From contig CAMJBT010000016.1 in the NCBI GenBank assembly GCA_946403965.1, positions 1 to 51,952 of the forward strand: DNA of 51,952 nucleotides, in the 5' to 3' direction. Made by a program: the position numbers and the translations under genes. This document shows positions 1 through 51,952 of this stretch, piece after piece. This stretch comes from an uncultured Pseudobutyrivibrio sp. (GTDB taxonomy: Bacteria; Bacillota; Clostridia; Lachnospirales; Lachnospiraceae). The notes under the pieces were generated by a model. It did no database searches. It saw only the letters and a list, made by a program, of their open reading frames with translations, and was not told where the DNA came from. Each line of letters starts with the position of its first letter. Within the stretch, counting starts at the first letter, position 1.

Positions 1-34
1 CAGTATGTACGAAGCCTTATTCTATCACATACTG
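1..34. repeat. Short inverted repeat at the left edge
   Basis: Bases 1-8 (cagtatgt) are the exact reverse complement of 27-34, with an 18-base loop. It sits where the missing 5' part of the GH43 gene should be. Its cagtat/atactg ends resemble the stem ends of the tandem units at the right edge, but this could be chance. Confidence 0.4.
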
Positions 35-2180
35 TACGGTGCGAAGTATATGTAAGAGATATTCTTCAAAGGATTTAGTAAACTGGACTGACCATGGTGC
101 TTTTAATATTGCAGGAAGAAATGGCGCTGCAAAATGGGCAAGCAACTCATGGGCTCCAACAGTTTGCTGGAAGAGAATTAATGGCAAGGACAAGTTTTTC
201 CTTTACTTCGCAAACAATGCAAGCTCTATCGGTGTGCTTACAGCTGATAGCCCAACAGGTCCATGGCGTGATCCAATTGGACGTGCGTTTATTACAAAGT
301 CTACACCAAACTGCAATGTGGAATGGCTTTTTGATCCAGCAGTTTTGGTAGATAGTGATGGAACAGGTTACCTTTATTTTGGTGGTGGAGTTCCTGCAGG
401 TAGAGATGCACATCCTCAGACTGCCCGTGTAATCAAGCTTGGAAATGATATGACAAGTACTGTAGGACAGGCAGCAATGATTGATGCTCCATATCTCTTC
501 GAGGATTCTGGTATCAATAAGATTGGAAATACATATTATTATTCATACTGCTCAAATTGGAATTGCAGAAACGGATTTAGAAATGCAACTATTCAAGTGA
601 TGACTAGCAGAAACCCAATGGGTCCTTTCACACATCAGGGTGAAATAATGGCAAATCCAGGCTCATCCTTCAGAGGCTCAGATGGTAATAATCATCACCA
701 GATATTTGAGTTTAAAGGCAACTACTACATGGCATATCACACTCATACAGTTGAGTCACAGGTGGTTCGCCAGAATTTAGGTTACAGAACAACTCATATT
801 GATAGAGTAAATGTTTCTGGAGGTAGAATCAGCACAGTTAAACAAACTTTATCTGGAGTTCCTATGAATCCAAGTGTTGATCCATATAGCTGGGTTCAGG
901 CAGAGACATTATTTACTCAGGCAGGAATCACATGCAAGGGCAACGGAGATGGCTCAGCATGGGTATCAGATATCAGCAATGGTGATTTCACAAAGGTGAA
1001 GGGCGTTAAGTTTACAAAGGGTGCAAATGCAATTACAGCTACAGTTCAAAGTAATGGAAACGGAAGTATAGAAGTGAGAGAGGGCTCTCAGTCAGGAAAG
1101 CTTCTTGGAACTATTTCTATTTCAAATACAAATGGTTCATTTAAGGACTTCACAGGAAATATTAGTCCTGTATCAGGCACAAAGGATATTTGCTTTGTGT
1201 TCCGTGGCACATTTGCCTTTGATCGCTGGAAGGCTGGAGAGGGTGAAGGAAGCTCACAGCAGCCAACACCATCACCAGAGCCTTCAAATGAAAACGTAAA
1301 TACGAATTCTACTGCTACAATAGCAGATGGATGGTACTACCTTAAGAACACCAACTCACAGAGATATCTTACTGTAGAAGGTGATAACCCAAAGGCTGCT
1401 ACAAATGTTTGCATTAGTAAAGGCACAGGAGTCAAAGGTCAGAAGTGGTATGTTTCAAACAAGGGTAATGGATATATCACATTGAAATCTGGTCTTGGAG
1501 ATTTCATGCTTGATGTGGCAAATGGTACAGATGAGGATGGTGCTAATCTTCAGATTTACACAGCCTATGGACATGATGCTCAGCAGTTTATTGTAAAGAA
1601 TACAAAGAATAGCGGAGTATACACAATCGGAACAAAGAGCTCATCAGAGACAAAGTACATTGATGTTTATAATCATGGTAAAACTGATGGTACAAACGTG
1701 TGTCAGTGGACATTCTATGGAAACCCAAATCAAGAGTGGATTTTTGAACCAGTAAACGGTTCAGCTTCACAGGGAAAGACTTCTGAACAGCAGGAGCAGG
1801 AGACAAAACCACAGGAGCAGACACAGCCAAAGCAGGAAGATAAGCCACAGGAACAGCCACAGACTCAGCCAAAAACAGAGGATACAAAGTCTGAGGCTCT
1901 TAGCCTAAGCTACACTATTAATAGTTGGGGCGGTGGCTACAATGTAAGCCTCAAGCTTGAAAATAAAACAGGAAAGTCTGTAAATGGCTGGACAGTAAAG
2001 CTTAAAAAGAGCGAAGTTAAAATTGATTCCAGCTGGAATATGAATGTAAAGTCTGATGGAGAGTACTATGTGCTTACACCAGTAGATTGGAACAAGACAA
2101 TCTCAGACGGACAGTCTGTAGAAATAGGATTCCAGGGAAGCGGAAATATTGGAAAATCTATTACTGCATCAGTTCAATAA
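3..2180 (+). CDS. GH43 arabinofuranosidase/xylosidase with CBM6, ricin-type and CBM2 modules, 5' end missing
   Basis: Secreted-type plant cell wall enzyme acting on arabinoxylan side chains or xylo-oligosaccharides (family inference). The frame is open to the left edge. The first usable start in view is GTG at 39, giving 713 residues, but GH43 similarity only begins near YSSKDLVNW, so the signal peptide and first propeller blade with the usual general-base Asp are absent. Numbering from that GTG: GH43 propeller 1 to about 265, with Asp99 in FDPAV and the likely acid Glu155 in FEDSG; CBM6-like domain about 281-395; ricin-B/CBM13-like domain about 430-575 with NPNQEW; a Gln/Pro/Glu-rich linker about 576-625; CBM2-like domain about 627-713. 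Module order is typical of rumen Butyrivibrio-group enzymes. It may be intact outside the window or truly truncated: the first 35 bases do not read as GH43. Confidence 0.82.
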   Translation, partial: VCTKPYSITYCTVRSICKRYSSKDLVNWTDHGAFNIAGRNGAAKWASNSWAPTVCWKRINGKDKFFLYFANNASSIGVLTADSPTGPWRDPIGRAFITKSTPNCNVEWLFDPAVLVDSDGTGYLYFGGGVPAGRDAHPQTARVIKLGNDMTSTVGQAAMIDAPYLFEDSGINKIGNTYYYSYCSNWNCRNGFRNATIQVMTSRNPMGPFTHQGEIMANPGSSFRGSDGNNHHQIFEFKGNYYMAYHTHTVESQVVRQNLGYRTTHIDRVNVSGGRISTVKQTLSGVPMNPSVDPYSWVQAETLFTQAGITCKGNGDGSAWVSDISNGDFTKVKGVKFTKGANAITATVQSNGNGSIEVREGSQSGKLLGTISISNTNGSFKDFTGNISPVSGTKDICFVFRGTFAFDRWKAGEGEGSSQQPTPSPEPSNENVNTNSTATIADGWYYLKNTNSQRYLTVEGDNPKAATNVCISKGTGVKGQKWYVSNKGNGYITLKSGLGDFMLDVANGTDEDGANLQIYTAYGHDAQQFIVKNTKNSGVYTIGTKSSSETKYIDVYNHGKTDGTNVCQWTFYGNPNQEWIFEPVNGSASQGKTSEQQEQETKPQEQTQPKQEDKPQEQPQTQPKTEDTKSEALSLSYTINSWGGGYNVSLKLENKTGKSVNGWTVKLKKSEVKIDSSWNMNVKSDGEYYVLTPVDWNKTISDGQSVEIGFQGSGNIGKSITASVQ

Positions 2181-2217
2181 TTTTTTTAACACTCTAAAAC
2201 CAACATAGTAAACACAA

Positions 2218-2254
2218 AAAAAGCACCCAGCCCATTTATTGAAAACAGGTTGGG
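2218..2254 (-). terminator. Rho-independent terminator for the 2297-2986 gene
   Basis: On the minus strand a hairpin with arms gcacccaa and the imperfect complement is followed by a run of seven T. It lies just downstream of the minus-strand gene and also sits between two convergent genes. Confidence 0.75.
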
Positions 2255-2296
2255 TGCAATTTATGTAGGAATGTAATTGAAGAAGCAAATTAAGAA

Positions 2297-2986
2297 TTAA
2301 CCTTCGGTTTTTGCAGCGTTCTCAGCTGCTGTAGCTGTATCGCTGGTATTTGCTTTACCGCTGTTTTTCCAGTCATCGAATTTCTTTACAACAGCATCAT
2401 AGGTCTTTGAAGAAATATCTGGAAGTTCCTTTCCCCATGTTCCTGTAGCTTGCTCATAGCCTTTTTTGAAGGCTGCTAAAAGCTCATCAGCTTTTTCAGG
2501 ATCATCTCCGGATAGCGCTTTTGCAAATTCAAGAATACGATCTGAGGTCTTCTCAACGCCCCAATATCCATTTTCTGAAATATCTTCTTTTGCTTTTGCA
2601 ATTGTGTCAGGGTCTGCGGTAAATTTTCCTTCTGCAAGGAACTTCCACATATCATCCTGAGATGCAATAGCAAATGTACTTCCCTGACCGGAGATTGTTT
2701 TCTGAACAATTTCTAAAAGATTGTTCATCATCTTTTCCTGGTCAGCTTTCAGCTGCTGAATTAAAGCTGTGCGGTCGCCTTTTGAATATTTCTCAGATTT
2801 GATTGCACCATCATCACTGGATTTTTCATATATAGCAGCGGCTTCAGAAAACTTTCCGGCTTTTTCAGAATCATTAGTTTTAGCAGAAATATCCTCAGCT
2901 TCCTTCTTTGGTTCTTCAGTTTCTGTAGGTTTGGTATAGGTGGTCGAAATGTTAGAACTAACATTACCTAGAATATTAACATCCAT
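2297..2986 (-). CDS. Conserved hypothetical protein, possibly a Lachnospiraceae family
   Basis: A 229-residue soluble protein of unknown function. The start is the ATG at 2986-2984, chosen because AAGGAGG lies about eight bases upstream; a longer frame to 3013 has no such site. The N-terminus (MDVNILGNVSS) is Ser/Thr-rich and unstructured-looking, followed by an acidic, Lys/Glu-rich stretch with the segment YEKSSDD. The body holds QQLKADQ, DDMWKFLAEGKFT, GYWGVEKTSDRI and TWGKELPDISSKTYD blocks that look strongly conserved within such proteins, then an Ala/Thr-rich tail. There is no signal peptide or membrane segment. It is a single gene read away from ispE. I know no function; the start, small size and isolation recall other orphan cytoplasmic proteins of motile clostridia, which is only a weak hint. 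Confidence 0.8.
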   Translation of the reverse strand: MDVNILGNVSSNISTTYTKPTETEEPKKEAEDISAKTNDSEKAGKFSEAAAIYEKSSDDGAIKSEKYSKGDRTALIQQLKADQEKMMNNLLEIVQKTISGQGSTFAIASQDDMWKFLAEGKFTADPDTIAKAKEDISENGYWGVEKTSDRILEFAKALSGDDPEKADELLAAFKKGYEQATGTWGKELPDISSKTYDAVVKKFDDWKNSGKANTSDTATAAENAAKTEG

Positions 2987-3190
2987 ATAAAAACCTCCTT
3001 GTTCCGTGGCCAAATTACTAAACCAGATGGAAATCCTTTTCCTATTCTAATTATCGGATACTAGTTGAGAATAATTTACAATTAGATTGTATTTATTTTA
3101 ATACAAAATCCTTGTAAATATGTGTCTACTTTGTTAAAATTCTAGATAGATTGAATACAAAGTACAAGAAAGTGCAATAATGGTTTAAAA

Positions 3191-4066
3191 ATGGATAGTA
3201 TTGATGTAAGAGCTTTAGCAAAAATAAACATTGGCCTTGATGTCACAGGCATTAGAGAGGATGGTTATCACGAGGTTCGCATGATTATGCAGACCGTAAA
3301 TCTTTTCGACAAACTTACTGTGGAAAAGGTGAAGGATAAAACAGTGTCAATGAGCACAAATCTCAGATTCCTTCCAGTAGATGATGACAATCTATGTATA
3401 AAGGCTGCAAAGCTTCTTATAGAAGAGTTTGGTATCGAAGAAGGTGTACACATTTCGCTGGAAAAACATATTCCAGTAGCCGCAGGTATGGCAGGTGGCT
3501 CCACTGATGGCGCAGCTGTTTTGTTTGCTGTAAACAAGCTTTTCAACCTTGGTCTTTCAAGACAGGATTTGATGACACGTGGTGTCAAGCTTGGAGCAGA
3601 TGTACCTTATTGTGTTATGCGTGGAACAGCTTTGGCAGAGGGCATTGGAGAGGTATTAAGTCCTCTTCCTCCTATGATTAAATGCCCGGTTTTGATTGCT
3701 AAGCCTGGCATCTCAGTTTCTACAAAGCAGGTATATGAATCATTAGATTCATGTTTTGATACCGTAAAGCATCCAGATATTGATCAGCTTATTGCAGACA
3801 TTACAGCAAAGGATTTGAAAGCTGTATGTGGTCATATGGGTAATGTATTAGAGGAGGTTACAATTCCTATGCATCCAATCATTGCTGATATAAAGCAAAA
3901 TATGATGGATCACGGGGCAGTAGGAGCCATGATGAGTGGCAGTGGTCCGACTGTATTTGGATTTTTTGAAGATAATAAGACAGCTCGTGCTGCAAAAGAA
4001 GCTTTAACTAAGAGCGGTATGGTTAAACAGCTTTATCTTACTACTTTGTTCAACAACAAAAATTAG
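3191..4066 (+). CDS. ispE: 4-diphosphocytidyl-2-C-methyl-D-erythritol kinase
   Basis: Cytoplasmic GHMP-family kinase that phosphorylates CDP-ME in the non-mevalonate (MEP) isoprenoid pathway. The 291 residues match the usual size. Seen directly: the N-terminal AKINIGLDV block, RxDGYHE near residue 21, the ATP-binding PVAAGMAGGSTDGAA loop near residues 96-110, and the C-terminal MSGSGPTVFGFF block. An earlier ATG at 3179 hits a stop after two codons, so ATG 3191 is used; its ribosome binding site is weak. The next gene (GntR regulator) starts 19 bases after the stop, so ispE, gntR and the DUF1934 gene are probably co-transcribed, with a terminator at 5215. Confidence 0.95.
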   Translation: MDSIDVRALAKINIGLDVTGIREDGYHEVRMIMQTVNLFDKLTVEKVKDKTVSMSTNLRFLPVDDDNLCIKAAKLLIEEFGIEEGVHISLEKHIPVAAGMAGGSTDGAAVLFAVNKLFNLGLSRQDLMTRGVKLGADVPYCVMRGTALAEGIGEVLSPLPPMIKCPVLIAKPGISVSTKQVYESLDSCFDTVKHPDIDQLIADITAKDLKAVCGHMGNVLEEVTIPMHPIIADIKQNMMDHGAVGAMMSGSGPTVFGFFEDNKTARAAKEALTKSGMVKQLYLTTLFNNKN

Positions 4067-4085
4067 TATAAAGAAGGAGAATATA

Positions 4086-4760
4086 ATGACCGAAAATCTT
4101 ACACTTCAGATGGATGATTATTTACCACTTCGTGACGTTGTGTTTAACACACTTCGTGAAGCTATCCTGAAGGGAGAACTAAAACCGGGGGAAAGACTTA
4201 TGGAGATGCATCTGGCTAATAAGCTTGGTGTTAGTCGTACTCCAATTAGAGAAGCAATCAGAATGTTAGAGCAAGAGGGGCTTGCTGTTACTATACCTCG
4301 CAAGGGGGCACAGGTTGCTAAGATGACAGAAAAGGATTTGCAGGATGTGCTCGAGGTTAGAGATGCTTTGGATGCACTTGCAGTCACTTGCGCATGTGAA
4401 CGTATGACAGATGCTCAGTTCGTAGAACTTAAGGAGGCGATGAAAGCCTTTGAACAGGCTACAAAAACAGATGATGTCAGAAAAATAGTAGAGGCTGACG
4501 AGGCATTTCATGATGTTATTTATGCTGCAGCAGCCAATCCTAAGCTGGAAACTATTATTAATTCAGCCCGTGAGCAGATGTATCGTTACAGATACGAATA
4601 TGTTAAAAATCCATCTGTTTATGCACAGATTATACAGGAGCACAAAACAATCATCGATGGTTTTGACAGAAGAGATGTTGAGTTCCTTAAGAACATTATT
4701 CATACTCATCTTTCAAATCAGATAAATGCTGTTAGAGAGCTTATTAGAGAACAAAAATAG
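4086..4760 (+). CDS. GntR family transcriptional regulator, FadR subfamily
   Basis: DNA-binding regulator of 224 residues. An N-terminal winged helix (about 10-78) carries the typical GELKPGERLMEMHLANKLGVSR and TPIREAIRMLEQEG segments; an all-helical FCD ligand domain follows (about 84-215) with DVLEVRDALDALA and an EADEAFHDVIYAA segment containing the Asp/His metal or acid-binding positions of the family. A strong AAGGAG site lies just before the ATG. FCD regulators usually sense small organic acids, but the effector here is unknown. The position between ispE and a DUF1934 gene recurs in clostridia and does not by itself indicate that it controls isoprenoid genes. Confidence 0.9.
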   Translation: MTENLTLQMDDYLPLRDVVFNTLREAILKGELKPGERLMEMHLANKLGVSRTPIREAIRMLEQEGLAVTIPRKGAQVAKMTEKDLQDVLEVRDALDALAVTCACERMTDAQFVELKEAMKAFEQATKTDDVRKIVEADEAFHDVIYAAAANPKLETIINSAREQMYRYRYEYVKNPSVYAQIIQEHKTIIDGFDRRDVEFLKNIIHTHLSNQINAVRELIREQK

Positions 4761-4772
4761 ATAGGGAAAAAT

Positions 4773-5183
4773 ATGGCAGGACAAAAATGCGTGATATATC
4801 TTCATTCAGTTCAAAAAATGGGTGGAGAACAGGAATCTAATGAGGAACAATACGCTGGGGTCCTTATGGACCGAGAAGACAAAAGATATATTTCCTACAA
4901 AAGACCTACAGAGGAAGGAGAGGTAGATTGTCTCATTTCATTTGATCGCAGAAGCCTTTCCATGGCACAGAAGGGTGCTCTTCACTCAAAGCTGGAGCTA
5001 TTTCCTGGCAAGAAAACAGTCAATGCCTACAGTACACCTGTTGGCACATTGAATCTAGAGGTTTTTACTCGACGCTATGAGCTGACACAGCAGAAGACCT
5101 CCATCAAAATCCTCATCGAGTATGATATCCTTGCAGGAGGCGATCCAATCCACACCTCCATTGAAATCGATGTGGCTTATTAG
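4773..5183 (+). CDS. DUF1934 (YwiB-like) beta-barrel protein
   Basis: A 136-residue protein that fits the DUF1934 family, a lipocalin-like barrel of unknown function. Seen: alternating beta-strand pattern, an N-terminal CVIYLHSVQ strand, YISYKRP, and the closing TSIKILIEYDI and HTSIEIDVAY strands. No signal peptide. It starts 12 bases after the GntR stop and is the last gene before the terminator at 5215-5252, so it ends the ispE operon. Assignment rests on pattern recognition of the family; no ligand can be named. Confidence 0.85.
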   Translation: MAGQKCVIYLHSVQKMGGEQESNEEQYAGVLMDREDKRYISYKRPTEEGEVDCLISFDRRSLSMAQKGALHSKLELFPGKKTVNAYSTPVGTLNLEVFTRRYELTQQKTSIKILIEYDILAGGDPIHTSIEIDVAY

Positions 5184-5214
5184 AGTACTAAAACTAAATA
5201 TTGAACATTCCAGT

Positions 5215-5252
5215 GGAGTCGCTTTAGCCTATGGCTTAAGGACTCCTTTTTT
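5215..5252 (+). terminator. Rho-independent terminator after the DUF1934 gene
   Basis: Hairpin with outer arms ggagtc / gactcc and an inner gcc/ggc continuation, followed by six T. Confidence 0.9.
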
Positions 5253-5275
5253 GTTTTGCAAATCCATTTCTTGTC

Positions 5276-5304
5276 TTTACTTTGTACCTCACAAATGTTA
5301 TAGT
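5276..5304 (+). promoter_or_regulatory. Candidate promoter of the pantothenate operon
   Basis: TTTACT at 5276-5281 and TATAGT at 5299-5304, separated by exactly 17 bases, between the preceding terminator and the first pan-operon gene. The -10 is good and the -35 moderate. About 125 bases of leader follow. Confidence 0.5.
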
Positions 5305-5435
5305 GTCCCTCGGATGGTATTCGAAAGAAACTATACCTTGTTGTTTTTCTAAATTTAAAAAGGTACGCCAAGTGGGCTGCTTGTATCATTATGAACGAGA
5401 CTGTATCGCCTTATTAGTTCAAGGAGGTGATGTCC

Positions 5436-6287
5436 ATGAAGGTTGGATTTGTTGGCGCTGGTAAAGTAGGCTGTTCCATGGGAATGCTCTTTGCTTCAAC
5501 TCAGCACAATCTTGTAGGCTATTATAGCCGCACTTCTTCATCCGCGATAGACGCCGCGGATTTTACCAACTCAAAACATTTTTCAAATTTAGAGACATTA
5601 ATTAAAGAAAGTGATACGTTGTTTATTACTGTACCAGATGATGCTATAGCATCTGTTTGGAATCAGATTAAGCATATGTCTATTGCTGGAAAAATGATAT
5701 GTCATTGCAGCGGTTCTTTATCTTCAGAAATCTTTAAGGATATTGACGAAACTGGCGCGTTCGGTTTCTCGGTCCATCCACTACTGGCAGTATCGGATAG
5801 ATACGTTTCTTACCAGGAGCTTCCAAAAGCACTTTTTACAATCGAAGGAAATGAAAGTCACATTGGTGATATCAGAGAATTGCTAGACTTAAGCGGTCTT
5901 AAGTCAGTGGTTATTAATGGGGATGTTAAAACCAGATATCACGGTGCAGCAGTCCTATGCTCAAATCTTGTTGTAGCCCTTATACAGGCTGCAGAGGATG
6001 AACTTCGTATATGCGGATTTTCGGAGGAGCAATTAGGAGATGCTATATCCCCTCTACTTTTAGGCAATGTAAAAAAAGTTTTGTCTGTGGGAACAAATGC
6101 AGCATTGACTGGCCCTATTGAGCGAAATGATGTGGGAACAGTTAAAAAGCATTTGAAGGTCTTTGATGGACTTGATAAAGAGATTTACCAGACTTTATCT
6201 AAAAAAGTGCTTACAATTGCAAAAGAGAAAAATCCAGAAAATGATTACAGTGAATTGGAGCTTCTATTAAACACTCAGGAGGATTAG
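5436..6287 (+). CDS. Rossmann-fold/DUF2520 oxidoreductase, candidate ketopantoate reductase
   Basis: A 283-residue NAD(P)-dependent dehydrogenase-like protein. The N-terminus has the dinucleotide-binding GFVGAGKVG motif; a ProC-like Rossmann domain runs to about residue 150, with ITVPDDAI and CHCSGS segments. An all-helical DUF2520 domain follows, with [24 protein letters not shown] at 5422-5427 decides for ATG 5436 over a GTG inside the site and an ATG at 5430. The stop is 7 bases before panB and the operon ends panC-panD with no panE, so this protein most likely reduces ketopantoate to pantoate, as proposed for PanG-type enzymes. That function is inferred from context; the fold is seen. Confidence 0.88.
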
Positions 6288-6294
6288 GAGAATA

Positions 6295-7179
6295 ATGAAA
6301 AACACAGTTACAACTCTTCAGCAGATGAAGAAAGATGGTCAGAAAATCAGCATGCTTACATGTTACGATTATTCAACAGCATGTCTTATGGAAGAGGCAG
6401 GCATCAACGCAATTCTTATTGGAGATTCACTTGGTATGACAATGATGGGCTATAGCGATACCCTTCCTGTCACAGTTGATGATATTATTCACCATTGTGC
6501 AAGTGTTTCCCGTGGTCTCAAGGATACATTTCTTGTGGCAGATATGCCATTCATGTCATATCAGACATCAGTTTATGATGCAGTAAAAAATGCAGGACGT
6601 CTAATTAAAGAAGGCCATGCACAGGCTGTTAAGCTTGAAGGCGGAGCATCTGTATGTGAACAAATCAGAGCTATCGTAAATGCGGATATTCCAGTTGTTG
6701 CTCACATTGGTTTAACACCACAGTCTATCAATGCATTCGGCGGTTTCAAGGTTCAGGGAAAGAATATTGAACGTGCAATTCAGATTCTTCAGGATGCAAA
6801 AGCAGTAGAAGAGGCTGGAGCATTTATGGTCACACTTGAGTGTGTACCAGAGGAGCTTGCAACACTTATTTCTCAGGAGCTTTCAATTCCTACAATCGGA
6901 ATTGGTGCAGGAAATGGTTGTGATGGACAGGTTCTTGTTTACCAGGATATGCTTGGCATGTTCTCAGGATTCAAGCCAAAGTTTGTAAAGCATTTTGCAA
7001 ATATTGGAGAGGAAATGAAGCGTGCCTTTAAGGAGTACGATTCAGAAGTTAAATCCAAAGCATTCCCAGCTGAAGAGCACAACTTCAAAATAGATTCAGA
7101 GGTTATGGAAGCAGTGAAAAAAGCTGCAGCTACAAAAGAATTCACAGTAACACTAGAAGATGAAAGGGTAATGGCATAA
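6295..7179 (+). CDS. panB: 3-methyl-2-oxobutanoate hydroxymethyltransferase
   Basis: Cytoplasmic enzyme moving a hydroxymethyl group from methylene-tetrahydrofolate to alpha-ketoisovalerate to make ketopantoate, the first committed step of pantothenate synthesis. The 294 residues show the whole TIM barrel: [10 protein letters not shown] near residue 20, [11 protein letters not shown] with a metal-binding Asp, [30 protein letters not shown] with the catalytic Glu, and [14 protein letters not shown]. The ribosome binding site is AGGAGG just upstream. It is tightly packed between the DUF2520 gene and panC (2-base gap), indicating one transcript. Confidence 0.97.
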
Positions 7180-7181
7180 TA

Positions 7182-8039
7182 ATGATAAAAGCAACAACTA
7201 TAAAAGAAGTAAAAGACAATGTGAGACAGTGGAAGAAGGACGGACTTACAATTGGCCTTGTACCTACAATGGGCTATTTACACGAAGGCCATGCTAGCCT
7301 TATTAAGCGTGCACGTAAAGAGTGCGATAAAGTTATCGTTTCTGATTTTGTAAATCCAATCCAGTTTGGACCAAAGGAAGATCTTGCCACATATCCTAGA
7401 GATTTTGATGCAGACTGTGCTTTATGCGAAAGCCTTGGCACAGATTTGATTTTCCATCCAGAGCCATCTGAAATGTATCTTGATGGATTCCATTCTTATG
7501 TTGGTGTAGACACATTATCATCAGAGCTTTGTGGAAAGAGCCGCCCAATCCACTTTAATGGTGTGTGCACAGTAGTCAGCAAGCTCTTTAATATTTCCGA
7601 AGCTGACAAGGCATACTTTGGACAGAAGGATGCTCAGCAGCTTGCAATTGTAAAGCGTATGGTTCGCGATTTAAACTTCAACATTGAAATCGTTGGTTGT
7701 CCAATTATTCGTGAAGAAAGTGGCCTTGCAAAGAGCTCACGCAACACATATCTTTCAGATGAAGAGCGTCAAAAGGCTCTAATCATTCACCAGGCACTTA
7801 CAAAGGGTGAGGAAATGGTTCGTTCAGGCGAAACAGATGCAAACACAGTTAAGAAAACAGTTACAGATATCATTGAGTCTGAGCCACTTGCAAAAGTAGA
7901 CTATGTTGAAATTGTAGACTGGAATGAGCTTCAGAAGGTAGATAAAATCGATGGACCAATTCTCACTGCAGTAGCTGTTTATTTTGGAGACAAGGTTCGT
8001 CTAATTGACAACTTTATAGTAGAGGACGAAGTAAAGTAA
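7182..8039 (+). CDS. panC: Pantothenate synthetase (pantoate-beta-alanine ligase)
   Basis: ATP-dependent ligase joining pantoate and beta-alanine through a pantoyl-adenylate. The 285 residues have the expected nucleotidyl-transferase fold: [13 protein letters not shown] near residue 28 (HxGH site), [11 protein letters not shown], the [14 protein letters not shown] pantoate/ATP segment, FGQKDAQQL, and [15 protein letters not shown] as the KMSKS-equivalent loop. The C-terminal domain ends [10 protein letters not shown]. It starts two bases after panB, so expression is probably coupled. Beta-alanine would come from PanD, the next gene. Confidence 0.97.
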
Positions 8040-8056
8040 GAAAGGTATCAAAAAAA

Positions 8057-8446
8057 ATGAATTTAACAATGCTTAAGGGCAAAATACACAGAGCAACAGT
8101 AACACAGGCAGAGCTTGACTATGTAGGTAGCATCACAATCGACGAGGATTTGCTCGATGCAGCAGGCATTCTGGAATACGAGATGGTGCAAATCGTAGAC
8201 GTAGAAAATGGAAATCGTTTCGAAACCTACACAATCGCAGGCGAAAGAGGAAGTGGCGTAATCTGCCTCAACGGAGCTGCAGCCCGCTGCGTATCCGTCA
8301 ATGACCACGTTATCATCATGTGCTACTGCAGCGTCCCAGCCGAAGAAGCCAAAGGACACAAACCAAAAGTTGTCTTCGTAGACGATTCCAACCACGCTTC
8401 TCGAATCACCAACTACGAAAAGCATGGCAAACTGGGCGAGCAGTAA
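8057..8446 (+). CDS. panD: Aspartate 1-decarboxylase proenzyme
   Basis: Pyruvoyl-dependent enzyme converting L-aspartate to beta-alanine for PanC. The 129-residue proenzyme has the self-cleavage site Gly24-Ser25 in DYVGSITID; Ser25 becomes the pyruvoyl group. Also seen: [14 protein letters not shown] at the N-terminus, and [15 protein letters not shown], the substrate-site segment. An AAGAAAGG site precedes the ATG. It is the last gene of the operon. The stop codon is only five bases before the outer end of the long palindrome, whose left arm carries the operon terminator at 8485-8518. Confidence 0.97.
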
Positions 8447-8451
8447 ACCTA

Positions 8452-9196
8452 TTAGTCCCACTCACAGTTATCAAAATACATTCAGGAGAGCCTTATCTAT
8501 ACACGGGCTCTCCTTTTTATGTCTTGTCCCGCCTCCTTCACTTATGCCCCTGGCCTGCCCCGCCCCACTAACACCTTCGGCATGATTGACCATGAATTTT
8601 GCATTTTCTTAATACTACTTCTGAGCTTTCGTAGGTGTACTTTCATAGCTTTTACAATTCTCGAAGGGGTGTGTGAACTGCACAGACACATAATGTAGTC
8701 TATGCAAATGCCTCCTGCGCTATACTAGGGATTAATTGTCCTCATATTACATTCGCCAAGAGGAATTAGGACAGTAAGTTTTGTGAATTTGGGCACCGTT
8801 CGAGATTCACGTCCATGTTCAACTCTCACTGACCTCGCCGTCCATGGCTCGGTCTGCCCAAATTCGCAAAACTTACTGTCCATTCCACTAGGCTCATTCC
8901 AAAATCGGGCAATTAATCCCTAGTATAGCGCAGGAGGCATTTTCGCAAGTTTTCGCATGTGTCTGTGCAGGGCATACAGAACTGAGAGAATTGTAAAACT
9001 TTGAAAGAACACCTACCAATAAAAAAGCGAAGAAGTAGTATTTAGAAAATACAAATTCTTGGTCTTTGCCGAAGGTGTTAGTGGGGCGGGGCTGGCCAGG
9101 GCATAGGTGAAGGAGGCGGAGTAAAGATGCCACGGAGAGCCAGTGTGTATAGATAAGGCTAGGGTGGAAAAGGTGGATAACTGTGAGTGGGACTAA
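8452..9196. repeat. Long imperfect palindrome, arms about 345 bases
   Basis: The 859-base gap between panD and sdaAB holds no convincing gene but a near-complete inverted repeat. Exactly matching arm blocks: 8452-8472 with 9176-9196 (21 bases); 8489-8504 with 9145-9160 (16); 8557-8581 with 9068-9092 (25); 8706-8738 with 8910-8942 (33); 8769-8795 with 8855-8881 (27, one wobble-compatible change). Diverged segments lie between them, and a centre of about 59 bases lies at 8796-8854. Arms are C-rich on the left and G-rich on the right. No target-site duplication is obvious at the ends. It could be a fold-back or MITE-like element, or a long hairpin RNA; nothing in it resembles a transposase. Confidence 0.9.
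8485..8518 (+). terminator. Rho-independent terminator of the pan operon
   Basis: Perfect 8-base stem ggagagcc / ggctctcc followed by five T. It lies within the left arm of the long palindrome; the equivalent place in the right arm has lost the local hairpin. Confidence 0.85.
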
Positions 9197-9213
9197 AAAC
9201 TGGGGATGGCTGC

Positions 9214-9242
9214 TTGATATAGGGTATACGATTGAGTAAAAT
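9214..9242 (+). promoter_or_regulatory. Promoter of the serine dehydratase operon
   Basis: TTGATA at 9214-9219, 17-base spacer, TAAAAT at 9237-9242; each hexamer differs from consensus by one base. It lies 18 bases outside the right end of the long palindrome, so the palindrome separates the two operons. Confidence 0.7.
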
Positions 9243-9305
9243 TAAATCGTAAATATATATTGAGAGTCGCCTTTTTGAGGATGGCGATTTGAATAGGAGT
9301 AATGG

Positions 9306-9965
9306 ATGAATATATTCGATATTATTGGTCCGGTGATGGTTGGACCATCCAGTTCTCATACGGCAGGCGCTGTGAAAATAGGCAATGTGTGTGCAAAGCT
9401 GATGGGAGAGAAAATCGATAGTGCTGAGATTTATTTGCATGGATCATTTGCGAAGACAGGAAAGGGGCATGGTACTGACAAGGCGTTGGTGGCAGGTCTT
9501 ATAGGAATGGCATGTGATGACATAAGAATTCCAGATAGCTTTGAAATTGCAAAGGAGCAGGGCTTTAGGTTTACCTTTAGTAATGTGGATCTTGGGGATG
9601 CACATCCAAATTCTGTGAAGATAGTGATGCATGGAATTAGTGGTGCGGCCGTGGAAGTTGTGGCTGCTTCTTTGGGTGGTGGCAGAATTGAGGTTTGCAG
9701 ATTGGATGGAGTTTCGGTGAGCTTTTCCGGGGAGTGTCCAACGCTTATTGTTCATAATGTTGATCAACCTGGTTATATTACTGAGGTTACAAGTGTTTTG
9801 GGTGATCAAGGTATAAATATTGCTACCATGCAGCTGTATAGAATGCATCGTGGTGGAGAGGCCGTAATGGTTATTGAGTGCGACGATGAAGTGCTCCCTG
9901 AGACAGTAGAAATTTTAAAGGGACTTGAAGGTATATTGAAGGTTTCTTATTATTCACCAGTTTAG
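9306..9965 (+). CDS. sdaAB: L-serine dehydratase, iron-sulfur-dependent, beta subunit
   Basis: Beta subunit of the two-chain 4Fe-4S L-serine deaminase that converts serine to pyruvate and ammonia. The 219 residues begin with the family hallmark GPVMVGPSSSHTAGAVKIG, followed by LHGSFAKTGKGHGTDKALVAG. A C-terminal ACT domain (about 147-219) starts LIVHNVDQPGYITEV and may bind a regulatory amino acid. ATG 9306 has TAGGAG upstream. sdaAA follows after 8 bases; together they make one functional enzyme. The split gene form is the usual one in clostridia. Confidence 0.95.
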   Translation: MNIFDIIGPVMVGPSSSHTAGAVKIGNVCAKLMGEKIDSAEIYLHGSFAKTGKGHGTDKALVAGLIGMACDDIRIPDSFEIAKEQGFRFTFSNVDLGDAHPNSVKIVMHGISGAAVEVVAASLGGGRIEVCRLDGVSVSFSGECPTLIVHNVDQPGYITEVTSVLGDQGINIATMQLYRMHRGGEAVMVIECDDEVLPETVEILKGLEGILKVSYYSPV

Positions 9966-9973
9966 AGGTAATT

Positions 9974-10834
9974 ATGTTTGATTCAATTGAAAAGATTTGT
10001 TTAAAAGAGGAAGAGCTTGGTGTACCATTTTGGCTGTTGGTTCAGCAGGATGATTGTAATGAGACAGCTATCAGCAAAGAGGCTTCATTTGAAAAGATGA
10101 TGCAGATGTACAAAGCTATGAAGCAGTCTGCTCTTGAATATGATAGTAAAATGAAGAGTAATAGTGGACTTGTAGGTGGAGAGGCAGGATTGCTGCGTAA
10201 ATATTTGGATGAAGGTCAGCCTTTAGTTGGCGAATTTACGGGGCGTGTGATGGAGCTTGCTCTTAGAGTGGCTGAAGGAAATGCTTGTATGAAACGAATT
10301 GTGGCGGCACCAACTGCAGGGTCATGTGGAGTGGTTCCGGCAGTTTTTATTGCTACTCAGGAAAAGCTTGGACTTTCAGATGAAAAGATGACAGAGGCAT
10401 TATATGTGGCTGCAGGTGTAGGTGAAGTTATTGCAGCCAGAGCTTCACTAGCAGGAGCAGAAGGCGGATGTCAGGCGGAGATTGGAGCTGCATCTTCTAT
10501 GGCTGCGGCTGGTCTTGTGTATTTAAAGGGCGGAAATGGTAGACAGAGTGCCTGTGCTGCAGCTCTTGCTCTTAAAAATCTTCTTGGATTGGCTTGTGAC
10601 CCTGTGGCAGGACTTGTTGAGGTGCCATGTGTAAAACGAAATGTTTGCGGTGCTATGAATGCAGTTACATCTGCTGAGCTTACCATGGCTGGTATAGAAA
10701 GCCGTATTCCTGCAGATGAAGTGTTTGATGCTATGAGTTCAATAGGAAAGGGAATGAATCCAAATATTAAAGAGACAGGAACAGGAGGAGTGGCTGCTAC
10801 ACCAACAGGTGAAAGGATAAAGGCATCAATTTGA
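9974..10834 (+). CDS. sdaAA: L-serine dehydratase, iron-sulfur-dependent, alpha subunit
   Basis: Catalytic alpha subunit of 286 residues carrying the 4Fe-4S cluster that activates the serine hydroxyl. Candidate cluster cysteines are seen in APTAGSCGVVPA, GLACDPVAG and VEVPCVKRN, the spacing expected for the family; Gly/Ala-rich segments (AEGGCQAEIGAASSMAAAG) surround the site. The C-terminus ends GVAATPTGERIKASI. It shares a transcript with sdaAB, and a strong terminator lies at 10892. The enzyme would feed pyruvate into fermentation. Confidence 0.95.
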   Translation: MFDSIEKICLKEEELGVPFWLLVQQDDCNETAISKEASFEKMMQMYKAMKQSALEYDSKMKSNSGLVGGEAGLLRKYLDEGQPLVGEFTGRVMELALRVAEGNACMKRIVAAPTAGSCGVVPAVFIATQEKLGLSDEKMTEALYVAAGVGEVIAARASLAGAEGGCQAEIGAASSMAAAGLVYLKGGNGRQSACAAALALKNLLGLACDPVAGLVEVPCVKRNVCGAMNAVTSAELTMAGIESRIPADEVFDAMSSIGKGMNPNIKETGTGGVAATPTGERIKASI

Positions 10835-10836
10835 TA

Positions 10837-10852
10837 GAGAATAGGCCTATTC
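10837..10852. repeat. 16-base perfect palindrome after sdaAA
   Basis: agaatagg and its exact reverse complement abut each other directly after the sdaAA stop. No T-run follows, so it is not a terminator; it may be chance or a protein site. Confidence 0.4.
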
Positions 10853-10891
10853 TTGAGTGATAGAAATACACTGGGAATGGGAAGTTGATTA

Positions 10892-10932
10892 TTGCCTAGC
10901 GCGGACAAATGTCCGCCCTAGGCAAATTTTTT
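10892..10932 (+). terminator. Rho-independent terminator of the sda operon
   Basis: Sixteen-base-pair stem (one mismatch) around a two-base loop, ttgcctag outer arm, followed by an A and six T. Confidence 0.92.
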
Positions 10933-10933
10933 G

Positions 10934-10962
10934 TTGTAATATGAAAAAATATATAGTATAGT
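10934..10962 (+). promoter_or_regulatory. Promoter of rarA
   Basis: TTGTAA at 10934-10939, 17-base spacer, TATAGT at 10957-10962. The -35 overlaps the end of the sda terminator. About 170 bases of leader precede rarA. Confidence 0.6.
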
Positions 10963-10964
10963 AT

Positions 10965-10995
10965 CTAAAGTGATCGCTTTAATCCACTAAAGTGA
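10965..10995. promoter_or_regulatory. Two direct repeats downstream of the rarA promoter, possible operator
   Basis: The 9-mer ctaaagtga occurs at 10965-10973 and 10987-10995, 22 bases apart (about two helical turns), directly after the -10 element. Such spacing suits a dimeric or tandem-bound regulator. No regulator is identified. Confidence 0.35.
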
Positions 10996-11137
10996 ACTTC
11001 CTAAATAAGTTTAATGAGCCAGAAAGATAAATAGTTTTATTCAAAAAATAGAACAAATGTGCTATTATATAAAACTGAAGTTAATGGTTTTTTACTAGAA
11101 AAATGATATGTAGATTTTAAATATAGGAAGGTATCAC

Positions 11138-12460
11138 ATGGATCTGTTTGATTACATGAGGCAGGAAGCAAAGAAAAAGGAGTCCCCTCTTGCTGCAAGG
11201 CTTCGCCCTACTACTCTAGACGAGGTTGTAGGCCAGCAGCACATCATTGGCAAGGACAAGCTCCTATATCGTGCCATTAAGGCAGATAAGCTTTCTTCAA
11301 TAATTTTTTATGGGCCACCTGGCACTGGAAAGACTACTCTTGCTCAGGTTATTGCCCATACCACAGCAGCGGAATTTACATCTATAAATGCCACCACATC
11401 GGGAAAGAAGGACATGGAGGCCGTGGTGGAGGCCGCAAAGCAAACGCTCGGGGCTTACGGCAAAAAGACTATCTTGTTTATAGATGAGATTCATAGATTC
11501 AACAAGGGACAGCAGGATTACCTGCTTCCATTTGTTGAAGATGGCACCATTATCCTTATTGGCGCCACCACAGAGAACCCATATTTCGAGGTTAACGGCG
11601 CTCTTCTTTCAAGGTCAATTATTTTTGAGCTGAAGCCACTTAGTGCAGAGGATATCAAGACCTTGATTATGCGAGCATTGACCGATAGCCAAAAGGGACT
11701 TGGCAGCTACGAGGCAGTCATCGATGATGATGCACTTGAATTCCTTGCAGATATTGCAAATGGAGATGCCAGAAGCGCCCTTACAGCTATTGAGCTAGGT
11801 GTGCTCACTACAGACAGAGCCGAAGATGGAAAAATTCATATCACAATAGACGTAGCTAGCGAATGTATCCAGCGTCGTGTTATTAAATACGACAAAGATG
11901 GCGATAATCATTATGATACAATCTCTGCTTTTATAAAAAGTATGAGAGGATCGGATCCAGATGCAGCGGTTTATTATCTTGCAAGAATGCTTTATGCAGG
12001 CGAAGATCCTAAATTCATCGCAAGACGAATTTGCATCTGCGCTTCAGAGGATGTGGGAAATGCAGACCCACAGGCTCTTGTAGTTGCTACCAGTGCTTTT
12101 CTTGCAGTAGAGCGCATCGGAATGCCAGAGTCACGGATAATTCTTTCCCATGCTGCTACATACGTAGCTTGTGCACCAAAGTCTAATTCAGCCTACGGAG
12201 CTATAGATATGGCTTTGGCAGAGGTGAAAAATAATACCACGCGACCAATACCAACTCACCTACAGGATGCACACTACAAATCAGCCAGCAAGCTGGGACA
12301 TGGCATCGGCTATGAATATGCTCACGATTTTCCAAATCATTTTTCACATCAAAGATATTTGCCAGAAGGACTGGAAATTGGAGACTTCTATCATCCGGGA
12401 ACTATGGGTTATGAACAGGTTATCAATGAGTACTTGGATAAAGTACGAAACGATAAATAG
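11138..12460 (+). CDS. rarA: Replication-associated recombination protein A (RarA/MgsA family AAA+ ATPase)
   Basis: Clamp-loader-like AAA+ ATPase acting at stalled replication forks. The 440 residues include the RarA-type start (LAARLRPTTLDEVVGQQHI), Walker A GPPGTGKTT at 59-67, Walker B LFIDEIHRFNKGQQD near 112, sensor 1 GATTENPYFEVN, and the C-terminal tetramerisation domain with DPDAAVYYLARML, EDVGNADPQAL and the final GTMGYE block. GGAAGG lies nine bases upstream of ATG 11138. It is monocistronic in appearance, with its own promoter at 10934. Length and motifs are fully normal. Confidence 0.96.
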   Translation: MDLFDYMRQEAKKKESPLAARLRPTTLDEVVGQQHIIGKDKLLYRAIKADKLSSIIFYGPPGTGKTTLAQVIAHTTAAEFTSINATTSGKKDMEAVVEAAKQTLGAYGKKTILFIDEIHRFNKGQQDYLLPFVEDGTIILIGATTENPYFEVNGALLSRSIIFELKPLSAEDIKTLIMRALTDSQKGLGSYEAVIDDDALEFLADIANGDARSALTAIELGVLTTDRAEDGKIHITIDVASECIQRRVIKYDKDGDNHYDTISAFIKSMRGSDPDAAVYYLARMLYAGEDPKFIARRICICASEDVGNADPQALVVATSAFLAVERIGMPESRIILSHAATYVACAPKSNSAYGAIDMALAEVKNNTTRPIPTHLQDAHYKSASKLGHGIGYEYAHDFPNHFSHQRYLPEGLEIGDFYHPGTMGYEQVINEYLDKVRNDK

Positions 12461-12545
12461 CCATTCTTAAATGAAAGGCACTAAAGGCCAGAAGATATTA
12501 TTTCGATGGCCGCAGTTCTAACAAAGAAAAGGAAGGAAACCCCAA

Positions 12546-13835
12546 ATGAAAAAGTACAGCGAAATGTCACCACAGGAATTAGCATCAGAGAAGGAGACTC
12601 TTACCAGCCAGTATAAGGAATGGCAGGCAAAAGGCCTTAAGCTTGATATGAGCCGCGGTAAGCCATCTGTTGAGCAGCTTAATCTTTCTATGCCTCTCTT
12701 TGATATTCTCGACGGAAAGTCACTTATGAAGTGCATGAACGGAGTAGAGACTAGAAATTACGGACAGCTTGAGGGTATTGTTGAAGCACAGCATCTTTTT
12801 GCTGAGATTATGGATTGCCAGCCTGAGCAGGTACTTGTTGGAGGAAATTCATCCCTCAACTTAATGTTTGATGCAGTTGCTCGTGGATACATGTTCGGTT
12901 TTGATGGCTGCACACCATGGTGCAAGCTTGATCGTGTAAAGTGGCTTTGTCCAGTGCCAGGCTACGACAGACATTTTGCCATTACTCAGCATTTTGGATT
13001 TGAGATGATCAACATCCCTATGAATGAGGATGGCCCAGATATGGATGTTGTTGAGGGACTTGTTGCAGCAGACGACACTATCAAGGGTATCTGGTGCGTT
13101 CCTAAGTATTCAAATCCACAGGGTATTGTATATTCAGACGAGGTTGTTCGCCGCATGGCAAACCTTAAGCCAGCAGCTAAGGACTTTAGAGTATTCTGGG
13201 ACAATGCATACGCTGTACATCACTTATATAAAGAAAAGAGCAAGATTTTAAATATTCTTCACGAGTGTGAGGAGGCAGACAATCCAAACCTTGTATTTGA
13301 GTTTGCTTCTACATCAAAGATTACATTTGCTGGTGGTGGTATCGCTGCCATCGCTTGCAACCACAACAACCGTGAGGAAATCAAGAAGACACTTACAGTT
13401 CAGACAATTGGTTTCGACAAGATAAACATGCTTCGTCATGCAAGATACTTTTCAGATGTTGAGTCTGTTTCAAAGCACATGGAAAAACATGCAAAGATTC
13501 TTCGTCCTAAGTTTGAGCTTGTTATCAAGACAATGGAAAGAGATTTGGCAGAGGCAGGCTGCGGAAGCTGGATTTCTCCAAAGGGTGGATACTTTATCAC
13601 ATTCGAGGCACCAAAGGGTACAGCTACTCGTATCGTAGATTTAGCAGCAGAGGCAGGCGTAAAGCTTACACCAGCTGGAGCACCATTCCCATATCACATG
13701 GACCCTAACGATTCTATCATTCGTTTCGCTCCATCTCTTCCACCAATTGAAGAGCTTGAGCAGGCCGCTGATGTATTTACAGTCTGTGCTAGAATTGCAT
13801 ATCTTGAAAAGCTTATTCTTGCAAAGTCAGAATAA
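12546..13835 (+). CDS. Class I/II aminotransferase (PF12897-type aspartate aminotransferase group)
   Basis: PLP-dependent aminotransferase of 429 residues. Seen: N-terminal MSRGKPS and LDGKSLMKCMNGVETRNYGQ segments, VGGNSSLNLMFD cofactor-phosphate region, PKYSNPQG, FWDNAYAVHHLY with the pyridine-nitrogen Asp, STSKITFAGGG with the Schiff-base Lys, and a C-terminal IRFAPSLPP carrying the carboxylate-binding Arg. This long variant is distinct from classical AspC and is common in clostridia and actinobacteria; aspartate/glutamate substrates are likely, but not certain. GGAAGG lies before the ATG, and a strong terminator follows at 13850. Confidence 0.9.
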   Translation: MKKYSEMSPQELASEKETLTSQYKEWQAKGLKLDMSRGKPSVEQLNLSMPLFDILDGKSLMKCMNGVETRNYGQLEGIVEAQHLFAEIMDCQPEQVLVGGNSSLNLMFDAVARGYMFGFDGCTPWCKLDRVKWLCPVPGYDRHFAITQHFGFEMINIPMNEDGPDMDVVEGLVAADDTIKGIWCVPKYSNPQGIVYSDEVVRRMANLKPAAKDFRVFWDNAYAVHHLYKEKSKILNILHECEEADNPNLVFEFASTSKITFAGGGIAAIACNHNNREEIKKTLTVQTIGFDKINMLRHARYFSDVESVSKHMEKHAKILRPKFELVIKTMERDLAEAGCGSWISPKGGYFITFEAPKGTATRIVDLAAEAGVKLTPAGAPFPYHMDPNDSIIRFAPSLPPIEELEQAADVFTVCARIAYLEKLILAKSE

Positions 13836-13849
13836 TTTAAAACATTAAC

Positions 13850-13891
13850 AAATCCCCCTATATCACAGAACAGTGATACAGGGGGATTTTT
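13850..13891 (+). terminator. Rho-independent terminator between the aminotransferase gene and nagA
   Basis: Seventeen-base-pair stem with one wobble, arms starting aaatccccct, six-base loop, T-tract on the plus strand. The minus-strand T-tract is poor, so it mainly serves the plus-strand gene. Confidence 0.9.
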
Positions 13892-13917
13892 ATGATGCTA
13901 GCTTGATAGAAAAAAGT

Positions 13918-15024
13918 TTATATTACCTGAATCAGTTCAAATTGTTCATTTATGATCAGGACATCGGCCTTTGCGCCAACCTGAAGGGAGCCAACTTCTG
14001 GGTATATGCCAATACTTTTGGCTGGCGTTTCAGTGGCGGAGCGTATAGCGTCCTCAACAGGAATGCCAAATTCTATGGCATGTTTCAGTCCGTCGAATAG
14101 ATTTGTGGCAGAGCCGGCAATTGTGCCATCCTCTAATGTGGCTAAGGAGCCTTTTTTGATTACATGCTGTTTGCCTAGCTCATAGTCGCCATCAGGCATA
14201 CCAGTGGCTTCCATGGAATCACTGATGATTGCAACGCGTTTAGAGCTAAAGAGCTTGAATATGGTGCGTATCATAGCAGGGTGAATGTGAATGCCATCAC
14301 ATATCAGTTCGACAACTACGTTTGGGTTTTCTACAGCAGCGCCAAACACACCAGGCTCTCTGTGGTTAAATGGCGGCATACCATTACATAGATGTGTAAC
14401 ATGACAGGCACCTGCTTTGAAGGTTTTGTCTGATTCATCAAAAGTGGCGGCTGTGTGACCTACAGAAATTGTCACCTTATCCTTACATGCTTCTATGAAT
14501 TCAAGTGCACCTTCTTCTTCAGGAGCAAGAGTGATAAGCTTAATTAATCCGTTAGATGCTTTATTGCATTCACTGAAAAGTGCAATGTCAGGCTTGGAAA
14601 TATATTTTCCGTTCTGGGCCCCCTTTTTGGAATCAGAGATGAAGGGCCCTTCCATATTTATTCCAGCTATAGATGCATAGGATGGCTCAGGAGTAATATC
14701 TGCGGCAGTTTTGAATATGTCTAAAAGCATATCTTTTGAAAGGGTCATTGAGGTAGGGCAATAGCTGGTGACGCCTATGCTTTTTTCATATTTTAAAATT
14801 TCTTTTAGCCCCTCTACAGAGGCATCACAGAAGTCGTGGCCCACTGCACCATGGGAGTGTATGTCCACAAGTCCAGGGATTACATATTTGTCTGAGGCAT
14901 CTATTATTTTTCCATCAGAGGAGGCTTTTGCTTCATCGTCAGTGATTCTACCTTCGTAAATAAACAAATCTCCAGGAACAAAGCCAATGTCGCCTCTAAA
15001 GATATTTCCATTTTTTATAATCAT
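13918..15024 (-). CDS. nagA: N-acetylglucosamine-6-phosphate deacetylase
   Basis: Amidohydrolase removing acetate from GlcNAc-6-phosphate to give glucosamine-6-phosphate. The 368 residues show the metal-site HxH in DIHSHG near residue 57, the metal Glu in NMEGPF near 125, SVGHTAA, VTHLCNGM and the catalytic Asp in ISDSMEATG, plus the C-terminal GTIAGSATNL and GAKADVLIIN strands. All catalytic residues are present. Its ATG overlaps the nagB stop by four bases (ATGA), so the two are translationally coupled, but nagB upstream has lost its 5' end, which probably removes the promoter for nagA too. Confidence 0.95.
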   Translation of the reverse strand: MIIKNGNIFRGDIGFVPGDLFIYEGRITDDEAKASSDGKIIDASDKYVIPGLVDIHSHGAVGHDFCDASVEGLKEILKYEKSIGVTSYCPTSMTLSKDMLLDIFKTAADITPEPSYASIAGINMEGPFISDSKKGAQNGKYISKPDIALFSECNKASNGLIKLITLAPEEEGALEFIEACKDKVTISVGHTAATFDESDKTFKAGACHVTHLCNGMPPFNHREPGVFGAAVENPNVVVELICDGIHIHPAMIRTIFKLFSSKRVAIISDSMEATGMPDGDYELGKQHVIKKGSLATLEDGTIAGSATNLFDGLKHAIEFGIPVEDAIRSATETPAKSIGIYPEVGSLQVGAKADVLIINEQFELIQVI

Positions 15025-15746
15025 TTAATATGACCTCCAGGTGTAATTTCGTGTTCTTTTAAAATAATGGAAAGAGCAGCTTCATCAGCAATAACAGTTA
15101 CATTGTTGTGCAGCTGGAGGATTGAGCCTGGCACTGATGGTGTGATAGGCCCGTAGAATGAATCGTAAAGAGCCTGTGCTTTGGCAGCGCCTGAAGCTAT
15201 TAGAAGAATACCCTTTGCCTGCATAATATTTTTTATTCCCATAGTGTAGGCGTATTTAGGAACATCATCAATAGAATCAAAGAATCTTGCGTTGGCTTGG
15301 ATTGTATTTTCGGTAAGAGTAACACAGTGAGTTTCTTTGTTGAAATTGTTTCCTGGCTCGTTGAAGCCTATATGTCCATTGCCGCCTATTCCAAGAAGTT
15401 GTAAATCGATTCCACCAAGTGAATGAAGTATATTGTCATATCTTGCACATTCAACTTCAGAATCATCCTCAAGACCGTTTGGAATGTTTGTATTTTCTTT
15501 TGGAATGTTTACATGATTAAGTAGGTTTGTGCTCATATAGTAAGCATAACTTTGTGGATTCTCTGGCGAAAGTCCCTTATATTCATCCAGATTTACAGTA
15601 TGAATTTCGGAAAAATCTAAATCCCCTTTGTTATACCATTCAATGAGCTGCTTGTAAGTTCCTATAGGGGATTCACCAGTGGCTAGTCCTAACACAGCAT
15701 CAGGTTTCATTATGATTTGTGCTGAAATGATATTGGCAGCTTTTTT
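15021..15746 (-). pseudogene. nagB: Glucosamine-6-phosphate deaminase, 5'-truncated
   Basis: NagB isomerises and deaminates glucosamine-6-phosphate to fructose-6-phosphate. The first in-frame ATG (15710) gives only 229 residues starting KPDAVLGLATGESP, yet the frame continues upstream through KKAANIISAQIIMKPD, which is normal NagB sequence, before NagB similarity stops near 15746 and a TGA follows. About the first 12 codons, the start and the promoter are gone. The rest is intact: NLDEYKGL, LLGIGGNGHIGFNEPG, and the C-terminus. Translation from the internal ATG would lack the first beta strand. The break coincides with the start of a likewise truncated PTS gene on the other strand, sharing the 12-base word at 15736-15747. 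Either a deletion of a divergent promoter region or an assembly error. Confidence 0.85.
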
Positions 15747-17049
15747 GATAAAGGCTGCATCTGCAATTATTGATCAGATTCCAATTCTGTTTGCTGTTGG
15801 TGTTTCCGTGGGAATGGCCAAGGACCATGATGGAACAAGTGCCTTGGCAGGTATCGTTTCATTCTTGATGATTACAACACTTCTAAGCTCTGGTGCTGTT
15901 GCTATGTACAAGGGAGTTGATGCGGCAGAGGTTCCAGCAGCATTTGGAAAAATCAGTAATGCCTTTATTGGTATTTTCTCAGGTATTATTGGATCTAGTT
16001 GTTATAATCGTTTCAGAACAACTCAACTTCCAGATTGGCTGGCATTCTTTAGCGGCAAACGTTGTGTTGCTATAGTAACTGCAATGGCTTCTATTGTGGC
16101 ATCAGTAATTCTTTACTTTGTATGGCCAGTCATTTACGGAGCACTTGTTGCATTTGGTACTGCAATTCTTGGACTTGGTCCAGTAGGTGCAGGTGTATAT
16201 GCAATGTTGAATAGAGCATTAATACCACTTGGATTACATCATGCGTTGAATGCAGTATTCTGGTTTGATACTGCAGGAATCAATGATCTTGGATTGTTCT
16301 GGTCTGGTGCTGATGGAGCTGTAAAGGGTGTAACAGGACAGTATATGACAGGATTTTTCCCTGTTATGATGTTTGGACTTCCAGCTGGTGCTCTTGCAAT
16401 GTACCATACAGCAAAGGATACAAAAAAGAAGGTAGCAGCCTCCCTTCTTATGGCAGGCGCAATTGCTTCCTTCTTCACAGGAATCACAGAACCACTTGAG
16501 TTTTCATTTATGTTCTTAGCTCCAGGACTTTACTTGGTACACGCAGTTCTTACAGGTATTTCAGCTGCAGTATGTGCAATGCTTCCGCTTAGAATTGGCT
16601 TTAATTTCTCGGCAGGTTTGGTTGACTGGATTTTAAGTTTCAAGGCTCCTATGGCTGAGAATCCATGGCTGCTCATTCCGGTAGGTCTTGTATTTGCTGT
16701 TGTTTATTACGCTGTATTTAGATTTGTAATCACAAAGTTTAATTTGAAGACTCCAGGACGTGAAGATGAGGAGGAAAGCGAAGAACAAATCGAAATCGGC
16801 AATGCAGATTTTGCACAAATGGCTGAGCTGATTCTGATGGGATTAGGTGGTAAGGATAATATAAAAGAGCTTGATTATTGTGCAACCAGAGTACGTGTGG
16901 AAATTGCAGACTATACCTTGGTTAATGAAAAAACAATTAAGAGTGCTGGAGTTCCTGGAATTATTCGTCCATCAAAGAATACAGTGCAGGTTGTTGTAGG
17001 TCCAAAGGTACAATTTGTATTTGATGAAATTAAAAAGATTATGTCTTAG
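15736..17049 (+). pseudogene. PTS N-acetylglucosamine/glucose-type IIC-IIB component, 5'-truncated
   Basis: Membrane permease and phosphotransfer protein of the glucose/GlcNAc PTS family. Similarity begins at AAFLIKAASAIIDQIPILFAVG, about 40 residues into normal NagE-type proteins, so the first membrane segment and start are missing. The open frame runs back to GTG 15679, with ATGs at 15712 and 15727, but that part is antisense nagB and lacks a ribosome binding site. Seen: GMAKDHDGTSAL, ALIPLGLHHALNAVFWF, the substrate-site GITEPLEFSF, a charged linker, and a C-terminal IIB domain with the phosphocysteine motif ELDYCATRVR. No IIA domain is attached. The nagA-nagB neighbours support GlcNAc as substrate. 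A partial protein could be made, but normal insertion is doubtful. Confidence 0.85.
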
Positions 17050-17096
17050 GAAAGGTTTTGAAATTAACCCAACTATAATTTAATCTGGACAAAGGT

Positions 17097-17125
17097 AAAG
17101 AGGACGCCGGCGGGGCGTCCTCTTT
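17097..17125 (+). terminator. Strong hairpin after the PTS gene, probable terminator
   Basis: Perfect 12-base stem (aaagaggacgcc and its complement) around a 5-base loop. The U-tract is short (ttt, then A-rich), so termination may be partial. Confidence 0.65.
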
Positions 17126-17317
17126 AAAAAGGGAGAATAATGTTATGAAAAAAATGGTTCATCGCTTCTGTCTTGCGATGTAATTATAATACAAAGTTAG
17201 TTTGAACGAATAATGTATAATCTGTGAATAAAAAAGTAAAAGAAAAAGATTATTTGTGAATTGCTTACCACTTGTTTTTCAAGGGTTTCGCAAGTTAAAT
17301 ATTATAACTTAGACATG
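17126..17317. other. Gene-free stretch within the 17050-17376 gap
   Basis: Between the PTS-gene terminator and the yjfB-like terminator I see no supported gene. It contains a 12-codon ATG frame at 17145-17183 with a GGGAGA site, and two TGTGAA words at 17223 and 17255. The rest is AT-rich without clear structure. Confidence 0.5.
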
Positions 17318-17319
17318 AA

Positions 17320-17346
17320 AAAAGAGCCCATGCAGTAGGCTCTTTT
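17320..17346 (-). terminator. Terminator of the YjfB-like gene
   Basis: Nine-base stem aaaagagcc / ggctctttt; on the minus strand it is followed by TTTTTT. It could also act weakly on the plus strand. Confidence 0.8.
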
Positions 17347-17376
17347 CACGTATTTTAACCCAAATACATTTCATAC

Positions 17377-17574
17377 TCAAATGCGCAGGTCTATGGACGT
17401 TCCCGACGTAGGATAGACGAGACTTTCAAGCGAAGGAGAGTTCATATCAATCCCTGCTGTCAATGCATCGGCTTGTCCCTCCATGAGATCTAATGTCTTA
17501 CTGAGCATTGCAGTCCCCACCGCATTCATCAGGTTATTCTGACTTAAATTCATAGAAAGTTGGGCAATATCCAT
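17377..17574 (-). CDS. YjfB family protein (putative motility protein)
   Basis: A 65-residue protein that fits the YjfB family: MDIAQLSMNLSQNNL start, then a helical AVGTAMLSKTLDLMEGQA segment and a tail ending in SIDLRI. The start at 17574-17572 is fixed by GGGGAGGCG upstream; the open frame extends further but is not preceded by a site. Families of this kind are associated with flagellated Firmicutes, but the biochemical role is unknown. It is divergent from the esterase operon and shares an intergenic region holding five TGTGAA/TTCACA words. Confidence 0.85.
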   Translation of the reverse strand: MDIAQLSMNLSQNNLMNAVGTAMLSKTLDLMEGQADALTAGIDMNSPSLESLVYPTSGTSIDLRI

Positions 17575-17635
17575 AGGCGCCTCCCCAAAAAAGACAAAGC
17601 TTTTTCTAACTCGAATTAATTCTATCATTTGTTTG

Positions 17636-17772
17636 TTCACAATTGGTGCCAAATTGTGTGTAAACTGTGAACAAACTGTGAATTCCGCAAACATTTACTA
17701 TATTTTGTATATGTTAATTATTTAACGTCATTTTTATGGACAGAATTCACAGAAAGAATAGAAAAATTCACA
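17636..17772. promoter_or_regulatory. Cluster of TGTGAA/TTCACA boxes between yjfB-like and esterase genes
   Basis: Copies at 17636 (minus), 17666 and 17677 (plus), 17746 and 17767 (minus) within 137 bases; two more at 17223 and 17255. Extended forms share YTGTGAA followed by T or C. The copies at 17636 and 17666 form a nine-base inverted repeat (ttgttcaca / tgtgaacaa), and those at 17677 and 17746 a ten-base one (ctgtgaattc). This looks like an operator array for an unidentified regulator. TATAAT at 17782-17787 is the likely -10 of the esterase operon; no clear -35 accompanies it. Confidence 0.5.
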
Positions 17773-17817
17773 ATTTGTTATTATAATGGATATACAATGT
17801 GATTTGATGGAGTGACT

Positions 17818-18744
17818 ATGGCATTACTTAATATTAACTTTAGCGACCCGCTTATGAAGGCGCTTAAAGCCGTCAATTCTATAACAGGTAAATCCCTTAC
17901 AGAAGAGGATTTGAAAAAACAGCGTGCAGCAATGGAATTAGCTGGTAAGCTTGCAGCGCCTACAGGTGGAGTCAGCCTGGAAGGATTTAAGGTTGACGAT
18001 ATTATGTGTGAGCGGATAGTTCCTGATTTAGCACACAATCCTCAATATGTTATTTTATATGCCCATGGTGGCGGCTACACCTGTGGTGGCCTTGCATATG
18101 CAAGGATTATTGCATCGAAGCTTGCGGTTTCCACAGGCTTCACTGTTGTATCCTTTGAATATAGGTTGGCACCAGAGCACAAATATCCTGCGGCTTTAGA
18201 GGATGGCATGGCTGTGTGGAATTGGCTACTTGCACATCACTATGATAATAAACATATTATTTTGGCTGGAGACTCTGCCGGAGGAAATCTAGCGGTTTGT
18301 ATGACACAGCAGTTCATTATTGAAGGACATGAGCCTCCTAGGATGTTACTTCTTTTTAGTCCGTGGACTGATATGACAGCAACATCAAAGTCTTACCAAC
18401 AGTATGACGGCAAGGATCCTATACTTACAAAGAACTACGTTGAGTCGGTTAGAGAGGCAGTAATTGGAACAGATGCAGATCCTTCGGATCCTATATATAG
18501 TCCAATTTATGGTGGGTTTGAACATTTTCCACCGGCACTGGTTCAAGTGGGTAAAACGGAAATTCTTTATGAAGACAGTGCATTGTTGGTGAAAAAAATC
18601 AATAAAGCTGGTGGAAAGGCAAAGCTTGACGTGGAGAAGGATGGCTGGCATGTTTACCAGCAAATGCCACTTCCTGTTGCAGGAAGGGCTATGAAGCGAT
18701 TGGCAGATTTTGTATCTGGGGAGATTTACGGTGCCATAATATAG
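17818..18744 (+). CDS. Alpha/beta hydrolase, HSL-type carboxylesterase
   Basis: A 308-residue cytoplasmic esterase/lipase of the hormone-sensitive-lipase family. Seen: oxyanion-hole motif HGGGYTCGG near residue 83, nucleophile GDSAGG near 158, an acidic residue in the DADPSDPIYSPIYG region, and the catalytic His in KDGWHVYQ. ATG 17818 is chosen over GTG 17812 because GGAG lies six bases before it. It heads an operon with an HxxxD acyltransferase-like gene (50-base gap) and a DUF6320 membrane protein. The substrate is probably an acyl ester or a short-chain lipid; the sequence does not tell which. Confidence 0.9.
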   Translation: MALLNINFSDPLMKALKAVNSITGKSLTEEDLKKQRAAMELAGKLAAPTGGVSLEGFKVDDIMCERIVPDLAHNPQYVILYAHGGGYTCGGLAYARIIASKLAVSTGFTVVSFEYRLAPEHKYPAALEDGMAVWNWLLAHHYDNKHIILAGDSAGGNLAVCMTQQFIIEGHEPPRMLLLFSPWTDMTATSKSYQQYDGKDPILTKNYVESVREAVIGTDADPSDPIYSPIYGGFEHFPPALVQVGKTEILYEDSALLVKKINKAGGKAKLDVEKDGWHVYQQMPLPVAGRAMKRLADFVSGEIYGAII

Positions 18745-18794
18745 TCATATAGACTATGCTTCAAATAAATAATTAATAAATGAGTAGGAAATAA

Positions 18795-20042
18795 ATGAGT
18801 AGAGAGAATTGGTATAAAGTCGATAATGTAGCAAAGGTTTTTCTGGCTACAGCTGCAAAGCGAGATACTAGAACCCTGAGAGTCAGCTGTACTCTTTGGG
18901 ATGATATAGATGGAGAACTTCTTCAGGAAGCAGTTCTTTCAGCAATTCAGGAACGACCACAGTTTCAGGTTCGAATTAGAAGAGGAATCTTCTGGCATTA
19001 TATGGAAGATACAGATTTGATGCCTGTGGTTGAAGAGGAGCATGGGAGAGTTTGCCCTCGTCTTTATGTGCCAGGACACATGATGCTTCACTACAAGGTT
19101 ACTTACTATGGCAAGCGTATTAATTTGGATTTGTTCCATGCAATTTCAGATGGTACAGGTGCACTTGAATTTTTAAATATTATTGTTGGTGATTACCTGC
19201 AGCTAAAATATCCTGACAAGCTTGGAAATATTGTAGTTCACTCTGGAGCTTCAGAGGATGATTTGAATCAGGACAGCTATAAGCAGTTTTTTGGAAGTGT
19301 ATCTTTAAAAGCATCATCTTTGAAAAATGCTTATCACCCTAGTGGCTTACGCCTTCCGTACGACCAACTCCAGTTTTTTGAATTGCAGGTTCCTACAGAA
19401 GATATTCTTCCAAAGGCAAAGGCAATTGGTGTTGGGCTTACAAGTTATATTGGCACTCGTTTGATGATGGCAATCAAAGAAGATATGCCACCACGCAAGA
19501 AAAAACAACCAATTAACGTGTCTATGCCAGTAAACCTTAGAAATTACTATCCAAGTAGAACAGCTAGAAACTTCTTCAACAATGTAAATGTAGCACATAT
19601 TTTTACAGAAGAAATCAGTTTTGAGGAGCTTGCAAGAGAGTTTGACCAGAAGCTAAAGGAAAATCTTGCAGAAGAAAATATAAAAAAACAGATGGACAAC
19701 TTTGAGACTATGGAATATTTTATTCCAATTAGAGCGGTACCATTATTTATAAAACAGATGGTAGTTCGTTATGGCTCAAAGGTTACAGATAAAAAAGTGT
19801 CGGTAGTTCTTTCTAATCTGGGAGTACAGCGTCCTCCGGAAGAACTTACACCGCTGATTCGCAATTATTCTGGCTTCTGTAGCTCAGCAAACCTTTTTGT
19901 GGTTATGACAAGCTACAATGGAGTGTTGACACTTGGGATTACTTCTCCGTATGCAAACACCAAAGTGGTAAAAAGCTTTGTGCGTGGACTTAGTGAAGAA
20001 GATATGAGAGTTACAGCTTATGCTACGGAGGTGATTAGATAA
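18795..20042 (+). CDS. Condensation-domain/alcohol acetyltransferase-like acyltransferase
   Basis: A 415-residue protein with the fold signature of the CoA-dependent acyltransferase superfamily (NRPS condensation, PapA, alcohol acetyltransferases). The active-site HxxxD appears as HAISDGTGALEF near residue 115, followed by a C-terminal half with the equivalents of the DFG-like region (NVSMPVNLRNYYP) and SNLGV. There is no adenylation or carrier domain, so it is a free-standing acyltransferase. It overlaps the next gene by one base (TAATG), indicating coupled translation. With an esterase on one side and a membrane zinc-ribbon protein on the other, acylation of a lipid, glycan or small alcohol is a reasonable guess but unproven. 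Confidence 0.82.
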   Translation: MSRENWYKVDNVAKVFLATAAKRDTRTLRVSCTLWDDIDGELLQEAVLSAIQERPQFQVRIRRGIFWHYMEDTDLMPVVEEEHGRVCPRLYVPGHMMLHYKVTYYGKRINLDLFHAISDGTGALEFLNIIVGDYLQLKYPDKLGNIVVHSGASEDDLNQDSYKQFFGSVSLKASSLKNAYHPSGLRLPYDQLQFFELQVPTEDILPKAKAIGVGLTSYIGTRLMMAIKEDMPPRKKKQPINVSMPVNLRNYYPSRTARNFFNNVNVAHIFTEEISFEELAREFDQKLKENLAEENIKKQMDNFETMEYFIPIRAVPLFIKQMVVRYGSKVTDKKVSVVLSNLGVQRPPEELTPLIRNYSGFCSSANLFVVMTSYNGVLTLGITSPYANTKVVKSFVRGLSEEDMRVTAYATEVIR

Positions 20043-20710
20043 TGATGAATTGTCCTTATTGCAAGATTACTGTTGGAGGAAAGCATAGTAAATGTCCCTT
20101 CTGCCAAAGCCGTTTGGCTGGAAAGCCAGAGGAGGCATATTTCCCAAAACAGATGATTTTGAAGTTTCAATCCTTTGTCTATAAGCTTCAATTGTTTATA
20201 GTTTGGATCTTAGTTATTTTAGCTTTAGGAATAGATTATTTGTTTAACATGCCACTTGGTCCATATGATGGCTTTCACTGGAGCCTGCTTGTGGTTATGT
20301 GGCTATTTGCATTTGAATTTGGCGTTATGCGTTTGTTTAAAAAAGGAATGGATGCGGCCAGAGTATTATCTATTGTAGTTGTTCTTATAATGGTTATGCT
20401 GGGGGTTACGGCTTACTATTTTGGCTTCTTACAGTTTTATGTTTCCTGGATAATGCCAAATATGGTTATGGGAACAATGATAGCTAATTTTGTATTTTCA
20501 ATGATAGATAAAAGTGGAAATGCTATGGCTTACCTTCTTACAAATGTACTTATGGGTATTGTTCCATATATTGTTTTTTACTTTCTAAAGAAAAATTGTC
20601 CTGTGGAATGGATTGTTTGTCTGATTGTAAGCTTCATACTCTTTGTGGGAGCTATAATATTTAGAGGCCGAGAGGTCGTATATGAATTTCAACGAAGATT
20701 AAGTGTTTAA
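20042..20710 (+). CDS. DUF6320-type membrane protein with N-terminal zinc ribbon
   Basis: A 222-residue integral membrane protein. A zinc ribbon at the extreme N-terminus has CPYC (4-7) and CPFC (18-21). About six hydrophobic segments follow (near 50-70, 80-97, 108-127, 131-150, 163-180 and 188-207), with Gly/Tyr-containing loops. The C-terminus (RGREVVYEFQRRLSV) is basic. The combination matches the family called DUF6320, found with the same acyltransferase-like partner in Lachnospiraceae. It may be the membrane platform of that system. No catalytic motif is seen. Confidence 0.8.
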   Translation: MMNCPYCKITVGGKHSKCPFCQSRLAGKPEEAYFPKQMILKFQSFVYKLQLFIVWILVILALGIDYLFNMPLGPYDGFHWSLLVVMWLFAFEFGVMRLFKKGMDAARVLSIVVVLIMVMLGVTAYYFGFLQFYVSWIMPNMVMGTMIANFVFSMIDKSGNAMAYLLTNVLMGIVPYIVFYFLKKNCPVEWIVCLIVSFILFVGAIIFRGREVVYEFQRRLSV

Positions 20711-20755
20711 ATGTTTTTTACAAAGCAAAGCTAGTTAGGTGGGGGCATTAAAATA

Positions 20756-23335
20756 ATGATAGCTAGGGAATCTACTTTGGACAAGAACAAGTATTTAATT
20801 GAAAATTTTGATCGTGCACTTAATGAAGGTTGGATTGAGGTATATTATCAACCTATTGTTAGAGCTGCTAATGGCAGAGTGTGCAATGAAGAGGCACTTG
20901 TGAGATGGGACGATCCAATTATGGGTTGTCTTAATCCTATGGATTTTATACCTGTACTAGAGGCGGTAAATTTGGTTCATAAACTTGATTTATACGTTTT
21001 GGAACAGGTATTGGTTAAGATGCGCCTTCAGGAAGAAAATGGACTGTTTCTTGTGCCTATAGCAATCAACTTGTCTCAGGTGGATTTTTATTCATGTGAT
21101 ATCGTTGATGAAGTAGTAAAAAGAGTCGAAAATAGTGGTATTTCTTTTGATTTGCTGGCTATTGAAATAGCAGAAAGTGCTATCGGAAGAAATAATGAAT
21201 ATATTATTGGGCAGCTACAGCGATTTAACCAGCTAGGATTCAAAATCTGGATGGACGACTATGGCAACGGCGATTCGGCACCAATGCTTATGCAAGCTAT
21301 GAATTTTGATCTTGTAAAAATGAATATAGGGCTTATTAATCGACTCAACGAAGATCCGGTTAAGATTATTATTACTGAGATGGTTAGAATGGCCATTTCA
21401 CTAGGTATAGATACTGCAGCTGAAGGCGTGGAAGATGAGGCTCAGATTCATTTTTTGAAGGAAGTTGGATGCTCTAAGCTTCAAGGCTTCTATTATTGCA
21501 AGCCTGTTACAAAGGAACAAATCTTTGCAAGATACAAGGAAAACAAAGCTATTGGGTTTGAAAATCCAAAAGAAACTGATTATTACACAACCCTGGGTAA
21601 GATTAGTCTATATGATTTATCTTTTACAAAAGCTTGTGATGATAGCCTTGATGATTATTTTGATACACTTCCTATGGCTGTTTTGGAGGTTAACGAAGAG
21701 AAGGTTTCGTATCTTCGTGGAAATAAACAGTATAGACATTTTGTTGTAAATAGTTATTCCGATGAGGGTGTCTTTGATAACATATATTTTGAAGACAGCG
21801 AAAGAAAAACTGGCTACTATTCAATGAATGCTGTTAGGCAGGTTGCTAGAGAAGGCGGCAGAAAAGTAATAGATGACAGAACAAATGATGGCAAGATGAT
21901 TCAGATGTTGATTCAAAACATTGCCAAAAATCCTGAATCTGGAATGACTGCTGTTGTTATAGTTGTTTTATCTATAACTGAATTGCAGCCTGAAAATGAT
22001 AGTTTGACCTATAATTATATAGCCCGAGCTTTATCTGAAGACTATGTTAATTTGTTTTTCCTGGATTTGGATACTGATGATTTTGTGGAATATACTGCTG
22101 ATGGATTCAACAGAGATGTGTCTGTTGAAAGACATGGACAGGACTTTTTTGGCGAAGGACATAGAAAAGCTGAGGAAATGATTTATAAAGATGATTTGGA
22201 ATTATTCAGAAAGTCTTTAACCAAAGAAAAAATGATTGCTCAGCTTGAGGAATATGGTACGTTTTCTCTGACCTACCGTATAAATACACTTAAGGCTCCT
22301 GCCTATGTCATGCTTAAGGCTGTAAAAATAAGATCGGGGGCGAATAAGGTAATAATAGGAATTAGTAATGTGGATGCTTCTATGAAGACGAAAGAAGCTA
22401 TGGAACGCATAAAAGAAGAACGAATTACTTTTTCCAGAATATCTGCTCTTTCCGGAGATTTTTTGGTCATCTATGCGGTGGATCCAAATACAGATAATTA
22501 CATAAAATATAAGTCTTCAGAAGATTTTAAGAAGCTTGAGCTGGGAAGTGAAGGAAAGAATTTCTTTGAACTTATTAGAAGGCTTAGTGTTGGTGTTGTT
22601 TACGCTGAGGATTTGGAAGGCTTTCTTAAAAATTTTACCAAGAAAAATGTATTGGAACAAATCGAAAATGCAGGAATGTTTGTATACAATTACAGACTGA
22701 ATATTGAAGGTGTTCCAAGATATATCTGCATGAAAGCAGCTAAAGTGGAAGAATTGGATGGCCCACGTATCATAATAGGTCTAATAAATGTTGATAAACA
22801 GGTGCGCAAAGAAAAGGAGTATGCTGCGAACCTGCTTGCGGCAGAAGATAGGGCTTCAAGGGATGAACTTACTGGTATTAAAAACAAACATGCATATGTT
22901 GATGCAGAAATTGCAATTAATGCTCTCATAAAGGAAGCAAAGGCACCGGAGTTTGGAATTGTGGTATTTGACCTCAATGGCCTGAAACACGTAAATGATA
23001 CCATGGGACATCAGGCAGGAGATGACTATATTCGTGAGGGATGCCATATTATCTGTACTGCTTTTGCCCATAGTCCAGTATATAGAATCGGTGGAGATGA
23101 ATTTGTAGCTGTTGTTCAAGGCAGAGACTTGCTCAACCTGGATACTATTGTTGACGGAATCATGTCTATAAACGCAGTAAATCAGAAAAGCAATAAAGTG
23201 ACAATAGCTGTGGGCTTTTCCGTTTTTAAGTCTGATGACATGATAGTAGCTGACGTGTTCCAACGTGCTGATGCTAATATGTACAAAAACAAAAGCAGCA
23301 TGAAAAATCATCGATGGAAAGTCTATTGTGATTGA
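20756..23335 (+). CDS. EAL-PAS-like-GGDEF cyclic-di-GMP turnover protein
   Basis: An 859-residue cytoplasmic regulator with the phosphodiesterase domain first. EAL domain about 10-255: EAL at 46-48, INLS, EIAESA, MDDYGNG, AEGVE and LQGFYY are all kept, so c-di-GMP hydrolysis is plausible; KID reads KMN. The middle contains a divergent sensor region and two consecutive PAS-like repeats, each with an FxLDLDTDxF or YAVDPNTDxY strand, a helix with DDLELF/EDLEGF, and a closing IIIGxxNVD. A short coiled linker leads to the GGDEF domain with GGDEF at 779-783. The product-inhibition RxxD site is not seen five residues upstream. No membrane segment. Both activities look intact, so the PAS repeats may decide the direction. 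Confidence 0.9.
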   Translation: MIARESTLDKNKYLIENFDRALNEGWIEVYYQPIVRAANGRVCNEEALVRWDDPIMGCLNPMDFIPVLEAVNLVHKLDLYVLEQVLVKMRLQEENGLFLVPIAINLSQVDFYSCDIVDEVVKRVENSGISFDLLAIEIAESAIGRNNEYIIGQLQRFNQLGFKIWMDDYGNGDSAPMLMQAMNFDLVKMNIGLINRLNEDPVKIIITEMVRMAISLGIDTAAEGVEDEAQIHFLKEVGCSKLQGFYYCKPVTKEQIFARYKENKAIGFENPKETDYYTTLGKISLYDLSFTKACDDSLDDYFDTLPMAVLEVNEEKVSYLRGNKQYRHFVVNSYSDEGVFDNIYFEDSERKTGYYSMNAVRQVAREGGRKVIDDRTNDGKMIQMLIQNIAKNPESGMTAVVIVVLSITELQPENDSLTYNYIARALSEDYVNLFFLDLDTDDFVEYTADGFNRDVSVERHGQDFFGEGHRKAEEMIYKDDLELFRKSLTKEKMIAQLEEYGTFSLTYRINTLKAPAYVMLKAVKIRSGANKVIIGISNVDASMKTKEAMERIKEERITFSRISALSGDFLVIYAVDPNTDNYIKYKSSEDFKKLELGSEGKNFFELIRRLSVGVVYAEDLEGFLKNFTKKNVLEQIENAGMFVYNYRLNIEGVPRYICMKAAKVEELDGPRIIIGLINVDKQVRKEKEYAANLLAAEDRASRDELTGIKNKHAYVDAEIAINALIKEAKAPEFGIVVFDLNGLKHVNDTMGHQAGDDYIREGCHIICTAFAHSPVYRIGGDEFVAVVQGRDLLNLDTIVDGIMSINAVNQKSNKVTIAVGFSVFKSDDMIVADVFQRADANMYKNKSSMKNHRWKVYCD

Positions 23336-23360
23336 CAAAGATTTAACAATAACTTATTAT
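23332..23360 (+). promoter_or_regulatory. Strong promoter of crt
   Basis: TTGACA at 23332-23337, 17-base spacer, TATTAT at 23355-23360: near-consensus sigma-A promoter. The -35 overlaps the last codons of the upstream GGDEF gene. Confidence 0.85.
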
Positions 23361-23409
23361 ATTAAACATGATAAAAAAGTTGGGGAGAACCCAAAAGAGG
23401 AGGATAAAA

Positions 23410-24213
23410 ATGAGCGAATTCAATAACTTAAAGCTCGAGGTTGCTGATGAGATTGCTGTTCTTACAATTTCACGTCCAGCAGCACTTAATGCACTTAACA
23501 GCGAGACTCTTGATGAGTTAAACGTTGCACTTACTGAGATTGAGGCAAGAGACGATGTAAAGGTTCTCATTCTTACAGGCGGTCCAGACAAGAAGGACAA
23601 CGCATTTAAGTCATTTGTTGCTGGTGCTGATATTTCTGAGATGGTTAACTTCTCAGCTGCAGAGGCACGTGCTTTCGGTATGAGAGCATCTGTTCCTTTC
23701 TTCAAGCTTATGAACATGAGACAGGTTACAATCTGTGCTGTTAACGGATTTGCACTTGGTGGTGGTTGCGAGATTTCTATGGCTTGTGATATTCGTATCG
23801 CATCTGAGAATGCTACATTTGGTCAGCCAGAGTGTGGTCTTGGTATCATTCCTGGTTTTGGTGGTACACAGAGACTTGCTCGTCTTGTTGGTATGGGACG
23901 TGCTAAGGAGCTTATCTTTACATGCGATTCTATCGATGCTAACGAGGCATACAGAATCGGTCTTGTAAACAAGGTTGTTCCATGTGAGGAGCTTATGGAC
24001 ACAGCAAAGGCTATGGCAAAGAAGATTGCTTCAAAGGGAAGCTACGCTGTATCTATCGCAAAGGCTGCAATCAACAACGGTTATGATATGGATATCAAGA
24101 ACGCTGTTGAGATGGAAGCAAACCTCTTTGGAATTACATGCTCTACACATGACAAGGCTGAGGGTATGGGCGCATTCCTTGAGAGACGTGCTGCAAACCT
24201 TACAGATTTCTAA
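23410..24213 (+). CDS. crt: Crotonase / short-chain enoyl-CoA hydratase (3-hydroxybutyryl-CoA dehydratase)
   Basis: A 267-residue crotonase-fold enzyme that interconverts 3-hydroxybutyryl-CoA and crotonyl-CoA in butyrate formation. ATG 23410 is fixed by GAGGAGG; an earlier frame start at 23368 lacks a site. Seen: oxyanion-hole segments FVAGADISEM and NGFALGGGCEIS, and the catalytic Glu in FGQPECGLGIIPGFGGTQ. The C-terminus ends EGMGAFLERR. Codon choice is strongly biased, as in highly expressed genes, and the promoter is near-consensus. It stands alone with its own terminator instead of lying in a thl-hbd-bcd-etf cluster, which may lie elsewhere in the genome. Confidence 0.92.
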   Translation: MSEFNNLKLEVADEIAVLTISRPAALNALNSETLDELNVALTEIEARDDVKVLILTGGPDKKDNAFKSFVAGADISEMVNFSAAEARAFGMRASVPFFKLMNMRQVTICAVNGFALGGGCEISMACDIRIASENATFGQPECGLGIIPGFGGTQRLARLVGMGRAKELIFTCDSIDANEAYRIGLVNKVVPCEELMDTAKAMAKKIASKGSYAVSIAKAAINNGYDMDIKNAVEMEANLFGITCSTHDKAEGMGAFLERRAANLTDF

Positions 24214-24230
24214 TTTAAGCGCATATTCAG

Positions 24231-24265
24231 AAGGATTCTAGTCTGATGGCTAGAATCCTTTTTTT
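24231..24265 (+). terminator. Rho-independent terminator of crt
   Basis: Perfect 11-base stem aaggattctag and its complement, eight-base loop, seven T including the stem end. Confidence 0.93.
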
Positions 24266-24306
24266 CTACAATCAAAGGGGTGACTTATAAAGGAGAATAA
24301 TGAAAT

Positions 24307-26169
24307 ATGTTTTGTGAAAATTGCGGAAAAGAACTAATGCCTGGAGATAAGTTCTGCACTAATTGCGGAAATAAAGTGCCAGATTATTCACAGGCAGTAG
24401 AGCCGGTTGTGGCTCAAAGGCAGGAGACGGAATTTGTATCACAACCAGCTCCAAATGCTGTACCAGCTCCTAAACCTGTGGCTTCTTCAAAGAAAACACC
24501 AATTGCACTTATTGTTTTATTGGTGGTTCTTGCTATAGCTATTATTATCGGCGCTGTTTTTGGACTAAGAGCATTGTTTAAAATGCTTGGAATTGGTGAA
24601 AAGAAAGATTACGGCATAGATAATTTAGATGTTCTTGAGGAACAGCTGGCAGAAAATTCCACTGAGAATCACAGTGGTAATATTGATATTCCAGATGGAG
24701 AGTTTCATCCTGAATACTATGAAGACTACGAAAAATATGACTTTATTGTTAGCAGCCAACGAGGTATGGGCGGCGAAGATTTTGTTTTCTTCGAAGGCAG
24801 CAAGTTTGTGTCGTATAGTTTGGAGGATAGCACAGATGTGTACAGTCCGTCATACATTGCAAATCCAATTAGTGACAAAAAATTTGATTATATTCAAACC
24901 TACAACAATGAAAATAATGCAATTGTATGTGATGGAAAATGCTATGTATTAAACAGATTTTCTGAGGGATTTAAGGAGTTGGGAGATGACATAATCTGTC
25001 CTACAGCGATATCAGAATACAATGTAATTTATGTTAAGCCAACAAGTGAAGATGGAACTGTTGGAACCCTCATTCTAGAAGATTGTCTTCGAGATAAGGT
25101 TACAGAACTTGCCACCGATGTTGTTGCATCGTCAACTGGAGTTGTGATAGATGAAGGATGTGGAGAGCTTTATCATTTCTACTATCAGAAAAATGTAGAT
25201 GGCAAGCTTGCTTTAATTGATGCTACAGCACCTGAAGATGCAATCCGTACTGGAAAGGATTTTGAAATTCAGGAAAACATAATGTGTCAGGGTGACATCA
25301 TACCACTTGGTAAGGATAGATACGAGAAAAGTCTATATTACTATGATAACGAGACTCAGACTGTTTACTATGTAAAAAAAGACGAAGCAAAGCCAATATA
25401 TCAGGGGACATTCGATCAATACTACAATTTTGACAGCGGTGAATTGCTTATTATCAGTGGAAAAAATGTCTACTACTTTGCACCTAGCTATGTAGAGGAG
25501 GCCTCTTTAATACTAGATACAGGATTTAAAAGTATCACCAACAAAGGCTGCCTTTCAAAGCAGGGGTTCGGTAAAGGCTATTATGTGCACGAGAGTGCTG
25601 AAGCTGTTGTTGTAAACGACAAGAAGGGAAAACAATACTTCCTTTGTACACAGGGAAGCAGTGTTGCTGCAGTTGAACTGACACACAAAACAACTGAACC
25701 AGGCACAAACTATTTTGATAACAACACACTTCTATATATTGAAAATGGCGTACTCCTCATGGATATAATAGATATTAACAGTGTAGAGACTTACGTAATT
25801 TATGATGAAAACCGTACAGTAGATTATTGCGTAAGCCCCGATGGAAGAGACCTGTTTGTATACACTGGAGATGCTAGCCTATACTATTTCAACAGAGATA
25901 AGAGCCAATTCAAGCTTATTGATACAGACGTAGAATATGACAAAGAATATGGCGCTAACATAGCATGTGACTACTACGTAAACTATATAATCTACGGAAA
26001 AGATGGACAAATGCATTGTTACTACCCACTAGAAGATGAAAAAGAAGTCGACATTCTTGACTTGCCACACGGTCGCTTCGCACGTGAGGGTATCTTCAAC
26101 TACTTCTACGCAGACGACTTAAAAGAAAAAACTCTTGTTTTCAATCGTCATATGTGCCGTTTCTACTAA
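24307..26169 (+). CDS. Zinc-ribbon, single-pass membrane protein with large extracytoplasmic domain
   Basis: A 620-residue protein of unknown function. The N-terminus has a zinc ribbon with CENC (3-6) and CTNC (17-20), a Pro/Ala/Gln-rich linker, then one transmembrane helix (about 66-90). Topology is therefore zinc ribbon inside, about 500 residues outside. The outer part is acidic, rich in Tyr, Asp and beta-strand patterns with repeated Asp/Tyr-rich turns (YYYDNETQTVYYV, YYFAPSY), suggesting a beta-propeller or similar. The AAGGAG site is about 11 bases upstream of ATG 24307; an ATG at 24299 gives only five codons. Such zinc-ribbon anchored proteins are common in Lachnospiraceae surfaces, and the role is unknown. 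Confidence 0.85.
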   Translation: MFCENCGKELMPGDKFCTNCGNKVPDYSQAVEPVVAQRQETEFVSQPAPNAVPAPKPVASSKKTPIALIVLLVVLAIAIIIGAVFGLRALFKMLGIGEKKDYGIDNLDVLEEQLAENSTENHSGNIDIPDGEFHPEYYEDYEKYDFIVSSQRGMGGEDFVFFEGSKFVSYSLEDSTDVYSPSYIANPISDKKFDYIQTYNNENNAIVCDGKCYVLNRFSEGFKELGDDIICPTAISEYNVIYVKPTSEDGTVGTLILEDCLRDKVTELATDVVASSTGVVIDEGCGELYHFYYQKNVDGKLALIDATAPEDAIRTGKDFEIQENIMCQGDIIPLGKDRYEKSLYYYDNETQTVYYVKKDEAKPIYQGTFDQYYNFDSGELLIISGKNVYYFAPSYVEEASLILDTGFKSITNKGCLSKQGFGKGYYVHESAEAVVVNDKKGKQYFLCTQGSSVAAVELTHKTTEPGTNYFDNNTLLYIENGVLLMDIIDINSVETYVIYDENRTVDYCVSPDGRDLFVYTGDASLYYFNRDKSQFKLIDTDVEYDKEYGANIACDYYVNYIIYGKDGQMHCYYPLEDEKEVDILDLPHGRFAREGIFNYFYADDLKEKTLVFNRHMCRFY

Positions 26170-26185
26170 TTAAAAACCTATACCC

Positions 26186-26214
26186 AAGGCCCAGGCAATG
26201 TCCTGGGCCTTTTT
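26186..26214 (+). terminator. Rho-independent terminator after the zinc-ribbon protein
   Basis: Perfect 10-base stem aaggcccagg and its complement, six-base loop, five T. Confidence 0.93.
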
Positions 26215-26400
26215 CTATGCCGTGACGGCCTGTAGAAGGACTGCGGGGTGCGGCGGTAGGGGTTCATGGCAAGCGGAAGAGATTGGGCTTTGGAGATAGG
26301 TGAAATAAAGGATGGAAAAGGTGAGAGAATAGGGACAGTTTACTTGTAATTGTCTTGAATAAAGGGTAAAATATTTAAGATTAGGTAAAGTGTAAGTTGA
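26215..26400. other. G-rich intergenic stretch resembling the right arm of the long palindrome
   Basis: No gene. The first half is unusually G-rich for this genome. Words ataggtgaa (26296) and tggaaaaggtg (26313) occur in the same order and strand in the right palindrome arm (9103 and 9165). It may be a decayed half-copy, or chance. Confidence 0.3.
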
Positions 26401-26410
26401 AGGAGAAATC

Positions 26411-26899
26411 ATGAACGAAGAATACTATTATTCTGAGAATTTTTATCAGCAGGATGGAGGGAATGGCCAAAATGGTAACGATGTAGCTGTGAATTACGGA
26501 TTGGCTGTAACTTCTTTGGTTTTGGGCATTGTCTCAGTTGTATTTTTCTTTTTTGGAATTAATATTCTGACAGCGATTGTTTCTATTACTTTAGCAATCA
26601 TTTTCTTAGTGTCGAATTCAGGAAGAGGTGTAAAAAAGGGACGTAGCCTTGCTATATGGGGAATTATTACGTCTATTTTATCACTCGTGATGTTTGTAAT
26701 ATCTTGGGTTTTCATTTTCAGTAATATCAACAATATGGTGAATATGTTTGATGACTATATGGATAGTCCGGGCTTGTACTATGAGTACAACTTTGATGGA
26801 GATGAAGGTGATATTCAGGACTATGATGATATTCTTAAGCAATATGAGGATTTGCTGAATGAGAATCAAAATGTTCCAGAGGAAGATCAGACACTTTAA
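26411..26899 (+). CDS. DUF4190-type small membrane protein
   Basis: A 162-residue protein. The N-terminal 30 residues are Asn/Gln/Tyr-rich and hydrophilic, then come two hydrophobic hairpin segments (about 31-75 and 82-107) with the GLAVTSLVLGIVSVV and SGRGVKKGRSLAIWGII pattern typical of DUF4190 proteins. The C-terminal 50 residues are very acidic with Tyr/Asp clusters and probably soluble. GAAGGAG lies before the ATG. It stands alone between a terminator and ileS, and no function is known. It could be a surface sensor or a small scaffold. Confidence 0.8.
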   Translation: MNEEYYYSENFYQQDGGNGQNGNDVAVNYGLAVTSLVLGIVSVVFFFFGINILTAIVSITLAIIFLVSNSGRGVKKGRSLAIWGIITSILSLVMFVISWVFIFSNINNMVNMFDDYMDSPGLYYEYNFDGDEGDIQDYDDILKQYEDLLNENQNVPEEDQTL

Positions 26900-26948
26900 T
26901 TTTGGTAGTAGGTCTTGATGGGTCTAACCAGCCCTAAGGCTTTAATTA

Positions 26949-26983
26949 TGTAACTGTTCAGCTCCATTGGCTCTGAATAGTTA
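26949..26983 (+). promoter_or_regulatory. Leader hairpin upstream of ileS
   Basis: Twelve-base stem gtaactgttcag and its complement (one wobble) with a short loop, followed by a second weaker stem (ggttagg / cctagcc) about 27001-27025. The T-box conserved sequence expected before many Firmicute ileS genes is absent. TATAAT-like bases follow the first hairpin, so part of this may be promoter DNA rather than RNA leader. Confidence 0.4.
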
Positions 26984-27046
26984 CGCATATAATAATAAGG
27001 GTTAGGTGACGAGAAAGCCTAGCCTCATAGAAAGGAATTACTTTAT

Positions 27047-30000
27047 ATGTACAACAAAGTAGATGCGAGTTTAAATTTCGTTGAGCGCGAAAAGAATGTG
27101 CTCAAATTCTGGGAGGAAAATGATATCTTCCAGAAGTCAATGGATTCAAGAAAAGAGGGAGAGACATACACATTTTATGATGGTCCTCCAACAGCAAATG
27201 GTAAGCCTCACATTGGTCATGTAGAGACACGTGCCATTAAGGATATGATCCCAAGATACCAGACAATGAAGGGCAAGTTTGTTCCACGTAAAGCTGGATG
27301 GGATACACATGGTCTTCCAGTAGAGCTTGAGGTTGAAAAGCTTCTTGGTCTAAACGGAAAAGAGCAGATTGAAGAGTATGGTATGGAGCCTTTCATTAAG
27401 CAATGTAAGGAATCCGTATGGAAATACAAAGGTATGTGGGAGGATTTCTCTGGCACAGTTGGTTTCTGGGCAGATATGGACAATCCTTACATCACATACG
27501 ATGACAACTTTATCGAGTCTGAGTGGTGGGCACTTAAGACAATTTGGGACAAGAAGCTCCTTTACAAGGGATTCAAAATCGTTCCTTATTGCCCTCGTTG
27601 TGGTACTCCACTTTCAGCTCAAGAGGTAGCTCAGGGCTACAAAACAGTTAAGGAGCGTTCTGCAATCGCACGCTTCAAAATCAAAGGAGAGGATGCTTAT
27701 TTCCTCGCTTGGACAACAACACCTTGGACACTTCCATCAAACCTTGCACTTTGTGTAAATCCGGTTGAGACTTACATCAAAGTAAAGGCAGCTGATGGTT
27801 ATACATACATTCTCGCAGAAGCGCTTGCTGATAAAGTACTTTCAAAGCTTGCTAAGGAAGAGGGCGAGAAGGCATACGAAGTTCTTGAAACATACAAGGG
27901 TACAGACCTTGAATATAAAGAGTATGAGCCACTTTTCGAGTGCGCTGGCGTAGCTGCAGAAAAGCAGCATAAGAAGGCTCATTTCGTTACATGTGATGAT
28001 TACGTTACTATGTCAGACGGTACTGGTATCGTACATATCGCTCCTGCATTTGGTGAGGACGATGCAAAGGTTGGACGTAAGTACGACCTTCCATTTGTTC
28101 AGTTCGTAGATGGTAAGGGTGAGCTCACTGAGGAGACTCCTTACGCTGGTCAGTTTGTTAAGGATGCAGATCCAAACGTACTTAAGGACCTTGATGCTAA
28201 GGGACAGCTTTTTGAGGCTCCTAAGTTCGAGCACGAGTATCCACACTGCTGGAGATGCGACACTCCACTTATCTACTATGCTAGAGAATCATGGTTCATC
28301 AAGATGACAGAGGTTAAGGATGACCTGATTAAAAATAACAACACTGTAAACTGGATTCCAGATTCAATCGGTAAGGGACGTTTCGGCGATTGGCTTGAGA
28401 ACGTTCAGGACTGGGGTATCTCACGTAACCGTTACTGGGGAACTCCACTCAACATTTGGGAGTGCCCAGACTGTGGCAAGCAGATTTCAATTGGAAGCCG
28501 CAAGGAATTAGCAGAGCTTTCAGGCAGACCTGAGGCAGAGAAAATCGAGCTTCACCGTCCATACATCGACGAGGTTACATGCACATGTCCTGAGTGTAAG
28601 GGCACAATGAAGCGTGTGCCAGAGGTTATTGACTGCTGGTTCGATTCAGGTGCTATGCCATTTGCTCAGCATCATTATCCATTTGAAAACAAGGAAGTAT
28701 TTGAGCAGCAGTTCCCTGCTAAGTTCATTTCAGAGGCCGTAGACCAGACAAGAGGTTGGTTCTATTCGTTGATGGCTGAGTCAACTCTCCTTTTCAACAA
28801 GGCTCCATACGAGAACGTTATCGTTCTTGGCCATGTTCAGGATGAGAATGGACAGAAGATGTCTAAGTCTAAGGGCAACGCTGTAGATCCATTCGATGCT
28901 CTTGAAAAGATGGGTGCAGATGCTATCAGATGGTACTTCTATACATCTTCAGCACCATGGATTCCAAAGAGATTTGGTGAGAATGCAGTTATGGAAGGCC
29001 AGAGAAAGTTCCTTGGAACTCTTTGGAATACATATGCTTTCTATATTTTATATGCAAATATCGACGAGTTTGATCCTACAAAGTACGAGCTTGACTTTAG
29101 CAAGCTTGCAGTTATGGATAAGTGGATTCTTTCTCGCCTTAACTCAGCAATCAAGGCTGTTGATGAGAATCTTGCAGCATACAAGATTCCAGAAGCAGCA
29201 CGTGCACTTGATGAGTTTGTAGACGATATGTCAAACTGGTACGTTCGTCGTTGCCGTGACAGATTCTGGGCAAAGGGTATGGAGCAGGACAAGATAAATG
29301 CTTACATGACTCTTTACACATGCCTTAAGGATATTGCACTTGCAGCAGCACCAATGATTCCTTTCATGACAGAGGAAATCTATCAGAACATGGTTCGTTC
29401 AGTTGACAAGACAGCTCCAGAGTCTATCCACCTTTGTGACTTCCCAGTTGTTAATGAAGCATTCATTGACAAAAAGCTTGAGGAGGATATGGACGAGCTT
29501 CTTAAGATCGTAGTTCACGGACGTGCTTGCCGTAACACAGCACAGATTAAGAATAGACAGCCAATCGGTCAGATGTACATCAAGGCTGAGCACGAGCTTG
29601 ATGATATGTATGTTTCAATCATTGAGGATGAGCTTAACGTTAAGAAGGCTACATTCACAGAGGATGTTTCAGCATTCACATCATATAGCTTCAAGCCACA
29701 GCTTCGTACAGTTGGACCTAAGTATGGCAAGTTCCTTGGTGGCATCCAAAAGGCACTTTCATCACTTGATGGAAATGCAGCATATGCAGAGCTTAAGGCA
29801 AATGGGGTATTAAGATTGCCAGAAGTTGATGCATCTATTGAGCTAGCTGAGGAAGACCTTCTTATCTCTATGGCTCAGACAGAAGGCTTTGTAGCAGATG
29901 GAGACAATTACGTAACAGTAGTCCTCGATACAAACCTTACAGAAGAGCTTCTTGAGGAAGGTTTTGTACGTGAAATCGTATCTAAGATTCAGACTATGCG

Positions 30001-30205
30001 TAAGGAAGCTGACTTTGAGGTTATGGATCGCATCCAGGTATCATATGCTGGTACTGATAAGGCTAACGAAATCTTCGCTGCAAACAAGGAACTCATTGCT
30101 GGTGAAGTACTTGCAGATTCCATCGAAGAAGGTACAGCTGGTGACCACGTTAAGGAGTGGAACATCAACGGAGAAACTGTAACATTAGCTGTAACTCGTA
30201 AGTAA
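27047..30205 (+). CDS. ileS: Isoleucyl-tRNA synthetase
   Basis: Class I synthetase of 1052 residues charging tRNA-Ile. Seen: GPPTANGKPHIGH (HIGH at 55-58), the CP1 editing domain with WTTTPWTLPSNLA, paired cysteines (CPRC, CPDC, CPEC) of zinc-like knuckles, KMSKS in GQKMSKSKGN near 604, and an anticodon-binding domain with DDMSNWYVRRCRDRFW. The length and C-terminus without a closing zinc finger suit the eukaryote-like type 2 enzyme found in many clostridia. The gene has an AAAGGA site and a short structured leader, with no T-box. Codon use is that of a highly expressed gene. Confidence 0.96.
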   Translation: MYNKVDASLNFVEREKNVLKFWEENDIFQKSMDSRKEGETYTFYDGPPTANGKPHIGHVETRAIKDMIPRYQTMKGKFVPRKAGWDTHGLPVELEVEKLLGLNGKEQIEEYGMEPFIKQCKESVWKYKGMWEDFSGTVGFWADMDNPYITYDDNFIESEWWALKTIWDKKLLYKGFKIVPYCPRCGTPLSAQEVAQGYKTVKERSAIARFKIKGEDAYFLAWTTTPWTLPSNLALCVNPVETYIKVKAADGYTYILAEALADKVLSKLAKEEGEKAYEVLETYKGTDLEYKEYEPLFECAGVAAEKQHKKAHFVTCDDYVTMSDGTGIVHIAPAFGEDDAKVGRKYDLPFVQFVDGKGELTEETPYAGQFVKDADPNVLKDLDAKGQLFEAPKFEHEYPHCWRCDTPLIYYARESWFIKMTEVKDDLIKNNNTVNWIPDSIGKGRFGDWLENVQDWGISRNRYWGTPLNIWECPDCGKQISIGSRKELAELSGRPEAEKIELHRPYIDEVTCTCPECKGTMKRVPEVIDCWFDSGAMPFAQHHYPFENKEVFEQQFPAKFISEAVDQTRGWFYSLMAESTLLFNKAPYENVIVLGHVQDENGQKMSKSKGNAVDPFDALEKMGADAIRWYFYTSSAPWIPKRFGENAVMEGQRKFLGTLWNTYAFYILYANIDEFDPTKYELDFSKLAVMDKWILSRLNSAIKAVDENLAAYKIPEAARALDEFVDDMSNWYVRRCRDRFWAKGMEQDKINAYMTLYTCLKDIALAAAPMIPFMTEEIYQNMVRSVDKTAPESIHLCDFPVVNEAFIDKKLEEDMDELLKIVVHGRACRNTAQIKNRQPIGQMYIKAEHELDDMYVSIIEDELNVKKATFTEDVSAFTSYSFKPQLRTVGPKYGKFLGGIQKALSSLDGNAAYAELKANGVLRLPEVDASIELAEEDLLISMAQTEGFVADGDNYVTVVLDTNLTEELLEEGFVREIVSKIQTMRKEADFEVMDRIQVSYAGTDKANEIFAANKELIAGEVLADSIEEGTAGDHVKEWNINGETVTLAVTRK

Positions 30206-30237
30206 AGCATAAATGGTCTTTAGGAGGGGTTGAGATT

Positions 30238-32694
30238 ATGAAAAGGCAGATGCCAAGCACTAAAGAAATTGAGCGAGAAATAAAAGATCGTGTGAAGAGT
30301 ATGTTCCGTAAGGAATTCGAAGAGGCCAAAGAAGATGAAATCTATCGTGCCTGTTCAGAGGTTGTCAATGATGTTGTCATTGACAACTGGCTTACCACAC
30401 AAAAGGAATTTACTAAGCAAGATCCAAAATGCGTTTATTATATGTCCATGGAATTTTTGATTGGACGTATGCTCGGTAACAACATGATTAATATGCGTGG
30501 ATATACCGAGGTAATGGATGCTCTTGCAGACCTTAATGTGGATATTAATCTTATTGAGGATCAGGAACCAGATCCAGCCCTTGGAAACGGTGGTTTGGGT
30601 CGACTTGCTGCTTGTTTTTTGGATTCTCTTGCTACATTGCGTTATCCTGCTTATGGCTGTGGTATTCGATATCACTATGGTATGTTCAAACAAAAGATAA
30701 CTGATGGATTCCAGGAGGAAGTTCCAGATGATTGGCTTCAGACTCGTTATCCATTCGAACTTGAACGTCCAGAGTATGAGTTCGAAGTTAAGTTTGGCGG
30801 ATGGGTTCGCTATGAATCTCAGCCCGATGGTTCTACAAAATATATTCACGAGGGCTATAATTCAGTACTTGCTACACCATATGATATGCCAATCACTGGC
30901 TTCGATAATGGTATGGTAAATACACTGATGATTTGGGATGCCAAGCCAAAGGAGGTATTTAGACTTGCTTCCTTCGAGCGTGGTGACTATGACAAAGCTG
31001 TAGAAGATATGAATCTGGCTCGAAACCTTACAGAAGTTCTTTATCCAAACGACAATCATGTTCAGGGCAAGGAGCTTCGTCTGAAGCAGCAATATTTCTT
31101 TGTATCGGCTTCATTACAGCGAGCTATTGCAAAGTATCTTCGTTATCATAGTGATATTACACGTTTGCCTGAAAAGGTAGTGTTCCAGATGAACGATACT
31201 CATCCAACTCTTACTGTTGCAGAGCTTATGCGACTTCTCATGGATGAGCGTGGCCTTGGTTGGGATGAGGCTTGGGAAATCACCACACATTGTGTTGCCT
31301 ATACCAATCATACAATCATGGCAGAGGCCCTCGAAAAATGGCCAGAGGAGATTTTCAAATCTTTACTTCCACGTGTATATATGATTGTAGAGGAGATTAA
31401 TCGTCGTTTCTGTGAGGAAATAAGAGCTAAATTCCCGGGAGATGAGGAAAGAGTTCATCGTATGGCAATCCTTGCAGATGGTCAGGTAAAGATGGCTCAT
31501 ATGGCTATTGCGGCTAGCTACAGTGTAAATGGTGTTGCTGCCCTTCATACCGAAATCCTGAAGAATGTATCACTTCATGATTTCTATGAGATGTATCCAG
31601 AAAAGTTCAACAACAAGACAAATGGTATTACCCAGCGTCGTTTCCTTATGCATGGAAACTACAGACTGTCTGACTGGGTTATTTCTCGAATTGGACGAGG
31701 TTGGATTACTGATCTTTCGCAGATGACAAAGCTTCTAAGATTTATTGATGATGAAAAATCACTTAATGAATTTATGGCAATCAAATACGAGAATAAAAAG
31801 CGTCTTGCAAAATATATATGGGAACATAATCACATCAATGTGGACCCATCATCAATTTTTGATGTGCAGGTAAAGCGTTTGCATGAATACAAACGTCAGC
31901 TTTTAAATATTCTTCATGTTATGTATTTGTACAACCAAATTAAAGAGCACCCAGAGATGGATTTTTATCCAACTACATTTATCTTTGGCGCAAAGGCATC
32001 TGCAGGTTATGAAAATGCAAAGCTTATTATTAAGCTTATAAATAACGTAGCAGCAGTTATCAATAACGATAAGTCAATTGACAACAAGCTAAAGGTTGTA
32101 TTTATTGAAGACTACCGTGTTTCAAATGCTGAGTGGATTTTTGCAGCTGCTGATGTTTCAGAGCAGATATCTACAGCTTCAAAGGAAGCATCTGGAACAG
32201 GTAATATGAAGTTTATGCTTAATGGTGCTGTTACTATTGGTACAATGGATGGTGCCAATGTTGAAATGTATCAGGAGCTTGAAGGCAAAGATATCTTTAT
32301 CTTTGGTATGAGCTCAGATGAGGTTATTGCTCACGAGAAAAACAGAGACTACAATCCTGTTGATGTGATGAATAGTAATCACCATATTCAGAAGGTACTT
32401 ACTCAGCTTATTAATGGCAACTATAGCATTGATAATCCAGAGTTGTTCAGACCAATCTACAACTCATTGTTAAACACTCAGTGTACAGAAAGAGCTGATA
32501 CATATTTCGTTCTCAAGGATTTTGCTTCATATTGTGAGGCACACGAGAAGATTCAAGAGGCCTACAAGGACAAGAAGAGGTGGGCTCAGATGGCGCTCAA
32601 CAATGTAGCTCACGTGGGCAAGTTCTCATCTGACAGAACTATTCAGGAATATGTTGATGACATCTGGCACTTAGACAAGTTGGAATTAAGATAA
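30238..32694 (+). CDS. glgP: Glycogen/maltodextrin phosphorylase
   Basis: PLP enzyme of 818 residues releasing glucose-1-phosphate from glycogen or maltodextrins. Seen: ALGNGGLGRLAACFLDS, GCGIRYHYGMF, a central QMNDTHPTL block, NNKTNGITQRRFL, VQVKRLHEYKRQLLN, and EASGTGNMKF with the PLP Lys at about 658, followed by GAVTIGTMDGANVEM. It is full length. An AGGAGG site lies close before ATG 30238, 32 bases after ileS, so it may be partly read from the ileS transcript. A hairpin terminator follows. It points to glycogen or starch turnover. Confidence 0.96.
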   Translation: MKRQMPSTKEIEREIKDRVKSMFRKEFEEAKEDEIYRACSEVVNDVVIDNWLTTQKEFTKQDPKCVYYMSMEFLIGRMLGNNMINMRGYTEVMDALADLNVDINLIEDQEPDPALGNGGLGRLAACFLDSLATLRYPAYGCGIRYHYGMFKQKITDGFQEEVPDDWLQTRYPFELERPEYEFEVKFGGWVRYESQPDGSTKYIHEGYNSVLATPYDMPITGFDNGMVNTLMIWDAKPKEVFRLASFERGDYDKAVEDMNLARNLTEVLYPNDNHVQGKELRLKQQYFFVSASLQRAIAKYLRYHSDITRLPEKVVFQMNDTHPTLTVAELMRLLMDERGLGWDEAWEITTHCVAYTNHTIMAEALEKWPEEIFKSLLPRVYMIVEEINRRFCEEIRAKFPGDEERVHRMAILADGQVKMAHMAIAASYSVNGVAALHTEILKNVSLHDFYEMYPEKFNNKTNGITQRRFLMHGNYRLSDWVISRIGRGWITDLSQMTKLLRFIDDEKSLNEFMAIKYENKKRLAKYIWEHNHINVDPSSIFDVQVKRLHEYKRQLLNILHVMYLYNQIKEHPEMDFYPTTFIFGAKASAGYENAKLIIKLINNVAAVINNDKSIDNKLKVVFIEDYRVSNAEWIFAAADVSEQISTASKEASGTGNMKFMLNGAVTIGTMDGANVEMYQELEGKDIFIFGMSSDEVIAHEKNRDYNPVDVMNSNHHIQKVLTQLINGNYSIDNPELFRPIYNSLLNTQCTERADTYFVLKDFASYCEAHEKIQEAYKDKKRWAQMALNNVAHVGKFSSDRTIQEYVDDIWHLDKLELR

Positions 32695-32701
32695 TTAATA
32701 T

Positions 32702-32748
32702 CATTGGCTTCTTGCTGGGCATCTGTCTGGCAAGAAGTCAATGTTTTT
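32702..32748 (+). terminator. Rho-independent terminator of glgP
   Basis: Fourteen-base stem (one wobble), arms cattggcttcttgc and its complement, followed by five T. The 11-mer gcaagaagtca in the right arm recurs in the hairpin chain at 51450. Confidence 0.88.
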
Positions 32749-32767
32749 AGAAATGCTGGAGAATAAA

Positions 32768-33643
32768 ATGAATCAAAACAAAACAGATAGAGGTAGGCAT
32801 ATTGCTTGGATTTTTCTTCCAACAATTTTTGCAATGATAATTCAGACTGCAGTAGCTATACTTATCATGGAATTTATGATGGTATGGGAATTTGGTACAA
32901 CCACCAAATCTGATTATGCTGATTTTATAACAGATGTCATGGTCAAGTATGCCAGTCCAGAAAGTATAGCCAGCATATCATTGGTATATGCACTCATAAC
33001 AGGAATCATTATGTTTGTGCTCTATCGAAACAACTACAGAGATGGTCAGATTGCTGGCTTAAAGTTTAAAGTTAGCAACTGGGGAATAATGATTGTCGGT
33101 ACAGTGCTTTTCATTATTTCTATGCAGTACGTGACAGTGTATTTGATGAATGCTTTATCAGCCGCATTTCCTTCATGGTTGGAAGAGTACAAAGCAATGA
33201 CAGAGGCAGCGGGGTTGGAGTCTGATATTTCTCCACTTATGATTGTGTACGCTGTGCTTTTAGGCCCTATTTGTGAGGAGCTTCTCTTCAGAGGGGTGAC
33301 TTTCTTTGCAGCAAGAAAGGTGATGCCTATCCAGTTTGCAATACTGGTTCAAGCTATATTATTTGGAGCATTCCATATGAACAAACTTCAAGGCGCATAT
33401 GCTTTTGTACTTGGTCTTGGACTTGGTTATGCTATGTACCTCTATGACAACCTCATAGTTGTAATTCTTATTCACATGGGCTACAACTTGATTGGCGTTT
33501 TAGAGCTGCCTGCTGGCGGTGACAATCTGTTTACATTTTTCTTATGTAGCCTTGCATCACTGGTAGTTGCGTATCTTTCAATTATTTTAATGAGAAATGC
33601 ATCATCAGTAGTTAATAATGAGGAGTTTTTTGCCGATAATTAA
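32768..33643 (+). CDS. CPBP family intramembrane metalloprotease
   Basis: A 291-residue membrane protein of the CAAX-protease/bacteriocin-processing (CPBP, Abi) family. Motif 1 GPICEELLFRG (EExxxR) near residue 168, motif 2 FGAFHMN and motif 3 HMGYN supply the expected Glu and His metal ligands. About seven to eight hydrophobic segments are visible. ATG 32768 follows TGGAGAATAAA; an in-frame ATG at 32741 falls inside the terminator. Members act in peptide maturation, immunity to self-made peptides, or protein processing. No bacteriocin gene is seen near, so the substrate is unknown. Confidence 0.9.
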   Translation: MNQNKTDRGRHIAWIFLPTIFAMIIQTAVAILIMEFMMVWEFGTTTKSDYADFITDVMVKYASPESIASISLVYALITGIIMFVLYRNNYRDGQIAGLKFKVSNWGIMIVGTVLFIISMQYVTVYLMNALSAAFPSWLEEYKAMTEAAGLESDISPLMIVYAVLLGPICEELLFRGVTFFAARKVMPIQFAILVQAILFGAFHMNKLQGAYAFVLGLGLGYAMYLYDNLIVVILIHMGYNLIGVLELPAGGDNLFTFFLCSLASLVVAYLSIILMRNASSVVNNEEFFADN

Positions 33644-33666
33644 ATACACGGATGATTATCATAGAG

Positions 33667-33699
33667 ACCAGGAAGGCTGTATCAGTTCTCCTGGTTTTT
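33667..33699 (+). terminator. Probable terminator of the CPBP gene
   Basis: Stem accagga / tcctggt with a 15-base loop and a five-T run. Confidence 0.7.
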
Positions 33700-33840
33700 A
33701 TTATTCAAAGCATCTTTTTCATATTCATAATGGAAGTCTAGAAGACATCTTTTCAGGTGCGTTGAATAGTAACATCTATGAGACAGAAAAAGGACTTTCT
33801 TCCAACAAGTTATATCAGGTTTTTCAAAGGAGGAAAGCGA

Positions 33841-34974
33841 ATGGTAATTAACAATTCTGAGGTTTCTATGGCCTCAAAATCTAGCGTCGCTAGAGAAATG
33901 AAACTGACTCTTCAGTCAGAAACAAAACCACTTATCAATCTAGAAAACATCCAGGTGCTACAGGATGGAAAGAAAATTGAACAAAGTGAAGATGGGAAAG
34001 AAACAGAAAAACAAGGCGAAAATACTTTGTCTAACGATGGCTTTTTATCATCTTTGAACTATGCCCTTGGTTCAAATGGAAAGGTGAAGGAAGTTGACAC
34101 AGAAAATCCCTTATTGACGGCTGCAGCAAACAGAAAGGTGCGAATGACAACAATGGAGTATTTACTTAGAATGCTTCTTCTAGGACGATACTTTGACGAG
34201 GAAAGTGCATTTGGGCAAATGCTGCGAGAGACATTTGGAATAGATGAGGAAAGCTACAGTACTGCAATGTCGGCATCAGGCGGTATAGGAGTTGAACCAG
34301 TATACGTTCAAAGCATACGTAGTGAGTATTCCTATCATGAAGAACAATCTGTGGAATTTTCTTCCACCGGAACAGCTATTACAGCTGATGGCCGCAAGCT
34401 TAGCTTTAATTATAGTTTTGCAATGACTGAATCCTTCTCACAGGAATTCAGCTCAGAATATATAGGTCTAAAAAGCATTAATTGCGTAGATCCACTGGTC
34501 ATAAACCTAGACGATTGCCCGACCTCTATTTCAGACCAAACATTCTTATTCGACCTAGATGGTGATGGACAGTTAGACGAGATTCACAACTTATCTTCAG
34601 GCTCAGGCTTCCTGGCTTTAGATAAGAATGAGGATGGAGAAATCAATGATGGCATGGAGTTATTCGGAGCTAAAACCGGGGATGGGTTTTCAGAACTTGA
34701 GGCATACGATTCAGACGGCAACGGATGGATAGACGAGAATGATCCTATTTTTTCAAAGCTTCGTATAATGACAATCACAGAATCTGGCGAACGACAACTA
34801 TTCGGCCTTAAACAATCTGATATTGGAGCCATTTACCTTGGACGTCTTGATACTGAGCTTACCAAACGTGATGACACCAACACCACAACCGCTGAAATTC
34901 GTAAAACTGGCATCTTCCTCCACGAAAAAGACGGACATGCCGGAGGCATCCAACACGTTGACTTTGCCACCTAG
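33841..34974 (+). CDS. EF-hand/dockerin-like calcium-binding protein
   Basis: A 377-residue protein of unknown function. The N-terminus (MVINNSEVSMASKSS) lacks a signal peptide; a long Glu/Lys/Ser-rich region follows. The C-terminal part (about 235-300) holds three aspartate-rich loops: DLDGDGQLDE, DKNEDGEINDG and DSDGNGWIDEND, the pattern of calcium-binding EF-hand-like loops, with ELFGAKTGDGF between them. AAAGGAGG directly before the ATG decides the start at 33841 over earlier codons. Such proteins recur in clostridia and proteobacteria without an assigned role. Its stop codon lies inside the left arm of the palindrome at 34966-35090. Confidence 0.85.
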   Translation: MVINNSEVSMASKSSVAREMKLTLQSETKPLINLENIQVLQDGKKIEQSEDGKETEKQGENTLSNDGFLSSLNYALGSNGKVKEVDTENPLLTAAANRKVRMTTMEYLLRMLLLGRYFDEESAFGQMLRETFGIDEESYSTAMSASGGIGVEPVYVQSIRSEYSYHEEQSVEFSSTGTAITADGRKLSFNYSFAMTESFSQEFSSEYIGLKSINCVDPLVINLDDCPTSISDQTFLFDLDGDGQLDEIHNLSSGSGFLALDKNEDGEINDGMELFGAKTGDGFSELEAYDSDGNGWIDENDPIFSKLRIMTITESGERQLFGLKQSDIGAIYLGRLDTELTKRDDTNTTTAEIRKTGIFLHEKDGHAGGIQHVDFAT

Positions 34975-35090
34975 CCTAAACATCACACCACCCAGTGACT
35001 ACTCATAAAAACAGGAGAGCCAATCTATCCCGATTGGCTCTCCATTTTTATGAGTAATCACTGGGAGTGGGGAGAAAGAGGCTAGGTGGC
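34966..35090. repeat. Long inverted repeat built around a terminator
   Basis: Outer arms gccacctagcct (34966-34977) and its exact complement (35079-35090), middle arms cccagtga (34991-34998) with 35058-35065 continuing through actcataaaaa, and a central terminator hairpin at 35014-35043. Arms are C-rich left and G-rich right, like the panD palindrome. The left arm starts in the last codons of the EF-hand gene. Confidence 0.85.
35014..35049. terminator. Bidirectional-looking terminator
   Basis: Perfect 12-base stem ggagagccaatc and its complement, six-base loop, T-run on the plus strand and a T-run on the minus strand (AAAAA before the stem). Confidence 0.88.
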
Positions 35091-35091
35091 T

Positions 35092-35119
35092 TTGTTATTG
35101 GGGTGGATTATGGTATAAT
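35092..35119 (+). promoter_or_regulatory. Promoter of the sugar-sensing operon
   Basis: TTGTTA at 35092-35097, 16-base spacer, TATAAT at 35114-35119. It begins two bases beyond the palindrome. Confidence 0.6.
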
Positions 35120-35150
35120 TGGACGCAGAAATGTGTGGGTGGATAATGTA

Positions 35151-36200
35151 ATGAAAGTTGGTAGACATAAATTTAAGATTAGAAGCAGCAGTGCTCTTGT
35201 TGTAGCGGCAGGGTGCACTGTTGCTTTTATGTTTTTAACTACATGTTTGAGCTTCATTTTTTTTAGACAGAGAATGAATGAGGCTAATGATTTGCTGAGA
35301 GAAGCTAAGTATTTGCCATATGATTCATATGTGGTAATGGTGACATCGGATGATCAGTCTGATTTTTGGCAGAGAGTGTATAAATCAGCCAGTGATTTTG
35401 GTAGAAAATACGGTATTTATGTAGATTTGATGTCGGATAATGTGGATGTGAACTATAGCAAGAATGAGCTATTGGAGATGGCCATAGAGTCTGGTTGTGA
35501 TGGCATACTGCTGGAGGGCGATGATAATCCACAGACATTGGAGTTGATTAATTCGGCTTATGCCAAGGGAATTCCTGTGATTACGTTGGAAAGCGATGTG
35601 GTGGATAGTAAGCGCGTCAGCTTTGTTGGCGTGAATAACTATACAATTGCTCAGCTTTATGCACAGTCTCTTGTGGAAAATATTGTGAAACAGAAGCATG
35701 TAATGGTGATAGGTGACAACTCCATTAATGAGACAGTGGCAGGTAACTTTGTAACTAATATTCAGGAGGCATTGTCAGGAGAGAATCTTGTAAATGCTCC
35801 ACTTGATTTCGATGTGCGTATTATAGAGGATGATAATGCCTTTGCTACTGAGGAATATATTCAGAATCTTTTTGTTAAGAACCAGCTGAAGCCGGTGGTG
35901 ATTTGTCTAGATGCAACCTCAACAGAGTGCTTTTATCAGTATATGATTGATTACAACAAGGTTGGTCAGATTTTATTACTTGGAAATTACGAGTCACAGG
36001 CTATTTATACAGGAATTCAGCAGGGGGTTATAAATAGCACAGTTACACTTGATGCAGATAGTATGGGAGAGTCTGCAGCAAAAGCGTTTCTGGAGTTTCG
36101 AGACTCAGGATATGTTTCAGATTATATTAATGTGGAGCCAAAGATTATAAATAACACAAATATAGGTGACTATATTTCAAAGGAGAATGATGATGAGTAA
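35151..36200 (+). CDS. Membrane-anchored periplasmic-binding-type sugar sensor
   Basis: A 349-residue sugar-binding domain (periplasmic-binding-protein type 1 fold) held by an N-terminal membrane helix (about 15-40) instead of a lipobox. Seen: SDDQSDFWQRVYKSASDFGRKYG, GCDGILLEGDDNP, GIPVITLESDV, SFVGVNNYTIAQLY, and the later NYESQAIYTGIQQGV. ATG 35151 gives the helix directly; the frame upstream to 35067 is not supported. It overlaps the kinase gene by eight bases. Anchored binding protein plus YesM-like kinase plus YesN-like regulator matches the XylFII-LytS-YesN three-component pentose sensors of Clostridium. It is a sensor, not a transporter subunit (inference). Confidence 0.88.
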   Translation: MKVGRHKFKIRSSSALVVAAGCTVAFMFLTTCLSFIFFRQRMNEANDLLREAKYLPYDSYVVMVTSDDQSDFWQRVYKSASDFGRKYGIYVDLMSDNVDVNYSKNELLEMAIESGCDGILLEGDDNPQTLELINSAYAKGIPVITLESDVVDSKRVSFVGVNNYTIAQLYAQSLVENIVKQKHVMVIGDNSINETVAGNFVTNIQEALSGENLVNAPLDFDVRIIEDDNAFATEEYIQNLFVKNQLKPVVICLDATSTECFYQYMIDYNKVGQILLLGNYESQAIYTGIQQGVINSTVTLDADSMGESAAKAFLEFRDSGYVSDYINVEPKIINNTNIGDYISKENDDE

Positions 36201-37680
36201 ACATACATTCAAATCACTCTCCCTTAGAAAAAAGATGATTATAGTCTTTTGTTTGCCAACTATTTTGCTGTTTATGGTAAATATGACCCTGTATCTTGGA
36301 ACAAGCAGAATGCTTGTGAATCTGGACGAAATCTATGCCAGCAATACGTCGTTGACTGAGATGAATCAGGCTTTGGATAGTCTTCATTCTGCAACTGCAG
36401 ATTATTTGGGAACAAAGACCAGTGATGCGTTGGAGGCATATTATATCGCAGAGCAGGATTACAGGGATATTTTAGATGTGCTGGAAGATAATAACGATGA
36501 AAATGATAGTCGTGTGCTGGAGCGAAACATAAAGAGGCTTTCAGATAACTATGTGACTCTCACAAACCAGGCGGTGGAGAGTAAGCGTGGCGGTAATGTT
36601 GAAAAATACAAGGGTTACTATGAAAAAGCTTCAAGACTTTACGACTATATAGGGGCAAATATTACAAGCCTTAATAATCAGCAGTTTGTAAACAACTCAA
36701 AATCATACAGTACCATGATGTCGGCGCTGCAGACTATAGAGGAGCTTAATATTTTTACTTTGGTTCTTATTGGTCTTGCAAATCTTTCTTTCGTAGTTTT
36801 GATTGCTTCCACAATCACTGAGCCGCTTATCAAGCTTTCATCGGCTGCAAATAGAGTGTCAAACGGAGATTTCGAGGTTTCACTTCCAGTTGCTGTAAAC
36901 AATGATGAGATTGGTGTTGTGACACGTGCCTTCAACAAGATGGTAGTTTCCTTGAAGGAGTACATTACCAAGCTTACAGAGTCTATGGAGACTGAGCGAA
37001 AGCTGAAGGAAAATGAGCTTATTATGGCAAACCATGTAAAGGACGCTGAGCTTAAATATCTTCAGTCTCAGATTAATCCTCATTTTCTGTTTAACACATT
37101 AAATGCTGGTGCTCAGCTGGCCATGATGGAAGGTGCTGATAGAACAAGCGAATATATGCACAACGTAGCCAACTTCTTTAGATACAATATCAAGAAAAAT
37201 AAGGATGTTGTTACCTTGAAGGAAGAGATTGAGCTAGTTGATATATATATCTACATTATCAATGTACGTTTTGCTGGAGAAATCCAGTTTGAAAAGAACG
37301 TTGACGAGAGCCTTTTAAATGTACAAATTCCAAGTATGATACTTCAACCGATAGTTGAAAATAGTATCAACTATGGTGTTCGCAACATAGAATGGGCTAA
37401 AAAAATAGAATTGTCGGTTTATGCCTTGGGAGATTACGTTTGTGTAAGCATTAAGGACAATGGAATCGGTATGAGCTGTGAAACCATCACCAAAATTTTG
37501 GAAGGAAGCTATGAGGGAAATTCTGATAAAGCAGACTCAAATGGTGTAGGCCTTGCAAATTGCATTGAGCGATTGAACATTTTCTATGAGAGAGATGATG
37601 TGCTGGATATCATCTCCGAGGGGATTAATAAGGGAACGGAGACAATCCTGTATTTGACTCCGGAAGAGGACAATGAATAA
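36193..37680 (+). CDS. Sensor histidine kinase, YesM/LytS type
   Basis: A 495-residue two-pass membrane kinase. Segments in order: TM helix about 14-36, extracytoplasmic helical domain about 37-185, TM helix about 187-207, HAMP with TITEPLIKLSSAANRVSNGDF, dimerisation domain with phospho-acceptor His297 in INPHFLFN, and an ATPase domain with IVENSINYGVR and IKDNGIGMS (N and G boxes). Three ATGs lie in a row (36187, 36190, 36193); AAAGGAG spacing favours the last. Its outer domain would contact the anchored binding protein, and the phosphate goes to the regulator 26 bases downstream. Confidence 0.92.
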   Translation: MSKHTFKSLSLRKKMIIVFCLPTILLFMVNMTLYLGTSRMLVNLDEIYASNTSLTEMNQALDSLHSATADYLGTKTSDALEAYYIAEQDYRDILDVLEDNNDENDSRVLERNIKRLSDNYVTLTNQAVESKRGGNVEKYKGYYEKASRLYDYIGANITSLNNQQFVNNSKSYSTMMSALQTIEELNIFTLVLIGLANLSFVVLIASTITEPLIKLSSAANRVSNGDFEVSLPVAVNNDEIGVVTRAFNKMVVSLKEYITKLTESMETERKLKENELIMANHVKDAELKYLQSQINPHFLFNTLNAGAQLAMMEGADRTSEYMHNVANFFRYNIKKNKDVVTLKEEIELVDIYIYIINVRFAGEIQFEKNVDESLLNVQIPSMILQPIVENSINYGVRNIEWAKKIELSVYALGDYVCVSIKDNGIGMSCETITKILEGSYEGNSDKADSNGVGLANCIERLNIFYERDDVLDIISEGINKGTETILYLTPEEDNE

Positions 37681-37705
37681 AGACTAAAATTTATGGGGAA
37701 ATACT

Positions 37706-39298
37706 ATGTACAAAATAATGCTAGCCGATGACGAGGGTATTGTTATCGATTCATTAAAATTCATAATAGAAAAGGAATTTGGAAGTCAGTGTGAAATCAG
37801 GGTTGCCAAAACCGGGCGGCAGGTAATTGAGCTTGCAGAAGAATTTCAGCCAGACATTGCATTTATGGATATTCAAATGCCAGGTATTAATGGTATTGAT
37901 GCTATGCGTGAAATTCGTCGTACCAATAGCCATGTGGTGTTTATTGTAATGACTGCATACGACAAGTTCGATTATGCCAAAGAAGCTATCACTCTTGGAG
38001 TATTAGATTATCTCAACAAACCTGTAAGCAGAGATGCAATTCTTAGTATTTTAAAGAAAGCAATGTTTCAAATCGATGGAGAACGAACAAGACGCAGCGA
38101 TGACTTGAAGGTTAGAGAAAAGCTGGAGATAGTTGTGCCTATTATTGAAAATGGTTTGATTCAGGATTTGCTGTTCAAGGAATATTTCAAAGAGGATATT
38201 GATAATTACAAGGCTTTGCTTGGAATTGATTGTGAATATGGGTACATGGCATGTATGGTTTTCGGAAGAGAACTAGTGGGAAACTATATGAAAGGCGCTG
38301 TTGCGGCTTCTATAGTGGCACAAAAATCCTACAAGGAAATTCACACAATAACCGACGATTATGTGAAGGGAATCATGGGAAATGTTATGTCCAATAAGAT
38401 TCCTATTTTGATTCCATGCGAAAGTGATACTCTTTCCTACAACGAGAGAAATCACATTGTGGAAAATGCAAGAGCTCTTTGCAGAAAGCTTGCAGACCGC
38501 TTTGATATGGACTTTAGAATAGGTTTTGGTTCAGTAAAACCACTTGAGCGGATGAGTGAATCTTATGAAGAAGCCAATTCAGTGTTGATATCTAACACAA
38601 GTCACGTGGCTCATGTGGATGACATGCCTGTGGCTTGCCAATATGAGTCCAATTATCCTACGGAAAAAGAAAAGCGTCTGTTTGATGAAATTACTCTTGG
38701 AAATGTAAACGAGTCTGTTTCAATCGCACAGGCATTTTTCGATTGGATGGAGGAAAACTACGGAAGTGATGCTGATAGTGTGCGACTGAAGTGCTTGGAG
38801 TTTGTTTTGTGGGCAGAGCATCTTGCCTATGAAAAGACAGGGCGCATGTATGAGTTTAAAAGCAGGGCAAACTATCTATCAGAGCTTATGAGCTTTGTCA
38901 GTCTTCAAGAGGTAAAGGTCTGGTTTATAGAAAAAATAAAGGCATCAGCACTTTGGGTTTCAAACAAACATGAAGAACAGTCAATGAGTGCTGTGAACAA
39001 AGCAAAGCAATATATTGATGAAAACTATATGAAGGAACTTACATTAGATGATGTTTCAAGGGTAGTTAATATTAGTTCCTACTATTTCTCAAAAGTATTC
39101 AAGGAGGAGACTGGAGAGAATTTTATCGACTATCTTACAAAGCTTCGAATTGAGGCTGCAAAAAAGCTTCTTAAGACAACAAACAAGTCTATGAAGGAAA
39201 TTTCTGCGGAGGTAGGGTATTCAGATCCAAACTATTTTTCAAGAAATTTCAAGAAATATACAGGAAAGACACCTACGGATTACGCCAAAAGCAATTAA
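37706..39298 (+). CDS. Response regulator, YesN type (receiver plus AraC HTH)
   Basis: A 530-residue regulator. The receiver domain (1-120) has the acidic pair in LADDEG, phospho-acceptor Asp55 in FMDIQMPG, and the conserved Lys in LNKPVS. A long middle domain (about 130-420) of unknown role follows, then an AraC/XylS helix-turn-helix domain (about 430-528) with VNISSYYFSKVFKEETGENF and EVGYSDPNYFSRNFKKYTG. It follows the kinase in the same operon and most likely activates the binding-protein and ABC transporter genes downstream, where a palindrome at 40430 is a possible site for it or a LacI-type protein. Confidence 0.93.
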   Translation: MYKIMLADDEGIVIDSLKFIIEKEFGSQCEIRVAKTGRQVIELAEEFQPDIAFMDIQMPGINGIDAMREIRRTNSHVVFIVMTAYDKFDYAKEAITLGVLDYLNKPVSRDAILSILKKAMFQIDGERTRRSDDLKVREKLEIVVPIIENGLIQDLLFKEYFKEDIDNYKALLGIDCEYGYMACMVFGRELVGNYMKGAVAASIVAQKSYKEIHTITDDYVKGIMGNVMSNKIPILIPCESDTLSYNERNHIVENARALCRKLADRFDMDFRIGFGSVKPLERMSESYEEANSVLISNTSHVAHVDDMPVACQYESNYPTEKEKRLFDEITLGNVNESVSIAQAFFDWMEENYGSDADSVRLKCLEFVLWAEHLAYEKTGRMYEFKSRANYLSELMSFVSLQEVKVWFIEKIKASALWVSNKHEEQSMSAVNKAKQYIDENYMKELTLDDVSRVVNISSYYFSKVFKEETGENFIDYLTKLRIEAAKKLLKTTNKSMKEISAEVGYSDPNYFSRNFKKYTGKTPTDYAKSN

Positions 39299-39329
39299 TG
39301 TGGATAGGTGAATTGGGAGGATTTATGTA

Positions 39330-40370
39330 ATGAAAGGGGTTATTAAGAAAACCTTTAAGTATGTGTTGATTTTATCAATGATGCCTGGGCTGCTTTTGGG
39401 GTGTGGCAGCGTAGGGGAAAGCAAAGCAAATACTGATGTGCCAGATGATGATAGCATTGAAATTGGAATGTGTTTTGATTCCTTTGTAATCGAACGTTGG
39501 GAAAAGGATAGAGATGTGTTTGTCGCTAATGCAACGGCTATGGGCGCTACGGTAAATGTTCAAAACGCTAATGGAAATATTGATAAACAGATTGAACAAA
39601 TCAGGTATTTGATTGACAAAAAAGTAGATTGTCTTGTGATTATACCAATTGATGGAAATAGCCTAAAGGAAGTCATAGGGGAAGCAAAGCGGGCAGACAT
39701 TCCTGTAGTTAGCTATGATCGAATGATATCAGATGTACATTCTGATCTTTATATATCCTTTGACAATGAAAAGGTTGGTGAAATGTTAGGTCAGGCTGTT
39801 GTTAACCAAGGGGCTAAAAATGTGATTATGATATGTGGTCCAATGACAGACAACAATGTACCAATGGTAAATGATGGCTTTAAGAGTGTTATGGATGAAA
39901 ATGGTGTTGAAATCCTTGATACATACAACTGTGAAGGATGGAAGGCTGAATATGGAAGCGCATATGTATACGACCACATGGATATAATAAAACAGACCGA
40001 TGCAATAATGTGTGGTAATGATGATATTGCATCCTCTGTGATAAAGGCGCTTGCTGTAGCCCAGCTAGCTGGAAGCATACCTGTTGTTGGACAGGATGCG
40101 GATTTGCCAGCATGTCAGCATATAGTTCAGGGTACACAGGTTATGACAGTATACAAACCTGTAGGAAAGCTTGCAGAAGAGGCGGCTAAGCTGACGGTTG
40201 TTTTGGCCAAGGGTGAGGAGCTTGATATAGATACAAAAATCAGCGATGGAACTTACGAGATTCCATATGTAGCCATAGAGCCTGTGGCTGTTACAAAGGA
40301 CAACCTTGATGATGTTATTATAGATGGAGGTTTTCACACTAGAGAAGATGTATATTTAAATGTGGAGTAG
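39330..40370 (+). CDS. Sugar-binding lipoprotein of ABC type (first copy)
   Basis: A 346-residue periplasmic-binding-protein-like lipoprotein. A basic N-terminus, hydrophobic core and lipobox LLGC at about 22-25 mark secretion and lipid attachment. Sugar-binding family segments: GMCFDSFVIERWEKDRD, VDCLVIIPIDGNSLKEV, DIPVVSYDRMI, MCGNDDIASSVIKA and VVGQDADLPACQHI. It belongs to the ChvE/XylF-like group. It is the last gene before a terminator at 40395, so it is transcribed with the sensor genes instead of the transporter, which suggests a secondary or sensing role. It is a diverged paralogue of the next gene. Confidence 0.9.
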   Translation: MKGVIKKTFKYVLILSMMPGLLLGCGSVGESKANTDVPDDDSIEIGMCFDSFVIERWEKDRDVFVANATAMGATVNVQNANGNIDKQIEQIRYLIDKKVDCLVIIPIDGNSLKEVIGEAKRADIPVVSYDRMISDVHSDLYISFDNEKVGEMLGQAVVNQGAKNVIMICGPMTDNNVPMVNDGFKSVMDENGVEILDTYNCEGWKAEYGSAYVYDHMDIIKQTDAIMCGNDDIASSVIKALAVAQLAGSIPVVGQDADLPACQHIVQGTQVMTVYKPVGKLAEEAAKLTVVLAKGEELDIDTKISDGTYEIPYVAIEPVAVTKDNLDDVIIDGGFHTREDVYLNVE

Positions 40371-40394
40371 CATATTATTGTATTAAAGAATTAG

Positions 40395-40425
40395 GACTAG
40401 CACAAAATTGTGCTAGTCTTTTTTT
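40395..40425 (+). terminator. Rho-independent terminator after the first binding-protein gene
   Basis: Perfect 11-base stem gactagcacaa and its complement with a two-base loop, followed by seven T. Confidence 0.93.
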
Positions 40426-40429
40426 AACC

Positions 40430-40445
40430 TCTAAAACGTTTTAGA
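40430..40445. promoter_or_regulatory. 16-base perfect palindrome, candidate operator of the transporter operon
   Basis: tctaaaac and its exact complement, centred on CG, as in LacI/CcpA-type operators (AAAACGTTTT core). It lies five bases after a terminator and 120 bases before the main binding-protein gene. Confidence 0.5.
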
Positions 40446-40564
40446 CAAAAATGTGAAGAAAGTGACAACCATTTTTAGACATGTATTTGGTAAAGTATCA
40501 TCAGAAACGAAAACCAAGGGGTTTTCAATAAAGAACCTAAGACGAAAGGGAGGTTATTTCACGA

Positions 40565-41680
40565 ATGAAAAAGAAATTATTAAGTGTACTTTTGACAGGT
40601 GCTTTTGTCACATCTATGTTGGTTGGATGTGGAACAAGCACAGAGACAACAGACTCAGGTAATGGCGCGGCTAATACTACATCTGAGTCAAGCACAGCAT
40701 CAAACGGCACTAAGGTTGGTGTTGCAATGCCTACAAAGGACCTTCAGAGATGGAACCAGGATGGTGCCAACATGCAGAAGGAACTTGAGGCTGCAGGCTA
40801 CGAAGTTGATCTTCAGTACGCTTCAAACGATGTTCAGACACAGGTATCTCAGATTGAGAACATGATTAACTCAGGATGTAACGTTCTTGTAGTTGCGGCT
40901 ATCGAAGGTTCATCACTTGGTGAAGCTATGGATATGGCAGCTGAGAAGGGTATCCCAGTTATTGCATATGACCGTCTTATCATGAACACAGATGCAGTTT
41001 CTTACTACGCTACATTTGATAACTACAAAGTAGGTGAGGTTCAGGGACAGTACATTATCGATCAGCTTGATCTTGAGAACACAGATCAAACATACACAAT
41101 GGAAATTACAGCTGGTGATCCAGGTGATAACAACGCTGGTTTCTTCTACAACGGTGCTATGGATCTTCTTAAGCCATACATTGAAAAAGGAACACTTGTA
41201 GTTAAGTCTGGTCAGACAGAGTTCGCAGAAGTTGCAACTCCAGCATGGGCTACAGAGACAGCTCAGTCAAGAATGGAGACAATCCTTTCTTCTAACTACG
41301 CTAACGATGATCTTAATATCTGCCTCTGCTCAAACGATTCTACAGCACTTGGTGTTGAGAACGCACTTGCAGCAAACTACAAGGGTGAATATCCAATTAT
41401 CACTGGACAGGATTGTGATATTGAGAACACAAAGAACATGATCGCTGGAAAGCAGTCTATGTCAGTATTCAAGGATACACGTACACTTGCTTCTCAGGTT
41501 GTTAAGATGGTAGGTCAGATTATTAAGGGCGAGACAGTTGATGTTAACGATACAGAGACATATGACAATGGTAAGGGTGTTGTTCCTTCATACCTTTGCG
41601 AGCCAGTATTCGCTGACAAGGATAACTACAAGGAGCTTCTTATCGATTCTGAATACTATACAGAGGATCAGTTAAAGTAA
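40565..41680 (+). CDS. Sugar-binding lipoprotein of ABC transporter, ChvE/XylF type
   Basis: A 371-residue secreted lipoprotein with signal MKKKLLSVLLTGAFVTSMLVGC; the lipobox Cys is about 22, followed by a Ser/Thr-rich linker. The binding domain shows GVAMPTKDLQRWNQDG, CNVLVVAAIEGSSL, GIPVIAYDRLI, EITAGDPGDNNAGFFYNGAMD, CSNDSTALGVENAL, ITGQDCDIENTKN and SVFKDTRTLA. This is the pattern of ChvE-type multiple-monosaccharide binding proteins; xylose, arabinose, glucose or galactose are possible. AGGGAGG sits before the ATG. Codon use is extremely biased, so it is probably abundant. The ATPase follows after 189 bases and a hairpin. Confidence 0.93.
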   Translation: MKKKLLSVLLTGAFVTSMLVGCGTSTETTDSGNGAANTTSESSTASNGTKVGVAMPTKDLQRWNQDGANMQKELEAAGYEVDLQYASNDVQTQVSQIENMINSGCNVLVVAAIEGSSLGEAMDMAAEKGIPVIAYDRLIMNTDAVSYYATFDNYKVGEVQGQYIIDQLDLENTDQTYTMEITAGDPGDNNAGFFYNGAMDLLKPYIEKGTLVVKSGQTEFAEVATPAWATETAQSRMETILSSNYANDDLNICLCSNDSTALGVENALAANYKGEYPIITGQDCDIENTKNMIAGKQSMSVFKDTRTLASQVVKMVGQIIKGETVDVNDTETYDNGKGVVPSYLCEPVFADKDNYKELLIDSEYYTEDQLK

Positions 41681-41761
41681 AATATTTATACAGTGAATCA
41701 CTGATAAATAATAAGCAAGTATTTTGCTACAGGGAAATAAAAGAGTTATGAAATTATTTAG

Positions 41762-41780
41762 GGGCGAGCCTAGCTCGCCC
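41762..41780 (+). terminator. Hairpin between binding-protein and ATPase genes
   Basis: Perfect 8-base GC stem gggcgagc / gctcgccc with three-base loop and a weak TTATTT tail. Probably a partial terminator or 3' stabiliser that keeps the binding protein more abundant than the membrane subunits. Confidence 0.6.
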
Positions 41781-41869
41781 TTATTTAAAGGGAGAAACAT
41801 TTTTAGGAGAATATTTTGAAGAGAATAAACATTGAGTTATTCTAAAGTTTTTTTAGGGAGGTAATACAA

Positions 41870-43396
41870 GTGGGGAAAACATTACTTGAGATGATTAACA
41901 TCACCAAAGAGTTCCCTGGAGTAAAGGCCCTTGATAACGTTAATCTTAAAGTAGAGGAAGGCGAAATCCACGCTCTTGTCGGTGAGAATGGTGCTGGTAA
42001 ATCTACATTGATGAATGTATTAAGTGGTATTTATCCATTTGGATCTTACACAGGCGATATCGTCTACAATGGAGAAGTTTGTAAGTTCCAGAAAATCAAG
42101 GACTCAGAGGAAAAAGGAATTGTAATTATACATCAGGAATTAGCACTGATTCCATATATGTCAATCGGAGAGAACATGTTCCTTGGAAACGAGCAGGGAT
42201 CAAAGGCAAAGATTGATTGGGATAAAACATATGCTGAGGCTGACAAGTATTTGAAGATGGTAGGTCTTTCAGAAAGTAGCCGTACACTTATCAAAGATAT
42301 TGGTGTTGGTAAGCAGCAGCTTGTTGAAATTGCAAAGGCTCTTGCTAAACATGCGAAATTACTTATTCTTGATGAGCCTACATCATCTCTTAATGAGACA
42401 GATTCTAAGGCACTTCTTGATTTACTTCTTAAGTTCAAGCAGGAGGGTATGACATCAATTATCATTTCCCATAAGCTTAACGAAGTATCTTATGTGGCTG
42501 ATAAAATCACAGTTATCCGTGATGGTTCAACAATTGAAACACTTGACAAGACTGTTGATGAAATTACAGAGGACAGAATTATAAAGGGCATGGTTGGTCG
42601 TGAGATGACAGACCGTTTCCCAAAACGTCATGATGTAAAAATTGGCGACGTTGCAATGGAAGTTAAGGATTGGACAGTATACCATCCACAGTTCGCTGAG
42701 CGAAAAGTTGTTGACGGTGTTTCAATGAATGTTCGCAAAGGCGAAGTTGTTGGTATCGCAGGACTTATGGGTGCGGGCCGTACAGAGCTTGCAATGTCTA
42801 TCTTTGGTAAGTCATATGGTACAAATATTTCCGGACAGTTGATTTTGAACGGTCAGGAAGTTCACTTAAAGAATATCAAGGATGCAATCAAGCACAAAAT
42901 TGCATATGTTACAGAGGACAGAAAGGGCAATGGACTTGTTCTTACAAACCCAATCAAGATTAATACAACTCTTGCTAATCTTTCAGAGCTCTGCAATAAG
43001 CGTGTAATTGATCAGGATAAAGAATATCAGGTTGCAGAGGACTACAGAGAAAAGCTAAAGACAAAGTGTCCATCAGTTGAGCAAAATGTAGGAAACCTTT
43101 CTGGTGGAAATCAGCAGAAAGTACTTCTTGCAAAGTGGATGTTTGCAGACCCAGATGTGCTTATTCTCGATGAGCCAACTCGTGGTATAGATGTTGGTGC
43201 AAAGTACGAAATATACTGCATCATCAATGACCTTGTTGCAGCTGGTAAGTCAGTAATCATGATTTCATCAGAGCTTCCAGAGGTTCTTGGAATGTCAGAC
43301 AGAATTTATGTTATGAATGAGGGCAAGATGGTTGGCGAAATGTCAGGTGCTGAGGCTTCACAGGAAAGCATCATGTCTTGCATCTTGAAGTCATAG
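41870..43396 (+). CDS. Monosaccharide ABC transporter ATPase (XylG/MmsA/GguA type)
   Basis: A 508-residue tandem-duplicated ATP-binding subunit. The first half has Walker [10 protein letters not shown] near 38-46, [10 protein letters not shown], and Walker [12 protein letters not shown]. The second half has a degenerate P-loop ([10 protein letters not shown]), the signature LSGGNQQKV and Walker [17 protein letters not shown]. One functional and one degenerate site is the rule for this sugar-ABC group. The start is GTG at 41870 behind AGGGAGG. It energises uptake of the sugar bound by the preceding lipoprotein, with two permease genes following directly. Confidence 0.95.
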
Positions 43397-43410
43397 AAGG
43401 GAGAGGAATC

Positions 43411-44580
43411 ATGGTTTCAAATAATATTGGAAATACATTAAAGAAATACACCATGGTAATCGCCCTGGTGGTAATCATTGCTATTTTTTATGTTGGAACA
43501 GGAGGAACAATCCTCTTGTCACAGAATGTCAACAACCTTCTTTCACAGAATGCATATGTATTTGTTCTTGGAACAGGTATGTTGTTATGTATCCTGACCG
43601 GTGGTAACATCGATCTTTCAGTTGGTTCAGTAGTCTGCTTCGTAGGCGGTATTGGAGCGGTACTTTTGAGTAAAGGTTTGAATGTTTGGCTGGCAGTTAT
43701 CATAATGCTTCTGTGTGGTATTGCTGTAGGTGCTTGGCAGGCATTTTGGGTTGCTTACATAAATGTTCCACCATTTATTGCAACACTTGCTGGTATGTAT
43801 GCTTTCCGTGGATTATCAAATGTTGTTCTTAACGGATATGCGGTATCAATTTCAAATACTACATTCCTTAACGTATTTGGTGGTGGTGCTGATTGCTATA
43901 TTCCAGATTTCTTCAATGGAAAAGATTTAAATATTACATGTATTGTTGCAGGCCTTATTGCAGTAGCAGTCTATGTTGTCCTTTCATTAAAAAATAGAAT
44001 TTCAGCTACAAAGAAGGGTTATGAGACACAAAGTGCTGCACCATTCTATGGAAAGCTTGTAATTATCTCAGCTGTAATTCTTTTCCTTACATTCAAGCTT
44101 GCAGGCTACAAAGGAATTCCTACATCACTTCTTTGGATTATCCTTATTGTCCTTGCTTACAACTATGTTACAACCAAGACAACAATTGGTCGTTACCTTT
44201 ATGCAGTAGGTGGAAATGAGAAAGCTACACAGCTTTCTGGTATTAACACAAAGAAGGTATACTTCTTCGCATATACGAATATGGGATTTTTGGCAGCCTT
44301 TGCAGGTATCCTTACAGTAGCAAGAGCTGCATCAGCTCAGCCTACATACGGTCAGTTCTACGAGATGGATGCTATCGGCGCTTGCTTCATTGGTGGAGCA
44401 TCAGCATACGGCGGAACAGGTTCTGTATTTGGAGCTATTATCGGTGCCCTTCTCATGGGTGTTATCAACCAGGGTATGCTTATCATGGGTGTTGATGCCA
44501 ACTATCAGAAGGTAGTAAAGGGATTAGTACTTCTCGCTGCGGTAATCTTTGATGTAATGTCTAAGAGAGAAAAGAAGTAG
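43411..44580 (+). CDS. Monosaccharide ABC transporter permease (XylH/MmsB type), copy 1
   Basis: A 389-residue inner-membrane permease with about ten hydrophobic segments. Family hallmarks are seen: LTGGNIDLSVGSVVCFVGG near 70, YINVPPFIATLAGMYAFRGL near 120, GRYLYAVGGNEKATQLSGINT (the coupling-helix region contacting the ATPase) and GGASAYGGTGSVFGAIIGALLMGVINQGM near the end. GGGAGAGG before ATG 43411 decides the start; the frame extends back to 43378 inside the ATPase gene. It is followed after 17 bases by a paralogue. Confidence 0.94.
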   Translation: MVSNNIGNTLKKYTMVIALVVIIAIFYVGTGGTILLSQNVNNLLSQNAYVFVLGTGMLLCILTGGNIDLSVGSVVCFVGGIGAVLLSKGLNVWLAVIIMLLCGIAVGAWQAFWVAYINVPPFIATLAGMYAFRGLSNVVLNGYAVSISNTTFLNVFGGGADCYIPDFFNGKDLNITCIVAGLIAVAVYVVLSLKNRISATKKGYETQSAAPFYGKLVIISAVILFLTFKLAGYKGIPTSLLWIILIVLAYNYVTTKTTIGRYLYAVGGNEKATQLSGINTKKVYFFAYTNMGFLAAFAGILTVARAASAQPTYGQFYEMDAIGACFIGGASAYGGTGSVFGAIIGALLMGVINQGMLIMGVDANYQKVVKGLVLLAAVIFDVMSKREKK

Positions 44581-44597
44581 AAAGGGAGGAGCGAAAA

Positions 44598-45779
44598 GTG
44601 AAAGACAAGATTTTAAAAATAGTTAAAGAAAACACAATGCTCATTGTACTGGTCCTCGTTGTTATCTTCTTTAATTTTACAACTAATGGAACAATGCTTT
44701 TACCAAGCCAGTTCAATGCGCTTATTACACAAAATGCATATGTATATGTTCTTGCGACTGGTATGTTGATGTGTATGTTGACCGGTGGTAACATCGATCT
44801 TTCCTGTGGTTCATTTGTTTGTTTAGTAGGTGTTCTTGGAGCAAAGCTCATGGTTGAAAAAGGCGCATCGACTCCAGTGGGAATTATTGCAATGCTTCTT
44901 ATTGGTGTTGTTTATGGATGTGTTCTTGGATTCGTAATTGCGTATATGAACATTCCACCATGGATTGCAACCTTGGCAGGTTTCCTTGCCCTTAGAGGTT
45001 GGGGTGTTGCTTTGATGCACGGTGCTTCAAATATCAGCCCACTTCCAGAAAGCTTCTGCGGACTCTTCACCGGAAAGATGAACGATCTTTTTGGTGGTCC
45101 AAGAATCGGCGGAGTTCAGTACAATATGACAAGTATTGTTATTGGTCTTATTGCTTCAATTATTGTAGTTTTCCTTCTTGTAAGAGAGCGTGCTACAAAG
45201 CTTAAGAAGGGTTATACAGCTGATAGTATGGCAAAGGTACTTGTAAAATCAGTACTTATCTGTTTTGTAATTATGCTTTTTGCATACAAGTTTTCTCTTG
45301 CAGGTGGTGTTCCATATGCACTTATATGGGTGGCTGTAATCGTTCTTATCTACAGCTTCATTACATCAAAGACTGATGTGGGACGTTACTTCTACACAAT
45401 CGGTGGAAATGCTGAGGCAACAAGATTATCAGGTATTGATACAAAGCGTATTATGTTTATTGCATATTTGAACATGGCTGTTCTTACAGTTGTTTCTGCA
45501 TTCCTTACAATGTCACGTTTCCAGGCTGCAAACTCAACAGCCGGTACAAACTACGAGATGGATGCCATTTCAGCTTGTGTAGTTGGTGGTGTTTCAGCTT
45601 ACGGTGGTTCTGGTACAGTATTTGGCATGATTGTTGGTGCAACACTTATCGGTGTTATCAACCTTGGTATGTCACTTATGGGAATCGATGCAAACTGGCA
45701 GAAGGTTGTAAAGGGTGTTGTTCTTCTTGGTGCAGTAGTATTCGAAATTCTTAACAACAAGAAGAAGGTAGGAAAGTAG
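44598..45779 (+). CDS. Monosaccharide ABC transporter permease (XylH/MmsB type), copy 2
   Basis: A 393-residue paralogue of the preceding permease, with matching blocks: QNAYVYVLATGMLMCMLTGGNIDLSCGS, YMNIPPWIATLAGFLALRGWG, GRYFYTIGGNAEATRLSGIDT and GGVSAYGGSGTVFGMIVGATLIGVINLGM. The GTG start at 44598 is preceded by GGGAGG. Two adjacent permeases behind one ATPase suggest a heterodimeric pore, as in some ribose/rhamnose-type systems, though most relatives with this ATPase use one. A bidirectional terminator follows at 45847. Confidence 0.94.
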   Translation: MKDKILKIVKENTMLIVLVLVVIFFNFTTNGTMLLPSQFNALITQNAYVYVLATGMLMCMLTGGNIDLSCGSFVCLVGVLGAKLMVEKGASTPVGIIAMLLIGVVYGCVLGFVIAYMNIPPWIATLAGFLALRGWGVALMHGASNISPLPESFCGLFTGKMNDLFGGPRIGGVQYNMTSIVIGLIASIIVVFLLVRERATKLKKGYTADSMAKVLVKSVLICFVIMLFAYKFSLAGGVPYALIWVAVIVLIYSFITSKTDVGRYFYTIGGNAEATRLSGIDTKRIMFIAYLNMAVLTVVSAFLTMSRFQAANSTAGTNYEMDAISACVVGGVSAYGGSGTVFGMIVGATLIGVINLGMSLMGIDANWQKVVKGVVLLGAVVFEILNNKKKVGK

Positions 45780-45846
45780 ATTGAGTTTCGGTACTTTTAT
45801 AAAGTGCCGTGAAGTTCAATATTTATTATCTTCATTATTATTCTCA

Positions 45847-45884
45847 AAAAATGACCTGGGAAGAAAAATCCCCAGGTCATTTTT
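45847..45884. terminator. Bidirectional terminator between the ABC operon and rpiB-like gene
   Basis: Perfect 14-base stem (aaaaatgacctggg and its complement) with ten-base loop; T-runs on both strands serve the convergent genes. Confidence 0.92.
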
Positions 45885-45917
45885 ATGAATAACTTTATTG
45901 TTCTGATGAAGTTAAAA

Positions 45918-46379
45918 TTATTTAACAGGCACACAGTGCTTGTCATTGATATCGCAAACCTTCTGAACACGGCGACGATATTTTTCCTCCATAAGAGGTT
46001 CTGTGTTAAGCCATGTCTTAACAATTTCCATCGACATAAGTCCACCGATAATCTTTGCACCAAGACAAAGAATGTTTGAATCAGTGTGCTGTCTGGCAAG
46101 TGTGGCGCACAAAGGATCCTGACACACTGCAGCGTAGCAGCCATTGATCTTGTTTGCAATAAGAGCACTGCCGTAACCAACTCCATCGCAGAAGATTCCT
46201 CTGTCGCATTCATGCTTTGCAACTGCTAATGCAGCAGGATAAACAAAATCAGAAAGATCACAGCTGTCGTTGTCATATGTACCAAAGTCTACAACTTCAT
46301 ATCCATTTGCCTCAAGGTAAGCCTTAATTTCATTTTTCATTTCTGTACCAGCATGGTCATTTGCCATAGCGATTTTCAT
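45918..46379 (-). CDS. RpiB/LacA/LacB family sugar-phosphate isomerase
   Basis: A 153-residue isomerase of the RpiB/LacAB family, interconverting aldose- and ketose-phosphates (ribose-5-P, allose-6-P or galactose-6-P). Seen: MKIAMANDHAGTEMK start, DFGTYDNDSCDLSDFVYPAA, IANKINGCYAAVCQDP, ARQHTDSNILCLGA. Where the family normally has CGTGIG, this protein reads DGVGYG, with a Cys one place upstream; alignment on ANK places Asp at the usual catalytic Cys position. GGAGG before the ATG (46379-46377) fixes the start. It is convergent with the sugar transporter operon, and its substrate may be the imported sugar after phosphorylation. Confidence 0.9.
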   Translation of the reverse strand: MKIAMANDHAGTEMKNEIKAYLEANGYEVVDFGTYDNDSCDLSDFVYPAALAVAKHECDRGIFCDGVGYGSALIANKINGCYAAVCQDPLCATLARQHTDSNILCLGAKIIGGLMSMEIVKTWLNTEPLMEEKYRRRVQKVCDINDKHCVPVK

Positions 46380-46556
46380 AGTATATGTCCTCCTTTGCTT
46401 AAAAGCTATATCTAACATACCACAAAAATGTGAATTCTTAATAGTTTTTTTAGACTTTAACCATTGCTTTTATAACTTATATTTGACATAGTTAATATAT
46501 ATGGGAAGGATTCTTTCCTAATATTTAAAATATTTATACATTAAACGGAGGTCCAT

Positions 46557-47657
46557 ATGAAAGGTTTAAAGGACAAACCATGGTACTCTCTTACAATTTC
46601 AATATGTATCGGGGTAGTGTTATACGTAATTCTTGTAAATATCAATGATGTACTTAGCGGACTAGGTTCATTTTTAGGCTTCTTCTCTACTGTTTTTCTT
46701 GGAGCTATTATTGCCTATATTATCAATCCATTGGCTATGTTCTATCGGAATCATCTTTTTATAAAAATCAAAAACGAAAAGCTTCGTGCCACTTTTGGGA
46801 ATGCTCTAGCTTTTGTAACTGTAATCATTTTCCTTGTATTTATAGGTTTTATGATTATTCCTCAGTTAATCGAAAGTGTAAAAACCTTTGCTGCCAATTT
46901 CAATGGATATGTTAGAGGTCTTCAAAAGACACTTGCTATTATTGGAGTGTCAAGTCAGATGGTCGATCTAAGTGAATTTGTTCACTCATCTAATGATCTT
47001 TTAAATGAGATACAGAAGTTTGCTTCAGAAAATATGGATACAATTATGTCTACTACAGCAGATTTAGGAAAGGCTGTTGGTCAGTTTTTTATTGCGTTCC
47101 TTTTGGCTATTTATTTTCTAGCAGAAAAGGATAAGTTAAAGGCTAGTGGAAAACGTTTTTTGAAGGCAGTTTTTAAGAGTCAGTACATCAAGGTGGCATA
47201 TATCATTGGAAGAAGTGATGTAATCCTCAATAGATATATTGTCTACAACTTAATCGATGCCATGATAATTGGTGCTATTAATGGAATATTTATGACAGTT
47301 GCCGGATTGCCATATGTAGGCCTTGTTTCTGTACTTGTGGCAATTACAAACATAATTCCAACCTTTGGTCCAGCAGTAGGTGCGGTAATTGGCAGCTTCC
47401 TACTTCTTTTGGTGGAGCCTAGGGATGCTGTTATTTTCCTAATCTTCACAGCTATACTTCAGACTATCGATGGTTATGTCATCAAGCCAAAGCTTTTTGG
47501 CGATTCTCTTGGAGTATCCAGCCTTTGGATTTTAGTAGGAATTGTTGCCGGAGGAAAGATGTTTGGAGTGATTGGAATTCTTCTTGCGATTCCTGTTGTT
47601 GCAATCATAGATATGCTTTATCACGAATTCATTCTGCCATTCCTTGAGAAAAGGTAG
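46557..47657 (+). CDS. AI-2E family transporter
   Basis: A 366-residue integral membrane protein of the AI-2E (TqsA/YdbI-like) family. Hydrophobic segments at both ends flank a central amphipathic region; recognisable blocks are FLGAIIAYIINPLAMFYR near 50, FFIAFLLAIYFLAEKDKLK, GLPYVGLVSVLVAITNIIPTFGPAVGAVIG and QTIDGYVIKPKLFGDSLGVSSLWILVGIVAGGKMFGVIGILLAIP near the C-terminus. CGGAGG precedes the ATG. Family members have been linked to autoinducer-2 export, Na+/H+ antiport or osmotic stress; nothing here decides between them. The kinase gene follows 43 bases later. Confidence 0.92.
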   Translation: MKGLKDKPWYSLTISICIGVVLYVILVNINDVLSGLGSFLGFFSTVFLGAIIAYIINPLAMFYRNHLFIKIKNEKLRATFGNALAFVTVIIFLVFIGFMIIPQLIESVKTFAANFNGYVRGLQKTLAIIGVSSQMVDLSEFVHSSNDLLNEIQKFASENMDTIMSTTADLGKAVGQFFIAFLLAIYFLAEKDKLKASGKRFLKAVFKSQYIKVAYIIGRSDVILNRYIVYNLIDAMIIGAINGIFMTVAGLPYVGLVSVLVAITNIIPTFGPAVGAVIGSFLLLLVEPRDAVIFLIFTAILQTIDGYVIKPKLFGDSLGVSSLWILVGIVAGGKMFGVIGILLAIPVVAIIDMLYHEFILPFLEKR

Positions 47658-47700
47658 TAGTTTGCACAAGCTTGATTAATTATTATCAGGAGATTATGTT

Positions 47701-48420
47701 GTGGAATACAAAGTGAATATCAATGGATTAGATATAGAGGCTAATTTTAGTCAAAGAAGTATAGATGAAATTCTTCTCCCTTTGTTACAAAGACTTACAA
47801 ATATGCAAAAGGAAAAGGGGAGTCGAGTGCTGGTAATGGTGGCAGCCCCTCCCGGAGCTGGCAAAAGTACATTGGTTAGTTTTCTTGAAAAACTATCAAA
47901 GGAGACAGAAGGTATTACACCTATTCAAGCTATCGGTATGGATGGTTTTCACATGCGTCAGGAATATCTTGTGAGTCATACCACAGTTCGAGATGGTGAG
48001 GAAATCCCTATGGTACAGATAAAGGGGGCGCCAGAGACTTTTGATTTAACCGGGCTTATGGAACGGGTTTCATCTGTTGCAAAGGCTGAGATATGTGGTT
48101 GGCCTATTTATGATAGAACTCTGCACAATCCAGTAGATAATGTGATTACGGTAGATGGAGATATCGTTCTCCTTGAGGGTAATTATCTTCTGTTGAATCG
48201 CCAAGGCTGGGATGAGCTTTCAAAAATGGCCGATTACACAATATTTATTAAGGCTGACGAAAAGCTACTTAGAAACAGGCTGATTGAACGAAAAGCTTTG
48301 AGTGGAAATTCCACATCTGATGCAACCAGCTTTGTGGATTTCAGCGATATGGTTAATGTGCGAACCTGTCTTCAGGAATCAAAACCGGCAGACCTGGTTA
48401 TTAATGTAGAGGATTTATAG
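47701..48420 (+). CDS. P-loop kinase, uridine/phosphoribulokinase-like (FrcK/YggC group)
   Basis: A 239-residue P-loop NTPase. Walker A APPGAGKST at 49-57, then GMDGFHMRQEYL, VQIKGAPETFD, WPIYDRTLHNP, LLEGNYLLL (Walker B-like) and the LID-like RNRLIERKALSG. This series identifies the bacterial group of uridine-kinase-like sugar or nucleoside kinases that includes the fructose kinase FrcK. The GTG start at 47701 follows CAGGAG; an ATG at 47696 is out of frame. A sugar substrate would suit the nearby transporter, but the genes are not in one operon. Confidence 0.85.
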   Translation: MEYKVNINGLDIEANFSQRSIDEILLPLLQRLTNMQKEKGSRVLVMVAAPPGAGKSTLVSFLEKLSKETEGITPIQAIGMDGFHMRQEYLVSHTTVRDGEEIPMVQIKGAPETFDLTGLMERVSSVAKAEICGWPIYDRTLHNPVDNVITVDGDIVLLEGNYLLLNRQGWDELSKMADYTIFIKADEKLLRNRLIERKALSGNSTSDATSFVDFSDMVNVRTCLQESKPADLVINVEDL

Positions 48421-48456
48421 CCTTAAATATTGATTGTAGGAGAAAAGTTTATCTCT

Positions 48457-49089
48457 CTAAATTCTTTTCTTACAAATATCCTCAAGACAACACTTGTCAC
48501 AGTAGGGGGCTGTTCTTGCTGTGCATACTGCTCGTCCATGATCTACAAGGCGATGACAAAGTTCATTGCCTTCCTCTGGAGGGATGATTTTACGAAGAGC
48601 CATTTCTACTTTGGTTGGCTCTTTTATATTGTCCACAAGTCCAATTCTGTTTGATAGACGAATGGCGTGAGTATCAGTTACTATAGCGGGTTTACCATAT
48701 ACATCACCTAGAATAAGGTTGGCAGATTTTCTTCCAACACCTGGCAGCTTTAGCAGTTCTTCCATTGTATCTGGTACCTTACAATCATACACATCTCTAA
48801 GCATTTTCATGCAGGCTACAATATCTTTTGCCTTGGATTTTCCCAGACCACAAGGTCGTACGATTTCTTCCACACTGGAAACATCTGCATCAGCAATATC
48901 AGAAATAGTTGGATATTTTTCATACAAAAGTGGAATAATTTCGTTGACTCTCGCATCAGTGCATTGGGCAGCAAGGCGCACTGATACCAATAGCTTCCAT
49001 GCATCATCATAATCTAATGTGCAGTCACTATATGGGTATTCCTTTTTTAATCTTTCTATTACAATCAAAGCTAATTCTTTTTTTCGCAT
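48457..49089 (-). CDS. nth: Endonuclease III
   Basis: A 210-residue DNA glycosylase/AP lyase removing oxidised pyrimidines. Helix-hairpin-helix LPGVGRKSAN contains the catalytic Lys121, and Asp139 lies in VTDTHAIRL, matching Lys120/Asp138 of the E. coli enzyme. A C-terminal 4Fe-4S loop has four cysteines spaced C-x7-C-x2-C-x5-C, one residue longer in the first interval than the usual C-x6. Early AQCTDARVNE is also typical. It is convergent with the kinase gene and divergent from the HD-domain gene. Confidence 0.95.
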   Translation of the reverse strand: MRKKELALIVIERLKKEYPYSDCTLDYDDAWKLLVSVRLAAQCTDARVNEIIPLLYEKYPTISDIADADVSSVEEIVRPCGLGKSKAKDIVACMKMLRDVYDCKVPDTMEELLKLPGVGRKSANLILGDVYGKPAIVTDTHAIRLSNRIGLVDNIKEPTKVEMALRKIIPPEEGNELCHRLVDHGRAVCTARTAPYCDKCCLEDICKKRI

Positions 49090-49233
49090 AGTTTATCTCC
49101 TCAGAAACATTATAACTTTAAGTTTAGGAAAAAGAAATTGAAAACCTACTCGTTGCAAGGATAGTATACGGCCAGCTATATTTATAGTAGACTAATGAAA
49201 TACGAATTTCCTATTAGGAGGGATAAGATATAA

Positions 49234-50001
49234 ATGTTGATAGACGAGACTAAAGTAAAGGAACTATTTGCCAACTATACAAAAGACTATAATGCTGAAG
49301 ATCCAAAGATATCATTGAAGGTTGCTCATACCTATAGGGTGGCAGAAAATTCAAGATATATTGCAGAAAAGCTAGGACTGTCTGAGGATGATGTGATGCT
49401 TGCCTGGCTCATAGGAATGCTTCATGATATAGGTCGTTTTGAACAAATAAAAAGATATCAGACTTTCAGTGACGCTCAGTCTGTTGATCATGCAGAGTTC
49501 GGTGCTGATTTACTTTTTAAAGATCCTGTTTTAATTACTGAATACATAGAGACCAGGGAATTTGATGATTTGATTGAAATTGCAGTCAGACAGCATAACA
49601 AATATCGTATTTCCGAAGATTTAGGTGAAAGAACGACCATGTTTGCAAATATCATTCGTGATGCGGACAAGATTGATATTTTCAGAGTACAGGTGGAAGA
49701 GCCAATCGAAGGAATATATGGTGTGCCATTTGAATATATCAAAAAGCAGCCACTTACTGACCAGGTTTTTGAGCAATTTAAAGAAGGCCATGCAATTATC
49801 AGAAGCACTAAGAAAACCTATTTGGATTATTACGTAGGGCATTTTTCATTGGCGTTTGAACTTGTATATCCATGCAGCCGTAGGCTGACTTTAGAGCAGG
49901 GGTATCTGAAAAAGTTGCTTGAGCTTCAGGTCGAAGATGAGGAAGTCCAAAAGAAAATAGAGTATATAAAAGAAAAAATATTTCTATCTTTGGAGGGATA
50001 A
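49234..50001 (+). CDS. HD-domain phosphohydrolase
   Basis: A 255-residue metal-dependent phosphohydrolase. Ligands are visible: His32 in KVAHTYRVA, His64-Asp65 in GMLHDIGRFEQ, VDHAEFGADLLF, and a later DADKIDIFRV. This order is standard for single-domain HD proteins that may cleave nucleotides or phosphorylated cofactors. GGAGG lies about 12 bases before the ATG. The gene is unlinked to its neighbours by operon spacing. A 5'-truncated GH16 gene begins about 70 bases beyond its stop. Confidence 0.88.
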   Translation: MLIDETKVKELFANYTKDYNAEDPKISLKVAHTYRVAENSRYIAEKLGLSEDDVMLAWLIGMLHDIGRFEQIKRYQTFSDAQSVDHAEFGADLLFKDPVLITEYIETREFDDLIEIAVRQHNKYRISEDLGERTTMFANIIRDADKIDIFRVQVEEPIEGIYGVPFEYIKKQPLTDQVFEQFKEGHAIIRSTKKTYLDYYVGHFSLAFELVYPCSRRLTLEQGYLKKLLELQVEDEEVQKKIEYIKEKIFLSLEG

Positions 50002-50070
50002 AGAAGATTAAGATTTATAGGACAGATTAAATAAAGCTGTCTATATTCATCATTTTGATATTTATTCCTC

Positions 50071-51138
50071 AACGGACAACTCAAACTGACTATTGATAGG
50101 AATGATTCTGGATACACTGGGGGAGAATACAGAACCAAGAATTACTATGGCTATGGAATGTACCAGGTAAACATGAAGCCTATAAAAAATAGCGGAGTGG
50201 TTTCATCATTCTTTACCTATACTGGCGAATCTGATGGCACCAAATGGGATGAGATAGACATCGAGTTCCTAGGTTATGATACAACAAAGGTTCAGTTCAA
50301 TTACTACACTGACGGACAGGGTAATCACGAGTTTCTGTATGATTTAGGGTTTGATGCATCTCAAAGTTTTCATACCTATGGATTCAATTGGTACTATGGT
50401 GGGATCACATGGTATGTTGATGGAAAAGCTGTTTATACAGCAACAAGTAACATCCCAGATACTCCTGGAAAAATAATGATGAATGTTTGGCCAGGTATTG
50501 GCGTGGATGATTGGCTCAGGCCTTATGATGGAAGGACTGGAATCAGTGCGTATTATGATTGGGCATCTTATGATGCACCTGAGACAGGATCAGATTCAAA
50601 TCAGGAAAATCAGACACCTGCAAATGATACAAACCAGGGAAATACGACACCTGCAAACGATACAAGCCAAGAAAATCAAACAGCACCATCTTCTGGCACA
50701 TCAATGTTTGATTCCACAAAATCTTATAAACTTATAAATTATGGAAGCGCCCAGTCTCTTGATGTACAGGGAAACAGATATGATAATGGAACCAATATTT
50801 TGCAGTATCCGTTTAGCGGAAATCCAAATCAAAAGTGGTATTTCCAAAAAGAAGGTGATTGCTATATCATCAAATCTGCATCTACTGGAAAAGTGCTAAC
50901 TGTTGATAATTCAGCTACATGGGATGGCGCTAATGTTTATCAGTGGGATTACTATGGTGGCAACAATCAGAAGTGGGAGATTTATCCATCTGCAAATAAC
51001 ACATACAAAATCATTAATCACAATAGCGGTAAATGTTTAAATATCGCCTATGGCAGCAATGATGCCAATGCTAATGTAGAACAGTACCAGGACGTAGGTA
51101 GTAGTTATGAGCTCTGGTGGATTGATGTTGCAAATTAA
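50071..51138 (+). pseudogene. GH16 beta-glucanase (lichenase-like) with ricin-type module, 5'-truncated
   Basis: The frame is open from 50059, right after a TGA. GH16 similarity starts at [22 protein letters not shown]; signal peptide and about the first 50-60 residues are missing. The first ATG is 50158 (326 residues) without a ribosome binding site. The catalytic motif ExDxxE is intact in [10 protein letters not shown], followed by [15 protein letters not shown] and KIMMNVWPG. An Asn/Gln/Thr/Pro repeat linker (about 145-185) leads to a ricin-B/CBM13-like domain with [15 protein letters not shown] and YELWWI. Such enzymes cut mixed-linkage beta-glucan outside the cell. Without a signal it is probably non-functional, or a stored module. 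Confidence 0.8.
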
Positions 51139-51182
51139 TTGAGTTTTTATTTTATAAACAAGTAATATCAGGAATATTTGAA

Positions 51183-51223
51183 AAAGGGCAAGATATAGAA
51201 ATTCATATAGCTTGCTCTTTTTT
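51183..51223 (+). terminator. Rho-independent terminator after the GH16 gene
   Basis: Ten-base stem aaagggcaag / cttgctcttt (one wobble) with a long loop, and a run of six T. An intact terminator argues that the gene was once normal. Confidence 0.8.
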
Positions 51224-51253
51224 GTTGTGTTCATCAATCGAGACTGAGCATTT

Positions 51254-51651
51254 ACCAACACTAATTATCCTGCACTCTATTCGTGTTGCAAATATACAAA
51301 TGTTGGTTCCTATAAGATTGCAGAATCGATAGGTATAGATTCTTGTTTTTTCTCAGAAAAACAGGAATCGTAAATACCATGAAAATAGATTTATCTATTT
51401 TCATGTCCTGCAAAGCAGGATTCTTGCTGACAATTTCATTGTTTGGTCAGCAAGAAGTCATGACTTCTTGTGGGCTACTTAAGGAAAAAGCCCACAAGAA
51501 CCTGGCTTTGCCAGGCAATATTTTCTTTCAGAAAATATTGGTCTATGTCCGGTTCTTGATTTTCTGAAGAAAATCAAAAATCTATGCATTTCGCGAAAGA
51601 ATACCCAGATTCTGAAAATGACTTTACTCATGTATCGGTGATCTTTCGCGA
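51254..51651. repeat. Chain of consecutive hairpins
   Basis: Gene-free DNA made of perfect or near-perfect inverted repeats in a row. Pairs: 51254-51307 (7-base arms), 51338-51369 (13, one wobble), 51378-51405 (12), 51406-51420 (6), 51421-51456 (11), 51457-51464 (8-base palindrome), 51465-51500 (12), 51501-51515 (6), 51516-51540 (11), 51556-51577 (9), 51591-51651 (10). From 51378 to 51540 no base lies between neighbouring hairpins. A 20-base perfect palindrome (caagaagtca core) at 51451-51470 offers an alternative fold. Loops are 3-4 bases in most, 12-14 in two. No T-runs follow, so they are not ordinary terminators. Confidence 0.92.
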
Positions 51652-51732
51652 GGAGAAGTAATGGTTAAGAATGAGGGATAAGATGGCATCAATAAAGAGT
51701 ATTTTAAATGCTTTATTTCTCTCTAGCTTCAA
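51652..51732. other. AT-rich spacer before the tandem array
   Basis: No gene and no strong structure seen. It joins the hairpin chain to the tandem hairpin units. Confidence 0.5.
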
Positions 51733-51952
51733 TATACTGCCCTAAAGAGCCGCAGAGGGCAGTATAAATCCTAAAATGAAAAAAATATACTGCCCTAAAG
51801 AGCCGCAGAGGGCAGTATAAATCCTAAAATGAAAAAAATATACTGCCCGAAACAGCACTTTAGGGCAGTACAAATCCTAAAATGAAAAAATATACTGCCC
51901 GAAAGAGCAGATCCGGGCAGTATAAATCTCAAAATTAGAAAATATACTGCCC
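51733..51952. repeat. Tandem array of 52-53 bp hairpin units, runs off the window
   Basis: Units start at 51733, 51786, 51839, 51891 and 51943 (last one cut at ten bases). Each unit is a ten-base arm tatactgccc, a 14-base loop, the complementary arm gggcagtata (one change in unit 3), and an 18-19 base A-rich spacer starting aatc. Loops are identical in units 1 and 2 and different in 3 and 4, so the stem is conserved while the loop varies. On the minus strand each hairpin is followed by a T-run like a terminator. No cas genes are present. Confidence 0.95.

Follow-up and report, generated by a model that had tools for sequence, protein, structure and literature searches.

A chain of abutting hairpins in a Pseudobutyrivibrio acetyltransferase gene fragment reads as two units of a dispersed, probably mobile palindromic repeat family

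What places perfect hairpins end to end in a bacterial genome with no unpaired base between them? Such a chain lies in the window analysed here, the whole stretch of 51,952 nt of contig CAMJBT010000016.1 from an uncultured Pseudobutyrivibrio sp. The preliminary description had given seven abutting hairpins at 51378–51540, and this was exact: the stems at 51378–51405, 51406–51420, 51421–51456, 51457–51464, 51465–51500, 51501–51515 and 51516–51540 are contiguous, with zero bases between them. Chains were scored as runs of perfect stems of at least 6 bp with loops of at most 14 nt, 8-base palindromes also being allowed; under this rule the longest chain in the region has seven stems over 163 nt. 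The longest chain in 2000 dinucleotide shuffles of 51254–51651 was three (in two of the 2000), and 245 tiles from the window's first 49 kb gave a maximum of two. The folding energy of 51254–51651 corresponded to z values of -12.0 (+ strand) and -13.2 (- strand), and none of 100 shuffles folded as well on either strand. Both shuffled controls that had been proposed, for contiguous stems and for folding, thus set the region apart.

A search of the own genome for the hairpins, also proposed earlier, was performed with the region as the query and returned 73 matching places (pieces, overlaps and reverse-strand matches included). The break points of the region fell often at a shared AT and at the outer ends, by which the chain splits into homologous units, A and B. 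As judged from sequence comparison, the chain consists of two members of a single dispersed repeat family, units A and B, placed tail to tail and joined through one shared AT; each is about 123 nt in length with four hairpins. The order within a unit is P1, linker, P2, P3, P4, with ends AGRTT...AAGTC from which single copies depart (28 aligned units); the family end consensus is AGRTTYTTG...CAAGAAGTC. Unit A (51337–51459, + strand, 123 nt, AGATT...AAGTC) contains P1 at 51338–51369, P2 at 51378–51405, P3 at 51406–51420 and P4 at 51421–51456. Unit B (51462–51583, - strand, 122 nt) has ends and fold as in A with other stems, namely P4 at 51465–51500, P3 at 51501–51515, P2 at 51516–51540 and P1 at 51551–51582. 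The tail-to-tail junction GTC-AT-GAC (51457–51464) is the 8-base palindrome of the chain; it is one of 10 tail-to-tail pairs counted, several of which carry the same letters. The reuse of ttcttg/caagaa in neighbouring stems is real, because units A and B end in the same words. Further hairpins had been described on each side, which holds for the P1 of each unit; what lies beyond them are weaker pairings within both halves of an interrupted gene fragment.

This fragment is that of a GNAT acetyltransferase gene, interrupted by the pair. Its 5′ part (51264–51334, + strand) matches G000:C9:19321-19393 and is followed by the left flanking AT (51335–51336); the right flanking AT (51584–51585) precedes the 3′ part (51586–51661, + strand), which extends to the stop codon. 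The uninterrupted copy has GGT-AT-GCAT at this position, and contig C9 of the own genome reads GGTATGCAT uninterrupted across the insertion point. A 46-aa peptide from C9 was used as a query; its residues 1–23 match 51272–51340, and it matched ten other genomes of the genus, with 89–98% identity in nine (one of them, G022, with one in-frame stop codon) and 57% in G013. The 5′ flank was aligned to loci of six other genomes. Searched separately, the two flanks of the pair adjoin in seven fetched loci of six other genomes (L067 and L257 being the same place), where they overlap by 2 or 3 nt; the comparison of the locus among strains that had been suggested therefore found the gene fragment uninterrupted in six other genomes. 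The 46-aa fragment alone gave no match to Pfam; its relative in G028 (L253) is a 173-aa GNAT protein. Because the C9 copy is only a 53-aa open frame, the gene in the own genome may already have been a remnant before the insertion.

A second empty site was found by comparison of L013 with L076, which differ by 366 bp (non-element DNA included), and L017 and L062 carry units at differing points in one intergenic region. In G003, which we take to be P. xylanivorans MA3014, seven B copies with an identical 121-nt core lie at different sites, and, neighbouring A units and one 34-nt match (79%) aside, no relationship is seen between their 150-nt flanks. Gene conversion could also account for identical cores at several sites.

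Repeated palindrome formation or template switching in place, as envisaged in the preliminary description, is not supported by these data: the units occur alone or otherwise combined elsewhere, and the chain lies at an AT within a gene fragment of which uninterrupted copies exist. The position of the pair, approximately 0.4 kb from the contig end, is what chance, local template-switch palindromes or an assembly artefact have in their favour; given the shuffles, the uninterrupted gene copies and the fact that the same units turn up at independent loci and in other assemblies, there is practically no chance that any of these is the origin. An artefact specifically is unlikely because the same junction, like the units, recurs at other loci and in other assemblies. 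We consider it probable that the region represents two copies, of types A and B, of a mobile element that is small and non-autonomous, at an AT in the acetyltransferase fragment, since the units are dispersed and mostly AT-flanked, the window site has uninterrupted counterparts, identical-core copies sit at unrelated sites, and compensatory changes preserve the fold, which is found in a second genus too. An earlier suggestion tied the chain to a recombination, replication or single-stranded-DNA system; a link to DNA mobility is judged probable.

A model of the family gave 94 hits at E ≤ 0.01 (overlapping hits included), and queries A and B each also recovered copies of the other type. The compensatory changes were counted in 28 full-length units, which had been kept from 62 matches for alignment. 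In P1, P3 and P4 taken together 95.7% of 810 cells are paired, P2 being left out of the count as it is offset between A and B, and 16 of the 29 pairs have changes on both sides. None of 500 shuffles was as high as observed on any of five covariation measures, and sliding the partners by 1–3 columns left at most 54.2% paired. Substitution is lower at paired than at unpaired sites (0.047 versus 0.074 in B, 0.050 versus 0.073 in A). Both arms of P1 are swapped in three A units (L183:2141-2269, L192:5344-5472 and L217:2067-2195), AAAAA/TTTTT replacing TTTTT/AAAAA around an unchanged loop, which amounts to a compensatory change of five pairs.

Units were found in 25 of the 29 Pseudobutyrivibrio genomes searched, the own genome included, with copy numbers that are lower bounds as at most 12 candidates were scored per genome; the other four gave no match, and one of 32 other genomes gave a weak match. 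A 24-base pattern was located in 12 stretches among 84,980 species genomes, a collection that may omit near relatives of the window; 11 of these are titled Pseudobutyrivibrio and one Lachnospiraceae. Plasmids, phages and viral contigs gave no unit match (in one arm of this search with one exact 24-base pattern). Model R1 found three of 200 family genomes in two of 199 genera (own, G014 and G229), with stricter filters that may have missed weak matches. In six genomes (G015, G016, G019, G008, G022 and G018), nine B units (loci L203, L190 with three units, L196, L211, L184, L194 and L212) are identical in trimmed sequence, which suggests either recent horizontal spread or strong conservation.

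G229 belongs to another genus of the same family and contains a homologous 108-nt module with other stem sequences, in which the hairpin order is kept, the loop and linker words are similar and the ends are AGG...GTCA. Sixteen copies of the module were read. It is nested in a larger repeated element, although the L160 copy lies outside that element. The larger element occurs without the module at seventeen places (a count of adjacent pieces); the six of these that were read have one common junction that lacks a target duplication and, in L164, differs by one base. Such a common junction could reflect one loss rather than an insertion. The larger element is MITE-like, about 325 bp in length (L134:3918-4244) with long terminal inverted repeats (GGGGCTGTAAAAAATCAAAAT), and has many copies with or without the 108-nt module. 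Model R2, built from G229 alone, was run against 23 chosen sources and recovered most B units at 1e-7 to 4.5e-11 (one truncated B at 0.0045), C units, a third type described below, at 1e-4 to 4e-10 and several A units at 9e-6 to 4.5e-4; A units were missed in some of the 23 sources (e.g. L010, L014 and L183). Among 397 family genomes of 334 genera R2 found three, in two genera. Homology across two genera is supported because models from either genus recover the units of the other.

A structured RNA would likewise account for covariation and strong conservation. On this alternative, the units form a family of RNAs that function in the cell and were dispersed by duplication, mobility being secondary; it would explain the covariation in all three helices counted, the fold kept across two genera, the lower substitution at paired sites and the strong cross-species identity. 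Against it, the copies occur in both orientations and at varying sites, and units between co-directional genes are more often antisense (46) than sense (26; p 0.02, same-locus units counted separately). The excess of G-U over A-C cells is weak (42 versus 26, p 0.07) and was not decisive as a means of choosing the strand. Rfam at the gathering score matched only rRNA and tRNA on L133–L136, L013 and L062, which held the modules searched, and 50000–51952 of the window gave low, sub-threshold matches only, mostly to a tandem array there. We regard such an RNA family as very unlikely to be the primary explanation and retain the mobile element.

The forms of the element were surveyed over the fetched genus loci, in which 185 matches were typed as 116 B, 58 A and 11 C, type C having been defined from L237. 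Single-hairpin forms with the family ends, P1 alone or P4 alone, also occur. Ends within 12 nt of each other defined 26 abutting pairs, 14 of them in the own genome: ten tail-to-tail, three head-to-head and 13 tandem. All 26 are heterotypic, B being joined to A or C. Random pairing by type frequency would give this with a probability of 0.468 per pair and about 3e-9 for all 26, a figure that assumes independence for loci chosen by similarity to the A-B window pair, and hence favouring tail-to-tail A-B; the 16 other pairs by themselves give 5e-6. Tandems with a full or nearly full B have A or C then B (10 of 10), and those with a P4-only B have the reverse order (three of three). The simplest explanation of the strict heterotypic pairing would be that same-type neighbours are unstable: near-identical direct or inverted repeats would be lost, leaving the mixed A-B or C-B pairs. 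If so, such instability may be a simple reason why REP-like dimers are often heterodimers.

The ends and target sites were surveyed in 168 model hits at E ≤ 1e-4, reduced to 116 by a length filter and to 97 by a score filter (71 excluded). The 97 units comprise 27 A and 70 B, and ends were located in 86; the consensus ends are AGG or AGA...GTC. In left flanks not adjoining a unit (n = 69), position -2 is A in 62 and position -1 is T in 61; in right flanks (n = 75), A stands at +1 in 72 and T at +2 in 69. The left flank is A-rich from -10 to -5 (A 205, T 133) and without skew from -20 to -13 (A 182, T 189), and the right flank is T-rich from +5 to +10 (T 238, A 127); the right flank was counted only to +12, and these counts include related copies. 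Since some copies have no left AT (at least three near-consensus copies, L070, L214 and L077, and some diverged ones have AT on the right with other letters on the left), duplication of an AT target is unproven. Duplication of TA was ruled out, as many copies have CA at the left and TA at the right.

The same survey bears on a role in expression. None of the 97 units lies within an ORF of at least 100 aa, and the median distance from a unit is 67 nt to a stop codon and 144 nt to a start, the genes having been called by ORF length alone. Together with the A-rich left and T-rich right flanks, this is what would be expected of units that are mainly bidirectional terminators or stabilisers of mRNA 3′ ends and are retained for such use. 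The T-rich stretch, however, begins a few nucleotides past the unit and also flanks recent identical-core copies, and thus resembles target choice; it is quite unlikely that termination or stabilisation is the main explanation. For the mobile element, target composition that is reverse-complement-symmetric would lead one to expect an enzyme acting on double-stranded DNA. The single-stranded-DNA part of the earlier suggestion was not borne out to this extent, the symmetry leaning to double-strand insertion.

The movement of the units may be pictured as follows. An enzyme encoded elsewhere would recognise the folded or inverted unit ends and insert units into A-rich/YATR/T-rich sites, with unit ends as favoured targets for further insertion. 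Tentatively, and with rather less than even confidence, the four-hairpin fold (P1, AGACC-type linker, P2, P3, P4, ends AGG...GTC) may be the substrate or guide of an undescribed recombination system common to two genera of one family, one that would dispense with a Y1 transposase when inserting folded units at YATR sites.

The best known mover of comparable repeats was searched for directly. Y1_Tnp (PF01797) has no match in the own genome (94.8% complete) or in other unit carriers such as G007, G018, G021 and G022; matches, some of them fragments, were found in ten of the 29 genus genomes and in none of the other 19, own included, and G229 has four. The units were compared with eight genus Y1 loci using blastn and shared only short words with them (best E 0.35); for the G229 module against two of the four G229 Y1 matches the best E was 0.28, and the ends are unrelated. 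A Y1 transposase was rejected as the mover on these grounds (no own-genome match; unrelated ends at the 8 + 2 loci compared), and a Y1/RAYT transposase encoded by the own genome is probably not the mover. A wider form of this explanation holds that the units moved as REP/REPIN-type single-stranded DNA by an IS200/IS605-like Y1 (RAYT) since lost or missing from the assembly. The hairpins with short tags, the single and paired forms and the mosaic of inverted and tandem pairs, all of which recall REPs and BIMEs as far as the available text on these goes, agree with it, as do the Y1 matches elsewhere in the genus and in G229 and the G229 junction without target duplication. The missing Y1_Tnp in unit carriers, the Y1 loci with only short words in common, the absence of both GTAG and CGTC tags and the symmetry of target composition oppose it, and we consider it unlikely. 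An autonomous parent with the same right end as the units was not present at 20 fetched loci of 71 right-end words in four genomes; what lay there was units, forms with a single hairpin or words standing by themselves. In L066, an end word falls within an ORF that looks like an aminotransferase.

How does the family relate to known systems? It shares with MITEs a short, gene-less body and precise insertion, and its ends, which form imperfect terminal inverted repeats (AGRTTYTTG versus GACTTCTTG), may be a further likeness, but its target duplication is at most 2 bp and not proven, its internal hairpins are conserved by covariation, and no parent transposon was found among the 20 loci fetched, a partial search. 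The Correia elements of Neisseria are dispersed and intergenic, with a TATAG-like end, a TA duplication and an IS630-like parent; neither such a duplication nor such a parent was seen for the units.

In the text available to us, REP and BIME sequences are palindromes that occur singly and as mosaic inverted or tandem pairs, with hairpins that bear short tags; REPs are tagged by GTAG or CGTC, and REPINs are associated with RAYTs. Within that text, the family is like them in its intergenic palindromes, singlets and inverted or tandem pairs, compensatory changes and within-genome amplification. As in REP/REPIN, singlets and inverted doublets are present, but the doublets are of two types. The units differ in that the GTAG tetranucleotide is absent from the hairpin foot and no RAYT was found in the own genome; each also consists of four covarying hairpins, is in most cases flanked by AT and has a symmetric target, and the family occurs in Lachnospiraceae. 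The available part of the account of CGTC REPs (PMC3733652) describes families without a dedicated transposase, most of which prefer heterodimers while homodimers predominate in CGTC-1; the words Firmicutes and Clostridi are absent from its main text. To judge from that part, the likeness extends to palindromes that bear a short tag and a tail and for which there is no dedicated transposase, whereas the tag and tail of the present family are TGAC...CCT (P4 form, other strand), with no CGTC tag or CCA-like tail, and four-hairpin units are not among the forms described there.

The family therefore behaves like REP/BIME or MITE sequences, does not show all the defining features of either and is assigned to neither. 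It is best read as a new family of non-autonomous mobile palindromic elements that resembles REP/BIME/REPIN sequences and MITEs. No published description of this hairpin-unit family was recognised in a literature search made mostly at the level of listed entries. The units appear to be recently active, gene-less mobile palindromes of a rumen genus, and their best known mover was not found in the own genome. That some REP families have no dedicated transposase is an acknowledged gap, at least in the available part of the work on CGTC repeats (PMC3733652). For a search for the enzyme, the present family offers recent identical-core copies, empty sites, defined ends and a closed genome, presumed above to be P. 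xylanivorans MA3014.

Two features adjoin the pair. The truncated gene mentioned in the preliminary description corresponds to a GH16-ricin lectin gene at 50158–51138, which appears to be 5′-truncated because the GH16 match begins at model position 45 of 175; the gene fragment that contains the pair is another one, that of the acetyltransferase. On the other side, at 51731–51952, lies the tandem array, made of 52–53-bp hairpin repeats (ATACTGCCC...GGGCAGTAT). Similar tandem arrays are present on eight contigs of the own genome, and on five of these (C16, C17, C38, C39 and C45) a hairpin unit or a P1-like piece lies within about 200 bp of the array.
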